Shown in pieces: positions 1 to 60,374 of a DNA stretch of 60,374 nt; the stretch's first letter is position 1, and each line of letters starts with the position of its first letter. The notes beneath the pieces are model-generated. The model searched no databases, was not told where the DNA came from, and saw only the letters and a program-made list of their open reading frames with translations. The position numbers and the translations under genes are program-made. Origin of the DNA: Pseudomonadota bacterium. GTDB lineage: Bacteria; Pseudomonadota; Gammaproteobacteria; Steroidobacterales; SZUA-146. The stretch spans positions 1-60,374 of the forward strand of contig JBCCHD010000023.1 of assembly GCA_039028935.1 (NCBI GenBank). The letters run 5' to 3'.

Positions 1-199
1 CCCTGTCTTGTTGACATTAGTATCTCAATGTTTTGTGCGCTGTACAACTTTACCCATACACTTAGTCGTCTTGGCCTACTCATACATGCATTCGAAACAC
101 AGTGAAGACGCGCAGTCATACTCATATTTCTTGTCTCAGAACGAAATGGTTTCAGTGCAGACTTCCAGTAGTATGCTCTCTTCTGTTGGCGGACGGCTG
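1..199. other. Left edge, no supported gene
   Basis: No recognisable protein, RNA or repeat is seen here. An EAL domain on the minus strand would be expected to continue into this stretch from the gene that ends at 200, but none of the three minus-strand frames reads as the missing EAL C-terminus. A short plus-strand open frame (8-238) has no family resemblance and overlaps that gene, so it is not called. Confidence 0.5.
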
Positions 200-1873
200 T
201 TAGTAACGAATGTGCAGCGACTGCAGCCGCTCGAGTGACGAACTGCCGGTACCAAAATCATCCAACATCAGTTTGACGCCCATATCGCGCAGATTGCCAA
301 GGACACCTTTTTCAACCGTCCGACACGCTTGCAGTGTGGTCTCACTTAGTTCCAGTCGAATTCGCTGGGGATCGATGTTGCCACGACGAAGCGAGGCGCC
401 CAGTTTTTCCACAAAGTCACCCTGGACGAACTGCGACTCGTCGATATTGATGCACACGCTCACCGACTTATGAGCGTCGTTTTCGCTCGACCAAATATTC
501 ATATCGCGCACCACCTTACCGATCACCCACTGACCGATATCCAGCGCAAGCTGAGACTGCTGTGCAAGCGCCATAAAATCTCTGGGAAGTAAAATACCGC
601 GCGATGGGTGATGCCAGCGAAGGAGCGCCTCAAAGGCCACCACCGCTCCGGTCTGCGTCGAAAAAATAGGTTGATAAAAGAGACTCAGCTCTTGTCGCTC
701 GAGCGCATCCCGCAACTCGTCCTCCAGTCTAATGTCCGCTGGACTTGGATGCCGCAAGCCGTAACCATAGGTCACGAACGCCGCGCCACCTTTGGTCTTG
801 GCATCGAACATCGCGACGTTGGCGTCTTTAAGTGTTTCGATCGCTGCGCGTTCTGATGCGGTCTCAGAAATACCGATACTCATCGACACGTAAAAAGAAT
901 GCCCCGCGACACGTAACGGCTTCCGGAAGCTACGCAATATTCGTTGCGCAATCAGCTCTGCGTCGGAGCCGATGCGTTGACCAGGCGCCATAATCGCAAA
1001 TTCATCTACGCCAATACGCGCCATCATGTCGCCAGGGCGCAACAAATCCTTGAGCCGATGAGCGATCGCCACAATCACTTTGTCGCCGATAGTGTGACCA
1101 AACTGTTGATTGATGAGCGAGAACCGATCGACATCTAGGTACAGCACGGCCGTCGTAGTAGTCGCACTACGCCGTGTCTGACGCGAGTCGCGTTCAAGAT
1201 GATCGATGAGCATATTGCGATTAGGCAGACCGGTGAGTGGATCTAATAATTCATGGTTTGCATCGACTCGACTGGTGGCATCATTGACAATGTTGGCCAC
1301 CAATTCGAGGAGCGAGTGGAGCATTTCACGATCGTCAACCGACAACTCCCACGCGTCGGATTGCTCACGCGCATTGCCACCGAGCAAAATAGCCAGACCG
1401 CTCGCCTGATGAAAACACCACACCGTTTTTTCAGTGTGCGTTAAAAAGCGGACAAACTCACTAACGCCTGGAACAGCGCTTCTGGCGTCGGCACAAACAA
1501 ATTCGGGCATCGCCGATTTACGTGACAAATCGCACGCTTCGTCAATTGAAAAGCCCACGCTGGCGAGTGTTTTGAAACCCGCCTCATGGGTTGACTTGGC
1601 ATACAGCGCGCCACACTCGACACCCATATAGCGGGTTAACGAAGACAGGACGCGTTCCGCAACCTGGGTGGGCGAGTATCGTGCCGCCTTGAGGCGAAAC
1701 AAATGCCTCGTGAGCGTATTGGTCAGTTTCGCGCGACGTACGTCCAGCAAGGTTTGCCGTTGACGACGGTTACTTTGCTTCAGCTGGTCGCTGAGCTTTG
1801 CACACAAATCGCGGTAGTAGTCTGCCGATTGACTAGGCGTATCGACGATGGGAGTGTTTTTATTATTATTCAT
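200..1873 (-). CDS. GAF-like/GGDEF/EAL protein with truncated EAL domain
   Basis: Soluble c-di-GMP signalling protein of 557 residues. Residues 1-50 look like a coiled helix. About 60-200 is a GAF-like sensory region. A GGDEF domain (about 208-370) begins with the usual DPLTGLPNR signature. Its active-site motif reads GVDEF (288-292), so the second glycine is lost while D and E remain. The EAL domain begins near 385, with EAL at 415-417 and DDFGTG at 538-543. The protein stops at residue 557, just before the conserved LKIDxSFV segment, so roughly the last 100 residues are missing, including the catalytic Lys and the final Glu. Phosphodiesterase activity is therefore unlikely. Cyclase activity is uncertain because of GVDEF. 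It is divergent from the DUF3667 gene. A nonsense mutation, deletion or assembly error could explain the end. Confidence 0.85.
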   Translation of the reverse strand: MNNNKNTPIVDTPSQSADYYRDLCAKLSDQLKQSNRRQRQTLLDVRRAKLTNTLTRHLFRLKAARYSPTQVAERVLSSLTRYMGVECGALYAKSTHEAGFKTLASVGFSIDEACDLSRKSAMPEFVCADARSAVPGVSEFVRFLTHTEKTVWCFHQASGLAILLGGNAREQSDAWELSVDDREMLHSLLELVANIVNDATSRVDANHELLDPLTGLPNRNMLIDHLERDSRQTRRSATTTTAVLYLDVDRFSLINQQFGHTIGDKVIVAIAHRLKDLLRPGDMMARIGVDEFAIMAPGQRIGSDAELIAQRILRSFRKPLRVAGHSFYVSMSIGISETASERAAIETLKDANVAMFDAKTKGGAAFVTYGYGLRHPSPADIRLEDELRDALERQELSLFYQPIFSTQTGAVVAFEALLRWHHPSRGILLPRDFMALAQQSQLALDIGQWVIGKVVRDMNIWSSENDAHKSVSVCINIDESQFVQGDFVEKLGASLRRGNIDPQRIRLELSETTLQACRTVEKGVLGNLRDMGVKLMLDDFGTGSSSLERLQSLHIRY

Positions 1874-2011
1874 GAATCACCAGAGTTCGATTACTGATGA
1901 CACGCTAGCACAATCCGCGATTCGCTTGAGGCGGATGTAACGAAATATCGGCAATTGGTGTTAGACTCGTAACATAACGCGACGATCAACTCTCTGGCCG
2001 CAACATAATTC

Positions 2012-3322
2012 GTGACCATACCTCCACTGCAACCCCCGCCCGACTCCGAGGCCGTCAAACCGCCAATGCCAGCGGTAGCGGCCTGCATGAACTGCGGCAA
2101 ACCTCTCGACGATCAGTTTTGCTCTGCCTGTGGACAACGTAAACAACGGCGCTTGGTGTCGCTCTTCAGTTTGGCGGGTGACTTTGTCAGCGACTTAGTC
2201 AACTGGGATTCTCGAGTGTGGCGCACGCTGTGGCCGCTGTTTTTTAAACCCGGTCTTCTTACGCGCGCGTATTTGGACGGGCGTCGTGAGCACTACACAC
2301 CGCCGGTGCGTATGTATTTAGTGAGCAGCATTATATTCTTCCTGCTCATTTCTATGTCGCCGCGCAGCTTTCTAAGCGAACTGTCCGACCTGATTAATTT
2401 TAAGGCGGGCGGCGTTATTCCCGGGCTGGAACAAGGACTCGACTCACCGATCAACAGCGAATCGTCGCGCGCGGTCATCAATCTGATTAACGAGAAGAGC
2501 AGCGTGGGCAAGGGTGGCGCAGTGATTCTCACTTCTGCCCCACAACGCAATGGCGAGAATGACGATGACTCAGCGGATGAAGCCACAACACCAGAAGACG
2601 AACTCATACCGTCCATTACGCTCGACGATCGGGTTGTTATAGACGTCGACGCCCTCGCGACCGAGCTTGAATCGCCGCGCACCGAAACTCAAGACGATTC
2701 AACGGCCGAAAGCAACGTAGTCGAAGACGAGCTGGCCGACAGCGCCGACACCCGCCCAGAAGACGCCAGCGCAATAGTCGAAGACGAACCAGAGAGCGGC
2801 GACATTCGGGTGGAATGCGGATGGATCTCTACGGGCGCCTTCTCACCGGGCGCCGAGTTTATGCGCGCGCCCAGCCAGCGATTCTGCGAGTCGGTGTCGA
2901 CGTGGCGCGGCCTCATCAATTTTTTGGCCGAACTGATCGACAGCCTTCCCAAGACGCTGTTTGTACTCTTACCGCTAATGGCCCTAGCCAACAAAACTCT
3001 CTATCTGTTTTCACGTCGCTTCTACGTTGAACACCTGCTCTACTACGTGCACAACTATTCATTCTTGTTTCTGTTTACGGTAGTGATGGTGGGTATCACG
3101 AAAGCGTTTGAATTAGCCGGTGCCAACGCTGGCAACGTAATCGCACCCGTCGGCTTCTTATACGTGGTGTACTACTTTCTCAAATCCATGCGAGTGGTCT
3201 ACGGTCAGGGTTGGCTGCTGACCATCATTAAGTGGATTATGTTGATCATGGCATTCATCCTGCTACTGAGCGTGGTGCTCGTGTTTTACATGCTCGCGTC
3301 GGCGGCCATGCGTGGCCTGTGA
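2012..3322 (+). CDS. DUF3667 zinc-ribbon membrane protein
   Basis: Inner-membrane protein of 436 residues with a GTG start. The N-terminus carries a four-cysteine zinc ribbon (CMNCGKPL and FCSACGQRK, about 25-45). The DUF3667 core follows, with its pattern of an aromatic segment, RTLWPLFFKPG and YTPPVRMYL. One hydrophobic helix lies near 100-116, and four more occupy the C-terminal third (about 315-436). Between them is a very acidic loop (about 180-270) rich in Asp, Glu, Ser and Thr, which is not part of the DUF3667 core as I know it. The molecular function of DUF3667 is unknown. The stop codon overlaps the likely GTG start of dinB, so the two genes are probably translationally coupled. Confidence 0.82.
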   Translation: MTIPPLQPPPDSEAVKPPMPAVAACMNCGKPLDDQFCSACGQRKQRRLVSLFSLAGDFVSDLVNWDSRVWRTLWPLFFKPGLLTRAYLDGRREHYTPPVRMYLVSSIIFFLLISMSPRSFLSELSDLINFKAGGVIPGLEQGLDSPINSESSRAVINLINEKSSVGKGGAVILTSAPQRNGENDDDSADEATTPEDELIPSITLDDRVVIDVDALATELESPRTETQDDSTAESNVVEDELADSADTRPEDASAIVEDEPESGDIRVECGWISTGAFSPGAEFMRAPSQRFCESVSTWRGLINFLAELIDSLPKTLFVLLPLMALANKTLYLFSRRFYVEHLLYYVHNYSFLFLFTVVMVGITKAFELAGANAGNVIAPVGFLYVVYYFLKSMRVVYGQGWLLTIIKWIMLIMAFILLLSVVLVFYMLASAAMRGL

Positions 3323-4485
3323 CCACCGACACCGATAATCGCGTCATCATGCATGTGGACATGGACGCGTTTTACGCCTCCATTGAGCAGCGCGACAATC
3401 CCGAATTGCGTGGCAAACCGGTCGTAGTGGGCGGCGGCGGTCCGCGCGGTGTGGTAGCCGCCGCCAGCTATGAGTCACGCCAGTTTGGCATCCGCTCAGC
3501 CATGCCCGGCCGCGAGGCACAAAGACGCTGTCCTGACGCCATATTTATCAAGCCTCGTATTCATCATTACCAGACGGTGTCTCGCGAAATCTTCGCAGTC
3601 TTTCGCTCTCTCACGCCGATTTATGAGGGTTTGTCGCTCGATGAGGCGTTTCTCGATTTCAGTGGTGAGCCGAATATACGTGCGCACATGCGCGACCGCG
3701 CCATGCTCATCAAATCGCGCATTCAAGAGCAGACCAAACTGACTGCGTCCGTCGGTGTTGGTCCGAATAAGCTCGTTGCAAAAATAGCATCCGATTTAGA
3801 TAAACCTGACGGCCTTTGCATGCTGTTTGATGAGCAGATTCGGCAAACGCTCGATCCGATGCCAGCCGGTACCATTCCAGGTATCGGTAAGAAGACCATC
3901 GCGCGCTTACACAAAATCGATGTGCGCACGATCCGTGATCTACGTACCGCGCCGGATGCCGCGCTGGCCGCCGTATTCGGTCGCTACGCCATGCGCATCA
4001 AACAGCGTGCCGCCGGCATTGATCACCGTGAAGTTGTCGCCTCACGCAGCGACAAATCGATCAGTGCAGAGAACACGTTCTCAGAAAATCTGACAGATCT
4101 CGAACAGATGGAAACCGAATTGACGCGTCTGGCGGATCGCACCGCCGAACGCGCGCGCAAAAAAAACCTGCTTGGCAGTGTCGTGATGATCAAAGTACGC
4201 ATGCCCGATTTCACCACGCTCACCCGTCAAATGAGGTTGCAACCCGCGGCAAATTCAAGCGACGCCATCGGCCGTCAAGCCCGTACATTGCTGCAGGACT
4301 GGCGAGCCGACTATCCCGACGCGGCCGTGCGGCTGCTGGGCGTCGGCATCGCGGGTTTGCAAGAAGCGCGGCAAATGGGCTTGTTCGATCCACCAGATTC
4401 TCAACAAGACGTGGATCAAGTACTTGATAGTATTCGTGAAAAGTTCGGCTCCAACAGCGTAAAGCGTGGCAACCGATTACCTTAG
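3319..4485 (+). CDS. dinB: DNA polymerase IV (Y-family)
   Basis: Error-prone translesion DNA polymerase of about 388 residues. The Y-family fingerprints are clear. HVDMDAFYASIEQRDNP at the N-terminus supplies the first catalytic Asp. SLDEAFLD supplies the second catalytic Asp/Glu pair. Next come ASVGVGPNKLVAKIASD, the IPGIGKKT helix-hairpin-helix and a C-terminal little-finger domain. I chose the GTG at 3319 because it overlaps the upstream stop (GTGA) and leaves a short leader before the conserved HVDMD. An ATG at 3349 is an alternative, and the frame also stays open upstream to 3232 inside the previous gene. The C-terminus (GLFDPPDSQ) may hold a degenerate beta-clamp binding motif such as QMGLF. 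No LexA box was identified. Confidence 0.95.
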   Translation: MTTDTDNRVIMHVDMDAFYASIEQRDNPELRGKPVVVGGGGPRGVVAAASYESRQFGIRSAMPGREAQRRCPDAIFIKPRIHHYQTVSREIFAVFRSLTPIYEGLSLDEAFLDFSGEPNIRAHMRDRAMLIKSRIQEQTKLTASVGVGPNKLVAKIASDLDKPDGLCMLFDEQIRQTLDPMPAGTIPGIGKKTIARLHKIDVRTIRDLRTAPDAALAAVFGRYAMRIKQRAAGIDHREVVASRSDKSISAENTFSENLTDLEQMETELTRLADRTAERARKKNLLGSVVMIKVRMPDFTTLTRQMRLQPAANSSDAIGRQARTLLQDWRADYPDAAVRLLGVGIAGLQEARQMGLFDPPDSQQDVDQVLDSIREKFGSNSVKRGNRLP

Positions 4486-4537
4486 CAGGTACCATGGTGG
4501 GTCAGCAAAACGCTGAGCCAAGAGAGTAGAACCCCTC

Positions 4538-6316
4538 GTGTACACGCCGTTTTTTGGCCTGACGGAAAAACCGTTTTCGATCACGCCAGATCCCAGCTTT
4601 CTCTTTTTGTCCGAGCGCCACGCCGAAGCGCTCGCCCATCTGGTCTATGGCGTGACCGAGAGCGGTGGCTTCATTCAACTCACCGGAGAGGTCGGCACCG
4701 GAAAAACCACACTGACGCGCTGCCTGCTCGATCGACTACCCGAGTCGGTCGACCTCGCCGTGGTACTCAATCCTCGGCTGAGCGTGCCGGAGTTTCTCTC
4801 GACCATATTCAGCGAGCTCGGTGTCGAGGCACCTGATCGCGATGCCAGCACAAAGGAACTGGTGGACGCGCTCAATCAACATCTGCTTGAGTCGCATGCC
4901 AACGGACGGCGGACCGTACTGTTGGTAGACGAAGCGCAAAATTTGGACAGCGACGTGCTCGAGCAACTCAGACTGCTCACCAATCTTGAAACCAGCAAAG
5001 AAAAGCTGTTGCAGATTATTCTGGTAGGTCAGCCCGAGCTACGCGACACGCTCGCGCGCAATGACCTGCGCCAACTGGCACAGCGCATTACCGGCCGCTA
5101 TCACCTAGAAAACCTCAACGCCGAAGAGACCATTGCGTACGTGAAGCACCGCATGGAAGTGGCCGGCAATACAGACGATGTGTTTGAACCCGATGCGCTA
5201 TGGGAAATCCACGCACTCACCGGGGGCAGCCCGCGCCTGACCAACGTATTGTGCGATCGTGCGTTGTTGGGCGCCTATTCCGCCGAATCGCGCACGGTGT
5301 CAAAAGATCTGTTGCGCAAAGCGTTTACGGAAATCCATGGCGAAGCGCCCAAAACCTCGCGCCGTAAGCCCACCGCGCTGTCCGGCCATGTGCTCGATAA
5401 TCAATTCTGGTCGCTGGCCGCCACGGTGGTCGTCGGGCTTGGATTAGCCGGCGCCGTAGGCTGGCAGCTAGCAAGTCTTAATAATCCCGAGCCGGTCGTC
5501 GATACGCAGGGGGTGGACACCACGCACACCACCCGCGACCGGCGCTTGTCCGGCTCTTTATCGGCGACCACGACGCCCCCTGAGGCCACGCGCTACGAAT
5601 CACAACTTGCCGTCAGCACGCCGCTCAGACTGACTCGCTCGCTCGGCGTGAGTCAGCCTGACGAATCCCTAACGTCGCTGGCGAGTTTGCTCAACAACCC
5701 GGCCTATAACACCAGCACTGATCAAGCGTTTCGGGATGCATTCAGTCTGTGGCAACGACCCACCGGCTTTGGCAGCACACCGCCATGCGCCTGGGCGTCT
5801 CAACACCAGCTTCGCTGTGAGTACCTCGTTGGCGCGCTCCGACTGATTGGTACGATCAATCGACCGGCCATCTTATCGCTCGTGGATGACGCCGGTCAGG
5901 TGCACAACGCGCTGATGGTCGAGCTGGACGACGATACGGCCGTGCTACGTATCGCAAACACCGAGTTTCGCATAACCAATAGTGACCTATCGCGCTATTG
6001 GTACGGAGAGTTTCTGGTGCTCTGGCAGCCACGAAACGGCGTTGGGGAGCTATTGCTGCCCAATACACGCAGCAACGGCGTAGCGTGGTTGCGTGCGATG
6101 TTGGCACGACTCGATCGCCAGCAGGTACCCAGTCCGAATTCCGCCTTCTTTGATGCCGCTCTACGCCAGCGCGTGACCGCATTTCAGCGCGCTCATCAAC
6201 TTGAAGCGGACGGTATCGCCGGTGTGCAAACGCTCATCGCGCTCAACACCGCGCTCCGCGTCTCCGGCACACCACTTTTACGCCCGTATGTGGCACCACT
6301 CGCATTGAGAAATTAG
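4538..6316 (+). CDS. gspA: Type II secretion accessory ATPase GspA/ExeA
   Basis: ExeA/GspA-family protein of 592 residues with a GTG start (MYTPFFGLTEKPF is the family's signature opening). The AAA domain (about 1-270) has Walker A GEVGTGKTT and Walker B VLLVDEAQNL. A single membrane helix lies near 290-310. The periplasmic part holds a C39-peptidase-like segment (about 410-500, with a Cys-Ala-Trp and an HNALMVEL segment). A C-terminal peptidoglycan-binding domain (about 530-575) contains the AFQRAHQLEADGIAG pattern. In Aeromonas, ExeA works with ExeB to place the secretin through peptidoglycan. gspB follows after 10 bases, so the pair is an operon. No T2SS structural gene lies in this window. 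Confidence 0.92.
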   Translation: MYTPFFGLTEKPFSITPDPSFLFLSERHAEALAHLVYGVTESGGFIQLTGEVGTGKTTLTRCLLDRLPESVDLAVVLNPRLSVPEFLSTIFSELGVEAPDRDASTKELVDALNQHLLESHANGRRTVLLVDEAQNLDSDVLEQLRLLTNLETSKEKLLQIILVGQPELRDTLARNDLRQLAQRITGRYHLENLNAEETIAYVKHRMEVAGNTDDVFEPDALWEIHALTGGSPRLTNVLCDRALLGAYSAESRTVSKDLLRKAFTEIHGEAPKTSRRKPTALSGHVLDNQFWSLAATVVVGLGLAGAVGWQLASLNNPEPVVDTQGVDTTHTTRDRRLSGSLSATTTPPEATRYESQLAVSTPLRLTRSLGVSQPDESLTSLASLLNNPAYNTSTDQAFRDAFSLWQRPTGFGSTPPCAWASQHQLRCEYLVGALRLIGTINRPAILSLVDDAGQVHNALMVELDDDTAVLRIANTEFRITNSDLSRYWYGEFLVLWQPRNGVGELLLPNTRSNGVAWLRAMLARLDRQQVPSPNSAFFDAALRQRVTAFQRAHQLEADGIAGVQTLIALNTALRVSGTPLLRPYVAPLALRN

Positions 6317-6326
6317 AGGGCTGCGT

Positions 6327-7082
6327 ATGTCGTTCATTCTCGATGCACTGCGAAAAGCGGAAGACAAGAATCGCGATCGGCATCATCTGCCTGTTATTCA
6401 GGGTCCCAAAGTGCTCGACGAAGACTTGCCGCCTCGAGCCGAAGCCCGCCGCTTTCCGTTGTGGCTTCTGGCCATACCGCTGGTCATTGGCGCAGCCTGG
6501 TGGTGGTCTGCGTCGGACAGTGAACCTGTGTCGGCGCCCGCCGCCGTGACCGCGCCCGTCGCGACGCAATCAGCACCCACACAACCCACCGATCGCCCAG
6601 CACTTCCCCAGGCGGTTCCGCGGGAAACCGGCGCCCGGTCGTTGGATCGCGAAGTCTCGCGCGGACAACGCACACCGATTGATCGCGTTGACCGAGCGCC
6701 TACCGCCGCCGCGACGCCGGTCGTCACACCGGGCACCGTGGCACCAGGCTCAATCACACCTGGCACCGTCACGATAATCGGCGAGGACAACACAACCCCC
6801 GACCCACGCAATCCAGAGGCCCTCGATCGTCGCGGCACGGTAGAACAAGAAGTGCTACCCGAGTACCGCGAATCACTGGCCTCTGGCGAAGTGCCCATTC
6901 CAAAGCTTCACCTCGATATGCACGTGTACAGTGCAGAATCGGCTAAGCGTTTTGTGTTTATCAACCTCGACAAGTACGGCGAGGGAGAAGCGATTGACGA
7001 CGACACGACGGTGGAATCGATCGAACCGCAGGGCGCCGTCATCAATCACAAGGGGTTCCGCTTTGTCCTTCGGCCCGACTAG
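6327..7082 (+). CDS. gspB: Type II secretion accessory protein GspB
   Basis: 251-residue inner-membrane partner of GspA. The N-terminus MSFILDALRKAEDKNR is the classic GspB opening and is followed by one membrane helix (about 45-63). The middle is a Pro/Thr/Ala-rich flexible linker with a small TPGTV...TPGTV duplication. The C-terminal domain (about 185-251) has the T2SSB-type sequence HLDMHVYS, RFVFIN, GxxI and GF.F.L. It lies 10 bases downstream of gspA and very probably shares its transcript. By analogy with ExeB/GspB, it couples the ATPase complex to secretin assembly. Confidence 0.88.
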   Translation: MSFILDALRKAEDKNRDRHHLPVIQGPKVLDEDLPPRAEARRFPLWLLAIPLVIGAAWWWSASDSEPVSAPAAVTAPVATQSAPTQPTDRPALPQAVPRETGARSLDREVSRGQRTPIDRVDRAPTAAATPVVTPGTVAPGSITPGTVTIIGEDNTTPDPRNPEALDRRGTVEQEVLPEYRESLASGEVPIPKLHLDMHVYSAESAKRFVFINLDKYGEGEAIDDDTTVESIEPQGAVINHKGFRFVLRPD

Positions 7083-7251
7083 CCGTTGAGCGTGCAGGGT
7101 ATCGCCGCCCGGAACGACGCTACACGTACGAACACCATGTGCGGCGTACACGCCGCTGTCGGTTGGGACTTTTTCAACGAACAACGCGCCGTGGCACAAT
7201 AACGACGCCCAAGGATGCGGCGCCCAACGAGAACGACAACAAGAGTAGGCT

Positions 7252-9093
7252 ATGACCGCAACCAGTGCTTCCCCAACGCCAGGCATCATTTATGTCGACG
7301 GCCCCCGTATTCGCCGCGCCATGGTGGCGGGCATTAAAAAAGTGATTGAGGGCCAGGAGCACTTCAATAAGATCAATGTGTTTCCGGTGGCGGATGGCGA
7401 CACAGGCACGAATCTGGCACTCACCATGCACTCGGTTCTGGCGACGCTGCGGCGTTCAACTTCCAACGACGCGCATGCGCTGCTGACCGATATTGCGGAC
7501 GCGGCGCTGGACGGAGCACGCGGAAACAGCGGCGCGATCATCGCTCAGTTCTTCCAAGGGGTAAGTGACGCCGCATCCGGACTCACAACCATCACCACCG
7601 AACAGTTTGCCAAAGCCATCAAAAGCGGCGAACAGTACGCGCGCGATGCGCTAACCAAACCGCGCGAGGGGACGGTGCTTACGGTGATGCGTGATTTTGC
7701 CGATCATCTGCTGCACCTTGCGGTCACACAAAAAACACTCGACTTTGTCAGCTTGTTTCAAGAGGGGCTGATCAAAGCGAAGACCTCACTGGCCAGCACC
7801 CCGGACCAACTCGACGCGTTGCGCAAGGCCGGTGTCGTGGATGCCGGCGCAGCCGGATTTGTCAGTTTATTAGAAGGCATCGTCCACTACACCGAACATG
7901 GCAACGTCGACCAGAGCATCCCGGACGCGAGCGAATTCGAGCTGGAACACAGTGAGGAGATCATGGCGGGCGACGTGCATGATCTCGACTACCGCTACTG
8001 CACCGAATGCATGATTACCGGCAGCGATATCGATCGCCGCCACCTGCGCGAGGAGTTGTCGCAACTTGGCGACAGCCTGGTGCTGGCCGGCACAAACCGA
8101 AAGGCCAAAGTCCACATTCACGTCAATGAACCCAATCAGGTATTCGAATTAGCGGCTCGCTACGGCGATGTGTCCGGCACGAAAGCGGACGATATGCATC
8201 AGCAGCAGGAAATGACCCATCACAATCAGCCGGTTGTGATCACGATCGATTCGGCGGCCGACTTACCCGATAGCGAAATCGAGCGGCTCAATATTCATAT
8301 GATCCCCGTACGTCTTCATTTTGGGGAGGAAAGCTATCTGGACAAAGTGTCGATTGATGCCGACGAGTTTTTTAAGAAGCTGGATGAGCACCCTGAACAC
8401 CCGAAGACCTCTCAGCCACCGCCTGGGGATTTTCGACGGAACTTCGATTTTCTGGCCTCGCATCACGCGCACGTTGTGTCGATCAATGTCACTAGCTGGG
8501 GCAGCGGCACACACCAGGCTGCCGTCACGGCTGCCGAGCGATCCAAACACGACACGATCACCGTATTCGATTCAAAGTCAGCGTCAATTGGTCAGGCCTT
8601 GCAGGCGATCCATGCAGCGGAATGCGCTGCCGAGGGCATGGACATCGAACGCGTCATGAGCGAATTGGAGTGGGCACGGGACAATACGATGGTATTTGGT
8701 ATGTTTCCCGAACTCACGTACACCGTACGAGGTGGTCGCGTTAAACCATTTGTCAAAATCATCACGGATTTTCTTAATGTGGCGCCTGTGTTTATGCTCA
8801 ATCGCCAAGGCAAACTGGTGCCGCGAAAAGGCCTGTTTGGCCGACACAATTTACCGTCTCGGCTTGGCGACTATGTCGGCAAACAGCTGGTGACCGGTAC
8901 CCAGTATCGCGTTGGCATTGCTTACGGACGCGAACGCGCCGCGGCCGACGAATTGTTTGCCACCATCGAACAACAGATGGAAAAGCGAGGCGCACGCATC
9001 GAGCGGCACTTTTTCGCACGGCTTGGCACCGCGCTCGGCGCGCACGCCGGACCCGACTGCATCGTTATCGGTCTACAAAAGCGCCTGCATTGA
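7252..9093 (+). CDS. DhaL-DegV fusion, fatty-acid-kinase-like
   Basis: 613-residue cytosolic protein joining two proteins that are separate in Firmicutes. Residues 1-200 are a DhaL/DAK2 kinase domain, with FPVADGDTGTNLALT (45-59) supplying the metal-nucleotide Asp residues and GARGNSGAII the second loop. Residues about 240-315 match the FakA middle domain (RYCTECMI, GDSLVLAG, KVHIHVNEP). From about 325 the protein is DegV/FakB-like, with ITIDSAADLP, TSQPPPGDF, SGTHQAA and TVRGGR. FakA phosphorylates fatty acids held by FakB, so the fusion suggests a one-chain fatty-acid kinase feeding exogenous fatty acids to phospholipid synthesis. That substrate is inferred, not shown. It is a lone gene in this window. 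Confidence 0.88.
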   Translation: MTATSASPTPGIIYVDGPRIRRAMVAGIKKVIEGQEHFNKINVFPVADGDTGTNLALTMHSVLATLRRSTSNDAHALLTDIADAALDGARGNSGAIIAQFFQGVSDAASGLTTITTEQFAKAIKSGEQYARDALTKPREGTVLTVMRDFADHLLHLAVTQKTLDFVSLFQEGLIKAKTSLASTPDQLDALRKAGVVDAGAAGFVSLLEGIVHYTEHGNVDQSIPDASEFELEHSEEIMAGDVHDLDYRYCTECMITGSDIDRRHLREELSQLGDSLVLAGTNRKAKVHIHVNEPNQVFELAARYGDVSGTKADDMHQQQEMTHHNQPVVITIDSAADLPDSEIERLNIHMIPVRLHFGEESYLDKVSIDADEFFKKLDEHPEHPKTSQPPPGDFRRNFDFLASHHAHVVSINVTSWGSGTHQAAVTAAERSKHDTITVFDSKSASIGQALQAIHAAECAAEGMDIERVMSELEWARDNTMVFGMFPELTYTVRGGRVKPFVKIITDFLNVAPVFMLNRQGKLVPRKGLFGRHNLPSRLGDYVGKQLVTGTQYRVGIAYGRERAAADELFATIEQQMEKRGARIERHFFARLGTALGAHAGPDCIVIGLQKRLH

Positions 9094-9238
9094 GCCGGCG
9101 AGAAAAAAAGGGGGCATACTATCTGCCGCCTGTCACGATAATCCCGACAAACGCTACGCTTAAACCGCACGCCAGTCGCCCGCCCGACCGATTCCGGGTA
9201 TTCTTCCACTTTCATCTTGGGCTAACCCGGAGACCCCC

Positions 9239-10957
9239 ATGCGCTACGTATCCCTGCGCCCTGCCCTGATCGGCGCCGCGTTACTCGTACTCACAGCTTG
9301 CGCCGACAAAACCGCCGACGAACCCGTCGCAGAGGCGGTCAGCCGCCCGGTTTCAACCACTCCTACGGCACCCACCAGCGACCAAAATCATCGCGACATT
9401 GACCTCAAAGTGTTTATGCGGCACGTGCGCATGCTCAGCGCGGATGAATTTGGTGGTCGCTCACCGGCATCGCTCGGCGAGGAAAAAACCATTAACTACC
9501 TGCGCGATGAACTGCGCAACATGGGTGTTGGTCCGGGCAATGGCAACAGCTATTTCCAAGACGTGCCACTGGTGACCATGACCGCAACCCCCGACGAGGT
9601 CATGACTGTTCGCAACGACAGCGCCGAGACGATCGATCTGCAGTTTGGTCCCGACATGGTCATCTGGACGAAGCGTGTGACGAGCCGTAGTGAAATCAAC
9701 GACTCGGAAATGGTGTTTGTTGGCTATGGCATTGTTGCACCAGAATACAACTGGAACGACTACGAAGGTGTCGATGTCGAAGGCAAGACCGTCGTAATTT
9801 TGGTCAACGATCCTGGTTACGCGACCCAAGACCCGGAGTTGTTCAATGGCAACGCCATGACCTACTACGGTCGTTGGACCTATAAATTTGAAGAAGCCGC
9901 TAAGCAAGGCGCAGCCGGCGCACTGGTGATTCACGAAACGGCGCCAGCGGCCTATCCGTGGTCTGTCGTTGAGGGCAGCTGGACCGGCGCACAGCACGAT
10001 TTAGTCACACCGGACAAAAACATGGGGCGCGCCGCCATCGAAGGATGGATCACCGATGTCCGCGCCGATCAGCTTTTTAAAGCGATGGGCAGTAGCTATG
10101 AGCAGGCTAAAAAGGACGCGCTTGATCGCAATATCAAAGCCCAGCCGATGGGCATGAGCGTGTCGGCCGGACTCAGCAACACCATCAGCGTCGCCGACTC
10201 ACAGAATGTCGTGGGCAAAATCGAAGGCTCAGACCGTCCAGATGAGTACATTCTCTACATGGCGCACTGGGATCATCTGGGCATCGACCCGACTCTCGAA
10301 GGGGATCAGATCTATAATGGCGCGGTGGATAACGCCACCGGCACCGCTGGCCTGTTGATGATCGCGCGAGCGTTTACTCAACTGGATGTTAAACCCGAGC
10401 GCTCCATATTATTCGTGGCCGTGACCGCCGAAGAGTCGGGGCTTCTCGGCTCGCGACAATTTGCGAATAATCCGCCCATGCCATTAAAGAAAATCGTGGG
10501 CGGTATCAACATGGATGCACTGAACGTTTACGGCCCGACTCGCGACGTCTCGGTCATTGGCTATGGCTCGTCCGAGCTCGAGCAATATTTGGCCAAAGCA
10601 GCCAGTGCTCAGGGCCGCACAATCGGTCCTGAACCGACGCCAGAAAGAGGCTATTTTTACCGTTCGGATCATTTCAACATGTCGAAAAAAGGCGTGCCGA
10701 TGCTCTATGCGAAGGGGGGCGTGAATCTCATTGATGGCGGCGTGGAGGCCGGCACCGCCGCACAAACCGCCTATACCGTCAACGACTACCACAAGCCGTC
10801 TGATGAAATAAATGACAGCTGGAAGCCGACGGGCACCGCCGAAGACTTACAAATGTTCTTCGACATCGGCAAGCAGCTCGCGATGGAGTCCACCTTCCCA
10901 TCGTGGTATCCCGGCAATGAGTTTCGTGCTATTCGCGAGGCGAGCATGGCGGAATAG
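9239..10957 (+). CDS. M28 family metallopeptidase lipoprotein
   Basis: 572-residue exported peptidase. The N-terminus is a lipoprotein signal with lipobox LTAC (Cys about 20), so it is anchored to a membrane facing the periplasm. A PA-type insertion lies around residues 140-270. The M28 catalytic core follows, with the zinc ligands visible: His-Trp-Asp in AHWDHLGI, Asp in NGAVDNATG, Glu-Glu in TAEESGLLG, Asp in NMDALN and His in RSDHFNMS. The two-zinc aminopeptidase site therefore looks complete. The start ATG follows a GGAG-type ribosome site. It is not obviously in an operon, because the next gene is 85 bases away. The exact peptide preference cannot be read from sequence. Confidence 0.92.
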   Translation: MRYVSLRPALIGAALLVLTACADKTADEPVAEAVSRPVSTTPTAPTSDQNHRDIDLKVFMRHVRMLSADEFGGRSPASLGEEKTINYLRDELRNMGVGPGNGNSYFQDVPLVTMTATPDEVMTVRNDSAETIDLQFGPDMVIWTKRVTSRSEINDSEMVFVGYGIVAPEYNWNDYEGVDVEGKTVVILVNDPGYATQDPELFNGNAMTYYGRWTYKFEEAAKQGAAGALVIHETAPAAYPWSVVEGSWTGAQHDLVTPDKNMGRAAIEGWITDVRADQLFKAMGSSYEQAKKDALDRNIKAQPMGMSVSAGLSNTISVADSQNVVGKIEGSDRPDEYILYMAHWDHLGIDPTLEGDQIYNGAVDNATGTAGLLMIARAFTQLDVKPERSILFVAVTAEESGLLGSRQFANNPPMPLKKIVGGINMDALNVYGPTRDVSVIGYGSSELEQYLAKAASAQGRTIGPEPTPERGYFYRSDHFNMSKKGVPMLYAKGGVNLIDGGVEAGTAAQTAYTVNDYHKPSDEINDSWKPTGTAEDLQMFFDIGKQLAMESTFPSWYPGNEFRAIREASMAE

Positions 10958-11042
10958 TACCGCCCTCCCCGAACGTCGAGCTACCGCTTTGACGCCCAAG
11001 CTCGTGCTTGCGTCCATTCCGCGCTTCCACCATGCTTGATGT

Positions 11043-12197
11043 ATGTCCAAAAAGAAATTCGAAACACGTCTGATTCATGGCGATGACCCATCGGGCAACC
11101 CCGGTGCCCTGCCCGACCCCACCACAGGTGTCTCACCGCCGATCGACCTGAGCACGACCTATCGCCGCACAGATCCTCGCGACGACTCGGAGTACATTTA
11201 CAGCCGTACCAATAATCCAACGCGACAGCGACTTGAAGCGCGTTTGTGTGGATTGGAAGACGGGTACGCCGCGGTCGCATTCGCCTCGGGATCCGCGGCC
11301 TCTATGGCATTATTTCAAGCGCTGCCAGCGGGAAGCCACATTATCGTGACCGAGGACGCCTATTACGGCACGCTTTTGCAGCTCAACAATATTGTCGCGA
11401 ATCTTGGACACCACGTCACCGCCATCGACACCACGCGAATCGATGAGGTTGAGCACGCGTTCCAAGACAACACATCGCTCGTGTGGCTCGAAACACCGAG
11501 CAATCCGCAAATGCGAGTTAGCGATATTCGCCGCATCGCCGCGCTCACCGCACAGCGCGGAGCCAAACTCTGCTGCGACAATACGCTCGCCTCATGCGTC
11601 TGGCAGCGACCGCTACAGTTGGGTGCGGATTTTTGCATGCACAGCTCAACCAAGTTTTTTGGGGGCCATAGCGACGTCACTGGTGGAGTGCTAATCGCAC
11701 GTGAAGCGAGCACACTCTTGGATCAGGTGCGCTACATTCAGCAAGTGGGCGGCGCCGTACCCAGCCCATTTGACTGCTGGTTATTGCTTCGCTCGTTATC
11801 AACACTCGCGGTTCGCGTTCGACACCAGACGCGCTCCGCAGAGCAGATTGCTCGGCATTTCAGCAACCACCCCCACATCGAGCAAGTACTCTATGTAGGA
11901 TTGACTGATCATCCGGGTCATGCGTTGAATCAAACCCAGATGCACGCCGGCAGCGCACTGCTGTCGTTGCTCGTAAAAGGCGACGCAAGCACAGCCATTA
12001 AGGTCGCTCAATCCACCCAATTCTTCGCTCAAGCCACCAGCCTGGGCGGTGTGGAGTCGCTAATCGAACACCGCTATTCCGTGGAAGGAAAAACATCGTT
12101 GTGCCCGCCTAATTTGCTCAGGCTCTCAGTCGGACTGGAGCATGCCAACGACCTCATTGAGGATCTCGAACAGGCGCTCGCGACTGCGCACGTGTGA
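11043..12197 (+). CDS. PLP-dependent trans-sulfuration enzyme
   Basis: 384-residue Cys/Met-metabolism PLP enzyme of the cystathionine gamma-synthase/gamma-lyase/beta-lyase family. Visible family marks are YSRTNNPTR, the FASGSAA phosphate-binding turn, LETPSNPQM, DNTLAS, the PLP lysine in SSTKFFGGHSD, and SLGGVESLIEH near the C-terminus. The family members share their folds and motifs, so cystathionine gamma-synthase, cystathionine lyase and methionine gamma-lyase cannot be separated by eye. It is convergent with the YadGH transporter genes, leaving about 100 bases with no obvious terminator. Confidence 0.9.
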   Translation: MSKKKFETRLIHGDDPSGNPGALPDPTTGVSPPIDLSTTYRRTDPRDDSEYIYSRTNNPTRQRLEARLCGLEDGYAAVAFASGSAASMALFQALPAGSHIIVTEDAYYGTLLQLNNIVANLGHHVTAIDTTRIDEVEHAFQDNTSLVWLETPSNPQMRVSDIRRIAALTAQRGAKLCCDNTLASCVWQRPLQLGADFCMHSSTKFFGGHSDVTGGVLIAREASTLLDQVRYIQQVGGAVPSPFDCWLLLRSLSTLAVRVRHQTRSAEQIARHFSNHPHIEQVLYVGLTDHPGHALNQTQMHAGSALLSLLVKGDASTAIKVAQSTQFFAQATSLGGVESLIEHRYSVEGKTSLCPPNLLRLSVGLEHANDLIEDLEQALATAHV

Positions 12198-12298
12198 CCG
12201 GTGATGAACGCGCTTTGCAGCCTCAGGTTCGAGGCCGACAGGGGTAGTGGAAGACGCAACTCGGTCGCTCGCTAGACACACTGCGACGCTTCACCAGG

Positions 12299-13078
12299 TC
12301 AGGTGCGGATTCCAACACCTCGGTGCAACAAGTACAGGCACAGACTCCCGAGCAGCACAATAAACACCAGAATAATCGCGTAGGCGGTGCCGATACTGAT
12401 GTCGGATTCCCCAAGAAACCCGTAACGGAAGCCATTTACCATGTATAGGATAGGATTGGCTTTCGAGACGTTTTGCCAAAATTCAGGCAGCAACGAAATG
12501 GAGTAAAACACGCCGCCGAGATAAGTAAGCGGCGTCAGAACAAACGTCGGGATAATCGAGATCCCTTCAAAATTCTTAGCAAAGATGGCATTGATAAAAC
12601 CGGCCATCGAAAAAACAATGGAGGTCAGCACCACGACGGACAGCGTCACGAACGGGTTCTGGACATGAATCTTAGTGAAAAACAGCGCTACGCCGCTCAC
12701 AATGAGTCCCACGCAGATGCCGCGAATTAGACCACCTGTCACAAAGCCTGCCAACACCGTGAAATTCGACAACGGAGAGACCACCACTTCCTCAACGTAA
12801 TGGCCAAAACGTGCGCCAAAAAACGACGACACCACATTGCCATAAGAGCTAGTGATTACCGACATCATGATGAGCCCCGGCGCGATGTACTGCATATAGC
12901 TGTAGCCGCCCATCTCACCGATGCGCGGACCGATAAGATTACCGAAAATGACAAAATAAAGGGTCATGGTGATGCACGGCGGCACCAGCGTCTGCACCCA
13001 AATTCGCAGGATACGCGTGATCTCTTTACGAACAATCGTCTTGTAGCCCACCCAGTTGGTGGTCAGTCCCTCACTCAT
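12299..13078 (-). CDS. yadH: ABC exporter permease, YadH type
   Basis: ABC-2 family membrane permease of 259 residues with about six hydrophobic helices. It closely resembles E. coli YadH over its whole length (RIWVQTLVPP, TLYFVIFGNLIG, PGLIMMSVIT, PTFVLTPLTYLGGVFYS, NGFRYGFLG). The start at 13078 is preferred over the in-frame ATG at 13093, because a strong GAGGGGG site sits just ahead of it. It overlaps the end of the ATPase gene by 8 bases, so the two are translationally coupled. The transported substrate is unknown. Confidence 0.93.
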   Translation of the reverse strand: MSEGLTTNWVGYKTIVRKEITRILRIWVQTLVPPCITMTLYFVIFGNLIGPRIGEMGGYSYMQYIAPGLIMMSVITSSYGNVVSSFFGARFGHYVEEVVVSPLSNFTVLAGFVTGGLIRGICVGLIVSGVALFFTKIHVQNPFVTLSVVVLTSIVFSMAGFINAIFAKNFEGISIIPTFVLTPLTYLGGVFYSISLLPEFWQNVSKANPILYMVNGFRYGFLGESDISIGTAYAIILVFIVLLGSLCLYLLHRGVGIRT

Positions 13079-14003
13079 TGACAACCCCCTCATCGTTCAC
13101 ATCGACGAGGCGAATAAAAAGCTCTTCGAGGCGATTGCTTTTCGTGCGCATACTTTCAATTGCAATATTTTGACGCGTTAGCTCACCAAACAGATCATTG
13201 AGATGCTGACTCGATTGCATCTCCACCTCGAGCGTCAAATTGTCTTCGCGTCGACACGCAAAGCCATGGAGGTTCAGTGACTCAGGCAACTCCGCCACAC
13301 TGGTGAGTACAAACGTCTGCACTTGTAGCTTGCGCAATACGTTTGCCATTCGATCATTCTCGATGATCCGCCCCTTGTCGATAATCGCCACATTACGACA
13401 AAGGCTCTCAGCCTCCTCGAGATAGTGCGTCGTCAAAATAATCGTTGTGCCTTGCTCGTTCAGCTGTCGCAAAAAGCGCCACATGCTGCGTCGAATTTCG
13501 ATGTCTACCCCCGCCGTCGGCTCATCGAGAATAAGCAGCCTAGGTTCATGCATCAGTGCCCGCGCGATCATGAGGCGTCGCTTCATACCCCCCGATAGCT
13601 CCCGCGAAATGTCGTCACGTCGATCCCATAGCTGAAGCTCAGACAGATATTTCTCGGCGCGTCGCATGGCCTCGCGCCGCGGTATCCCATAATAGCCCGC
13701 CTGATTGATGACGATATTTTGTACCGGTTCGAATTGATTGAAGTTAATTTCTTGCGGGACCAGGCCAATGCAGGACTTTGCCTGCTCTTTTTGCGTGCGA
13801 AGATCGTAGTCAAAGACTTTGACTGTGCCCGCGGTGGGCGTAACCAGCGAGCTTACAATGCCGATCGCCGTCGTCTTTCCCGCACCATTGGGGCCGAGTA
13901 CCGCAAAAAAATCGCCTTGTTCAACCTCAAGGTCAATGCCGCGCAGCGCGGTGACCGAGCCATCATAGGTTTTCTTTAGGCCTGATAGTGTTAAAGCATT
14001 CAT
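13071..14003 (-). CDS. yadG: ABC exporter ATPase, YadG type
   Basis: ABC ATPase of about 310 residues partnering the overlapping permease. It has Walker A GPNGAGKTT, signature LSGGMKRRL, Walker B LLILDEPTAGVD and the switch His (TTHYLEEAE). A roughly 75-residue C-terminal extension is typical of drug/polysaccharide-exporter ATPases. The ATG at 14003 is taken as start, with a GTG two codons upstream as the alternative. It is divergent from mscL, and about 200 bases between them carry the candidate mscL promoter. Confidence 0.93.
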   Translation of the reverse strand: MNALTLSGLKKTYDGSVTALRGIDLEVEQGDFFAVLGPNGAGKTTAIGIVSSLVTPTAGTVKVFDYDLRTQKEQAKSCIGLVPQEINFNQFEPVQNIVINQAGYYGIPRREAMRRAEKYLSELQLWDRRDDISRELSGGMKRRLMIARALMHEPRLLILDEPTAGVDIEIRRSMWRFLRQLNEQGTTIILTTHYLEEAESLCRNVAIIDKGRIIENDRMANVLRKLQVQTFVLTSVAELPESLNLHGFACRREDNLTLEVEMQSSQHLNDLFGELTRQNIAIESMRTKSNRLEELFIRLVDVNDEGVVNE

Positions 14004-14100
14004 AGTCACTTACGTATTGAAGATATCGACAGCACCGGCGCGCCGGCCGCATCATAGCATGAGCGTCGCCCGTGACCGATACCCTGGGTCACCCGATGCG

Positions 14101-14129
14101 TTGCTATTGTCCAACGGTGGGAGAATAAT
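14101..14129 (+). promoter_or_regulatory. Candidate sigma70 promoter for mscL
   Basis: TTGCTA (14101-14106) and AATAAT (14124-14129) are separated by 17 bases, 4/6 and 5/6 matches to the sigma70 hexamers. The site points toward mscL and would give a leader of about 75 bases. It is a pattern call only. Confidence 0.45.
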
Positions 14130-14212
14130 GACCGTGGTCACCGGCCTATCTCACCGGACATCGGTCCAGGGTCGGCCGAATGACCCGTCATCACAACACA
14201 GGGGGTTCCAAC

Positions 14213-14626
14213 ATGCTTCAGGAATTCAAAGAGTTTGCAATGCGCGGCAACGTTATGGATATGGCGATTGGCATTGTTCTTGGCACCGCGTTCGGCAAAA
14301 TCGTGGCATCCTTTGTCGGCGATATGCTCATGCCCATTCTGAGCAAATTTGTCGGTGGGATCGATTTTTCGTCGTACTACATCAGTATGTCTGGTGATCA
14401 ATACGAATCACTGTCGGCCGCTGAAGCCGCCGGCGCGGCCGTTATGAAATACGGCAGCTTTATCCAAACGGTGGTGGATTTTTTGATCATTGCGGTCGCC
14501 ATTTTTGTGCTGGTTAAGGCGATCAACAGCCGCCAACAACAAGAAGAAGCGGCGGCGCCTGCCACCAAAACCTGTCCTCGGTGTTTTAACCGCATTCCCT
14601 TTGAAGCCACACGCTGTGGGTTTTGA
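14213..14626 (+). CDS. mscL: Large-conductance mechanosensitive channel
   Basis: 137-residue MscL, the pentameric osmotic-shock release valve of the inner membrane. The N-terminal helix MLQEFKEFAMRGNV and first membrane helix MAIGIVLGTAFGKIV (pore-lining) are canonical. A periplasmic loop of about 30 residues follows, then the second membrane helix (FLIIAVAIFVLVKAI). The cytoplasmic tail ends TCPRCFNRIPFEATRCGF, which looks like a zinc ribbon missing its final cysteine. The start at 14213 follows an AGGGGG site. An in-frame ATG 33 bases upstream would add a non-family extension. Confidence 0.97.
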   Translation: MLQEFKEFAMRGNVMDMAIGIVLGTAFGKIVASFVGDMLMPILSKFVGGIDFSSYYISMSGDQYESLSAAEAAGAAVMKYGSFIQTVVDFLIIAVAIFVLVKAINSRQQQEEAAAPATKTCPRCFNRIPFEATRCGF

Positions 14627-14774
14627 ACATCGGATGTGTAGTGGGTATGTGGCGCCGGAATCGTAACGAACGGTCTGTGACCCGATACCGTGCACAACCA
14701 CCTCGACGGCGTTTACTATTGAACGACTCGGGAAACGAATCCAAATGACCAATATTGTCGACAAGGATCATACT

Positions 14775-15257
14775 ATGCACTTCAAAACGGCCGACCTGTA
14801 CGATGACTTCGCGGCGGAACTCGAAATCGCCTCACCAGGCTTCCGACGGTTTGGTCAACATGAGTCCTTCGCCGGCCCGATAGCGACCGTCAAGGTGCAT
14901 GAGGACAACGTGCTGGTCAAACAGGCATTGGGGGAGCCCGGCGGCGACCGAGTGCTCGTCGTTGATGGCGGCGGCTCGATGCGCTGCGCCTTGCTCGGTG
15001 ATCTGCTAGCGCAAATGGCGATCGACAATCAGTGGGCTGGAATTATTGTGTATGGCTGCATTCGCGACAGTCATGACATTGACGCCATGCCCATCGGCGT
15101 GCGTGCTCTTGGCACCCACCCCGCAAAAAGCGTCAAACGCGGCGAAGGCGTGCGCGATGAATCGGTATCGTTCGCCGGCGTCACGTTCGAACCAGGGCAC
15201 TTTGTGTACGCCGACCACGATGGCATCGTGATTGCGCCACGTTCTCTGTTGAACTGA
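14775..15257 (+). CDS. rraA: RraA-family protein (RNase E inhibitor type)
   Basis: 160-residue RraA-family protein. E. coli RraA binds RNase E and restrains mRNA decay. Close counterparts of its blocks are visible: TADLYDDFAAEL, RVLVVDGGGSMRCAL, WAGIIVYGCIRDS and HFVYADHDGIVI. The same fold includes HMG/CHA aldolases, so an aldolase role is possible, but the length and blocks fit RraA best. The start at 14775 follows AAGGA. An ATG ten codons upstream is less likely. It stands between mscL and nudC on the same strand. Confidence 0.9.
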   Translation: MHFKTADLYDDFAAELEIASPGFRRFGQHESFAGPIATVKVHEDNVLVKQALGEPGGDRVLVVDGGGSMRCALLGDLLAQMAIDNQWAGIIVYGCIRDSHDIDAMPIGVRALGTHPAKSVKRGEGVRDESVSFAGVTFEPGHFVYADHDGIVIAPRSLLN

Positions 15258-15282
15258 GCACGCTCTTTCGACGCCTTTCGTC

Positions 15283-16224
15283 ATGTCCATCGATTACTCC
15301 AGCCGCAACGTGTTTGTCGACCCAAGCTTTGACCGGCTCGCGGAAAAGCGACGCGACCGGGAATGGATCGAGCGCGCGCTGCGCGCACCCGAAACCCGTT
15401 TCATCGGCGTATGGCAGCATCGAAGTGCGATCAATGCGCAGAGCCTGTGCGATTTGACCGCGCCAGAGCTCGCGGAGTTTGATCTCGACACAGCCGTGCT
15501 GCTCGGCGACGTGGGCGGCGACATTTACTTCGCATTGGATCTTGGCGAGTCCTCGACACCCCCAGCACCGCTCGCCGATTATCGATTCGACGGCTTACGC
15601 AGTATCGGCATGACCCTCCCCGCCGAGGAGGCCGCGCTGGCCGCTTACGCACAGGCCATGGTGTTTTGGCATCGTCGACATCGATTTTGCGGCGTGTGTG
15701 GCACGGCCACGATCAGCGTCGAGGGTGGCCATGTTCGCGAATGCCCAGGATGCTCGGACCGTTCGTTTCCACGAACCGATCCGGCGGTGATCGTATTGGC
15801 GTCGCGCGATGATCGCGTATTGCTGGGTCGTCAAGCTAGCTGGCCGCCCGGACGGTATTCAACCATCGCCGGATTTGTGGAACCCGGCGAGAGCCTCGAA
15901 GATTCTGTGCGGCGCGAAGTCACCGAAGAAACCGGACACGAGGCGAGTCACGTGCGGTATTTTTCGTCCCAGCCATGGCCATTTCCCTCTTCTTTGATGC
16001 TCGGCTTCAGCGCGACCGTGAGTGACGCGCCCATTCAGAAGCCAGATGAGGAGCTCGAAGAGGTCCGATGGTTCACGCGCGATGACATCATCGCCCGTGA
16101 AACACACGGTCCTAAACTCGTGCCGCCCCCGCTGTCCATCGCCTATCGACTGGTGGAACACTGGTTTAACAAAGGCAGCGATGTGCCTCTTGCCGACATC
16201 ATCCAGCGCAACGAGGCGACCTAG
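15283..16224 (+). CDS. nudC: NAD+ diphosphatase / RNA deNADding enzyme
   Basis: 313-residue NudC that hydrolyses NAD(H) and removes NAD caps from RNA. The zinc ribbon is present (CGVCG, then CPGC about 20 residues later). The Nudix box reads GFVEPGESLEDSVRREVTEE, with all catalytic Glu residues in place. The NudC-specific SQPWPFPSSLMLGF motif follows it. The N-terminal domain (about 1-125) is weakly conserved, as usual. The NRDE gene starts 2 bases after its stop, so the two are probably cotranscribed. Confidence 0.95.
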   Translation: MSIDYSSRNVFVDPSFDRLAEKRRDREWIERALRAPETRFIGVWQHRSAINAQSLCDLTAPELAEFDLDTAVLLGDVGGDIYFALDLGESSTPPAPLADYRFDGLRSIGMTLPAEEAALAAYAQAMVFWHRRHRFCGVCGTATISVEGGHVRECPGCSDRSFPRTDPAVIVLASRDDRVLLGRQASWPPGRYSTIAGFVEPGESLEDSVRREVTEETGHEASHVRYFSSQPWPFPSSLMLGFSATVSDAPIQKPDEELEEVRWFTRDDIIARETHGPKLVPPPLSIAYRLVEHWFNKGSDVPLADIIQRNEAT

Positions 16225-16226
16225 CC

Positions 16227-17027
16227 ATGTGTTTGATCGCCTTTGCCTGGGAAGCCTCTGCCGAGTATCCATTTGCGCTCGTTGCCAACCGTGACGAGTT
16301 TCATGCGCGGCCGACCCAAGCGCTAGGTTGGTGGCCCAATACCCAAATGGTTGCGGGTCGAGATCTACAAGCTGGGGGTACGTGGCTTGGACTCACCCAA
16401 GGCGGTCGATTTGCCGCGGTCACAAATGTCCGAGAAGGGAATGTCGAGCAACCGGCGCGACAATCGCGCGGCGCGCTGGTCACGCATGTCCTCGCATCAC
16501 AGGCGCCACTCGACACACTGCAGACGGAACTCCTACAGATGGGCCAGCACACGGCCGGCTTTAACTTGTTGTTCGGCGATCTTTTCGGCGCCGATCATGA
16601 ACTGCGCTATCTGTCCAACCGACCGAGCGTCGGCAACCTGCCAGGCGTAGGCGAAACAATCGATGCAGGCGTATACGCGCTGTCGAACGCCGGACTGCAT
16701 GACGACTGGCCCAAAACACGAGAGGCCGAAATTGCGCTGAAACGTGCACTGCGTTTACGCCATCCCGATGGGTTTTGGGACGTGACGGCCGATCGCCGTG
16801 TGGCGGAACCCGACGACCTGCCTGACACCGGCGTTGGTGCAGACATCGAACGCTTTTTATCCGCCGCGTTTATTGTCGGCGACAATTACGGCACGCGCAG
16901 CACGATTCGACTGCTTGGGCAGCCCAAGTCGAGCATCTCAATTAGCGAGCGGCGGTTTAATCCGAACGGTGAGCTGACCGGCTGCAGTCAGGTTCGTGTA
17001 ACGCGCAACGGACCGGATTCCGAGTAA
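16227..17027 (+). CDS. NRDE/TANGO2-family protein
   Basis: 266-residue member of the NRDE (TANGO2) family. The opening MCLIAFAW with Cys at position 2 and the name-giving NRDEF motif (about 25-29) are both present, followed by GGTWLGLT and FAAVTNVRE. The fold resembles Ntn hydrolases with a potential N-terminal Cys nucleophile. The biochemical role is not settled. TANGO2 relatives have been linked to haem handling and lipid metabolism. It sits directly behind nudC. Confidence 0.88.
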   Translation: MCLIAFAWEASAEYPFALVANRDEFHARPTQALGWWPNTQMVAGRDLQAGGTWLGLTQGGRFAAVTNVREGNVEQPARQSRGALVTHVLASQAPLDTLQTELLQMGQHTAGFNLLFGDLFGADHELRYLSNRPSVGNLPGVGETIDAGVYALSNAGLHDDWPKTREAEIALKRALRLRHPDGFWDVTADRRVAEPDDLPDTGVGADIERFLSAAFIVGDNYGTRSTIRLLGQPKSSISISERRFNPNGELTGCSQVRVTRNGPDSE

Positions 17028-17087
17028 ACTATCGGCCGAGCGCTAACTGGCGCGCCCAATGTCGACCACACTCAGAAAAGGCCAACC

Positions 17088-19004
17088 ATGTCTTCGAATC
17101 AGCACCACGCACCAGCCGGCACCTGGCAATCACCATTAACCGCAGAAACCCTAGCCGGCGCCAGCATTCGGTTGGCACAGCCGTGCCTCGACGGCGACCG
17201 CACTTATTGGCTCGAAGGCAGGCCCACCGAGAAAGGACGAACCGTGCTCGTCATGCGAGACGCTGACGGGCGTGTGCGAGATCTCACGCCGGAACCGTAC
17301 GACGTACGCAGTCAGGTGCACGAATATGGCGGCAGCGCCTACCTGGTTGATCGCGACGACATTTTTTTTGTCAACGCACGTGACCAGGGGATATACCGCA
17401 TCGACCGCCGCGGCATTCACTGCGTCTTCCAGCAGGACGATCAGCGCTTCGCCAATTTTTGCCTCGACCGCACACATGGACGACTGATTGCCGTCGGTGA
17501 GGCGCACGTAGGCGACAAAGAACCCATTAACCAATTGGTCAGTGTATCCCTGAGCGATGGCACGCTGAGTGTCCTGCATGAAGGTGCCGATTTTTACAGC
17601 TCGCCCACGCTAAATGCGGATGACTCCTCGCTCGCGTTCCTGACTTGGATGCATCCCAACATGCCCTGGGACAGCACCACGCTGCACGTGGCCGATGTCA
17701 CCGCACAGGGCCTTAGCGCGGTCCGGATTATTGAGCAAGGGTATGCCGCGTTCTCTCCACAGTTCGGTCCGGACGGTCAACTGTATTTTGTGAGCGATCG
17801 CGATAATTTTTGGAACCTGTACACAACGGACGAAACGGGTTCGCGCGCCGTGACCCAACTCGACGCCGAACTCGGCATGCCGCACTGGATCTTTGGCATG
17901 TCGACCTATGGGTTCCTCGATGCGGACACCGCGATTGGCGTCGCCAGCCGCGACGGTCTGTGGCACCTGTGTCGCATCGATCTACGTTCGAGCACGGTTA
18001 CGTTCGTCGACCCTTGGTTGTGGACCGCTGTCGATCATTTGGCGGTGACCGCTGAGGGCATCGTCTGCCATGCCGCCAGGCCCGATCATGTCGACAGCAT
18101 TATTCGCCTAAAGCATGACGACCTAAAGCACGTGCAAGTGCTGCGTAAAGCGAGCGACTTCGCACTGGACGACAGCATGATCTCGCGCGCCAAGGCCATC
18201 ACTTTTGGCGAGGGTCAATCGACAGCGTATGGCTTTTACTACGCACCACAACACAGCACAACCAAACTGCCAGCCGGTGACGCACCACCCTTGATCGTGC
18301 TGGTGCACGGTGGACCCACCACCGCAACCGGAAACGGCTTGAATGCGCGAATTCAGTTTTGGACCACGCGTGGATTTGCGGTACTGGATGTCAACTACCG
18401 CGGCAGCACCGGATTCGGTCGCCGCTATCGACATTTACTGCAAGGCCAATGGGGGCAATTTGATGTCGAGGACTGCATCCAAGGCGCACAGTACTTGATC
18501 GACCAGAATCTCGCGCACGCCGATCGCGTGTTTATTATGGGTGGTAGCGCGGGTGGCTACACGGTCTTGAGTGCACTGGCGTTTACCGACTTTTTTAGCG
18601 GCGGCGTCAGCTCGTATGGCATCGGTGACCTGGCGCTTCTGGTCAACGACACCCACAAGTTTGAAGCGCGATATTTGGATTCGCTTGTCGCGCCGTTTGA
18701 TGCCGAACTGTACCGCGCGCGGTCGCCGCTGTATGCCGCCGATCAAATCCGAGTGCCGGTGCTGTTCTTTCAAGGCACGGAAGACAAGATGGTGCCTCTC
18801 AACCAGGCGGAAACGATGGTTGACGCCCTGAAGCAAAACGGCGTGCCCGTGGGCCTGGAGATTATGGTTGGCGAGGGACATGGCTTTCGTCGTGACGACA
18901 GTATCATCCGCCTTATGAATCTAACGCTCGCTTTTTTTCTCAAAATCATGGGCCATCGTTCGCCATCAACGGACGCACTCTCGTTGCACAACGACACTGT
19001 GTAG
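17088..19004 (+). CDS. S9 family serine peptidase (prolyl oligopeptidase type)
   Basis: 638-residue cytosolic S9 peptidase/acylaminoacyl-peptidase-like enzyme. The first 370 residues form a beta-propeller-like region. The alpha/beta hydrolase domain has the oxyanion region VLVHGGPT, nucleophile GGSAGGYT, Asp in GTEDKMVPL and His in GEGHGF, so the triad is complete. No signal peptide is seen. The start follows an AAAGG site with proper spacing. It likely trims short, blocked or proline-containing peptides, but the specificity is not evident. Confidence 0.92.
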   Translation: MSSNQHHAPAGTWQSPLTAETLAGASIRLAQPCLDGDRTYWLEGRPTEKGRTVLVMRDADGRVRDLTPEPYDVRSQVHEYGGSAYLVDRDDIFFVNARDQGIYRIDRRGIHCVFQQDDQRFANFCLDRTHGRLIAVGEAHVGDKEPINQLVSVSLSDGTLSVLHEGADFYSSPTLNADDSSLAFLTWMHPNMPWDSTTLHVADVTAQGLSAVRIIEQGYAAFSPQFGPDGQLYFVSDRDNFWNLYTTDETGSRAVTQLDAELGMPHWIFGMSTYGFLDADTAIGVASRDGLWHLCRIDLRSSTVTFVDPWLWTAVDHLAVTAEGIVCHAARPDHVDSIIRLKHDDLKHVQVLRKASDFALDDSMISRAKAITFGEGQSTAYGFYYAPQHSTTKLPAGDAPPLIVLVHGGPTTATGNGLNARIQFWTTRGFAVLDVNYRGSTGFGRRYRHLLQGQWGQFDVEDCIQGAQYLIDQNLAHADRVFIMGGSAGGYTVLSALAFTDFFSGGVSSYGIGDLALLVNDTHKFEARYLDSLVAPFDAELYRARSPLYAADQIRVPVLFFQGTEDKMVPLNQAETMVDALKQNGVPVGLEIMVGEGHGFRRDDSIIRLMNLTLAFFLKIMGHRSPSTDALSLHNDTV

Positions 19005-19097
19005 TGCTCCGCTCGTCGTAACGCTGCGCTCGTCGAGCGATACACGGGACACAGCGTATGACGCCAGCGGATAGTCCAGTACTTTTCATGTACGAAA

Positions 19098-19772
19098 CTA
19101 CTGCGGAGCCAACACGCGGCGCAACCAGGCGCCAATATCGCGGAGTTCCTCCAAACAGACCTGGTGCGCCATCGGATACTCATGCCAGTCGACAGCGATA
19201 CCCTGCGCGTTGAGCGCCTCCCGGCTCTGTGTGCCCATATCCAATGTCACCATCGGGTCGTGTAGACCGTGCGCCATGAACAGAGGCGTGCGAGCATTCG
19301 CCTCACTGCGCTCATCCGCTAACGAATCTTCCAGCGCAAGATAGCTCGATAGCACCATGATGCCGGCGAAGGTCTCGGCATAACGCAATCCAACTTGCAA
19401 CGCGACGGCACCGCCTTGACTGAACCCGGCGATGACAATGTTGGCAGTCGGCACACCGCGTTCATTCTCGCGCCGAATGAGCTGCTCAATCTGTGCTTGA
19501 CTCTCACGAATACCGGCTTCGTCGGCGCGACCATGGCGATCAAGACTTTTAATGTCGTACCAGGCACGCATGCGCATACCCCCATTGATGGTCACCGCGC
19601 GCTCTTCGGAGTGTGGAAACACAAAGCGCACCGCCAGGTCACTGGGAAGCCCGAGCTCCGGCACCACCGGCACAAAATCATGGCCATCAGCCCCCAAACC
19701 ATGCAACCAGATAACGCTGTGGGTGCACGGCTCAGCGGTGGTCACGGTTTCGGCATCGAGAATGGCGGTCAT
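19098..19772 (-). CDS. Carboxylesterase/phospholipase family hydrolase
   Basis: 224-residue alpha/beta hydrolase of the acyl-protein-thioesterase/carboxylesterase family. The family blocks are VIWLHGLGADGHDF, nucleophile GFSQGGAVAL, Asp in HGLHDPMV and His in YPMAHQVCLEE. The ATG at 19772 is chosen because AAGGAG lies five bases upstream. An upstream frame extension to 19841 has no such support. The gene runs convergent to the S9 peptidase, with about 90 bases between. Confidence 0.93.
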   Translation of the reverse strand: MTAILDAETVTTAEPCTHSVIWLHGLGADGHDFVPVVPELGLPSDLAVRFVFPHSEERAVTINGGMRMRAWYDIKSLDRHGRADEAGIRESQAQIEQLIRRENERGVPTANIVIAGFSQGGAVALQVGLRYAETFAGIMVLSSYLALEDSLADERSEANARTPLFMAHGLHDPMVTLDMGTQSREALNAQGIAVDWHEYPMAHQVCLEELRDIGAWLRRVLAPQ

Positions 19773-20071
19773 AGGCACTCCTTGTGTTTGCATTGATCGA
19801 GTGTAGGGTATGCTGCGCGCGGCGCCGTGTCGAACACACAAGGCCGCCGTCAGGCGATGTCGGCACGGTCGCGCATACCGACGCTCAGACTAACGGCACG
19901 AGCCTAACCTTCGCCCGCGCCCTGGGTGGCCCTACCCGCTGCCTCGCAATCGGTCGCTGCGGCAAAACCTATCCGATAATCGTCAACAACGATAAATTCA
20001 GCCAGGCAGGGTGGCATCTGGTGAGGCCGCATCCTATGATGGTGTCCCGACTCGCTAAAGGACGTTTCAGG
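19773..20071. other. Divergent intergenic region, no gene seen
   Basis: About 300 bases separate the esterase and the carbamoyltransferase, which point away from each other. A plus-strand frame stays open through part of it but lacks family resemblance and a ribosome site. TATGAT at 20035-20040 could be a -10 element for the downstream gene, but no convincing -35 is present. Confidence 0.4.
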
Positions 20072-21070
20072 ATGAAATGGTTTCTCGATCTGGCCGGTTT
20101 TTCCAAAGATCAACTCGACGATCTGCTCATGCTCGCCCAACAGCTTGATATCTATCCAGAGCCCAACGCGTTGTCTGGCAAAGTGATGACGATGATCATG
20201 CTGCGCCATTCTTTTCATACCCGCGCGTCGATGGGCGCTGCGATGGCGCGTCTTGGCGGTAAGGTAATCAATATTGGTCCGTCCGGCTCGGGCTGGGAAA
20301 TCGAAACCGGCGATGGCGTCATGGACGGCCATTCAGCTCATCACGCGCTCGACATGATCCCCTCGATGGGCGCCTATTCCGACGTACTCGGCATCCGAGC
20401 ACCGGGCGGCTTTCGCGATCTGGCGTCCGACTTGCGCGAAGACGTATTCACCAAATTGTGCAAGGCCAGTCCCGTACCGATGATCAACCTCGAGTCGGCG
20501 ATTAATCACCCATGCCAAAGTCTGGGTGACTGGAAAACCATGAACGATGCCGAGATCCCAAGCCAGGGCGGCCGCCTGGTGCTCACGTGGTCGCACAACA
20601 CGGCACCGCATCCATTTGGCGTCACTGCAGCGACGCTACACATGGCTGCCCTACGCGGCATGCGCGTCACCGTATTGCGGCCGGACGAATACGCGCTGCC
20701 GCCGCCGTTGATCGCCAAGGCCCAACGAGCCGCGGCGCAGCACGGCGGCAGCATTGTAGAAACCGCCGATCGCGACAAAGCGTTCGAGGCCGCGCGCGTG
20801 GTCTATGCTGAATCATGGGTGTCGCCGTCGAACTACGCTGACAAAGAGGCAGAACTTGAGTTGCGGCAAAAGTACCGTGATTGGTGTATCGATGAGCGTT
20901 GGTTTCATGCGGCGGTCGAGGAATGCCGTTTCATGCATGCGCTGCCGTTACGCCGCGGCATTAGCGTCGCCGAAGACATACTTGATGGGCCGCGCAGCCT
21001 TGTCTTGGAACAAGCCCGCAATCGGATGCTCACACAAATGGCGGTACTGTATCGCATGCTGAAACGTTGA
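20072..21070 (+). CDS. N-acetyl/N-succinylornithine carbamoyltransferase-like
   Basis: 332-residue transcarbamylase of the acylornithine branch, as found in Xanthomonas and Bacteroides arginine synthesis. Shared blocks are VMDG, INLESAINHPCQSL, VLTWSHN, VVYAESWVSP and LPLRR. Three active-site positions differ from what I remember of the family. The carbamoyl-phosphate loop reads SFHTRAS rather than SxRTRxS. The HCLP motif reads HALP. The residue equivalent to Glu92 (acetyl type) or Pro90 (succinyl type) appears to be Ala, in the segment DGHSAHH. The start follows AAAGGA, and an upstream frame extension to 19784 is not family-like. Its stop overlaps the ATG of the thioesterase gene. The physiological substrate is open. 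Confidence 0.82.
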   Translation: MKWFLDLAGFSKDQLDDLLMLAQQLDIYPEPNALSGKVMTMIMLRHSFHTRASMGAAMARLGGKVINIGPSGSGWEIETGDGVMDGHSAHHALDMIPSMGAYSDVLGIRAPGGFRDLASDLREDVFTKLCKASPVPMINLESAINHPCQSLGDWKTMNDAEIPSQGGRLVLTWSHNTAPHPFGVTAATLHMAALRGMRVTVLRPDEYALPPPLIAKAQRAAAQHGGSIVETADRDKAFEAARVVYAESWVSPSNYADKEAELELRQKYRDWCIDERWFHAAVEECRFMHALPLRRGISVAEDILDGPRSLVLEQARNRMLTQMAVLYRMLKR

Positions 21071-21510
21071 TGAGTAACAACGCGTCATCCATCTGGTTTA
21101 CCGAGCCCAGCCTCGATGCCATCGTCTATGCCAACGATCAATCATTGGTGACCACGCTCGATATCACGCTGACCGAAATCGGACCCGATTATCTGCGCGG
21201 CACCATGCCGGTCACGCCGCGAGTGCATCAGCCGATGGGGATTCTGCACGGTGGAGCATCGGTCGCACTGGCTGAAACACTCGGTAGCGTTGCGGCCAGT
21301 CTGACGCTGGATCTATCTCGACAGATGCCGGTAGGCCTGGAAATTAACGCCAATCACGTGCGCCCTGTGTCCTCCGGCCTGGTCACCGGAACGGCACGGC
21401 CGGCCCACATCGGTCGCACGACTCAGGTTTGGCATATCGATATCCGTGACGACCGCGACAAATTGACCTGCACATCACGCATAACCATCGCCGTGCTCGA
21501 CAACGGCTGA
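21070..21510 (+). CDS. Hotdog-fold acyl-CoA thioesterase (PaaI/YdiI type)
   Basis: 146-residue hotdog thioesterase. The central helix segment HQPMGILHGGASVALAET carries the family's HGG and the catalytic Glu position. VGLEINANHVRPV and the C-terminal strands also fit. YdiI/MenI-type members hydrolyse aromatic acyl-CoAs such as DHNA-CoA, but the substrate here is not determined. Its ATG overlaps the carbamoyltransferase stop (TGATG), so the two are coupled although no metabolic link is obvious. Confidence 0.88.
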   Translation: MSNNASSIWFTEPSLDAIVYANDQSLVTTLDITLTEIGPDYLRGTMPVTPRVHQPMGILHGGASVALAETLGSVAASLTLDLSRQMPVGLEINANHVRPVSSGLVTGTARPAHIGRTTQVWHIDIRDDRDKLTCTSRITIAVLDNG

Positions 21511-21525
21511 TTCAAGGGGGGCATC

Positions 21526-21744
21526 ATGGATTATTGTCGCTCTGTGGTCCGCCGAATGGCGCTGTTAGTGCTCGCGTCTGCCATCACCGCCTGCGGCCAA
21601 ATCGGACCGCTTTACCTGCCGGACGACGCGCAAGCGTCTCCGCAGCCGGATGAGAGCGGTGCCGAGCACCAACGCGATGACGCGGACACTCGGCGCGACG
21701 ACAACGACGACAACGACGATAACGACGCCGAATCGAGCCAATGA
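21526..21744 (+). CDS. lptM: Small lipoprotein LptM (YifL family)
   Basis: 72-residue lipoprotein. The signal peptide ends in lipobox ITAC, and the mature protein begins CGQIGPLYLP, the LptM/YifL hallmark. LptM helps the LptD/E LPS translocon mature at the outer membrane. In E. coli the mature hallmark is followed by a short tail. Here the tail is about 35 residues and extremely acidic, ending in a run of Asp/Asn encoded by a 9-base tandem repeat. The start follows a GGGGG site 15 bases after the thioesterase stop. Confidence 0.87.
   Translation: MDYCRSVVRRMALLVLASAITACGQIGPLYLPDDAQASPQPDESGAEHQRDDADTRRDDNDDNDDNDAESSQ
21697..21723 (+). repeat. 9-base tandem repeat inside lptM
   Basis: Three in-frame copies of GACGAC/TAAC (Asp-Asp-Asn) near the 3' end of lptM, the last copy with one substitution. 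It could change copy number by slippage without breaking the frame. Confidence 0.75.
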
Positions 21745-21861
21745 CGCGAGAGCGCGGTCGGCGCGAACAGGCGTTAGCGTCGCGATTCCAGCGTTGCATC
21801 CACGGTCTCACGCATCGCTTCGCGGCACTGGCTCCCCAATAGGAACTCGCCGAATATCCCC

Positions 21862-21867
21862 TATAAT
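21862..21867 (+). promoter_or_regulatory. Candidate -10 element for polA
   Basis: A perfect TATAAT lies 60 bases upstream of the polA ATG in a 181-base gap. No good -35 hexamer was found at standard spacing, so it is a tentative call. Confidence 0.4.
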
Positions 21868-21926
21868 CAGGGACTGACCCACGCGTCGCCACGACGCACT
21901 TCACCCGCTTTGAAATCGATCGAAAT

Positions 21927-24632
21927 ATGACCAAGAAAACCAAACCCTTATTGATACTCGTCGATGGTTCGTCCTACCTGTACCGCGCGTTCCATGCGCT
22001 GCCGTCGCTCACCAACGCCAACGGCGATCCCACCGGCGCGGTGCTCGGCGTCACGAACATGCTTAACCGTCTGTTTCAGGATTACGATACGCCTCATATT
22101 GCGGTGGTATTCGACGCTAAGGGTCCGACCTTTCGTCATGAGCAATACGATCAATACAAGGCCAACCGCCCGCCGATGCCCGACGAACTGCGTCAACAAA
22201 TCGATTACATCCATGACATTGTGCGCGCACTGGGTCTGCCGCTTCTGCAAGTACCTGGGGTGGAGGCGGACGATGTCATCGGCACGCTAGCCGTGCAGGC
22301 CCGAGGCGCCGGTATGAAAGTGGTCGTGTCAACCGGCGACAAAGACCTCGCGCAGTTGGTCAATGAAGATGTGACACTCGAAGACACGATGAAAAACGCC
22401 GTCATGGACGGCGATGCCGTGCTCGACAAATTTGGCGTTCGTCCCGATCAGATCATTGACTATCTGGGTCTGGTGGGCGACACCTCTGACAACATTCCAG
22501 GTGTGCCAAAAGTGGGCCCCAAAACAGCCGCCAAGTGGCTCGCAGACTACGACAGCGCCGAGCGCCTGATCGAGCACCGCGACGCCATTAAAGGCAAGGT
22601 GGGTGAAAGCCTGCGCGACAACATTGATCAACTCAAACTGTCCTGCGAACTGGCCACGATAAAACTGGATGTCGATCTTGACGCCACGCCAGACAGCCTC
22701 AAAATAGGCCAACAGGACGTAGCCAAACTCATCGAGCTGTACCAGACACTCGATTTCAAAAGCCTGCTGCGCGGACTGCCCGAAGCAAGCGATATCCCGA
22801 TCGAAACAAACGTGGCGGCACCGGAAAAACACTACGAGACGGTACTCACGCAAGCGCGTTTTGATGCGTGGCTGTCCCAATTAAAATCGGCCAAAGTCTT
22901 TGCGTTCGACACAGAAACCACGAGCATCAATTACATGGACGCCCAGATCGTGGGCGTGTCGTTTAGCGTCGACGCGGGTATCGCGGCCTACGTTCCGGTG
23001 GCGCATCGCTATGCGGGCGCGCCAAAACAGCTCAGTTGCGACACTGTTCTCAACGCACTCAAACCATTACTCGAAGATCCGCACGTGGCCAAAATCGGAC
23101 ACCACCTGAAATACGACGCCCACGTGCTCAGGCACTATGACATCGAGCTGCGCGGCATCGACTACGACACCATGCTCGAGTCGTATGTACTCAACTCAAC
23201 CGCGACGCGCCACGACATGGACAGCGTGGCTAAACGCTACCTTGGCGTCGACACCATTCACTACGAAGACGTGGCGGGTAAAGGAGCAAAACAGCTCACC
23301 TTCGATGAGGTGCCACTCGAAGAAGCCGGTCCTTACGCGGCCGAGGATGCCGACATTACGTTGCGCCTGCATCAAGCGCTCTGGCCACAGCTTGAAGAAC
23401 AAAAAGCACTATCAAGCGTATACGCGGAAATTGAACGCCCCCTTGTGCCGATACTGCTGGATATGGAGCACAACGGCGTGCTGCTGGATATCGAGATGCT
23501 CAATGAGCTGAGCGTCGAGTTCGCCAGCATCATGCAGAAACTTGAAACCGAAGCATTCAACGCGGCGGGACAGGAGTTCAATCTGGGCTCACCCAAACAG
23601 CTGCAGGAAATTCTGTTTGAAAAACAGGGTCTGCCGGTCATTCGCAAAACCCCCAAGGGCCAGCCGTCAACGGCAGAAGACGTGCTCGTGGAACTCGCGC
23701 TCGATTACCCATTACCGCAGCTCATTCTCGACTATCGCAGCTTAAGTAAGCTCAAATCGACCTACACCGACAAACTGCCTCTGCAGGCCAACGCCGGTAC
23801 GCAACGCGTACACACCTCTTATCACCAGGCGGTCGCCGCCACGGGACGCCTGTCGTCGTCCGATCCCAATCTGCAGAATATTCCAATCCGCACACCGCAA
23901 GGTCGCCGTATCCGCCAGGCCTTTATTGCGCCCAAGGGCTATACCCTGCTTGCCGCCGACTACTCGCAAATTGAACTGCGCATCATGGCGCATCTCTCGG
24001 CGGACGAAGGCCTGACGCGAGCGTTTGCCGAAGATCGAGACGTGCACCGCGCCACCGCCGCTGAGGTGTTTGATATGCCGGTTGACGCGGTCACCAATGA
24101 CCAACGTCGTTCCGCCAAAGCCATCAATTTTGGCCTTATTTACGGCATGTCGGCGTTTGGCCTTGCCAAACAGCTCAACATTACGCGCCACGCCGCGCAG
24201 GAGTACGTCAACGTGTACTTTGAGCGGTATCCAGGTGTGCAAGACTACATGGATCGCACACGCGCACAGGCCAAGGAACAAGGCTACGTGGAAACCGTGT
24301 TTGGCCGTCGCCTGTATTTGCCGGACATCAACGCGCGTAATGGCCAGCGTCGACAGTATGCCGAGCGTAGCGCCATTAACGCACCGATGCAGGGCACGGC
24401 CGCCGATATCATCAAACGCGCAATGCTCGCGGTGCATGACTGGTTGGTGACGTCGGGCGCGGACGCTCGCTTACTCATGCAGGTGCATGACGAACTGGTG
24501 CTGGAAGTGGCCCACCGCGAGCTGGACGCCGTGCGTGAAGAGGTTGTGAAGCGCATGTGCGGCGCCGCTGAACTCAATGTGCCGCTAAAAGTGGATGCCG
24601 GCACGGGCATGAACTGGGACGAAGCACACTGA
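21927..24632 (+). CDS. polA: DNA polymerase I
   Basis: 901-residue three-domain polymerase I for Okazaki-fragment processing and repair. The 5' nuclease is at about 1-290 (ILVDGSSYLYRAFHA, GVEADDVIGTLA, STGDKDLAQLV, GDTSDNIPGVPKVGPKTA). The 3'-5' proofreading domain is at about 300-500 and looks active, with FDTETTSI providing the DxE pair and YAAEDADITL a later Asp. The polymerase domain has motif A LLAADYSQIELRI, the O-helix KAINFGLIYGMS and motif C MQVHDELVLEV. The downstream gene engB is on the opposite strand, as in E. coli, and the gap between them is structured (see the candidate sRNA). Confidence 0.98.
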   Translation: MTKKTKPLLILVDGSSYLYRAFHALPSLTNANGDPTGAVLGVTNMLNRLFQDYDTPHIAVVFDAKGPTFRHEQYDQYKANRPPMPDELRQQIDYIHDIVRALGLPLLQVPGVEADDVIGTLAVQARGAGMKVVVSTGDKDLAQLVNEDVTLEDTMKNAVMDGDAVLDKFGVRPDQIIDYLGLVGDTSDNIPGVPKVGPKTAAKWLADYDSAERLIEHRDAIKGKVGESLRDNIDQLKLSCELATIKLDVDLDATPDSLKIGQQDVAKLIELYQTLDFKSLLRGLPEASDIPIETNVAAPEKHYETVLTQARFDAWLSQLKSAKVFAFDTETTSINYMDAQIVGVSFSVDAGIAAYVPVAHRYAGAPKQLSCDTVLNALKPLLEDPHVAKIGHHLKYDAHVLRHYDIELRGIDYDTMLESYVLNSTATRHDMDSVAKRYLGVDTIHYEDVAGKGAKQLTFDEVPLEEAGPYAAEDADITLRLHQALWPQLEEQKALSSVYAEIERPLVPILLDMEHNGVLLDIEMLNELSVEFASIMQKLETEAFNAAGQEFNLGSPKQLQEILFEKQGLPVIRKTPKGQPSTAEDVLVELALDYPLPQLILDYRSLSKLKSTYTDKLPLQANAGTQRVHTSYHQAVAATGRLSSSDPNLQNIPIRTPQGRRIRQAFIAPKGYTLLAADYSQIELRIMAHLSADEGLTRAFAEDRDVHRATAAEVFDMPVDAVTNDQRRSAKAINFGLIYGMSAFGLAKQLNITRHAAQEYVNVYFERYPGVQDYMDRTRAQAKEQGYVETVFGRRLYLPDINARNGQRRQYAERSAINAPMQGTAADIIKRAMLAVHDWLVTSGADARLLMQVHDELVLEVAHRELDAVREEVVKRMCGAAELNVPLKVDAGTGMNWDEAH

Positions 24633-24678
24633 GTTCAGATACGGTTGGTATCACCGTAACCGACTGCCGTACACACCC

Positions 24679-24708
24679 AAAAACAGCATAAGTAATACGC
24701 TGTTTTTT
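24679..24708 (+). terminator. Terminator after polA
   Basis: AAAAACAGC (24679-24687) pairs with GCTGTTTTT after an 11-base loop, and six T follow the stem base. It sits about 45 bases behind the polA stop. Runs of A and T on both sides mean it could work on both strands. Confidence 0.7.
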
Positions 24709-24785
24709 CTCGGTATTCAGAGAAATACTCAGATTCTGGAACTAAACCCTGAACGCTTACTCAAAGTTATTAGGCGTGTGATGAC

Positions 24786-24890
24786 GCTAGTCCGCTGCCC
24801 TCCCTGTGCGGACGACTGCCCGGCCACCCCATGCCGGGCGCAGGTTAACCCCGGCGCCTCCCCTAATCGGCGCTGGGGTTTCTTCTTTCT
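24786..24890 (+). ncRNA. Candidate Spot 42/ErsA-position small RNA
   Basis: Three consecutive hairpins lie between the polA terminator and the engB 3' end. Stem 1 is GTCCGC/GCGGAC (24790-24813), stem 2 GCCCGGC/GCCGGGC (24818-24839), stem 3 a 12-pair stem (24847-24880) followed by TCTTCTTTCT. Each loop is C-rich: TGCCCTCCCTGT, CACCCCAT and TCCCCTAATC. C-rich loops resemble those with which some regulatory RNAs pair to ribosome binding sites. In E. coli Spot 42 (spf), and to my knowledge ErsA in Pseudomonas, lie in this polA-engB gap. Sequence homology to either is not claimed. The 5' end is uncertain, and only a weak -10 (TATTAG, 24768-24773) was seen. Confidence 0.45.
24847..24890 (+). terminator. 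Strong hairpin with U-rich tail at engB 3' end
   Basis: AACCCCGGCGCC pairs with GGCGCTGGGGTT through 12 pairs including one G-T wobble, with a 10-base loop and then TCTTCTTTCT. It reads as a plus-strand terminator, although it overlaps the last codons of engB on the minus strand. That fits termination of a plus-strand transcript starting after the first polA terminator. Confidence 0.6.
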
Positions 24891-25474
24891 GGCCATTGCA
24901 ACATGGCCGCCAAGACCTCACGAGCTTCATCAAGGCCTTGTTTTTTGAGTGCCGAGAAGAGCTGAATACCAACCCCATCGGCCAGCTGACGACGCGTCTG
25001 CTCAAAGCTTTTTGCGGCCGCACCGCGACTGAGTTTGTCGGCCTTGGTTAACAGAATGTGCACCGGACAACCGGCCGATCCAGCAAACTCTAGCATCTGC
25101 TCATCAAACGGCATAAGCGGGCGACGGGCGTCCATCATAACGATGAGCCCCGATAGACATTGCCGATGGGCAAAATAATCGCCCATCAGCGTGCGCCAAT
25201 GGCGCTGGATGGGCTTGGGTGCTTTGGCAAAGCCATATCCCGGCAAATCCACGAGACGCCGATTGTCTGGCAAGCGAAAAAAATTGATCAGCTGGGTGCG
25301 CCCGGGCGTTTTACTCGTGCGCGCCAAACCGCGACGCTGAGTGAGAACATTGATGGCGGTCGACTTGCCTGCATTCGAGCGGCCGGCAAACGCCACCTCT
25401 GCGCCCGAATCCGGAGGGAAACCCCCGATATCATTGGCACTTTTAAGAAATTCCGCTACTTGAAATCGAGACAT
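24863..25474 (-). CDS. engB: Ribosome biogenesis GTPase EngB (YihA/YsxC)
   Basis: 203-residue TRAFAC-class GTPase needed for 50S subunit assembly. G1 is [10 protein letters not shown]2 the [10 protein letters not shown] segment, G3 DLPGYG and G4 LTKADK. The whole chain matches the YihA layout, and the start ATG at 25474 gives the usual short N-terminus. The ORF extends upstream to 25540 without family similarity. It is divergent from the cytochrome c4 gene, leaving a 120-base shared control region. Confidence 0.96.
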
Positions 25475-25594
25475 GGGACAGGTGTGGCAAGGCGAATCAA
25501 TAGTGTACAATGCCCGGCACCGGGCGAACCTGCTGCGCAACTTAGCACAGGTCGGATGACTATTTTTGTGTGTTTCTGGAGGAATGACGCCGTG

Positions 25595-26200
25595 ATGCGT
25601 TTTTTACCCTTTTTTGCCGCCGTTTGGCTGGCTGTCGCCCCGGCTTCTGCCGACCTGACCGGCGACCCTGAAGCGGGCGAGTCCAAAGCATTGGTGTGCG
25701 GCGCCTGCCACGGCGCTGACGGCAACAGCATCAGTGCCGAGTGGCCAAGCCTGGCAGGACAGCACGCGCAGTATATTGTCGCGCGTTTAAAAGCCTACAA
25801 GAACGGCGACGTGAATAACGCCGTGATGGGCGCTCAGGTACTGCTACTGAGCGAACAGGATATGCACGATCTTGGCGCGTATTTTGAGACCCTGACGATT
25901 AAACCAGGCGAAGCTGATCCCAGTCTGGTTGACGCCGGCGCCGCGCTGTATCGCCTCGGCAACCCGGATACTCACGTGGCGTCTTGCGCAGCCTGTCATG
26001 GCCCGAAAGGGCGAGGCAACCCGACCGCCATGATGCCGTCGCTCGCTGGTCAGCGCGCCACCTACACCATCGCGCAACTCAACGCATTCGCCAGCGGCGA
26101 TCGACCGGGCGGCATTAACAACATGATGCACGACGTGGCCAGCAAAATGAGCGACGAAGAGAAACAAGCGGTGGCCAGTTTTCTGGAGGGGCTCCACTAG
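25595..26200 (+). CDS. Dihaem cytochrome c4
   Basis: 201-residue periplasmic cytochrome with a signal peptide ([19 protein letters not shown]). Two c-type haem sites, CGACH and CAACH, each sit in a similar 90-residue half with a distal Met-containing segment, the c4 pattern. It would carry electrons from the bc1 complex to terminal oxidases. GGAGGA lies 8 bases before an in-frame GTG (25592) and 11 before the ATG used here, so either start is possible. The mature protein is unaffected. Confidence 0.93.
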
Positions 26201-26356
26201 CGCACAACGATCCTCGCCGTTGAAACTTAACGGACGCAGAGGACACTAACGTAAGCCAAACAAGACGATGCGGATGGCGATCCCATATCGCGTCAGCAGT
26301 GGCCCACCGAACTGGAAGCCGCTCACAACACACCGAATAAGATCCGGAGTAAAACG

Positions 26357-27169
26357 ATGAAAAAGAGTATTCTGGTCAGCCTCATGCTGACGTTTAGCTT
26401 GACCGCCTGTGGCGCCGACAGCGCCTCAGAGCCAGCGCGAGCCGCCGCGGACACCGCCAGCGCCAGCGCGGCAACGACACCAGCGACATCTGACAGCACA
26501 ACGAAAATCCGACAATCGTCAATCGACGCGCTCAAATCCTTCAGCCCAGAAGCCGGCAAGGCGGATTTTGATGCCGCCGCGATCGTGGCGCAGTTTGAAA
26601 AAGAATTTACGGCCGGCACCGACTATCGGGTACTGTCTCCGGCCCAACCTACCAGCAGCGATCCTGAACACATTGAAGTAGCGGAAGTGTTTATGTACAG
26701 CTGCCCGCATTGCTACAACTTTGAACCGTTCATTAAGAACTGGATTGCCACCGAAAAACCGGTTGGCGTGAATTTTCTACGCATCCCAGCGCAATTTAAC
26801 CGCCCAGCGCAGCTGCATGCAGCCGCCTACTACGCCGCCGAAGCGATGGGTGTCGGTGAACAGGTACACATGCCTCTTTTCCAAGCCATTCATTCCAAGA
26901 AAAATCCGCTGAGCTCACAAAAAGCCATCAAGCAGATCTTTGTCGATAACGACGTAGACGGTAATGATTTCGATAAGGCCTTCACGTCCTTTGATGTCGA
27001 CACCAAAACCCGCCAAGCCGTCAATCTCGGCAAGCGCTACCAGATACAGAGTGTGCCAACTCTCGTCATCAATGGTCGGTACCAAACTTCGGGGGTCATG
27101 GCTAAGAACAATCAGCGCCTGAACGACATCGTGAATTATCTGATCGCGAAGGAAATGGTCGAACGCTAA
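26357..27169 (+). CDS. dsbA: DsbA-family thiol:disulfide interchange lipoprotein
   Basis: 270-residue DsbA-like oxidoreductase. The signal ends in lipobox LTAC (Cys 18), so it is probably a lipoprotein, unlike soluble E. coli DsbA. About 90 residues of Ala/Ser/Thr-rich linker and spacer precede the thioredoxin fold. The active site is CPHC in VFMYSCPHCYNFEP, and the cis-Pro loop VPTLVINGRY is present. It would oxidise exported proteins in the periplasm. It is followed by a strong terminator and lies 155 bases behind cytochrome c4. Confidence 0.92.
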   Translation: MKKSILVSLMLTFSLTACGADSASEPARAAADTASASAATTPATSDSTTKIRQSSIDALKSFSPEAGKADFDAAAIVAQFEKEFTAGTDYRVLSPAQPTSSDPEHIEVAEVFMYSCPHCYNFEPFIKNWIATEKPVGVNFLRIPAQFNRPAQLHAAAYYAAEAMGVGEQVHMPLFQAIHSKKNPLSSQKAIKQIFVDNDVDGNDFDKAFTSFDVDTKTRQAVNLGKRYQIQSVPTLVINGRYQTSGVMAKNNQRLNDIVNYLIAKEMVER

Positions 27170-27190
27170 ATCGGCCACGCGAATGCGTAC

Positions 27191-27218
27191 AAAAACCCCG
27201 CCTTGAGCGGGGTTTTTT
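27191..27218 (+). terminator. Rho-independent terminator of dsbA
   Basis: AAAAACCCCGC pairs with GCGGGG plus a T run across a 5-base loop, and six T follow. It begins 22 bases after the dsbA stop. Confidence 0.93.
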
Positions 27219-27259
27219 ATGGCGATACGCGCCGGATTGCCTCATGACGGAATAAGCGT

Positions 27260-27384
27260 CTGAGCCTGCCTCAGCGGGTGAAAGACAAGGCGGAGTGTGG
27301 ATGAAAAAGCGGAGCGTACATCGGTACGTGAGCATTTTTCAGACGCGCTCCAACGCCGGATTGCGCCCGCTGAGGCAGGCTCAG
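27260..27384. repeat. 125-base imperfect palindromic element
   Basis: The outer arms CTGAGCCTGCCTCAGCGGG (27260-27278) and its exact reverse complement (27366-27384) are 19 bases each. At the centre CGTAC-ATCG-GTACG (27315-27328) shares the same symmetry axis (about 27322). Between them GGCG, GAG and TGAAAAA segments also recur in inverted order with small gaps. It lies between convergent genes and supplies the stop codon of the L,D-transpeptidase. It resembles a dispersed intergenic repeat or a nonautonomous mobile element. No second copy is visible in this window. Confidence 0.8.
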
Positions 27385-28640
27385 ATTTGGGTAGCGAGAT
27401 CTTCGTTAACGATCCGCCACCGCTGATCGTCGCCTCGACGCCAGTACTGACGTTTGCGCGCCGTACCGTTGAAGTTATTGCTCTCGTAGTGTTGCTTGAA
27501 TGTCACGACGAGCAAATCGTCTTCGTCAGGATATTCGTAAATACTCACGTCATCCAATTCGACAGCAATGTGCGATTTGTTCCGCGCGACGCGTCGTTTG
27601 TAGTCCCGCCACGCATCGATTTTCATATTGTTACCGATAAACGCATCGTCGTAGTGCGAGAGATAGCGCTCCACATCGCCGCTTTGCCAGTCAAGCCGCC
27701 ATTGCTCGAGCGTTTCAGCCGCTTCAGTGCGGCGCTGAAGGAGTTCTTCGTATTCCACCCACTCCGCTCCCTCGCTGATGACCACGGGGGTGCTGCCCGG
27801 CTCAAGCAATGGTGCAAGCTGTTGCAGCTCTTCGTTAATGAGCGCCACGCACCCATCGCTGTCCATGGGAGGGCGACTATAAGAACGACTGGCGACACCG
27901 TGCAGCCAAATGCCACTGCCGGTACGGCTGTGTCGCCGGTCCCACGCGTTAGGATAGTCGACCGGAAATGCCACCGGACCATACTTGTCGGGCAGCGTTT
28001 CACCCGGCAACCGTTCGGTGACCATGTAGACACCGAGCGGGGTCCGCTTATCGCCTTTGCGTCGTTTGCGCGAACCGTTTTTGCCGATCGAAATGTAATA
28101 ATCGGCGACGAGCTCAGGATCACCATGCCGATTCGCGAACACATACAACCGCGACACGTCGGTATCGATATACACCACGTGACGATGATGATCGGCGAGC
28201 TTGAGTAATGAAGCAGGCAATCGTTTACCCGGATCGAACGACGTGCCCACCACACGCTGTCGCGCTTCGGCCATCAGACGCTCAATATCAGAGCGGGCTT
28301 GGAGCGAATCATTGGTAATACTCGGCAGGCGTCCGCCGATACTCGCGAGGATATCGCCACGCACGAGGTGTGCAAGACGAAACGTGGGTTTTTGCTCCAC
28401 CAATTCATCCACGCGCTCAAGCGCGGTGTGAGTGTCACCGGCGCGCAGGGCGTCGAGTGACTGCAGGAGCATGTCTTCCGGTGTCTGCATCGGCCGGATA
28501 ACGCGACCCGACTCGGCCGGCAGGGCCACCATCGCGATGTGCTCGGTGGTGCCAGGCGATGGCGCAGTGCTCGCCACGGGCATACCCAGCCCGATAATGA
28601 GCAGTACAGCGATGAGTAGTATTCGGTATCCCGACGTCAC
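27381..28640 (-). CDS. L,D-transpeptidase with C-terminal Cds6/NTF2-like domain
   Basis: About 419 residues. An N-terminal signal or anchor helix (ILLIAVLLIIGLGMPVAS) is followed by a TPR-like helical stretch. The YkuD catalytic domain (about 150-290) ends in the HGVASRSYSRPPMDSDGCVAL motif region with the catalytic Cys. The last 110 residues form an NTF2-like domain, as in Cds6-type L,D-transpeptidases. The enzyme would make or cut 3-3 peptidoglycan cross-links or attach proteins to the wall. The GTG at 28640 is chosen because AAGGAGG lies upstream, right after the TPR gene stop. A longer open frame to 28679 would overlap that gene. It forms an operon with the TPR gene. Confidence 0.87.
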   Translation of the reverse strand: MTSGYRILLIAVLLIIGLGMPVASTAPSPGTTEHIAMVALPAESGRVIRPMQTPEDMLLQSLDALRAGDTHTALERVDELVEQKPTFRLAHLVRGDILASIGGRLPSITNDSLQARSDIERLMAEARQRVVGTSFDPGKRLPASLLKLADHHRHVVYIDTDVSRLYVFANRHGDPELVADYYISIGKNGSRKRRKGDKRTPLGVYMVTERLPGETLPDKYGPVAFPVDYPNAWDRRHSRTGSGIWLHGVASRSYSRPPMDSDGCVALINEELQQLAPLLEPGSTPVVISEGAEWVEYEELLQRRTEAAETLEQWRLDWQSGDVERYLSHYDDAFIGNNMKIDAWRDYKRRVARNKSHIAVELDDVSIYEYPDEDDLLVVTFKQHYESNNFNGTARKRQYWRRGDDQRWRIVNEDLATQI

Positions 28641-28656
28641 GGCGGCACGTGCCTCC

Positions 28657-29682
28657 TTACTCCGATACCTCGCTGACAATCAGCCAACGTCCATTTTCAT
28701 TGCTCAGCACCAACTTTTTGGTGACTTCGTCGCGGTAGTTGTCAGAGCGGTATTTCTGCCGGAACGTGGCCGTCGCGCGTGTGTCACTATCAAAACTGAC
28801 GTTCAGCGCCGACACATCAACCTCGATGACTTTCGGTCGAGTGAGTCGATCGCGTCGATAGTCGACCCACGCTCGGTGACTGGCCCCGTTACTGGGACGG
28901 AAGTCTGAGACATAGCTGGCGAGATACCTGTCGACGTCTTTACTCGACCACGCGCTCGCCCAGCGATTGACCGCCGCTTCGATCGAGGCACTGCTGGGTG
29001 CTGGAGTGCTGGCGACCGGCTCGGGTGACATGACCGTCGGCTCTGGCGTGGCGGCCGCGACGGGCTGCGCCGGCTCTGGCTCTGGTGTCGACGCCACCGG
29101 CTCACTCACTGGCTGCGCCACGGGCTCAGACACTGGCGGCGTTGATTGCACTGGTGCCGCAGCGACGGCAACCGGCGGAGGCGCTGTGCCGGGCACGGCA
29201 AACAGACCATTAACCGCCGATAGTTTGAGGCGAGCCGAGTCATTGGAGCGATCCTGCTCAAGTGCGCGATCGTATGCCATGCCAGCCATCCGTGCATACA
29301 AGTCGCCCAAGTTCTCATGCGCAGTTGAGTAACTCGGGTGCGTTTGAATGGCGGCCAACAATGCCTCACGCGACTTATCAAACTCGCCCCGTTCCGCAAA
29401 CAGCACCGCGAGGTTGTTCCACGGCTCGGGCAACTCTGGAAAATCTTGGGTCAGCGCCGCGAACGTTTCGATGGCTGAATCGGAATCACCGGCCTCAGCG
29501 TGAATAATGCCTTTTAGAAATCGTGCTTCGGCGTCGTTCGGCGTATCGACAAGCATCGCGTTGATTGTCGAGAGGGCCTCATCGAGACGTCCCTGATCGT
29601 ACAACCGTTGTGCATCGCTTAATGACGCCTGCGCGCCAACCGACAACACCAATAAAATCAGAGAAATGCACAGCTTCTTCAT
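28657..29682 (-). CDS. Periplasmic TPR protein with Cds6-like C-terminal domain
   Basis: 341 residues with a signal peptide (MKKLCISLILLVLSVGAQA). TPR helices span about 20-150 (repeat cores AEARFLKGIIHAEAGDSDSA and PWNNLAVLFAERGEFDKS). A Pro/Glu/Val-rich linker follows at about 170-225. The C-terminal domain of about 105 residues is clearly paralogous to the one ending the L,D-transpeptidase behind it (RYLASY, AWVDYRRDRL, ATFRQKYRSDNY and W.IVSE against RYLSHY, AWRDYKRRV, VTFKQHYESNNF and WRIVNE). It probably supports peptidoglycan or envelope work together with that enzyme. The start at 29682 is set by the signal peptide. The frame is open upstream without support. Confidence 0.87.
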   Translation of the reverse strand: MKKLCISLILLVLSVGAQASLSDAQRLYDQGRLDEALSTINAMLVDTPNDAEARFLKGIIHAEAGDSDSAIETFAALTQDFPELPEPWNNLAVLFAERGEFDKSREALLAAIQTHPSYSTAHENLGDLYARMAGMAYDRALEQDRSNDSARLKLSAVNGLFAVPGTAPPPVAVAAAPVQSTPPVSEPVAQPVSEPVASTPEPEPAQPVAAATPEPTVMSPEPVASTPAPSSASIEAAVNRWASAWSSKDVDRYLASYVSDFRPSNGASHRAWVDYRRDRLTRPKVIEVDVSALNVSFDSDTRATATFRQKYRSDNYRDEVTKKLVLSNENGRWLIVSEVSE

Positions 29683-29949
29683 GGAATCGATCACCCGGAC
29701 TGGTAAGAGTAAAAATGGCTGATTTTTGCTGGTGCTAAGCTTAGCAGGAAATTCAGCCACATGGCATCGTTTTTACGAACAAATCTCAATGACTTCCATT
29801 GCTTACGAGGACGTTGCGGCGCACAACGCAGCGTCGTATGAGGCACCCTCAGAGGCACTCCTTGACCCAGTGTTATCGGTAGGTCTACCGCATTGCTCAA
29901 GGGGTCGCGTACACTCGACGGCCCGTTACTGAGCACCCGTCTACACATC

Positions 29950-30507
29950 ATGACCCTTATCGGCCGACTCTCGCCTATCTTCACCGTCATCGTTGCCGTT
30001 TGGTTCATCCATGCAGTGAATGTGACCACCGGTGGTGTGCTCTACGCATTCGGCATTGAACCGCGCACACTACGCGGTCTGGATGGTGTGCTCGGCGCAC
30101 CCTGGCTACACGGCGATTGGCAACACCTACTGTCCAACACTGCCGGGCTGGCGGTGCTGGGTGGGCTAATTTGCTTGCACAGTCGTTCCACCTTTTGGCG
30201 CGTGACCCTGTTTGTCACGGTGTTGGCTGGCATCGCCACCTGGGCGCTGGCCCGTCCCGGCCTGCACATCGGCGCCAGTCTGCTGGTGTTTGGCTACTTT
30301 GGTTATCTCATCGTGCGCGGGTGGGTCGAACGCACACCCATGGCGATCGTAACCGCGCTGATGGTAGCGTCGCTCTACGGCGGCATGCTCTACGGTGTGC
30401 TCCCGACGCGACCGGGCGTGTCATTCGAAGGCCATCTGTTTGGTGCGGTCGCCGGATTCTTGGCCGCGCGCTGGCGTCTTCACCTGCCGGTCAATCGCGC
30501 CACCTGA
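29950..30507 (+). CDS. Small rhomboid-family intramembrane protease
   Basis: 185 residues with about five or six membrane helices. The rhomboid blocks are WLHGDWQHLLSNTAGL, the serine helix HIGASLLVFGYFGYL and the histidine helix SFEGHLFGAVAGF. The classical GxSG motif reads GASL, so the Ser and the His of the dyad remain but the following Gly is replaced. It could be an active compact rhomboid or a divergent member. The ATG at 29950 is chosen because an upstream frame extension to 29893 is not hydrophobic or family-like. No operon partner is evident. Confidence 0.85.
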   Translation: MTLIGRLSPIFTVIVAVWFIHAVNVTTGGVLYAFGIEPRTLRGLDGVLGAPWLHGDWQHLLSNTAGLAVLGGLICLHSRSTFWRVTLFVTVLAGIATWALARPGLHIGASLLVFGYFGYLIVRGWVERTPMAIVTALMVASLYGGMLYGVLPTRPGVSFEGHLFGAVAGFLAARWRLHLPVNRAT

Positions 30508-30749
30508 TCACCCGCTGCCGGCATCGCCTGTGCGGGGTGCGTTTGCGTACTCGCAGCCAATACGGGCAACAAGTCCGTGTTTTTTCAGTGTTCGATCCTA
30601 TCCGACGGATGACAAATGGCCTGCCGTTGTGCCACGGGTAGACCAACGCGCGCCGGCGATTCCTACGCGAGCATGCGGGGATGGATGCAAATTTCGAGGG
30701 CATTGAGTAAGCTATGCGGCCATGCAGCAATTTTGATAAGGGTTTTGAC

Positions 30750-32537
30750 ATGTCCACCTATCGCCCACCTCTGAAAGACATGCGGTTCGTACTTGACGAA
30801 CTGGTCGATTTTGATTCGCTTCGCGCGATTCCCGCGTTCAGCGAACTCGATGCCGACCTCGTCGGGAGTCTGCTCGAGGAAGCAGGACGATTGGCCGTTG
30901 AAGCCATCGCCCCTAGTTATGAAGACGGTGACACCACTGGCGCGACCATCAGCGGAGACAATGTTACCGCCGCGCCCGGGTTTGGTGAGGCGTACCAGGC
31001 GTTCGTGGACGGTGGTTGGCCGAGTATCGCGTTCAATCCTGAATACGGTGGTCAAGGCTTGCCATCGCTCATGTCGTTCGCGGTTGATGAGATGCTCAAT
31101 TCGGCCAACATGGCCTTTGCACTCTGTCCTATGCTCACACAAGCTGCGGTGGAATCGCTCGATCTGCATGGCAGCCAAGCGCTCAAAGACGCGTATCTGG
31201 CGAACATGATCAGTGGCGTTTGGACTGGCGCTATGGATCTCACCGAGCCTCAGGCGGGCTCTAACCTGGCGGCCATTCGGTGCAGCGCCAAACCCCAGGA
31301 CGATCATTTTTTGCTGTCGGGCACCAAGATCTACATCAGTTGGGGCGATCATGCCATGGCCGAAAACATCATTCATATGGTGTTAGCACGGCTACCAGAC
31401 GCACCACCCGGGGTGAAAGGCATTTCGCTGTTTCTTGTGCCAAAATATTTGGTCAATGACGACGGTTCGTTGGGCGAACGCAACGACTTTCGCCCCGTCA
31501 GCATTGAACACAAACTCGGTATTCACGGCAGTCCCACCTGCGTGATGGAGTTTGGCGCCAACGAGGGTGCGGTCGGCTACATGGTCGGCGCACCGAACGA
31601 GGGCCTGAAGTGCATGTTCACGATGATGAATAACGCCCGCCTCAAAGTCGGTCTTGAAGGGCTCGGCATCGCCGAAAAAGCCTACCAACATTCGCGCTAC
31701 TATGCCTTTGACCGCGTACAGGGGCGCCCGCCCGGTGGCGATGACAAATCACCGATCGTTGGCCATCCCGATGTGCGACGTATGCTCATGCTGCAAAAAT
31801 CGGTCAGCGAAGCGATGCGCGTCATGTGCTACACAGCGGGCGCCGACACCGACCGATCGGAAAACGGCGGCGAAGACAAACGGCCGTTTTACCACGATCG
31901 CGTGGCGCTTTTGGTGCCCATGGTCAAGGGATGGTGCACCGAACTGTGCCAGGAAATGGCCTCTATTGGTGTGCAGATTCATGGCGGTATGGGCTATGTG
32001 GAAGAAACCGGTGCGGCACGCATTTATCGTGACGCTCGCATCACAACCATTTACGAGGGAACCACCGGTATCCAAGCGCAAGACCTTGCCGGACGCAAGA
32101 TCATCCGCGACAGCGGTAAGGCCATGTTCGCGCTATGTGATGACATCAAACACACCGTCAACGCCCTCACCAAAGCCGGATTATCCCGGCAGAGTAAACA
32201 ACTCGATCACGGTCTCGAGACCATGCGCGCCGCCGTCGACTGGTTGCTGAGTCATTACGCCGACAATCCTTACGCCCCCAACGCAGTGTGCTACAACTTG
32301 CTCATGTCGTGTAGCACGGTGGTGGCCGCTTGGGGCATGGCGCGTTCGATGCTGGCCGCGACGCGACGCCTCGACGCCGGCGATAGCGATACGCTGTTCT
32401 TGGAAGGCAAGCTCACCACGAGTCGATTTTTCCTGGACAACGTATTGCCACGGGCTGACGCGTTTTCCCGCGCGGCACAGGCCGGCTCAGATCAAATAAT
32501 GGGCCTCACCGACGAACAGTTTTTCGCCTCCAGTTAA
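30750..32537 (+). CDS. Acyl-CoA dehydrogenase, long DmdC/FadE type
   Basis: 595-residue FAD-dependent acyl-CoA dehydrogenase of the long class that includes DmdC and FadE5-type enzymes. Recognised blocks are MSTYRPPLKDMRFVL at the N-terminus, GAMDLTEPQAGSNLA for FAD and substrate binding, IHGSPTCVMEF, and the catalytic Glu region IYEGTTGIQAQDL. A C-terminal extension of about 130 residues marks the long class. It is likely a beta-oxidation enzyme. The methylmercaptopropionyl-CoA substrate of DmdC is one option but cannot be told by eye. The start follows AAGGG. A frame extension 12 codons upstream is unlikely. Confidence 0.92.
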   Translation: MSTYRPPLKDMRFVLDELVDFDSLRAIPAFSELDADLVGSLLEEAGRLAVEAIAPSYEDGDTTGATISGDNVTAAPGFGEAYQAFVDGGWPSIAFNPEYGGQGLPSLMSFAVDEMLNSANMAFALCPMLTQAAVESLDLHGSQALKDAYLANMISGVWTGAMDLTEPQAGSNLAAIRCSAKPQDDHFLLSGTKIYISWGDHAMAENIIHMVLARLPDAPPGVKGISLFLVPKYLVNDDGSLGERNDFRPVSIEHKLGIHGSPTCVMEFGANEGAVGYMVGAPNEGLKCMFTMMNNARLKVGLEGLGIAEKAYQHSRYYAFDRVQGRPPGGDDKSPIVGHPDVRRMLMLQKSVSEAMRVMCYTAGADTDRSENGGEDKRPFYHDRVALLVPMVKGWCTELCQEMASIGVQIHGGMGYVEETGAARIYRDARITTIYEGTTGIQAQDLAGRKIIRDSGKAMFALCDDIKHTVNALTKAGLSRQSKQLDHGLETMRAAVDWLLSHYADNPYAPNAVCYNLLMSCSTVVAAWGMARSMLAATRRLDAGDSDTLFLEGKLTTSRFFLDNVLPRADAFSRAAQAGSDQIMGLTDEQFFASS

Positions 32538-32579
32538 CGCCATGTCTCGCACACGACCAGCACGGCTGGCCATCACAGC

Positions 32580-33224
32580 GTGACCATCCACTCGGGGTTT
32601 ATCAGTCGCCTCACCGACGCGACGCGCAGCGTGTCCAACTCGCTGGTAGAACTCGGTCTTCGCACGTGGCCGCCCAGTGGAGCGCACGTTACGACGGACG
32701 ACGGGCTCATCCATCTATTCTATGTGCTCGACGGCATACTCACGTGTAAGCGCTCAACCCATTTGTCGCGCGTACTGCCACGCGAGGTCTTGCGCATAGG
32801 CGGTGCCGATGAACGCGTGCTGGATAATCCATCTCGATCCGATAGTGCGTTGGCGATCCACGTCACGTTGGCACCCGACGACAGCACGCCACTGTCCACT
32901 CGCCACCACTACTTTTCCGACGATCAAAAAGACAACAAGTTGTGTCACATTGCCGCGCGAGAGCGCAATGGGCGCACGCTGGCCACGGGCGCACCACTCG
33001 ATCTCTATCTGACGACGCTCGGGCGCTATGAGACGGTGCTACTCGATCGCGCGGATGACCAACCGCTGCTCATTCAGTGCATCAGTGGTGAGGCCACCAT
33101 CAACGGTACCCCCGCTAACCTCGACACCCAATCGATAGAGATAGATGGCCCCACTGCGACCATTACCGGCTCACGTCACTGCACGGTGCTTATTATCCGG
33201 GGCCAGGCGAGTGATGTGGGGTGA
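32580..33224 (+). CDS. Pirin/YhhW-like cupin, N-terminal half degenerate
   Basis: 214 residues, tentatively starting at GTG 32580 with no strong ribosome site. The C-terminal half (about 110-210) follows E. coli YhhW (HYFSDDQKDNKL, LYLTTLGRYETVLLD, ISGEATINGTPANL), a pirin-like bicupin. The N-terminal half is cupin-sized but lacks the HPHxxxE metal-binding pattern of active pirin-type quercetinases. It may therefore be a non-enzymatic or binding member. It lies 40 bases behind the acyl-CoA dehydrogenase. Confidence 0.65.
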   Translation: MTIHSGFISRLTDATRSVSNSLVELGLRTWPPSGAHVTTDDGLIHLFYVLDGILTCKRSTHLSRVLPREVLRIGGADERVLDNPSRSDSALAIHVTLAPDDSTPLSTRHHYFSDDQKDNKLCHIAARERNGRTLATGAPLDLYLTTLGRYETVLLDRADDQPLLIQCISGEATINGTPANLDTQSIEIDGPTATITGSRHCTVLIIRGQASDVG

Positions 33225-33399
33225 TCCAGCCTGTCGCGTGCGGCAGCGGCGTTGTACACTAATCACCGCGCCGGACAGACGTCCATTCATTCATCAGCAC
33301 CCGCGCGCTTTATGCGGCGCCTTGTGAGCCGTGGCATTTTTCCTCCGCTAACTCGATGGCGACACAATCGCTCCGTTACACTTCTCAAGGAACTCAGGC

Positions 33400-34446
33400 A
33401 TGGAAAATTCTAACTCCAGACTCGCAGGCTGGGTAGCCAGCGTCATGGATTTCTTTGCGCACCGGCCCGACACAAGTGGCCTGGGCAATTGGTTGCGCCG
33501 TGGCAGCATTGTCCTGCTCGTCGCGTTTGTAGTGATGGCAATACTCGCGTTTTATTGGTCACGCGAACCCAAAATATTTTGGGTCAACGCCAGCACAAAT
33601 GGCAGTACGGTGACAGGCTACGCCACCGCCGATGCACTCGCGCAGGTGATGAATACGCTGCTCGACAAGCCCGGTGGCTTTCTGCTCAATGACGTCACGC
33701 CACCCAGTGTGTTTCTCGACAATATGCCCAACTTCGAATACGGCGCAGTAGTGCAAGCCCGAGACCTCATCAAAGCCATGCGCAACGACTACGCCCGCTC
33801 GCAGTCTCAATCGCTCGAGGATCCGGATCTGGCTGGCGCGGAACCCAAACTGCAATACCAAGCCGACAAGTGGATTTTGCCCTCCGCGGAAAGCGGGTTT
33901 CGCGACGGTATTAAGCTGATCGAGTCCTATCGCGATCGCCTCAACGATGCCAACGCTCAAGACGCGCAGTTTTTTGCTCGCGCCGATAACTTGCGCGAAT
34001 GGCTTATTGTGGTGGAGAAACGACTGGGCGGTATGTCGCAGGCGCTCACTCAAAGCGTAGGCCGACGCACGCTCAACACCGACCTCGCCGGCGATCCATC
34101 GGCCACCAGCACCTCCACCGTGGCGACCGATACCATTCGAAAAACGCCTTGGAACAAAATCGACGATGTGTTTTTTGAAGCCCGCGGCACCGCCTGGGCA
34201 CTCGTGCATTTTTTGCGCGCGGCCGAGTTGGATTTCGCACGGGTGCTCGAGGACAAAAACGCCACAATCAGCCTTAGGCAGATCATTCGTGAACTGGAGG
34301 CCAGCCTCGAGCCCATTCGCAGCCCGATCATCTTAAACGGCGGCGGTTATGGCATGTTCGCCAACCACTCGCTGGTGATGGCTTCTTATTTATCGCGCGC
34401 CAATTCCGCTGTGATCAATTTGCGGGAGCTGCTCGACAAAGGGTAG
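33400..34446 (+). CDS. DUF2333 inner-membrane protein
   Basis: 348 residues with one membrane helix (about 33-52, IVLLVAFVVMAILAFYW) and a large periplasmic helical part. The layout and blocks such as GGFLLNDVTPPSVFLDN, NMPNFEYGAVVQARDL and FFEARGTAWALVHFLRAAE match the uncharacterised DUF2333 family of gammaproteobacteria. The function is unknown. The start follows AAGGAACT and the gene ends in a strong terminator. Confidence 0.9.
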   Translation: MENSNSRLAGWVASVMDFFAHRPDTSGLGNWLRRGSIVLLVAFVVMAILAFYWSREPKIFWVNASTNGSTVTGYATADALAQVMNTLLDKPGGFLLNDVTPPSVFLDNMPNFEYGAVVQARDLIKAMRNDYARSQSQSLEDPDLAGAEPKLQYQADKWILPSAESGFRDGIKLIESYRDRLNDANAQDAQFFARADNLREWLIVVEKRLGGMSQALTQSVGRRTLNTDLAGDPSATSTSTVATDTIRKTPWNKIDDVFFEARGTAWALVHFLRAAELDFARVLEDKNATISLRQIIRELEASLEPIRSPIILNGGGYGMFANHSLVMASYLSRANSAVINLRELLDKG

Positions 34447-34462
34447 GCGTCGTTTCTTACCC

Positions 34463-34493
34463 AAAAAAAAGCCGCGATGTTCGCGGCTTTTTT
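34463..34493. terminator. Bidirectional terminator
   Basis: AAAAAAGCCGCGA and TCGCGGCTTTTTT pair around a 3-base loop, with A and T runs on both flanks. It serves both the DUF2333 gene and the convergent cytochrome c5 gene. Confidence 0.93.
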
Positions 34494-34511
34494 ATGTTTG
34501 ATGCAGGACGA

Positions 34512-35048
34512 TTACTGCGACTGCTCAACCATGTAGTCGACCGACCAGCGCACGTGTTCGTCGCTCAAGTCGGCACGGCCGCCTTTCGCAGGCATCACGC
34601 CAGCGCTGCCTACGTAACCCTCAATCGCATGCACGTAGAGCGTTTCCATGCCTTGCGCAACACGCGCCGACCATTGACTCGGATCGCCAATCTTCGGTGC
34701 ACCCGCGACACCCAGACCATGGCAGGCGACACACGCATCATTATAGACCGCCTCGCCAGACTCAAAGCTTGCCATCACGGGCTCAGCCACCGTCGGCCCC
34801 GCCGCAACAGCCATCGATGCCACCGCGTCCTGGCCATAGAGCGTCGTGTCCTGTCCACGAATCACGACATCGCCGATCGGGCGAAGTCGCTCTTCCAATC
34901 TCGCTTGAAACGCCGGGTCCTCGCTCACATTGGCCGAACGATTGGCGATGGTCACCGCTAACACGATGCAAAGCACCGTAAACAGCAGCAATCCAGCCAA
35001 AACGGCCGTAAAATTATCGATAAACTTTTGATCGGGCGTCGATTCCAC
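34512..35048 (-). CDS. Membrane-anchored cytochrome c5
   Basis: 178 residues. An N-terminal helix (about 13-36, AVLAGLLLFTVLCIVLAVTI) acts as an uncleaved anchor. A spacer leads to one c-type haem domain with CVACH and the Met ligand in SAGVMPAKGG, the cytochrome c5 pattern. It would be a periplasm-facing electron carrier. The gene is convergent with DUF2333 and divergent from the amidase gene. Confidence 0.92.
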   Translation of the reverse strand: MESTPDQKFIDNFTAVLAGLLLFTVLCIVLAVTIANRSANVSEDPAFQARLEERLRPIGDVVIRGQDTTLYGQDAVASMAVAAGPTVAEPVMASFESGEAVYNDACVACHGLGVAGAPKIGDPSQWSARVAQGMETLYVHAIEGYVGSAGVMPAKGGRADLSDEHVRWSVDYMVEQSQ

Positions 35049-35261
35049 GAGTTGGGCTCCCAGATGGTCAGATCAGGATTCGCGCTCTGCGCGCGGGCGC
35101 CAGTATAACGGCAGTCGTGCTTGCGGTGAAGGGCTAGACGCATTGCGCCACCAAACGACGAGCCCAGCGGAGTCGGCCAACACGCCCGGTGTCGTCGGAA
35201 TTGCCTTTTTCGCCCGCTAACAGACTGATAATGTGGATGAAACATGAACGCGGAAGAACCA

Positions 35262-36074
35262 ATGAGCGACCCCATCACCGAACACAAAGACCCCGACTTG
35301 CACATCGCGCTCATTCAATTCGACATCCAATGGCACGACCCCGTCCGCAACCGGGCGCGTATTGATGCGTTGTTAGATCGTCATGACGTCGCCAACCGCG
35401 ATCTGATTGTGCTGCCCGAGATGTTCACCACAGGGTTTACGATGGCCGCCGACGAGGTGGCCGAGTCACCGGACGGCCCTACCGTGCGCTGGATGCAAAA
35501 GCGGTCCGCCGAGTTGAATGCGGTCATCACCGGCACTCTGGCGGTTCAAGAGGGTGGAGCCGCCTTCAACCGTCTGATTTTTGCTCACCCTGATGGTTCG
35601 ATTGAACACTACGACAAGCGCCACTTATTCCGCATGGCCAACGAGCACACCGCCTATACGCCCGGTCAAACCCGACCGATATTCACACTGAAAGGGTGGC
35701 GCCTACGCCCCATCATCTGCTACGACCTACGCTTTCCCGTGTGGTGTCGGGCAGTTGACGACTACGATATCCTGCTGTGCCCCGCCAATTGGCCAAGCCC
35801 GCGGCATGCCGCGTGGGTCAGCCTGCTCACTGCACGTGCAATCGAAAATATCGCCTACGTGATTGCGACCAACCGGGTGGGACAAGACGCGCATGACAAG
35901 CTTTACTTGGGCAACTCAAAAGCGATTAACGCCAAGGGCCACACGCTGTGCGACGCCCTAGACGCGGAGGGCGTGGTTCAAACGTCTCTGTCGAAAAGCG
36001 CACTGCTTCGTTTTCGAGAACGTTTTCCGGTGCATATTGATGCCGATGCCTTCACGCTCGTCGAACGTGAATGA
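35262..36074 (+). CDS. Omega-amidase (YafV/NIT2-like)
   Basis: About 270-residue carbon-nitrogen hydrolase. The catalytic Glu is in VLPEMFTTGFT, Lys in YDKRHLF and Cys in IICYDLRFPVWC. These and the ending INAKGH block match YafV/NIT2, which deamidate alpha-ketoglutaramate or alpha-ketosuccinamate produced by glutamine transaminases. GGAAG sits before the ATG at 35262. The ATG at 35244 is an alternative adding six residues. Confidence 0.93.
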   Translation: MSDPITEHKDPDLHIALIQFDIQWHDPVRNRARIDALLDRHDVANRDLIVLPEMFTTGFTMAADEVAESPDGPTVRWMQKRSAELNAVITGTLAVQEGGAAFNRLIFAHPDGSIEHYDKRHLFRMANEHTAYTPGQTRPIFTLKGWRLRPIICYDLRFPVWCRAVDDYDILLCPANWPSPRHAAWVSLLTARAIENIAYVIATNRVGQDAHDKLYLGNSKAINAKGHTLCDALDAEGVVQTSLSKSALLRFRERFPVHIDADAFTLVERE

Positions 36075-36152
36075 CCGCGGAGTAGGGCCTGCGCCCGCAC
36101 AACCGATCCACGACGCAACGCCGGCGGTATTAGCGTGCAATCGAGACGGGAT

Positions 36153-38312
36153 TTAAGACGATCTTTTGAAGCGGTGAGACGAGGAGTAGTTGCGCAAGTA
36201 CGCCTCAACACTTGCAGCAATGATCGGTTCACCGACAAGCGGGCCCTGCACCGCATCGCAACCCTTTTGACGAAGAAAACTGAGTTGCCCTTCATCAAAC
36301 ACGCCGTCGGCCGCCGCCAGCAAGCCGAGCCCGTGCGCCATAGCAATCGAAGCGGCCACCAGATGCTGATTGTCCTGCGATCGATTGACACCCCGCACCA
36401 CCGAATGGTGGAGCTTAATCCCTGTCACCGACATGCGTCTTAATCGATTCAACGAGGTGTAGCCGGTCCCAAACGAGTCAATCCATAGGCTTACATCGTA
36501 AACACCGAGGTCACGAAGCAGTTCGGCGGTTAACAACATATTTTTAGAAAAACTCTGTTCACTGATCTCAAAACTGATGTCGCGCGAATCGATTTGCTCC
36601 CGCTCGAGTCCTTCCAGCAATATTTCGGATAGCCAACGCGGATCAAAATCAAGCGATGCCAAATTGTAGTGAAGTCGTAAATGATCAAAGCCCGCATCAT
36701 GCCACCGGCGCAAATCTGCTAGCCCTTGGAAAAAACCCCATTCTCTGAACTTCTCACGCAAACCCGCCGATACCAATGCGGTCATAAAATGCTTGGGTTT
36801 CAGCTCCCCTCGTTCAGGATGATTCCATACGACCAATTGTTCAAACCCGGTTACGACGCGGCTGGTGGTATCGGCAATCGGCATGTACTTAAGCTCGAAT
36901 TGCTCTTCTTCAATCGCCAAACGCAGCTCGGATTCCATCAGTAGGTTAAGTTCGACGCGTTCGTTTACGCGGTGTGTGTATGCCGACACAAGATTGGTGC
37001 CACGCTCTTTCGAGGTGTACATCGCCAGATCCGCATAACTCATCAACGTATCGGAATCTTTCGCATCGTGTGGATAAACGGCATACCCCACACTCGAGGA
37101 CAGCACCACATCCATCCCAGCAATATCGACTGGCTGGCCGAGCGTACCGAGTAAATTGCGCGCCATCGGCGAAACGATGGTGGTGTCGGCAACGTCTCGC
37201 AGCAGTAGCACAAACTGGTCGCCGCCCCAGCGCGCCGCATTGCACACAGAAAGCCCGTTGGGCTCTCCATTCACATCCGTCGACCACGTGCGCAGGCGTT
37301 GCGCAAACGCTTTGAGCAGTCGATCACCAGCACCGTGGCCCAAACCATCGTTAACGCGCTTGAAGCCATCAATATCGATATACACCAGTACATGCTGCGC
37401 ATCGGGATGACCGTTAACAAAAACATCGCTCATGAGTTGATGAAACGATGCGCGATTGCGCAGTCCCGTCAATTCGTCAAAGTACGCTTGAAATTCGATG
37501 CGCTGATTCTGTTCCTTTAAGTTCTGTCGCATCTGGTCAAACGACTGCGCCAGATCGCCGATCTCGTCGTCGCGCCGAAACCCAACGCGCGCGTCATAAT
37601 CGCCCTTACCCAGACGATCGGCGAGCATCCCGAGTCGTTTCACGGGTTCGGCCAAGCGCTTCCCGGCCAACATTGCCACCAAACTCAACACCACAACTAG
37701 GACAAGGCCAATGACACCGAGCTCTAGAACACTGGTACGAACCGAATTGTCGGTCAGTTCGTTCAGCTGATCACCCAGTAGCGCGTGACTCTCATCGACG
37801 CCGGCAGTGCTCAACTCAACCACCACACCGCCATGAAGCTGCAGCTCGGAGCGCACCGGTCGGACCACTGCGATTGACCGACTCAGTACAAGCACGTCAC
37901 TCTCGCCTGATTGAGGTCGGATGTTGGGAAACACCGTACGCACATCCTGATCGTACATGGCGATTTCACGTGTGCCGTCGTGCAAGATGCGTCCGTTGGC
38001 ATCAAAAAAGAACACGCTCTCGACCGAGGTGGAGCGTCTTACCGGAACGATAAGGTCGTACAGCGACACCATATCCATGGCGAGATAGGGCTCGGTCACA
38101 TTGTGCGCCAAAGTTTCCGCCAGTACGACACCGCGCTGACGAAGCTGGCGCACGGTTTCCGCCGCAAAGGTACGCTGGCTTTCTTGCGAGATTCGAGCGG
38201 ATGTTTGTTGCAGCTGATAGACCTGCAATAAAAACATCGCAAACAACAGGGCGAACGCGATTGAACCCATGTAAATGGCATAACGTTGTGCCAGCGACAA
38301 CTTGGACTTCAT
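36153..38312 (-). CDS. Membrane HAMP-GGDEF-EAL protein with degenerate motifs
   Basis: 719 residues. TM1 at about 12-32, a periplasmic sensor at about 35-190, TM2 at about 196-216, HAMP at about 217-270, GGDEF-like at about 272-445 and EAL-like at about 452-710. The cyclase motif reads GGDQF (363-367), losing the catalytic Glu. The EAL motif reads EQL (491-493). DDFGTG reads IDSFGTG (611-617), losing the second metal Asp. The AEGVE segment reads ADGVF. Both activities are probably lost, as in LapD or CsrD, which act as c-di-GMP receptors or RNA-decay regulators. Its start overlaps the stop of the PhnD-like gene (ATGA), so the two are made together and a periplasmic ligand may drive this protein. 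Confidence 0.9.
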   Translation of the reverse strand: MKSKLSLAQRYAIYMGSIAFALLFAMFLLQVYQLQQTSARISQESQRTFAAETVRQLRQRGVVLAETLAHNVTEPYLAMDMVSLYDLIVPVRRSTSVESVFFFDANGRILHDGTREIAMYDQDVRTVFPNIRPQSGESDVLVLSRSIAVVRPVRSELQLHGGVVVELSTAGVDESHALLGDQLNELTDNSVRTSVLELGVIGLVLVVVLSLVAMLAGKRLAEPVKRLGMLADRLGKGDYDARVGFRRDDEIGDLAQSFDQMRQNLKEQNQRIEFQAYFDELTGLRNRASFHQLMSDVFVNGHPDAQHVLVYIDIDGFKRVNDGLGHGAGDRLLKAFAQRLRTWSTDVNGEPNGLSVCNAARWGGDQFVLLLRDVADTTIVSPMARNLLGTLGQPVDIAGMDVVLSSSVGYAVYPHDAKDSDTLMSYADLAMYTSKERGTNLVSAYTHRVNERVELNLLMESELRLAIEEEQFELKYMPIADTTSRVVTGFEQLVVWNHPERGELKPKHFMTALVSAGLREKFREWGFFQGLADLRRWHDAGFDHLRLHYNLASLDFDPRWLSEILLEGLEREQIDSRDISFEISEQSFSKNMLLTAELLRDLGVYDVSLWIDSFGTGYTSLNRLRRMSVTGIKLHHSVVRGVNRSQDNQHLVAASIAMAHGLGLLAAADGVFDEGQLSFLRQKGCDAVQGPLVGEPIIAASVEAYLRNYSSSHRFKRSS

Positions 38313-39358
38313 TTGTCCGCACCGTGGTTGTCGGTTGATTCGGCCATGGTGCGCTCAAAGGCGTCCATATCGCCACGAATTTTGTCGAGCGCCTGTTGTT
38401 GTGCCTCAGTAATGAGCGCGAACTCGCTGGCGCCATAGTAGCCATGGAGAATGTCCTGGGCGTCGGGATGGTTGTTCAAATCCAGTAGCGACTGCTGAAT
38501 ACGGGTGCGTAACAGCGGATCGATTCCAGCGCGCAGGATATCGAGGCTGCGTGGTACGTCCGTGGTGCGATAAAAAATCGACATATCCTGTCGAAACGCG
38601 GCTGGGGTGCGCCATTCGGATCCCCAGTCTTCGTTGCTAAATGCGGCCGCGTCGACAATGCGTTTGTGCACCCATGTAGAGGAATTCACTTCATCGCCCG
38701 AAAACAGGTAACCGATCGCGTCTGGGGGTGGCGGATGCCGATGCGATTCGAGTCGTACGAGTCGAAAACCGGCCCCTAGCAGTTCGATCGCAGGCAGAAA
38801 ATAGGCGCTGGTCGATCCGGGCTTTTCGAACGCAATGGTTTTCCCCACCAGATCGCCAATGCCTTGAATGTTGGAATCTGAGCGCGCGAAAAACACGCTA
38901 TGGTAAGCACCCCGACCGCGATTTTTCTTAGTGAGAAGAAACTGTGCGCCCGCCTCGCGTTCGTACTTGATGGCCGCATAGGGCGTTGCCGACACCCAGT
39001 CGACATGCCCATCACGCAACATCTCGGTCATTTGTTCGTGTGAGTCGATCGTCACAACCATGATGGCCTCGACCCCGAGATCACGAACGCGCTCGAGCAT
39101 GTAGCGCGAAATTCCCTGCATTTGGCCGAAATTGTATTTCGGCGCATTGGTCACACTGCCGATCACCAGTCGTTTGCTGCTGCTCGCGTCACCGTAAATC
39201 GCGCGACTGCTGGTCGACGGTAGACCATCGGCGGCCACCGACAACCCGGTCAACCACCACCCAACCACCACAATATGCCCCAGGCGCCGCCAAGGCGAAT
39301 CGGGTAGTCGAGCGGACAGAAAGCGGTGAACCATTAAACGCATTACGACGGTTTTCAA
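38309..39358 (-). CDS. PhnD-like periplasmic binding protein
   Basis: 349 residues with an N-terminal signal or anchor region (about 20-45). It is a type II periplasmic binding fold of the PhnD (phosphate/phosphite/phosphonate) group, with LVIGSVTNAPKYNF, VDWVSATPYAAIKY, VFFARSDSNIQGIGDLVGKTIAFEKPGSTS and a helical C-terminus. There is no neighbouring ABC permease or ATPase. Instead it overlaps by four bases a degenerate GGDEF-EAL membrane protein. PhnD-like proteins without transporters often serve as sensor subunits. Divergent placement from phoB hints at a phosphorus-linked signal, but the ligand is unproven. The real start could be one of several in-frame ATGs within the first ten codons. 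Confidence 0.85.
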   Translation of the reverse strand: MKTVVMRLMVHRFLSARLPDSPWRRLGHIVVVGWWLTGLSVAADGLPSTSSRAIYGDASSSKRLVIGSVTNAPKYNFGQMQGISRYMLERVRDLGVEAIMVVTIDSHEQMTEMLRDGHVDWVSATPYAAIKYEREAGAQFLLTKKNRGRGAYHSVFFARSDSNIQGIGDLVGKTIAFEKPGSTSAYFLPAIELLGAGFRLVRLESHRHPPPPDAIGYLFSGDEVNSSTWVHKRIVDAAAFSNEDWGSEWRTPAAFRQDMSIFYRTTDVPRSLDILRAGIDPLLRTRIQQSLLDLNNHPDAQDILHGYYGASEFALITEAQQQALDKIRGDMDAFERTMAESTDNHGADK

Positions 39359-39540
39359 TCAGTAACAACCCTAGATACTACGACAGATTACGTTCTGTGG
39401 CGCTAAAAAACCGTAAAGATTGCTTTCGCCTGCGAAGCATCGTGTACCACCCGCTCGCTGGCCCATCGTTTTGCCGTACTTGTCGGAACCTATGATACTG
39501 TTTTAACTTGTAAATATCTGATAGTTCAGGACAGGCTGGG

Positions 39541-39573
39541 TGTCACACCAACGTCATATAAAGCGAGTCTAAT
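39541..39573 (+). promoter_or_regulatory. PHO-box promoter of phoBR
   Basis: TGTCAC (39541) and CGTCAT (39552) are half-sites 11 bases apart, followed after 10 bases by TCTAAT (39568-39573) as -10. The same geometry recurs before the porin, phoU and pstS genes. The -10 overlaps the first possible phoB ATG, which favours a downstream start. Confidence 0.65.
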
Positions 39574-40303
39574 GATGGCTGAATCGTCTCCGGATGCGGC
39601 GCAAGTGAAACAGCAGACTATTCTTATCGTTGAGGACGAGCAGGCCATTCGCGACATGCTCGAGTTCAATCTGGTGCGCGCGGGCTTCGACGTTATCCAC
39701 GTGGCGTCGAGCGGCGACTCGCAGGCCGCATTGGCGTCGCATCATCCAGACCTCATGCTCGTCGACTGGATGCTACCCGACATTAGCGGGCTGGAGCTCA
39801 CGCGCTCCATCAAATCCGATGATGAGCTCCACTCTATTCCAATCATCATGCTCACGGCCAAATCGCAAGAACGCGACAAGATCGCGGGTCTCGATGGCGG
39901 CGCAGACGATTATGTGACCAAACCTTTTTCACCGCGCGAACTCATTTCGCGTATCAAAGCGCTGTTGCGTCGCGCGGCGCCACGGATTGAAGAAGAGACT
40001 GTCTTCACCGTTGGCCCCGTCACCGTCAATAGCACGTCTCACCGCGTCACGGCCAAGAACCGAAAAATCAAACTTGGGCCAACCGAATTTCGCTTACTCG
40101 AGCATCTGATTCAGCACCCGGATCGCGTTTACAGTCGAAGCCAGCTTCTTGATCGGGTCTGGGGCAGTGATGTGTATATCGAGGAACGCACGGTCGATGT
40201 GCATGTGCGGCGACTACGCAAAGCCCTCGCTGATGTTGGCTGCGACAGCATGATTCAAACGGTGCGTGGCGCTGGTTACCGACTGTCCAACGAACAGGAA
40301 TAA
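39572..40303 (+). CDS. phoB: Phosphate response regulator PhoB
   Basis: Up to 243 residues: a receiver domain (Asp in LMLVDWMLPD, Lys in YVTKPFSP) and an OmpR-type winged helix (LGPTEFRLLEHLIQHP, RTVDVHVRRLRKAL, TVRGAGYRL). It activates the Pho regulon when phosphate is scarce. Starts at ATG 39572 or 39575 give an N-terminal extension of ten or more residues relative to E. coli. GTG at 39605 gives a family-length protein beginning MKQQTILIVEDE and would fit the PHO-box promoter better, but lacks a good ribosome site. phoR follows after 15 bases. Confidence 0.95.
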   Translation: MMAESSPDAAQVKQQTILIVEDEQAIRDMLEFNLVRAGFDVIHVASSGDSQAALASHHPDLMLVDWMLPDISGLELTRSIKSDDELHSIPIIMLTAKSQERDKIAGLDGGADDYVTKPFSPRELISRIKALLRRAAPRIEEETVFTVGPVTVNSTSHRVTAKNRKIKLGPTEFRLLEHLIQHPDRVYSRSQLLDRVWGSDVYIEERTVDVHVRRLRKALADVGCDSMIQTVRGAGYRLSNEQE

Positions 40304-40318
40304 ACGTAAACTAGCGAA

Positions 40319-41617
40319 ATGAGTGATCAAGAATCGCGATCGGTAGCGACGGCGACGGTCGTTAAACATGTTTTATTGATTGTGGCGGGCTATGTCATTG
40401 GCTGGATCAATGGGGCGCCGTTATGGGGCGCGCTCATCGCTGCGCTCGCCTTGTTGGGCTGGCACATCTATAATCTCATCAAACTGCGGACATGGCTGAA
40501 ATCGAAGCGCAGTGGAGCCATTCCCTATGGCACGGGTATATGGCCGACGATCTATGCCCGCATCAGCCACTTTCGCGAGCGCTCCTCGGTACACAAACAA
40601 CGCTCCCGCGAACTGGAAGATGCGCGTAGTGAATTTGTCCACACGCTGCCCAACGCGGCATTTGAGCTCAATGAACAGTTTGAAGTGCTCACCGCCAATG
40701 CCCAGGCCATGGAGCTCACCGATGACGCCCAGGAACAGCTTAGCGGCCCCATCTCGAATCACTTGCGCCAACCGGCATTTATCAAATATCTCGAAAGTGG
40801 CGATTACGCGGACGGCGTGATTCTGCAATCCGCGCAAAACCCAGAACAAACGCTGCAATGCGTGATTTCCGATCGTGGACGAGAAGGCTGGCTCCTGCAG
40901 CTCATCGACATCACCCAGCAAATTAAGGCGCTAAAGATTCGGGAAGACTTTGTCGCCAACGCCTCTCACGAGTTGCGCACACCCGTCACGGTGCTCAAAG
41001 GCTACCTTGAAGGGCTCGCCGACGATGAGCTTGACCATTCGATGGAAGGGCCGGTCAATGCTATGGCAGAGCAAGTGCGGCGCATGGAAGCGATCATTGC
41101 GGATTTGCTCACACTCAATGTCTTGGAAAGCGCCGGACCGGCGCCGACTGACAACCCCGTCAATATCGCCGAGTTACTCAAGTCTATTCACACGGATGCT
41201 TTGCAATCGAAGCACTGCCCAAGCGAATTCACACTCAATATCGAGTCCTCTGCCCAGGTGCTTGGGGATGAAGTCGAGCTACGCTCGGTGATTACCAACC
41301 TCGTCTCAAATGCCTTGCGCTTTACACCGCAGGAAGGTCGTATTCTCATCACGTGGCAAGACGCCGCTGACGAGGTTGAATTGCGCGTTGAAGACAACGG
41401 CATCGGTATTCATGAAGACGACATCCCAAGAATCACGGAACGGTTCTATCGCACCGTGCCAGGACGTAATCGTCATCAATTTGGAACAGGACTTGGACTC
41501 GCGATTGTGAAGCATGCGCTCGCGCGCCACGATTCGGAACTGACTGTCGACAGCGAACTCGGCAGTGGCAGCGTGTTTTGCTGTCGATTCCCCTCCTCGC
41601 GCATCCGTCGCGGCTAG
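40319..41617 (+). CDS. phoR: Phosphate sensor kinase PhoR
   Basis: 432 residues. Two membrane helices form a short N-terminal hairpin (about 18-60). A PAS domain (about 100-200) is followed by HisKA with the phospho-His in NASHELRTPVTVLKGYL. The HATPase domain has N-box TNLVSNALRFTP, DNGIGI and FGTGLGLAIVKH. It phosphorylates PhoB and senses Pi through the Pst/PhoU complex encoded downstream. It is in an operon with phoB. Confidence 0.95.
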   Translation: MSDQESRSVATATVVKHVLLIVAGYVIGWINGAPLWGALIAALALLGWHIYNLIKLRTWLKSKRSGAIPYGTGIWPTIYARISHFRERSSVHKQRSRELEDARSEFVHTLPNAAFELNEQFEVLTANAQAMELTDDAQEQLSGPISNHLRQPAFIKYLESGDYADGVILQSAQNPEQTLQCVISDRGREGWLLQLIDITQQIKALKIREDFVANASHELRTPVTVLKGYLEGLADDELDHSMEGPVNAMAEQVRRMEAIIADLLTLNVLESAGPAPTDNPVNIAELLKSIHTDALQSKHCPSEFTLNIESSAQVLGDEVELRSVITNLVSNALRFTPQEGRILITWQDAADEVELRVEDNGIGIHEDDIPRITERFYRTVPGRNRHQFGTGLGLAIVKHALARHDSELTVDSELGSGSVFCCRFPSSRIRRG

Positions 41618-41739
41618 CGCCAAACCTACCTGAAGCCAACTCGAAGCCGACCCACCGTAGAGTCGTCCGGCGCAACCTGCGTTGAGTACACGGCGTAGAG
41701 TTTACCCATCGGCCAATGTTTTTGCGGCTGACCCACGAG

Positions 41740-41772
41740 TGTCACAATTCTGTCATACATATGTAATTTAAT
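41740..41772 (+). promoter_or_regulatory. PHO-box promoter of the porin gene
   Basis: TGTCAC (41740) and TGTCAT (41751) are near-perfect PHO half-sites 11 bases apart. TTTAAT (41767-41772) follows after 10 bases. This is the best of the four boxes and predicts strong PhoB control of the phosphate porin. Confidence 0.8.
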
Positions 41773-41825
41773 AGCGGCGTTCGAGTCATTCCGACCATTC
41801 GAAACTACTCATATGGGAGCATAGA

Positions 41826-42926
41826 ATGCCAACGTTTTCCGCGATTACGCGTGTGTGTATGACCGCTGCATTGTGCAGCATCACAGCACTTTCTTTTGCC
41901 GACATGACGGTTAATGTCGGCGGTCGCGTCCATCTTGACGCCGCCCTTTATGATGAGGATGTCACGGAACTCGGTAGCGGTACGGAATTCCGTCGGCTGC
42001 GCCTTTTTGCCTCCGGCAACATCGATGACAACTGGAAATACAAGGTCAATCTCGACTTCGCCGACGGCGAAGCCGATGTGAAAGACGCCTATGTGGCCTA
42101 CACCGGTCTCAACATCGGCACACTGAAAATTGGCCACTTCAAAGGGCCTTTCAGCCTTGAAGAGATGGATAGCTCCAAGTACATCACGTTTATGGAGCGT
42201 GCCTCTAACGCCATTTTTGTACCCGGACGACGAGTCGGAGTGGGTATTGAAAATGCAGTGGGTAATAACACTTATGCGCTATCGATCTTTGGCGATTCCG
42301 CTGGCGATAATGGCGGCGACGAGGGCATCGGAATCGGTGGTCGTTTTACCACCGCCCCGAAATTGTCCGACACACGTTTTGCGCATTTTGGCGTCGCCTT
42401 CGCGTATGAAGAGCCAGCCGAAACCGGCGGCGACGGCACCGTGCGGTTTCGCTCGCGTCCTGAATCTCACGTGACCAGCACGCGCTTGGTGGATGGCGGA
42501 ACCATCGCCGATGTCAGCAACCTGGTACGTGTCGGTGTGGAGGCTGCCTATGCCTCAGGTGGCTTTAGCGCTCAATCCGAATACATGCGCGTGTCGGTCG
42601 ATGCCGCCGCCACGGATGTGGACTACGACGGGTTTTATATTTATGCCAGCTACTTTCCATGGGGCGGATCGCGGCCTTATAAGAAGGGCGTATTTCAGCG
42701 CGTCAAGGCGTACAACAAATGGGAATTTGCGGTGCGCTACAGCACGCTGGACTTGGATGACACGGGTGGCGGCACGCAGGACAACATCACCTTTGGCGTG
42801 AACTACTATGTGAATCCCTACCTGCGTTTCATGACCAACTACACACTGGTGGATGTCGAGGGCGGCATCAATGGCGACGAAGATCCCAGCATTCTTCAAA
42901 TGCGAGTGTCATTCGACTTCAAATAA
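41826..42926 (+). CDS. Phosphate-selective porin (OprP/OprO family)
   Basis: 366-residue outer-membrane porin. A signal peptide ends near ITALSFA. The mature part is beta-strand rich, with the family opening NVGGRVHLDAALYDED, FRRLRLFASGNIDDNWKYK, YVAYTGLNIGTLKIGHFKGPFS and GVGIENAVGNNTYAL. The chain ends in Phe-Lys after a terminal amphipathic strand, typical of outer-membrane barrels. It would let phosphate or polyphosphate cross the outer membrane under starvation, in line with its strong PHO box. Confidence 0.9.
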   Translation: MPTFSAITRVCMTAALCSITALSFADMTVNVGGRVHLDAALYDEDVTELGSGTEFRRLRLFASGNIDDNWKYKVNLDFADGEADVKDAYVAYTGLNIGTLKIGHFKGPFSLEEMDSSKYITFMERASNAIFVPGRRVGVGIENAVGNNTYALSIFGDSAGDNGGDEGIGIGGRFTTAPKLSDTRFAHFGVAFAYEEPAETGGDGTVRFRSRPESHVTSTRLVDGGTIADVSNLVRVGVEAAYASGGFSAQSEYMRVSVDAAATDVDYDGFYIYASYFPWGGSRPYKKGVFQRVKAYNKWEFAVRYSTLDLDDTGGGTQDNITFGVNYYVNPYLRFMTNYTLVDVEGGINGDEDPSILQMRVSFDFK

Positions 42927-42965
42927 GCGCTGCCCACTGCCGAGCCGACAAGGATGGCGGCTCGC

Positions 42966-42998
42966 ACCACAGTGACGTCATAAACGCATGCTATACTT
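42966..42998 (+). promoter_or_regulatory. Candidate PHO-box promoter of phoU
   Basis: The second half-site CGTCAT (42977-42982) and TATACT -10 (42993-42998) have the same 10-base spacing as the other boxes. The first half-site (CACCAC, 42966) is poor. This is the weakest first half of the set, but the shared geometry makes it plausible. Confidence 0.5.
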
Positions 42999-43021
42999 AG
43001 GAAAACTGGAAGAGTAATCCC

Positions 43022-43729
43022 ATGGAAACCACCGATCTTGGAACCCATATCAATCGCCGCTTTGACCAGGAGCTCGACACGCTGCGCAACAACGTTTTGC
43101 GCATGGGTGGACTCGTACAAGATCAGCTGCAAAAAGCGATCACTGCTGTCGTCACCGGCGACAGTGAGCTCGGCCTCAAAGTGGCCGGCGACGATTACAA
43201 GGTCAACAAAATGGAAGTCGACATTGACGAGGAGTGCAGCCACATTCTGGTGCGCCGCTCGCCTGCCGCGATGGATCTTCGTCTTATTCTGATGGTGGTC
43301 AAAACGATTACGGACCTAGAACGCATCGGTGACGAAGCGCAAAAGGTCGGGTATCTCGCTTCACGTCTGGCGGCCATGGAGCAGCCTGACGATCACTATC
43401 GCGAGCTCAAAAACCTCGGTAGCCACGTTCTGGCCATGTTAGAAGACTCGCTCGACGCCTTTGCGTCACTCGATGCGGACAAGGCCAAAGCGGTCGTGCT
43501 CGAGGATGAGCAGGTTGACGAAGAGTACGAAGCCATCAACCGGCAGTGTCTGACGTTCATGATGGAAGACCCTAAAGCGATCAAGCGCGTCATGAATGTC
43601 ACGTGGGCGGCGCGGGCGCTGGAGCGCATTGGCGACCACGCCAAGAACATCAGCGAATACGTGATATTTCTCGCATTGGGCAAGGATGTTCGCCATACAG
43701 AAATCAGTGCACGACTGAAAGAATCCTGA
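43022..43729 (+). CDS. phoU: Phosphate signalling protein PhoU
   Basis: 235-residue two-repeat helical bundle. Metal-binding-type segments are DLRLILMVVKTITDLERIGDEAQK and its counterpart WAARALERIGDHAKNISEYV. PhoU inhibits PhoR autokinase when phosphate is plentiful and moderates Pst activity. Here it lies upstream of pstS with its own probable promoter rather than after pstB as in E. coli. Confidence 0.96.
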   Translation: METTDLGTHINRRFDQELDTLRNNVLRMGGLVQDQLQKAITAVVTGDSELGLKVAGDDYKVNKMEVDIDEECSHILVRRSPAAMDLRLILMVVKTITDLERIGDEAQKVGYLASRLAAMEQPDDHYRELKNLGSHVLAMLEDSLDAFASLDADKAKAVVLEDEQVDEEYEAINRQCLTFMMEDPKAIKRVMNVTWAARALERIGDHAKNISEYVIFLALGKDVRHTEISARLKES

Positions 43730-43810
43730 CCGTTCTTAACATTCCCTAAATCATTGTTTTTGAATCGAAAAGCTGGCTTTTTCGACCGTTTCGTGCGACC
43801 TGCACTCAAC

Positions 43811-43843
43811 TGAAATATTTCCGTAACACTTTGCCCCTATCCT
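43811..43843 (+). promoter_or_regulatory. Candidate PHO-box promoter of pstSCAB
   Basis: TGAAAT (43811) and CGTAAC (43822) are weak half-sites 11 bases apart, and TATCCT (43838-43843) follows after 10 bases. Each hexamer is degenerate, but the spacing equals that of the phoB and porin sites. Confidence 0.5.
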
Positions 43844-43877
43844 AGGCACATGCTCAATTAACTCATGGGAGTAAACT

Positions 43878-44942
43878 GTGAAAAATCTTCTTAAATCAAG
43901 CGGACTTATGCTCGCTGCGAGCCTACTGGTTGTCGGCCCAGCGCACGCTCAAAATAGCCGCGATCAGATCAACATTGTCGGCTCATCCACCGTTTACCCA
44001 TTCGCCACGGTAGTGGCGGAGAACTTCGGTAATTCGACCGACTTCAAAACCCCGAAAATTGAGCCTACCGGCTCCGGCGGCGGCCTTAAAGCGTTTTGCG
44101 CCGGCATCGGCGGCCAGCATCCTGACATCACCAACGCGTCGCGCCGCATCAAGCAATCCGAGATTGACATGTGTGCCAAAAACGGCGTGGAAGAAGTCGT
44201 GGAAGTTAAAATCGGCTACGACGGCATTGTCATTGCTAACTCGGTAGACGCTGACCCGATCAAACTGACGCGACGAGACATTTTTCTGGCGCTGGCCAAA
44301 GAGGTGCCTGATCCGGCAGCGGACGGCAAGTTGATCGCCAACCCCTACACCACTTGGAATCAGGTGAACAGCGAACTGCCCAACGTCGAGATTGAAGTGC
44401 TGGGCCCGCCGCCTACATCCGGCACCCGAGATGCGTTCGTCGAGCTCGCAATGGAAGGTGGCTGCAAGACGTTTGATTGGATCAAAGCGATGAAAAAGAC
44501 CGATAAAAACGGCTATAAAGCGCTGTGCCACACCATGCGAGAAGACGGTAAGTTCATCGAGGTGGGTGAAAATGACAATCTGATCGTGACCAAATTGAAC
44601 CACAACAAGGCGGCTTTGGGCATCTTCGGCTTTAGCTTCCTCGACCAGAATAGCGACAGCGTTCAGGGCGCGACCGTAGACGGCAGCGAACCCACCTTCG
44701 AGGCCATCGCGGACGGCGACTATCCAGTTTCTCGACCGCTGTATTTCTACGTCAAAAAGGCGCATATCGGTTCGATTCCTGGGATTCAGGAATACGTTGA
44801 GGAATTTGTGAGCGAAAACGCCACCGGCGAAGATGGCTATCTGACCGACAAAGGGCTGATCCCTCTGCCGGAAGACGAGCGCGCCGATGTTTTGGCTGCG
44901 GTTGCCGGGATGGTTTCTGTTAAACTCGCTGTGGTTGACTAA
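43878..44942 (+). CDS. pstS: Phosphate ABC transporter binding protein PstS
   Basis: 354 residues with a GTG start and signal peptide (MKNLLKSSGLMLAASLLVVG, cleaved near AHA). INIVGSSTVYPFATVVAENF, TGSGGGLKAFCAG and PPTSGTRDAFVELAM provide the classical Pi-binding residues (Ser, Thr, Arg, Asp). It delivers Pi to PstCA. A hairpin terminator follows the stop, which probably lets pstS be expressed above pstCAB. Confidence 0.96.
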   Translation: MKNLLKSSGLMLAASLLVVGPAHAQNSRDQINIVGSSTVYPFATVVAENFGNSTDFKTPKIEPTGSGGGLKAFCAGIGGQHPDITNASRRIKQSEIDMCAKNGVEEVVEVKIGYDGIVIANSVDADPIKLTRRDIFLALAKEVPDPAADGKLIANPYTTWNQVNSELPNVEIEVLGPPPTSGTRDAFVELAMEGGCKTFDWIKAMKKTDKNGYKALCHTMREDGKFIEVGENDNLIVTKLNHNKAALGIFGFSFLDQNSDSVQGATVDGSEPTFEAIADGDYPVSRPLYFYVKKAHIGSIPGIQEYVEEFVSENATGEDGYLTDKGLIPLPEDERADVLAAVAGMVSVKLAVVD

Positions 44943-44965
44943 ACGGCTTTTCTGTCCTGTAAGAG

Positions 44966-44998
44966 AAACGGCGGTCTGGTCACAGGCCGCCGTTTTTT
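44966..44998 (+). terminator. Attenuating terminator between pstS and pstC
   Basis: AAACGGCGG pairs with CCGCCGTTT, extended by CTG/CAG inside, and a T run follows. Partial readthrough would explain a binding-protein excess over membrane components. Confidence 0.88.
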
Positions 44999-45064
44999 CG
45001 TCTTAGAAATCATCACGCAAACGTCAACTTCGTCATCAACTAAAGGGCTGCTACGGGTCAAATT

Positions 45065-46456
45065 GTGGGTACGGTAAACCTCATCTTGGTACTGCTGGCG
45101 ATCACCGGTGTCGCCTACGTGATGGCGCGTAAACGAGCCATCACCGTGGCCGGCGGTCTCCGCCACATACGTAACCTGCACTCTTTGCCATCCTACTACG
45201 GCGCGCACACGGCACTTTGGATGCTGCTACCGGTATTGATCATGATGCTGTTTTGGGGCATGAGTCAGTCGTCGGTGATCGAAAACAGACTGATCGACAC
45301 CCTGCCCGCGTCTTACCAACAAATGGATCGCGATGAACTGAGCCTTGTGATCAATGAAATATCAAACCTCGCCACCGGCGGCATTACCAGCGGCAACGAA
45401 TCCAAGCCCGAATATGTGGCGGGTGCGGAAACGTTTAACGCGCTGTACAACCGCGCCGGTTGGTATCGGACCCTTCTCGCCTTCGCTTTGGCGGCGGTTG
45501 GTTTCCTGCTCTCTTGGCGCCTGATTCACCCCGATTTTCGCGCGCGTAATCGCGTGGAGAGCATTACTCGTTGGGTGCTGCTCGCGTGTTCGCTTGTGGC
45601 CATATTGACGACTCTGGGCATTCTTTTATCGGTTATTTTTGAGGCCATCCGTTTTTTCCAGATGATCCCGCTCACCGACTTCCTGTTTGGGCTTCAATGG
45701 TCACCACAAACGGCCATTCGATCCGATCAGGTGGGCTCATCGGGCAGCTTTGGTGCCATTCCACTGTTTACCGGCACCTTACTCATCGCCCTGATCGCCA
45801 TGCTGGTCGCCACACCGGTTGGCTTGATGACCGCCATCTATTTGTCGGAGTACGCGTCTAAGCGCTTTCGCTCATTCGCGAAGCCCGCGCTCGAGGTACT
45901 CGCGGGTATTCCGACCGTGGTTTACGGGTTTTTTGCCGTCGTCACTGTGGGTCCGTTCATTTCAAACACGGCATCACTGATCGGCCTGGATGTCACACAA
46001 GGCGCGGCGCTGGGCGTGGGTCTGGTGATGGGCATCATGATCATTCCGTTTGTGTCATCGCTGTCGGACGACGTGATCAATGCGGTACCCCAAGCCATGC
46101 GCGACGGCAGCTATGGGCTCGGTGCAACACAGTCTGAAACCATCAAACGCGTGATTCTTCCGGCCGCACTGCCCGGCATCGTCGGTGGCATTTTGCTGGC
46201 GATTTCTCGCGCGATCGGCGAAACCATGATCGTGGTAATGGCGGCCGGACTGTCGGCCAACCTCACCGCTAATCCACTTGAATCTGTCACCACAGTGACC
46301 GCGCAAATCGTCAATCTGTTGGTTGGCGACCAAGAGTTCGACAGCGCTAAAACGCTCGCGGCATTCGCACTGGGTTTGGTCCTTTTTGTCGTCACCCTTA
46401 TCCTCAATGTGATTGCGCTACGCGTTGTTCGTCGCTATCGCGAGCAATACGCATAG
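45065..46456 (+). CDS. pstC: Phosphate ABC transporter permease PstC
   Basis: 463-residue, long-form PstC with a GTG start. An N-terminal helix, a second helix near 45-65 and a periplasmic stretch precede the six-helix core. The permease EAA-like loop is seen around DDVINAVPQAMRDGSYGLGATQSETIKRVILPAALPGI. Signature VLAGIPTVVYGFFA is present. It pairs with PstA nine bases downstream. Confidence 0.94.
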   Translation: MGTVNLILVLLAITGVAYVMARKRAITVAGGLRHIRNLHSLPSYYGAHTALWMLLPVLIMMLFWGMSQSSVIENRLIDTLPASYQQMDRDELSLVINEISNLATGGITSGNESKPEYVAGAETFNALYNRAGWYRTLLAFALAAVGFLLSWRLIHPDFRARNRVESITRWVLLACSLVAILTTLGILLSVIFEAIRFFQMIPLTDFLFGLQWSPQTAIRSDQVGSSGSFGAIPLFTGTLLIALIAMLVATPVGLMTAIYLSEYASKRFRSFAKPALEVLAGIPTVVYGFFAVVTVGPFISNTASLIGLDVTQGAALGVGLVMGIMIIPFVSSLSDDVINAVPQAMRDGSYGLGATQSETIKRVILPAALPGIVGGILLAISRAIGETMIVVMAAGLSANLTANPLESVTTVTAQIVNLLVGDQEFDSAKTLAAFALGLVLFVVTLILNVIALRVVRRYREQYA

Positions 46457-46465
46457 GGGCTTGCC

Positions 46466-47770
46466 GTGAACGACGCATCGAACCTCAACGAGACACCGCG
46501 CCGAGAAACGCTAAAACGCGTTCGCGCAGGACTCAACAAGCGGTATGCCAAAGAGCGACGCTTCCGCCGATTGGGCTTTGCGGCGGTGATGGTCGGACTC
46601 GCCTTTTTGGTGTTTTTCTTCAGCAGCATTTTCTCTCGTGGCTATACGTCCTTCGTGCAGACCAACCTTTTACTCACCGTTTCGCTGGACGAAAAAATCA
46701 TCGATCCAAAAGGGGAACGCGACGCCAATACGCTTCGTCGTGCCAACTACCGCACAATTGTGCGCAATGGCCTGATGGGTGAGCTGGGCGAGGTGAAAGG
46801 TCGAACGGCGCGCAAGGAGCTGCTCAATTTGGCCAGCAACAGCGCGGCATTTGATTTGCGCGATCGAGTGGTGGCGAACCCAGAACTTATCGGCACAGAG
46901 CTCACGCTCTGGGTACTCGCCGATGACGAAGTGGATCTGTATCTCAAGTCAGGCGAATCCGCCGACAACTACACCGGCCGCCTGTCCGAGACCCAGATTG
47001 GGTGGATTGATACGCTGCGCGACAATGACCGCCTTGAATTCAAATTCAATACACCGTTTTTTACCAATGGTGATTCTCGAGAACCCGAGCAAGCCGGTGT
47101 AATGGGCGCCGCGCTCGGCTCGTTTTATATGCTGATCATCACACTACTGGTGGCCTTCCCGGTGGGTGTAGCCGCATCGATCTATCTAGAAGAGTTTGCG
47201 CCAACCAATAAGTTCACCGACCTGATCGAAGTCAATATTAATAACCTCGCTGCGGTGCCATCGATTGTGTTCGGCCTACTGGGGCTGGCCGTCTTTATTA
47301 ATTTCTTCCAGCTGCCTCGTTCCGCGCCCTTGGTGGGTGGATTGGTGTTGAGTCTGATGACGCTGCCCGTCGTTATTATCGCCGGGCGCGCGGCCATCAA
47401 ATCGGTGCCCCCGTCGATTCGCGAAGCCGCGCTAGGGCTTGGCGCGTCGCACACGCAAGTGGTTTTCCACCACGTATTGCCGCTGGCAATGCCGGGCATG
47501 CTCACGGGCACGATTATCGGTATGGCCCGCGCACTGGGTGAATCGGCGCCCCTGTTGATGATCGGCATGGTCGCGTTTATTGTTGATAAACCCTCCGGAC
47601 CGCTCGACTCGGCCACGGCCCTGCCGGTGCAAATCTTTCTATGGTTTGATATCCCGGAGCGCGCATTTACCGAACGCACGTCGGGCGCCATCATTGTGCT
47701 GCTGTTGTTCCTCCTTGCCATGAACGGAACAGCAGTGTGGTTACGCAAGAAATTTGAACGCCGCTGGTAA
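46466..47770 (+). CDS. pstA: Phosphate ABC transporter permease PstA
   Basis: 434 residues. The N-terminal about 200 residues match the DUF3333-type extension (RRFRRLGFAAVMVGLAFLVFF then a periplasmic domain) seen in long PstA proteins. The permease core follows, with NLAAVPSIVFGLLGLAVF and SIREAALGLGASHTQVVFHHVLPLAMPGML. It forms the channel with PstC. pstB starts 15 bases later. Confidence 0.94.
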   Translation: MNDASNLNETPRRETLKRVRAGLNKRYAKERRFRRLGFAAVMVGLAFLVFFFSSIFSRGYTSFVQTNLLLTVSLDEKIIDPKGERDANTLRRANYRTIVRNGLMGELGEVKGRTARKELLNLASNSAAFDLRDRVVANPELIGTELTLWVLADDEVDLYLKSGESADNYTGRLSETQIGWIDTLRDNDRLEFKFNTPFFTNGDSREPEQAGVMGAALGSFYMLIITLLVAFPVGVAASIYLEEFAPTNKFTDLIEVNINNLAAVPSIVFGLLGLAVFINFFQLPRSAPLVGGLVLSLMTLPVVIIAGRAAIKSVPPSIREAALGLGASHTQVVFHHVLPLAMPGMLTGTIIGMARALGESAPLLMIGMVAFIVDKPSGPLDSATALPVQIFLWFDIPERAFTERTSGAIIVLLLFLLAMNGTAVWLRKKFERRW

Positions 47771-47785
47771 CTGAAGAGAAAAAAC

Positions 47786-48598
47786 ATGCATGCAGACATG
47801 GAATCAGACACGTACGAGACGATAGGGGACGTGTCCGCGAAAGACCCGGTGATGACCACCAAAGAGGTGGACGTGCATTACGGCACGAACAAAGCCATTG
47901 ACAACGTGTCGCTCGACTTTGGTCGCAATGAGGTTGTCGCACTGATCGGCCCTTCGGGATGCGGTAAGTCGACGTTCTTGCGCTGCATGAATCGCATGAA
48001 CGACACCATCGAGATCGCCCGCGTCACTGGCGATATCCGGCTGCATGGCGAAGATATTTACAGCAAGAGCATGGACCCGGTGTTGTTGCGGGCGCGCGTG
48101 GGAATGGTGTTTCAAAAACCCAATCCATTTCCTAAATCCATCTATGAAAACGTCGCGTACGGTCCGCGTATTCACGGCTTAGCCAGCGATCGCGCCGAAC
48201 TCGACGAAATCGTGTTTACCAGTCTGCGCAAAGCCGGCTTGTACGAGGAGGTTAAAAACCGACTTGACGAACCCGGCACTGGCTTGTCTGGGGGACAACA
48301 ACAGCGCCTATGCATTGCGCGCACAATCGCGGTGGACCCCGAGGTTATTCTAATGGATGAGCCATGCTCGGCACTCGATCCGATTGCGACGGCTCGCATT
48401 GAGGATCTGATCGACGAGTTATCGAAAAACTACACCATCGCCATTGTCACACACTCGATGCAGCAGGCAGCCCGTGTCTCGCAACGCACCGCCTATTTCC
48501 ACCTTGGTCGATTAATTGAAGTCGGCACCACTGAGTCGATCTTCACGACGCCTCAGCATAAACTCACCGAAGACTATGTGACTGGGCGATTCGGCTAG
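47786..48598 (+). CDS. pstB: Phosphate ABC transporter ATPase PstB
   Basis: 270-residue ABC ATPase. Walker A is GPSGCGKST, the Q-loop lies in [21 protein letters not shown] (a PstB hallmark), the signature is LSGGQQQRL, Walker B is [13 protein letters not shown] and the switch His is in [11 protein letters not shown]. It completes the pstSCAB operon. Confidence 0.97.
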
Positions 48599-48688
48599 CT
48601 TCCCTTTCTGTCCAGTTCGACAGCTCCCCCTGATCAGCCGCGCTTTTTTCAACGTGCTATCCACCGAACGCTGAATTGAACGATTCAC

Positions 48689-48715
48689 CGCCTGCTCAGT
48701 CTCAATCAGCAGGCG
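48689..48715. other. Hairpin after pstB
   Basis: CGCCTGCT and AGCAGGCG form an 8-base stem with an 11-base loop, about 90 bases beyond pstB. No T run follows, so it is not a standard terminator. It may still stabilise the pst transcript end. Confidence 0.45.
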
Positions 48716-48769
48716 ATGCGACAAATTCGTCGGCGCGATCCATGGTCAACTCACAGGGGGGAGAGAGTC

Positions 48770-50071
48770 ATGAGAGCTGCTCTATTGATGTTAACGGTTA
48801 TCGCGGTCAGCGCGTGTGGTGGCGGGAGCGGCGTTAGCAACACGCCACCGCCCGCCGCGCCGCCGGTCCCCACTCCCACACCGCCACCACCGACCGATCC
48901 AACGCCATCCTCATTTTTTATGGATGCCAGCGCATCACTACCAGACAGCCGCAATCGGGACTGTTTCGATGCGCTCGCGGTGGACCTCGATACCGACGGT
49001 GATCTCGACCTCGCGCTGGCGGGCTTTGGACTAAACGGCGCTGACAATGTCATTTTGCTTAATGACGGCAACGCCTTGTTCACCGATGTGTCGGCCACTC
49101 ACTTGCCCAGTAACAGTGAAGTGTCTGAACACGTGACGAGCGCCGACTTTGATATGGATGGCGATCCCGATTTAGTGTTCGCCAACGTCAGCCGCAATAA
49201 CTCCGATCACGAGTACTATCTCAATACTGGGGTCGGGGGCGTTATGGCGGCAGCCCCTGCGCTGCCGGTCACCGGTCAATCTGCGTTTGTCGTCGCCGAG
49301 GATTTTGATAACGACAACGACCCAGACCTATTTATCGGCAATTTCGGCCTCAGCAATCTATTGGTCAATGACAGCTTTGGTGGTTTTACCGATGAGTCGG
49401 ACACCCGCTTACCGCGCACGGATGCACAAATTACCGAAGACTCTGGCATCGGCGATGTGAACGGCGACAGCTTTGTGGATATTGTCGTCGCCTATCGCGG
49501 CAGCAACACCGAAGGCGAGGGTCGACGCAACCAAGTGTGGCTCAACAATGGATTCGGTGTATTCACCGATGCCACAGCATCCAACATGCCGTCGGGCACT
49601 AATTCGACGTTTGATATCGCTCTCGCCGACGTGGACAACGACGGCGACCTGGATGCAATTGTCGGCAACGCCACAATCGGAAATTCAAACGCCCCGTTGC
49701 TCGACAACCTGTTGATCAATGACGGTAATGGCGTGTTCACGGATGAAACCGCCCAACGCTGGCCACAAAACAGCCTATCGAATACCTATGGCATCAGCAC
49801 GCTGGATATCGATGGAGACGGTGATCTGGACATTCTGACGGCGGAAAATCTGGGCGCAAGCGGCGACGGAACGGTGCGTGCTTATGAAAACGATGGCACC
49901 GGACGCTTTACCGAACAAACCAACACGCTTATTGGCGATGTCCGAGGCAACATGGTGGACATTGAAGTGCATGATTTTAACGGCGACGGAATAGCCGATT
50001 TGTACTTTTGTGCGACCCGAAACTTTGGCACCGCCGAGTCCGCGCGCGATTTTTTGTTTTTAGGACTATAA
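48770..50071 (+). CDS. FG-GAP/VCBS repeat lipoprotein
   Basis: 433 residues with lipobox VSAC, then a Pro-rich linker (about 20-50) and about seven repeats of a beta-propeller type. The repeats contain DxDxDGDxD calcium-binding loops (DLDTDGDLDLAL, DFDMDGDPDLVF, DVDNDGDLDAIV, DIDGDGDLDILT). The fold is an FG-GAP/VCBS propeller like that of integrin alpha chains. It is probably a surface or periplasmic binding protein, with unknown partner. The start at 48770 follows GGGGGGAGAG. The open frame begins earlier but the signal peptide fixes the start. Confidence 0.87.
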   Translation: MRAALLMLTVIAVSACGGGSGVSNTPPPAAPPVPTPTPPPPTDPTPSSFFMDASASLPDSRNRDCFDALAVDLDTDGDLDLALAGFGLNGADNVILLNDGNALFTDVSATHLPSNSEVSEHVTSADFDMDGDPDLVFANVSRNNSDHEYYLNTGVGGVMAAAPALPVTGQSAFVVAEDFDNDNDPDLFIGNFGLSNLLVNDSFGGFTDESDTRLPRTDAQITEDSGIGDVNGDSFVDIVVAYRGSNTEGEGRRNQVWLNNGFGVFTDATASNMPSGTNSTFDIALADVDNDGDLDAIVGNATIGNSNAPLLDNLLINDGNGVFTDETAQRWPQNSLSNTYGISTLDIDGDGDLDILTAENLGASGDGTVRAYENDGTGRFTEQTNTLIGDVRGNMVDIEVHDFNGDGIADLYFCATRNFGTAESARDFLFLGL

Positions 50072-50102
50072 TCAAACACTCATTCGACTTTGGAGCCCGT
50101 AC

Positions 50103-50723
50103 ATGACCGCAATCAAACTGACGTATTTTGATATGCACGGCGGACGTGGCGAGCCCGTACGAATCGCGCTTCACGCCGCCGGCGTGAGTTTTGATGACGA
50201 ACGGCTCTCCTTCAAAGATTTTTTTGCAATGCGCTCATCCACACCACTTGACGCCGTTCCCGTCATGACGGTGGATGGCACGGACTACACACAATCAAAT
50301 TCGATGCTGCGTTACGTTGGTCGGCAAGCCGGACTCTACCCCGACGATTCCTGGCAGGCATTTCTATGTGATGAAATCATGGATGTCACTGAAGATCTTT
50401 TGCATCAGGTCGTCGCCACCTTCGGACTAGAGGGTGACGCACTCAAAACCGCGCGACAATCACTGGTGGAGGGCGGTATTACACGCTATTTGAAATTAGT
50501 GGATACCCGGCTGACAGCGGCGGGCGGGCGGTATCTGGCCGGTAACCAACTAACAGTGGCCGACCTCAAGACGTTTATACAGCTTCGCGCCTTCGCCGCA
50601 GGTGTATTGGATCACGTGCCCACAGACATTTGCGACACGTTGGCGCCAAGTGTTGCTGCCTATGGCCAGCGCATTGGCGAGGAGCCCATTGTCACCGCGT
50701 ACTACGCCTCGCTCTCGGGATAG
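50103..50723 (+). CDS. Glutathione S-transferase
   Basis: 206 residues. The N-terminal thioredoxin fold begins with KLTYFDMHGGRGEPVRIALHAAGV, close to sigma-class GSTs (the Tyr of LTYF is the usual thiolate stabiliser). VPVMTVDG supplies the cis-Pro and QSNSMLRYVGR the glutathione-binding Ser. The helical C-terminal half has the N-capping segment LTVADLKTF. It detoxifies electrophiles or acts as a glutathione-linked enzyme. The substrate is unknown. Confidence 0.92.
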   Translation: MTAIKLTYFDMHGGRGEPVRIALHAAGVSFDDERLSFKDFFAMRSSTPLDAVPVMTVDGTDYTQSNSMLRYVGRQAGLYPDDSWQAFLCDEIMDVTEDLLHQVVATFGLEGDALKTARQSLVEGGITRYLKLVDTRLTAAGGRYLAGNQLTVADLKTFIQLRAFAAGVLDHVPTDICDTLAPSVAAYGQRIGEEPIVTAYYASLSG

Positions 50724-50755
50724 TCATACGATGCGGCAATCTGGCGACGGTGCCG

Positions 50756-51202
50756 TTAGACACTCGCCACTCTCGACACAGGAAACTCAACGACCTTCCA
50801 GTAGGTTTCCACTAATCCGACCGCTTTTTCGAAACTGTTGCCAACATCGGATTTGAGCATGTACCCGGCAACATTCAGGTCGTAGGCCTCAAACCGGTCT
50901 TTCTCATCATTCGACGTGGTGAGCACAAACACAACCGCGTTCTTGAGTTTGGAATCTGCGCGGAGCTTACGTAAGAACTCAATACCGTTCATTCGCGGCA
51001 TATTGATGTCTAACACAATCAGAAACGGCCGGGAAATTTCTTTATCGGATTGTCCAGTAATGATCTCCCAAGCCTCTAGGCCGTCGTGCGCCCGTACAAT
51101 CCGATTCGCAATTCGGTGTGCTTTTATCGATCGCATGAAATCCATTGCGTCGATTTCATCGTCTTCGATCAACAGTAAACTGACTTCTTCACTTTGCCTC
51201 AT
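50756..51202 (-). CDS. Single-domain response regulator (Rcp1-like)
   Basis: 148-residue receiver-only protein. LLLIEDDEIDAMDFMR gives the acidic pocket, LIVLDINMPRMNG the phospho-Asp, FVLTTSN the Thr and GYMLKSD the Lys. The Rcp1/phytochrome-type family often works with soluble PAS/phytochrome kinases. It overlaps by 4 bases the upstream kinase, so it is likely its direct target and could switch another protein by contact. The start at 51202 follows the kinase stop, and a frame extension to 51247 is not used. Confidence 0.88.
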   Translation of the reverse strand: MRQSEEVSLLLIEDDEIDAMDFMRSIKAHRIANRIVRAHDGLEAWEIITGQSDKEISRPFLIVLDINMPRMNGIEFLRKLRADSKLKNAVVFVLTTSNDEKDRFEAYDLNVAGYMLKSDVGNSFEKAVGLVETYWKVVEFPVSRVASV

Positions 51203-53037
51203 GAGGTTTTCCCAACCAGCTTGGAATGCGCGATGTCCTTTCGCCACTCCAGCTTGAATACGCAGCCCGACTTCCCGTCTGGCGCATCAATCCACACTTT
51301 GCCACCCTGCAGTTCGACTATGCGCGCAACGATAGCAAGACCAATTCCACTTCCCTCAACGCTGTCGCGCGGTTTCAGCGTCTGGAACATACCAAACACT
51401 CGGTCGCGAAACTGCTCATCAATACCATCCCCATCGTCTTCCACAGAAACTAGAAAGTGATCGCCTTCATCACATATCGATACGGTCACAACCCCATCCT
51501 GCCGCGGGTGATGCTTACACGCGTTGCCGATGAGATTACGCAGCACCTGCTCAAGCGGTGCGCGGAGCGTGTCAAAGTCGCCGACAGTATCATTGACCAC
51601 CACACTGAAGGAGTCGGGTAAAGACATTAACGAGGTAACTTGATCGACCAACGCCTTTAGCGATGTACGTTCAACATCGGCTTCGGTGCGACCAACACGC
51701 GAATACTCCAGCAGATCTTCGAGAAGATGCTGCAGTCGTTCCGCACGCTGCTCAAGTAGATCAAGATGCGAGAGGACGTCCGGCGCGTCAATTTCGGCCA
51801 GATCCTCGCGCAACCAATAGACAATGGCCTGAATCGCGCGCAGCGGCGCTTTCAAGTCGTGAGAGGCAACATACGCAAACTGCTCGAGATCTTTATTGGA
51901 ACGTGACAGTTCGAGCTGCTTGGCTTCCAGTTCGCACTGCAAACGATGCAGATCGGTAATATCGGTGGCTTCGCAGAAAATACCCACGACACGACCTTGA
52001 CTGTCGAAGTCTGGTTCAAAACGCACGCGCATATACTCTTGCGTTTTTCCATCAACATCGCTGTAGGATTCAAACGTCACAGATTCACCATTCAACGCGC
52101 GATCATAATGATGCGCGTTGAGCCTAAAACGTTCGCCAACCAAGTCCGGCACCGACCGTCCGATAAATTCATCCGACGTCATGCCGTTTCTCTTTAGCAA
52201 TTCGTCATTGACGTAACGATAGATTAGATTCTTATCAACGTAGTAAAAGACATTCGGCACACCCTTGAGAATGTGGGCGAGTTGATCTTTTAGCTGATAT
52301 ATTTGGGTGGCGTTTACGGTTTGTACGAACACACCGCTCACGCGGTCTGCCGTCAGCACCGGTTCAAAAAATACGCGAACGTACTCACCGTTTGTGCGTT
52401 TGACGTCCCGCGCTTGTCTTGCTCCGTCAAGCGCGTTCTTAAAGGCCTTGGCTAGTACCGGAAAAATACGAGGGCCAAGCAGCGTCGACACCTGCATGCC
52501 ACACACTTCCTCCGGCGTCTTAGCAAACCGCCCAACAGCATTTTGATTCGCAAACTCGATACGCATATTGCTATCGACCAGCATGATGCCCCGATCCTGG
52601 GTCTCGAGAGCCCGAATCAGCTTTTCACTCACGCCTTGCTCAATCGGTTCCGCCACACTCACGACGTCGGCCTCCACAGACGGCACAGCAAAAAAGACGC
52701 CGTCCACACCCGTTTCCAGCGCACAGCAACGACTCAACAACTGAACCGGCGCACCGGTGGCGGCGAGATGCACGTAGACATCGTTCGGATCAGTGCCTTG
52801 CAGGGCATATTGGAGTTGCGCGTCAAGTGCATTGCGGGACGAAGGTTCAAACAAATCGAGAAATTCCGATCGTTCAACATCGCGGTCAGAAAGACTAAAG
52901 CGATTGAGTAGCCGCGCGGTTGTAGCGTCGACTGTAAACTGACCTGCTTTCGCGCTGTAGCTCCAACGACCAATGCCGAGGCGGTCTACTCCGCGGTCTC
53001 GCGGCATAATGGGTTGATACATACACTGTTCTGTCAT
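51199..53037 (-). CDS. Soluble multi-PAS histidine kinase
   Basis: 612 residues, no membrane helix. PAS-like domains occupy about 20-120, 140-255 and 260-370 (the last with the C-terminal PAC-type VVGIFCEATDITDLHR). A coiled segment leads into HisKA with phospho-His in YVASHDLKAPLRAIQAIV. The HATPase domain has NLIGNACKHHP, DDGDGIDEQ and GSGIGLAIVARI. It resembles the output half of phytochrome kinases but lacks a bilin GAF domain. It lies between a REC-GGDEF-EAL gene and a single receiver gene, each overlapping by about 4 bases. Confidence 0.9.
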   Translation of the reverse strand: MTEQCMYQPIMPRDRGVDRLGIGRWSYSAKAGQFTVDATTARLLNRFSLSDRDVERSEFLDLFEPSSRNALDAQLQYALQGTDPNDVYVHLAATGAPVQLLSRCCALETGVDGVFFAVPSVEADVVSVAEPIEQGVSEKLIRALETQDRGIMLVDSNMRIEFANQNAVGRFAKTPEEVCGMQVSTLLGPRIFPVLAKAFKNALDGARQARDVKRTNGEYVRVFFEPVLTADRVSGVFVQTVNATQIYQLKDQLAHILKGVPNVFYYVDKNLIYRYVNDELLKRNGMTSDEFIGRSVPDLVGERFRLNAHHYDRALNGESVTFESYSDVDGKTQEYMRVRFEPDFDSQGRVVGIFCEATDITDLHRLQCELEAKQLELSRSNKDLEQFAYVASHDLKAPLRAIQAIVYWLREDLAEIDAPDVLSHLDLLEQRAERLQHLLEDLLEYSRVGRTEADVERTSLKALVDQVTSLMSLPDSFSVVVNDTVGDFDTLRAPLEQVLRNLIGNACKHHPRQDGVVTVSICDEGDHFLVSVEDDGDGIDEQFRDRVFGMFQTLKPRDSVEGSGIGLAIVARIVELQGGKVWIDAPDGKSGCVFKLEWRKDIAHSKLVGKTS

Positions 53038-54776
53038 GACATCACTTCCTCTGTTGCGCCGAATCGGCCGGGCGCATCAATCATCCGATAGAGGCCTGTG
53101 CGCACTTTCTTAATCGTACTTTGCAACACCTGTGGGGATACCGCGCGACCGAATACCCAGCCCTGCCCAAGATCGCAACCAAAGCGCGTCATAAATTCCA
53201 GTTGCGCCTGTGTTTCAATACCCTCTGCGACAGTTTGAAGATTCAGGCCCTGTGCCATCGCGATAATTGCGGAACACACGGCAGTGCCATGCCCTTCTTG
53301 ACCAATGTCGCTCACAAACGAACGATCGATTTTCAATATGTCGATGGGAAAGGTCTTGAGGTAGCTCAAACAGGAATGACCCGTGCCAAAATCGTCGATG
53401 GCCAGCCGCACACCAATATCTTTGAGCCGGTGCAAGCACGTCTGTACGGCGCTGGTATCCTGCATAAGTGAATACTCGGTGAGTTCCAATTCCAGTAAAT
53501 TGGCTGGCAATTGATAATTCTCAAGTATCGCTTTCACCTCATGATGAAAACCGGGTTGTTGAAACTGCATGGGCGAGATATTGACCGCGATGGGCACCAA
53601 AACCTCATTGCTGTTGCGCCACTGAACGAGCTGCTGGCAGGCGGCTTCAAGTACCCATGATCCCAAGGACACAGCAAGGCCCGCTTCTTCGGCCACCGGT
53701 ATGAACTCGACGGGACTGACAGCACCCCTTTCTGGGTGCTCCCAGCGAATCAAGGCTTCGGCGCCGCAGACCGAGTGATCGGTGAGTGATACTTGCGGCT
53801 GATACACAAGATGAAATTGACTGGCGCTAATGGCCTGTTTGATATCGGTTTCCATACTGTGAAACCGAATAAGATCGCGATGCATTTTCGATGTGAAAAA
53901 CTGAAAGTTATTCTTGCCGCGATCTTTGGCCTGATACATCGCCATGTCCGCGTTACGCAATAGACTTTCACGGTCCATGTCATCGGTCGGATAGAGCGTA
54001 ATGCCAATACTGGTCGTTACATCAATTGCGCGCGTGTTGATCTTGAATGGTTGCTTAATTTTATTGAGCAGATGAGTCGCAAACGACTCAACATCAAGCA
54101 CCGAATCGACATCTTCCAAGACCAGCGCAAACTCGTCGCCGCCTAAACGCGCTATGGTATCGCCTTGACGGACGGCGTGGCGCAGACGCGACGCAACAAC
54201 GCGAAGCAGCTTATCGCCCGCAGCGTGGCCCATCGTGTCATTGATCGTTTTGAAGTTATCGATATCAAAATAGAACACGGCAAAAGTAGAACTCGTTCGC
54301 TCAGCTCGAGCAATCGCTTTTTCAAGTTGATCGTTGAAGTACTGCCGATTTGGAATTTCAGTGAGCGTGTCGTACTGGGCCAAATAGTTCAGCCGCAGCT
54401 CCGAACGCTTGCGCTCAACTGCATAGCGGATGGCGCGAGCGATGTGTTTGGTCTCTGCTGGCCACTTAACCAAGTAGTCCTGTACGCCGAGATTCAGAAT
54501 TTCGATGGCGTAGTCTTCGTCGTCTTGGCCGCTTGTAACCACGACCGGTACGGTCGGATCGGCATCCAGTATGCGCTTTACGGATTGGGGGCCCGTCGAG
54601 TCTGGCAAGTTTAGATCAAGCATCACTAATTCAAACGCGCCATTTCGCAAACACGACACTGCATCGTCCATGGTTTGACAATGCACGATATCGAACGTCT
54701 GCGATTTCACGCGCTTGAGTGACGACTGAAGAAATAAAACGTCGTTCTCATCATCTTCTACGAGAAGTAGTTTCAT
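53034..54776 (-). CDS. REC-GGDEF-EAL c-di-GMP regulator, motifs intact
   Basis: 580 residues. The receiver domain at about 1-120 has its phospho-Asp in LVMLDLNLPDS and Lys in YLVKWP. The GGDEF domain (about 130-300) has an intact GGDEF motif. The EAL domain (about 310-560) has an intact EAL, DDFGTGHSCL and LKIDRSFVSDI, and the QG.V.G segment near the end. Both cyclase and phosphodiesterase chemistry are possible. Phosphorylation probably sets the balance. It is the first gene of an operon with a PAS kinase and a single receiver, so those two are its likely partners. Confidence 0.93.
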   Translation of the reverse strand: MKLLLVEDDENDVLFLQSSLKRVKSQTFDIVHCQTMDDAVSCLRNGAFELVMLDLNLPDSTGPQSVKRILDADPTVPVVVTSGQDDEDYAIEILNLGVQDYLVKWPAETKHIARAIRYAVERKRSELRLNYLAQYDTLTEIPNRQYFNDQLEKAIARAERTSSTFAVFYFDIDNFKTINDTMGHAAGDKLLRVVASRLRHAVRQGDTIARLGGDEFALVLEDVDSVLDVESFATHLLNKIKQPFKINTRAIDVTTSIGITLYPTDDMDRESLLRNADMAMYQAKDRGKNNFQFFTSKMHRDLIRFHSMETDIKQAISASQFHLVYQPQVSLTDHSVCGAEALIRWEHPERGAVSPVEFIPVAEEAGLAVSLGSWVLEAACQQLVQWRNSNEVLVPIAVNISPMQFQQPGFHHEVKAILENYQLPANLLELELTEYSLMQDTSAVQTCLHRLKDIGVRLAIDDFGTGHSCLSYLKTFPIDILKIDRSFVSDIGQEGHGTAVCSAIIAMAQGLNLQTVAEGIETQAQLEFMTRFGCDLGQGWVFGRAVSPQVLQSTIKKVRTGLYRMIDAPGRFGATEEVMS

Positions 54777-55064
54777 GGACCGGCGGTAGTCTCTGGTGGC
54801 TTAGCGAATTCCCCACGCTAATGGCATCGCCGGTAACACGTTGAGAACCAAGTCACAATTGCCATGGGATACCCGTTTCCAAAAGCATAAACTGTGCGCT
54901 GGACACGGATTATCTTGTGGATTTTGCACGCACTGAGACGAAAACAGAGGCCGAACTATGGGCGGGCAGCACAACCGAAACGGTCGACACGCGTGGCGCT
55001 AGAGATTATGCAACACCGAATTGACCCACATCGGCGCTGCGTTCACACAGCGTCGGGACCGGGA
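54777..55064. other. Intergenic region, nothing identified
   Basis: About 290 bases lie upstream of the REC-GGDEF-EAL gene and downstream of the thiol dioxygenase gene. They should hold the promoter of the signalling operon, but no convincing sigma70 pair, hairpin or coding signal was picked out. Confidence 0.4.
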
Positions 55065-55670
55065 TTAGTCAAACAGGATATTGATGCTGCACGGCTCGTC
55101 GACGAGATCACGGCCGTAGGTATGGATGGTCAATACGGTCTCATCTGAGCCGTTGAACACTCGATGCGGTCGCTCGCAGCCGGGGTTGATACCATCAACG
55201 TCGCCAGGCTTGCAATGATGCACATTGGTTCGCACAGGCTCAGCGCCTTCGGTATAGGAGAAGCCTTCTGCAGTCGGATGGCCGGCGTATACACCCATGG
55301 CACACCAGGCGCTGTGGCCATGTACCGGCGAAGCCTGGCCCGGCAACCATGCCACGGACATCACGGTATAGCGACCAAGTGGATCGGCGTACAGCAAATG
55401 ACGCCGATAACATTCATCACTGGTCAAGCAACAATCATCGGGCAGCCAGTCGGGCTCACGAATAAGGGTGCGCAACGCGTCAGCCACCTGCTTTGCGATC
55501 GAATCGTGGCCGCCCGCCAGCAGGGCATCGACGGTTTCAATGTACTGAACAAATCGTATTTCTGAGACCAACGGAGCCGGAGTTAACGCGCGGCAATGCG
55601 GCGGCAAGGAGGCAGAAACAGTTTGAAGTGAAGCCGACATGAAATCATCCGTAAGTGACTGCTTTGTCAT
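55065..55670 (-). CDS. Cysteine/3-mercaptopropionate dioxygenase family
   Basis: 201 residues of the cupin thiol-dioxygenase family. The iron ligands are His-x-His in PVHGHSAWCAMGVYAG and a third His in RPHRVFNG. The segment YRRHLLYADPLGRYTVMSVAW is typical of bacterial thiol dioxygenases. It would oxidise L-cysteine to cysteine sulfinate, or 3-mercaptopropionate. Which substrate is preferred cannot be read by eye. ATG at 55670 is the longest start. ATG at 55640 has a slightly better GGAT site. It is divergent from a DecR-like regulator gene, which points to cysteine-responsive control. Confidence 0.87.
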   Translation of the reverse strand: MTKQSLTDDFMSASLQTVSASLPPHCRALTPAPLVSEIRFVQYIETVDALLAGGHDSIAKQVADALRTLIREPDWLPDDCCLTSDECYRRHLLYADPLGRYTVMSVAWLPGQASPVHGHSAWCAMGVYAGHPTAEGFSYTEGAEPVRTNVHHCKPGDVDGINPGCERPHRVFNGSDETVLTIHTYGRDLVDEPCSINILFD

Positions 55671-55696
55671 TGAATTTTAGCAATACTGTGATGCGA

Positions 55697-55719
55697 TTGG
55701 GTTGCAAATATTGACCCAA
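55697..55719. promoter_or_regulatory. Candidate operator between dioxygenase and Lrp genes
   Basis: TTGGGT (55697-55702) and ACCCAA (55714-55719) form perfect inverted arms around an 11-base A/T-rich centre. The site lies in the 98-base gap between the divergent genes, a fitting place for the Lrp/DecR-like protein to control both. It is not experimentally supported. Confidence 0.5.
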
Positions 55720-55768
55720 AATCAATCATTCTTGGACTTTCATACCCATTTTTAGTTATAAATTAGGA

Positions 55769-56230
55769 ATGTATTCTATTGATTCGAAAGATCGACAGAT
55801 CCTAGACCTGCTGCAGCGCGATGCGACTCTTCAGGTGGCAGCCATCGCCGAACAGGTTGGTTTATCGCGCACCCCGTGCTGGCGTCGCATCCGTGAGCTG
55901 GAAAAAAACGGCTATATCCAAAAGCGCGTCGCGCTACTTGATCGCAACAAACTTGAGTTGCCCATCACCGTCTTCGTGGCGGTTAAAACCAATGAGCATA
56001 ACGCGACGTGGCTGGAACGGTTTCGCCATGCTGTGAATGAGCTGCCGGAGATCGTTGAAGCCTATCGCCTGAGCGGCGACACGGATTACCTACTGAGAAT
56101 CATCGTGAAAGACATCGAAGGGTTCGACGCGGCCTATCAGCGACTCATTGAAATGGTGGACTTTTCCGATGTGAGCTCGAGCTTCTCCATGGAGGAAATG
56201 AAGTTCACCACTGCCATCCCACTCTTCTAA
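55769..56230 (+). CDS. Lrp/AsnC-family regulator, DecR-like
   Basis: 153 residues. A helix-turn-helix (about 10-60; DRQILDLLQRDATLQVAAIA, SRTPCWRRIRELEKNGYI) precedes a RAM/AsnC ligand domain (about 65-150; YRLSGDTDYLLRIIVKDI, VSSSFSMEEMKFTTAIPL). The TPCWxR helix and the terminal SSFxMEx.K.TT segment match E. coli DecR (YbaO), which senses cysteine. The divergent cysteine dioxygenase-type gene supports a cysteine-related role. Confidence 0.92.
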   Translation: MYSIDSKDRQILDLLQRDATLQVAAIAEQVGLSRTPCWRRIRELEKNGYIQKRVALLDRNKLELPITVFVAVKTNEHNATWLERFRHAVNELPEIVEAYRLSGDTDYLLRIIVKDIEGFDAAYQRLIEMVDFSDVSSSFSMEEMKFTTAIPLF

Positions 56231-56265
56231 CTCGTCGCGCTTTACCGCGACCGAGCACACCGATC

Positions 56266-57474
56266 TCAGGCCGATTCCGATAACACTTCCGGCGTTGCCG
56301 CCAGAATGGGTGATTCAGCCGCTCGATGATCTTTTTTGCCGGGCACGTAGCGCACGACTTCGGCGATAGGATTGGAGAACACACACAGATCGCGCACCCC
56401 TTTATCACTCGCCGTTTCTTCCACCACTTGCCGTATGCGTTTGGCCATGGGCGCGCTCAAGATACTGCGGTACAGGCGATACTCGTCATTCACACGCGCA
56501 CCGGCGACTTGGCAACCTTCGTCGGCCGCCACAAAAAACGCCTCGACTTCTGTCAGACCAGGCACGCCCGCGTCGAGCATTAAATCGGTAAAGCGCTGAC
56601 TCTCAGCGCGACGAACCATTGCCGATACCCGTATTTGATCACGCAGAATAGAGTCCGCTACTCGTGTTTTGTTGGCGCGTCGCTTTTCTTCAGTCGCTCC
56701 CGATTGATCGCGCCAATGGCTGTGTCCCGATAAGTGATCAATCGCTCGAATGATCTGCTGCATGTCGGCCGCATAGCGACGTGACGACGCGCGACTGGGT
56801 AGATTGCTCAATCCCGACACGCCATCAACCCGATAGATGAGACCGCGTCCGGGGCGATGAAATTCACCCGCTTCAGTCATTGCCGCAAACACCGATTCAG
56901 CTTGATCAGAATCGACCAATACGATCAACATCTCTTGATCGTGTTCTTTAGTAATTCGAAGCCACCCGAGTCGATCACGCAACCCTTGCCCCTCACAGTA
57001 GTGAACAATCGGTCCATGCGCACCGGCGTTGATTGCCGCACGACACACTTTATTGCTTCGATTCTGGCTAACAATGCATTGAATGATGCTTTGGCCGTGC
57101 CCCATTGAAATAGACTGAGCACCGCTTTGCATCGACAGCGAGGTAGGCCAATGGTGGTAGTCCGGGCCAAAATAAATGTCATGACACGGAGTACTGAACA
57201 CTGCACCGGTTGCCTGTTGATGCAACCGACCTTTTAGCGCTATCGCATCGGCGATGTCCTGCACATCCTGATCGGGCACAACAAGCTGTAGTAATGTCTT
57301 GGCCGGGCTGATGGGCGGCACCCAGTGCTTCCACCACTGATCATTTAACAACGTACCTCGAGCGCGCCATGCCAACGCACTCGCACCGTGATGCATTTTT
57401 ATTTCGTCCATCACATTTCCGGCGCTCGCCGTGGGCAATACCGCTGTGATAGAAGAATAGCCGTTCGTTGTCAT
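56266..57474 (-). CDS. Protein with three P-II-like domains
   Basis: 402 residues without signal peptide or membrane helix. Three GlnB-like ferredoxin-type modules are visible at about 7-103, 127-222 and 279-378. Module 2 has GLRDRLGWLRIT, then VLVDSDQAESVFAAMTEAG and the end strand GRGLIYRV. Module 3 has VRRAESQRFTDLMLDAGVPGLT and the ending IAEVVRYVPG, reminiscent of P-II RIRTG endings. T-loop residues of classical GlnB are not evident. P-II proteins bind ATP/ADP and small effectors and usually control a membrane transporter. The DUF1538 membrane gene lies 10 bases upstream, so it is the obvious partner. The function is inferred. Confidence 0.75.
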   Translation of the reverse strand: MTTNGYSSITAVLPTASAGNVMDEIKMHHGASALAWRARGTLLNDQWWKHWVPPISPAKTLLQLVVPDQDVQDIADAIALKGRLHQQATGAVFSTPCHDIYFGPDYHHWPTSLSMQSGAQSISMGHGQSIIQCIVSQNRSNKVCRAAINAGAHGPIVHYCEGQGLRDRLGWLRITKEHDQEMLIVLVDSDQAESVFAAMTEAGEFHRPGRGLIYRVDGVSGLSNLPSRASSRRYAADMQQIIRAIDHLSGHSHWRDQSGATEEKRRANKTRVADSILRDQIRVSAMVRRAESQRFTDLMLDAGVPGLTEVEAFFVAADEGCQVAGARVNDEYRLYRSILSAPMAKRIRQVVEETASDKGVRDLCVFSNPIAEVVRYVPGKKDHRAAESPILAATPEVLSESA

Positions 57475-57484
57475 ACCTGAGCTC

Positions 57485-59401
57485 CTAGGTGCTTACTACT
57501 GTATTACTGACATCCTGCTCGGCGGCGGACTCTTCTTGATTGGCCGACGAGCGATAGTGTGTGTACAGACCAACGCTCAGCACAGTCAGAATCGGACCGA
57601 CCGACGCTAGCGCCAAAATACCGAAGCCATCAGACACACCCGGCACGTTTGCACCAATGCCCAGACCCATTGCCAACACCAACGGCACTGTAATCGGTCC
57701 GGTTGTGACTCCTGCGCTGTCCCAACTAAAGTTGACGAAATGGTGCGGAGAAATAAGGGTGAGCAACAAGACCACGGCATAGCCTGGTATCAACAAGTAG
57801 ATCAGCGGCAGGGCATAGGCCATTTTGATGACGCCAGCTGAAATACCCAGACCGACCCCAATCGCTACGCTCTGCATCAACAGTTTCTTTTGAAAGGCAC
57901 CAACGGTGATCCGCTGCACGGTATCACCCAGTGCATTCAGTGCTGGTTCCGCCAGCGTTGCCCCATAGCCAAGAAAAAAGGCGAAGCCAACAGCCAACAG
58001 TTTTCCAGAATGCTCACTGAACATGGCGTACTCAAGATATTCACCACCCCACGGAACGATGCTGGCAAACGTAAGCGGTACGTTGCTGCCGAGCTGCCCA
58101 CCTAACGGCGTTAAACCCAGCGCAATACCCAAGCCAAAAAACGCCATACCGACTAAGGCCAATATGACACCGGTGCCAACATCCGAGTCGCGCCCGAGAT
58201 TCTGTTTGAGCACGATTCTTAACACGACGTAAAGAAACAGACAGAGAGGAACAATAGCGCGCAGTGCGTCGATCGTAGCCTGTTTGGCTTGCGTACCCAA
58301 CGCAAGCGAACTGTCCCATGCTTGTTCACCCACCGCATCAAAGCTGCGTGCCGCCTTCTTTTGAATGACGACTCTAGGTTCGGTGAGCACAACATCGCCG
58401 TCGACGAGCTCTGCCTCGCCACCTTGAAATTTGACTTCATAAGCCGGCGGCAACTGACGCGAGCTCAAGTACGCTTGAAATTCTTGTTCGGTAATCGGCG
58501 GATGATCCCGCAGAGTACCCACTTGTGCAGTCGAATCCTGAACAACCGACTCAACGCTCTCACCTTGGTAGTTTGGCGCACCGTAGTAGTCTTTCTGTGA
58601 ATAATGAAAAAGCGCCAGCATCAACACGGCAACAATCGGAAACAAGGACGCCAGCGTGACGACACCGAAACCGGTATGGCCTCCGCCACCGTTACCGCTA
58701 CTGACCACACGACACACGCCAATTCCCAGCGCAAGAACAAGCGGCACGGTCACCGGACCGGTGGTCACTGCGCCACAATCCCAGGCTAGACCCAACACAT
58801 CGGATAATTCGGGCACCGTGCTAAATCCCAATGACATGCACAGCAGCACCGCGACTGTGGGCATCGCCAAGTACTTTAATGGCCAACCGTAAAAAAATCG
58901 CAAAACACCCAAGGTCACGGCCAGACCCACACCCACGCCGACGCTACCGACTAGCTGACCCGAAAAGTCATTGAGCAAGGAATACAACAGTGGCGCCTGA
59001 TCGGGCGACACGCCGCTGCCCGCCGCTTTCAGCACAGCAATTGCCGGTTCGGCAAATGTCGCCCCAACACCGAGCAGGAAGGCAAAACCCAGGATAATCG
59101 GCATGCGGCTGCTTTGAGGCAAGATGCTGCCAATAATTTCCCCAAGCGGCATAAGGCCTAGCCGCAGTCCCTCCATGAAGGCCATGAGGCCTACCACAAC
59201 AAGAAAAATGCCGACAACGATCATGCCCGCATAGACTATCGGTAAGCGCAACACCAGGATTTGGAAAAGTGCCAGATACGCAACAATGAACCAGACACCT
59301 TTAATCTGATCCATGAAGTTGCGCTTCACGTAGGGCGCAAGAATACGCAGCGTATCGCGCACGCCGAGGCGAAATCGCGGCGAACTGAGGGCATCTGACA
59401 T
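57485..59401 (-). CDS. Tandem DUF1538 membrane protein
   Basis: 638-residue inner-membrane protein made of two related DUF1538 halves (about 20-270 and 375-620), each with several membrane helices. Two motifs repeat: GVGATFAEPA (111-120) and GYGATLAEPA (478-487), then WDCGAVTTGPVTVPLVLA (207-224) and WDSAGVTTGPITVPLVLA (560-577). This internal duplication resembles that of many transporters. A soluble stretch (about 270-370) lies between the halves. The family's substrate is unknown to me. The triple-P-II gene follows 10 bases later, suggesting a transporter with an attached nucleotide/effector sensor. Confidence 0.87.
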   Translation of the reverse strand: MSDALSSPRFRLGVRDTLRILAPYVKRNFMDQIKGVWFIVAYLALFQILVLRLPIVYAGMIVVGIFLVVVGLMAFMEGLRLGLMPLGEIIGSILPQSSRMPIILGFAFLLGVGATFAEPAIAVLKAAGSGVSPDQAPLLYSLLNDFSGQLVGSVGVGVGLAVTLGVLRFFYGWPLKYLAMPTVAVLLCMSLGFSTVPELSDVLGLAWDCGAVTTGPVTVPLVLALGIGVCRVVSSGNGGGGHTGFGVVTLASLFPIVAVLMLALFHYSQKDYYGAPNYQGESVESVVQDSTAQVGTLRDHPPITEQEFQAYLSSRQLPPAYEVKFQGGEAELVDGDVVLTEPRVVIQKKAARSFDAVGEQAWDSSLALGTQAKQATIDALRAIVPLCLFLYVVLRIVLKQNLGRDSDVGTGVILALVGMAFFGLGIALGLTPLGGQLGSNVPLTFASIVPWGGEYLEYAMFSEHSGKLLAVGFAFFLGYGATLAEPALNALGDTVQRITVGAFQKKLLMQSVAIGVGLGISAGVIKMAYALPLIYLLIPGYAVVLLLTLISPHHFVNFSWDSAGVTTGPITVPLVLAMGLGIGANVPGVSDGFGILALASVGPILTVLSVGLYTHYRSSANQEESAAEQDVSNTVVST

Positions 59402-59531
59402 TGCCTCTACCTCAAAATAACAATGGTTAAATAGTGGTAGCGTCAGATGTGGGAAATACTTTAGCGGCGGGTCTTTCTATCCCACCTATAGTGACGGGAT
59501 ACTCTTTTTATCCATGCACCGCACTCATGTT

Positions 59532-60374
59532 TTACTCTGCCAGCAATGCACGCTGATACCAGTCAGCGTTGACGAACCCCTCCCGCACGCGTTGAGGATG
59601 ATCGCCAACATCCAGGCGTCGCACCTCGGTGGCATCGCTATACCGAATGACCGAAAGCTGATCGGTTCCGCTCCATGACACGTAACAGTACTCACCCGTT
59701 TTATCTGTCACCACCCAGTATGGCTTTTCGCCAAGACCGGTGAGCAGTTGATAGGAATCGTTCGTCAGGTCGTAAACCGCGACATAGTCATCCATGGTTC
59801 CAGCAATACACAGGGTGTCATCGGCCTTATTGATGGCGATGCCATGGTGCGCAGAATCATTGATGTATTGCGTACGCGGTAGTGTGGTATGGCGAGGCAA
59901 ACCAACCAGACGAACGATGCGCCCATCGCGCAAATCATATTCAACGAAACCATGTAAAAACGAGAGCTGGAAGAAGAAGGTGTTCTCATCGGCGGTGTGC
60001 GCCATCGGTCGAATGGCGGGACTGATTTTACCCAAGCCTGCCGCATTCAGCTTATCTTTGATATCAAACTGTATTAAGGGCTCGAACGTCGAAGAATCGA
60101 CCACCTGGAAAAGGCGATGCCCTTTGAACGTACCGCCGCCTTCTTTATCAAATGGCGTAAAGACACGCCCGATACTGGCATGGAAAATCTTTGATCCATC
60201 CTTGCTGTACACATTTTCATGTGGGGAATCGCCCGTGGGAAAACGCCCTACCTCTTGCCCAGACTCCACATCGAGCGCATGCATGCTTACATATGGATGG
60301 ACTCGATCCCGTCCTGTGGGGTGACTCAAGTGCGGCCTGGCTAGCCTTGTCCAGCACAGAGGAGAGGTTTGCAC
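59532..60374 (-). CDS. Beta-propeller (YVTN-type) protein, 5' end off the window
   Basis: At least 280 residues are visible, and the gene runs past the right edge so its start is unknown. Repeats such as MHALDVESGQEVGRFPTGDSPHENVYSKDG, GIAINKADDTLCIAGTMDDYVAVYDL and PYWVVTDKTGEYCYVSWSGTDQLSVI have the SxDGxxLYV logic of YVTN/WD40-like propellers. Such proteins are often exported or bind ligands or quinone cofactors, but no specific function is seen. The frame used here may be extended with a different reading upstream. Confidence 0.7.
   Translation of the reverse strand: MQTSPLCWTRLARPHLSHPTGRDRVHPYVSMHALDVESGQEVGRFPTGDSPHENVYSKDGSKIFHASIGRVFTPFDKEGGGTFKGHRLFQVVDSSTFEPLIQFDIKDKLNAAGLGKISPAIRPMAHTADENTFFFQLSFLHGFVEYDLRDGRIVRLVGLPRHTTLPRTQYINDSAHHGIAINKADDTLCIAGTMDDYVAVYDLTNDSYQLLTGLGEKPYWVVTDKTGEYCYVSWSGTDQLSVIRYSDATEVRRLDVGDHPQRVREGFVNADWYQRALLAE

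Follow-up and report, generated by a model that had tools for sequence, protein, structure and literature searches.

The gap between polA and engB in the window, i.e. the whole stretch of 60,374 nt analysed here, contains a predicted small RNA gene of about 117 nt. Its product is with a probability of roughly 0.8 an ErsA-like, trans-acting small RNA (sRNA) that would be transcribed with the help of a sigmaE-type factor (RpoE), might depend on Hfq and would block G-rich ribosome-binding sites of target mRNAs. This reading is built on a folded structure with covarying stems, a gene order shared with relatives, a conserved promoter-like motif, and the genes for RpoE and Hfq in the same genome.

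The predicted sRNA gene and its neighbours

The features of the locus are compiled in Table 1. The polA terminator of the original prediction was read from the sequence at exactly its proposed position; a consensus terminator scan restricted to loops of 3-8 nt left it unlisted. The three proposed hairpins (SL1, SL2 and SL3) were likewise exact in positions and C-rich loops, and their stems were reproduced by free-energy folds. The U-rich tail expected behind the last hairpin is present as CTTCTTT directly 3' of the SL3 stem, and together with it the SL3 element spans 24847..24888. In addition, a 5' hairpin (SL0) and the upstream promoter-like motif were overlooked earlier. The spacing of the promoter-like motif, which lies 29 nt behind the polA terminator, and the position of SL0 place the start of the RNA at about 24772, and a length of about 117 nt is therefore likely instead of the 105 bases first proposed.

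Table 1 Features of the polA–engB locus (positions in the window)
Feature	Position	Strand	Basis
polA (DNA polymerase I), upstream neighbour	21927..24632	+	ORF; Pfam PF00476, PF02739, PF01612
polA intrinsic terminator	24679..24708	+	stem AAAAACAGC/GCTGTTTTT read directly, also in fold
sigmaE/AlgU-type promoter-like motif GGAACT-N17-TCAAA	24738..24765	+	pattern scan; conserved in relatives
Small RNA gene, ~117 nt (predicted)	24772..24888	+	predicted start 24771-24773; match of model R1
SL0, 5' hairpin GGCGT/ACGCT	24773-24777/24784-24788 (24773..24788)	+	fold
SL1, loop TGCCCTCCCTGT, main putative seed	24790-24795/24808-24813 (24790..24813)	+	read directly, fold
SL2, loop CACCCCAT	24818-24824/24833-24839 (24818..24839)	+	read directly, fold
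SL3, Rho-independent terminator, C-rich loop TCCCCTAATC	24847-24858/24869-24880	+	read directly, terminator scan, fold
engB/yihA GTPase, convergent neighbour	24863..25474	-	ORF; Pfam PF01926

The minimum free energy of the segment 24775-24890 is -54.4 kcal/mol (z -4.08; none of 200 shuffles was as good), and that of 24772-24888, which includes SL0, is -57.7 kcal/mol (z -3.69; 1 of 200 shuffles as good). R1, a covariance model of SL1-SL3 for which the window was aligned with seven relatives, scores 104.8 bits over 24789-24888, the window being one of its seeds. It has one match in the genome to which the window belongs, where the RNA is probably single copy.

The convergent gene, which we take to be engB from recognition of its sequence and from relatives such as L021, was given the ATG start (MSRFQVAEF) by choice and not the start of the longer TTG ORF. 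Its stop codon (24863-24865, minus strand) sits within the SL3 loop. The last codons of engB (24863-24889, minus strand) are encoded by the sRNA terminator stem, and the C-terminal end reads ...RRNPSAD in the window and, by eye, ...RRNPGAD in L003. The overlap of terminal hairpin and engB, considered unusual in the original prediction, is real and recurs in this 96%-identical congener (frame read by eye), but in the congener L008 engB ends before the sRNA terminator, so it is not a feature of the family.

Covariation of the stems and conservation of the loops

The structure was examined in the alignment A5, which comprises 67 matches from a search over 63 sources picked from the loci. Left out of it were duplicates, three loci with short forms lacking polA and engB (L088, L092, L095), and L093, L102, L104 and L109. 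Standard pairs occupy 94.3% of 1635 stem cells, and changes on both sides of a pair occur in 24 of 25 pairs (7/7 in SL1, 7/7 in SL2 and 10/11 in SL3, helices 3 and 4 taken together). Such two-sided changes fill 299 cells vs 74.8 in shuffles, none of 500 shuffles being as high, and after sliding by 1-3 columns only 33-53% of the cells still pair (about 53% for one column). A5 was fitted to the model structure, which favours covariation; nevertheless, the controls stay far below the observed values. The compensatory changes and the retention of the hairpins in relatives speak for a conserved, structured RNA; of the refuting outcomes named in the original prediction, none that could be checked was observed.

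The loops are conserved while the stems vary: of the 67 matches, 55 retain CCTCCCT in the region of SL1 and 66 retain CCCC in that of SL2. This is how anti-Shine-Dalgarno seeds would behave and agrees with the suggestion that the loops are aimed at Shine-Dalgarno regions.

Hairpins of at least 6 bp were also found in the upstream flank, the region of SL0, in 55 of the 67 matches as compared to 21.5% of shuffles. The longest helix in the flank of the window is another 7-bp pairing and not SL0, as also in L003 and several others, and SL0 of the window therefore rests on the fold of 24772-24888 and on the relatives. MAFFT alignments (A1, A2) misplaced SL0 and parts of SL2 and SL3 in distant rows; SL0 was therefore excluded from all models.

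Distribution and gene order in relatives

At the DNA level, 6 of 59 relatives' genomes (own genome included) gave a match: the own genome, two congeners with 96% and 90% identity, two genomes of another family with 86% identity over about 57 nt, and one that was dropped as chance (L007, E 8.6e-4, within a long ORF resembling gltB by eye). The covariance model reaches further, with R1 matches at E 0.001 in 153 of 369 genomes of the class (113 of 272 by genus). R1 was also run on 84 sources, 80 of which were fetched using the engB protein alone. At E <=0.01, 26 of these 80 engB loci match (23 without L008, L011 and L049, which are R1 seeds or their duplicates). Most of the matches (24/26) are convergent with engB at a distance of no more than about 540 nt from its stop codon; L060, on the other strand, and L027, about 1.5 kb from engB, deviate from this. 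Matches on the strand opposite to a true match (L011, L003) are mirror images.

The family is not universal: at E 0.01, R1 leaves 54 of the 80 engB loci unmatched. These include each of the 19 loci with Halomonas, Salinicola, Bisbaumannia, Halotalea, Billgrantia, Chromohalobacter or Aidingimonas in the title and each of the 7 loci of Methylophilus type. Seven engB flanks without an R1 match at E 1 (L020, L036, L052, L064, L071, L073, L081) carry an ECF-type motif on the RNA strand about 160-210 nt from the engB stop, and in L020, L036 and L073 C-rich-loop hairpins were also folded; possibly these are more divergent members. R2, a broader model built from A5, gave 38 matches at E <=0.1; all but one fall in the 80 engB loci, and 22 of these 37 lie outside the training set. 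The Rfam model of anti-hemB (RF02837), run at E 0.001, picks up 124 of 274 genomes of the class, 13 above its cut-off. At this E value it also responds, below its cut-off, in 3 of 14 control genomes, two of which do not belong to the class, so that a weak match taken singly has to be backed by a further criterion.

Gene order was counted for the 44 A5 matches with 700 nt on both sides. An upstream polA accompanies 29 of them and a downstream engB 33; 23 have both genes and 5 have neither. The count includes several copies per locus in L146 (four), L105 (two) and L140 (two), and some long distances, e.g. polA 1252 nt away in L113. A fresh set of 20 weaker R1 matches (E 5e-9 to 5e-5) was picked by hand at steps down the class-wide list from rows without an earlier locus, although one of them, L223, is probably the same place as L015. 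Here polA and/or engB were found in the correct orientation within 2.5 kb in 17 of the 20 (polA 13, engB 14, both 10, neither 3), which speaks for the proposed reading. In L005, L108 and L115 the RNA stands beside polA and engB was not found in the flank examined; in L005, where polA lies upstream, this flank was 1.4 kb.

The seven loci left out of A5 have nine R2 matches and set a limit to this reading. Three of the matches are flanked by polA or engB, the other six by neither; the flank of L102 is short. Five of the nine belong to L088, L092 and L095, with neither gene in the flank. These three loci contain the shorter forms that match Rfam anti-hemB away from polA and engB, one copy in L088 and two each in L092 and L095; in L092, a gene for an SmpB-domain protein lies roughly 1 kb away from the short form. 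Tandem copies are also present in L146:1081-1819 (four consecutive ones between polA and engB), L105:1283-1584 (two) and L140:1324-1604 (two).

A conserved promoter-like motif

The consensus GAACTT-N16/17-TCTNN of AlgU is that of the sigmaE class in general. In the window, 0.81 occurrences of GGAACT-N17-TCAAA are expected by chance and the motif alone is not significant; it matters because it is conserved in relatives and not by its single occurrence. Upstream regions of the family RNAs show GGAACTT-N16/17-TC, which corresponds to the published AlgU consensus (PMC7641640). At 40-58 nt before SL1 the motif occurs in 54 of 66 A5 matches (those of the 67 rows with enough upstream sequence), as compared to 0.9% of 20,000 random windows from the same loci. 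It had first been noticed on 19 loci which overlap this test set. For a second alignment, A4, with 42 rows, the best 30 were taken, and 25 of the 29 with enough upstream sequence carry the motif at this distance vs 0.8% of 20,000 random windows. In the fresh set the same holds for 16 of the 20 matches. Furthermore, in the engB flanks the motif is found on the RNA strand in 40 of 79 cases and on the opposite strand in 11 of 79.

Twelve of the 66 upstream regions lack the motif at this distance; by eye, it stands farther away in four of them (L101, L117, L138, L142) and is missing in the other eight. GAACTT-N17-TCAGA stands upstream of the Pseudomonas ErsA locus L021. A GAAACTT variant precedes the RNA in L027, L060, L092 and L095, in the latter two as an ECF-like GAAACTT...GGTC. 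The upstream regions of L094, L098 and L104 are without GGAACTT and show sigma70-like hexamers by eye; perhaps the promoter class has changed within the family in these cases.

The motif of the window resembles a sigmaE/AlgU-type promoter, and from its sequence we infer use by RpoE. The own genome encodes one RpoE above the TIGR02939 cut-off (315 bits) beside six weaker ECF-like matches, and an hfq gene is present.

Relation to known RNAs

At gathering thresholds no Rfam family matches within the 60 kb window; sub-threshold matches to SBWMV2_UPD-PKl, Scr3202 and rimP (E 4.9-7.9) were discarded as chance. Membership in a known family, for which Spot 42 and ErsA had been brought into play, did not hold at the Rfam cut-offs. 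The Spot 42 model (RF00021) has no match in the own genome, with a control match in E. coli, and ErsA (Pseudomon-1, RF01719) reaches 16.5 of 50 bits (E 0.61) on the window. The shared position was confirmed, since both Spot 42 of E. coli K-12 and a Pseudomonas ErsA (L021) lie between polA and engB. The model of anti-hemB (RF02837), also known as Burkholderia RNA 7, gives 34.1 bits against a cut-off of 49.5 (E 1.6e-6), with positions 1-81 of the model fully aligned. Gathering thresholds were also applied to 20 loci. The anti-hemB cut-off is exceeded there in L088 and L092 and, with polA and/or engB next to the RNA, in L089, L090, L097 and L098; L021 is ErsA with 111.8 bits. At the remaining sRNA loci of this set, L005, L011, L012, L017, L049, L110, L115, L122 and L146 among them, no Rfam family passed for this RNA.

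The ErsA gene is located in the polA–engB intergenic region (PMC8575079), and the RNA is 132 nt long (PMC5819304). Like the window RNA, it stands beside engB on the same strand and has an AlgU/sigmaE-type motif, C-rich loops and a terminator hairpin. In contrast, the window RNA forms four hairpins and carries CCUCCCU in the loop of the second; for ErsA, only SL1 and SL2 are labelled in the available text of PMC8575079. R1 reaches the Pseudomonas ErsA of L021 with E 0.018 only, and R2, for which L021 was not in the training set, finds it with 30.7 bits (E 3.1e-4, in 489 kb). The window RNA resembles ErsA in its location, its promoter motif and its loops. ErsA controls algC, amrZ and anr with Hfq, whose gene the own genome carries as well.

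The alignment with anti-hemB extends over the full length including the CCUCCCUG loop and the terminator, but SL2, the linkers and the SL3 loop are longer in the window, and SL0 is missing from the Rfam model. A further difference is that the shorter family matches in L088, L092 and L095, tandem in the latter two, have no polA or engB nearby. The name anti-hemB describes a position opposite or beside hemB, which is not a neighbour of the window RNA; its neighbours are polA and engB. For ncS04 of B. cenocepacia, listed as anti-hemB, a 105-nt transcript is reported (PMC5688073). Homology of the window RNA with ErsA as well as with anti-hemB is probable.

Among described RNAs, sX13 of Xanthomonas comes closest in structure, judged here from its description. 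It has 115 nt, lies downstream of polA, forms three stable stems with C-rich loops and represses, independently of Hfq, mRNAs with G-rich motifs near the start (PMC3771888). Three such stems downstream of polA are also present in the window; different are the fourth hairpin and the downstream gene, engB in place of a hypothetical protein, and sX13 is reported from Xanthomonadaceae only (PMC3771888). Spot 42 occupies the same polA–yihA(engB) gap and strand in E. coli K-12, and with filters off R2 gives E. coli spf 13.7 bits (E 0.011), which is weak, yet the best place in 4 kb. A Bordetella MicA-like RNA, S17 and SabS of Acinetobacter were not found, in the available parts of their sources, to bear on the polA–engB locus.

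Proposed mode of action and possible targets

Under envelope stress, RpoE, a factor of the sigmaE/AlgU class, would start transcription at about 24772, and the transcript would fold into SL0-SL3 and terminate at SL3. The C-rich loops, chiefly CCUCCCU in SL1, would then pair with G-rich Shine-Dalgarno regions and thereby reduce the translation of mRNAs with envelope or metabolic functions, perhaps assisted by Hfq. The RNA may work like the Pseudomonas ErsA; by analogy, it would be expected to respond to RpoE and to keep ribosomes from binding G-rich leaders.

CCUCCCU is complementary to AGGGAGG, a Shine-Dalgarno-like sequence. In the own genome CAGGGAGG precedes an ATG three times vs none for the reversed pattern. 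One of these matches lies before lptC (Pfam PF06835), in whose start region (L168, C27:9104-9117) CAGGGAGGG, located 3 nt upstream of the ATG, could pair with the SL1 loop over nine bases. lptC was found in 14 of 18 genomes searched, and none of the other 13 starts is preceded by CAGGGAGG by eye; the candidate site of lptC is not kept in relatives. AGGGAGG itself precedes an ATG 15 times in the own genome (7 for the reversed control) and 68 times in five genomes (27 reversed), an excess that Shine-Dalgarno bias alone could give. Five of the 15 sites precede frames of at least 80 codons, several of which look envelope-related by eye, and no homologues of these frames were found at the 30 loci checked of 53 matches in four relatives. 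The target searches are not discriminating, and no conclusion about targets is drawn from them.

Alternative explanations

Spot 42 regulates carbon metabolism from the same locus (PMC3771888), and the window RNA might be a polA-locus sRNA of the sX13 or Spot 42 kind with a metabolic role, a housekeeping promoter and a mere relic of an ECF-like motif. Several relatives without the motif (L056, L070, L094 and L098 among others) would suit this explanation, as would the sigma70-like hexamers seen by eye in L098. We consider it unlikely, because motif and spacing are kept in 54/66 and 16/20 upstream regions and a scan of 24400-25200 found no sigma70-type promoter, both of which argue against a housekeeping promoter.

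It is distinctly improbable that the hairpins are terminators or transcription debris of the convergent polA and engB, or an element acting in cis as antisense to the 3' end of engB, with no trans-acting RNA at all. The terminator does overlap the last engB codons in the window and in L003, but the overlap is absent in L008 and the RNA is kept beside polA in the three loci where engB was not found in the flank examined; debris is contradicted by the separate terminator of polA further upstream and by the strong covariation of SL1 and SL2 around kept loops. Hardly any weight falls on an RNA titrating CsrA/RsmA or on a small-protein gene in the manner of spfP, even though E. coli spf is annotated with the small protein SpfP: GGA occurs in none of the four hairpin loops of the window sequence, which disfavours titration, and by eye the frame opened by the ATG at 24781 runs through the RNA without a stop, and this ATG is missing in relatives such as L005. 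The ErsA-like, sigmaE-driven RNA is thus the reading kept here.

A probable wider family

Taken together, the matches form a large family; anti-hemB is the annotation of some members and ErsA that of one, and others come under no Rfam family. Gammaproteobacteria in the sense of GTDB include the Betaproteobacteria, and many lineages of this class look to have kept the RNA at the polA–engB locus. We lean, with some reserve, towards the view that ErsA, anti-hemB and the RNAs not covered by Rfam are one old RpoE-driven family with C-rich loops, an early envelope-stress sRNA of the class that was lost or replaced in places, Spot 42 and sX13 being rewired forms. The Halomonas-type loci would then be examples of loss or replacement.

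In the literature excerpts consulted, ErsA is presented as an RNA of Pseudomonas and anti-hemB as one of Burkholderia; the Rfam table gives no clan for either. In the open-licence literature no description of such a family was found among the matches listed, and no paper was found in which two or more of ErsA, anti-hemB, Pseudomon-1 RNA and sX13 occur together. A wider family that joins ErsA and anti-hemB with sigmaE-type promoters at polA–engB thus looks unrecognised so far. The boundaries of the RNA, its promoter motif and a conserved seed are now available for testing, and the apparent unity of ErsA and anti-hemB, with sigmaE-type promoters at the polA–engB locus, is the part that deserves the attention of specialists.
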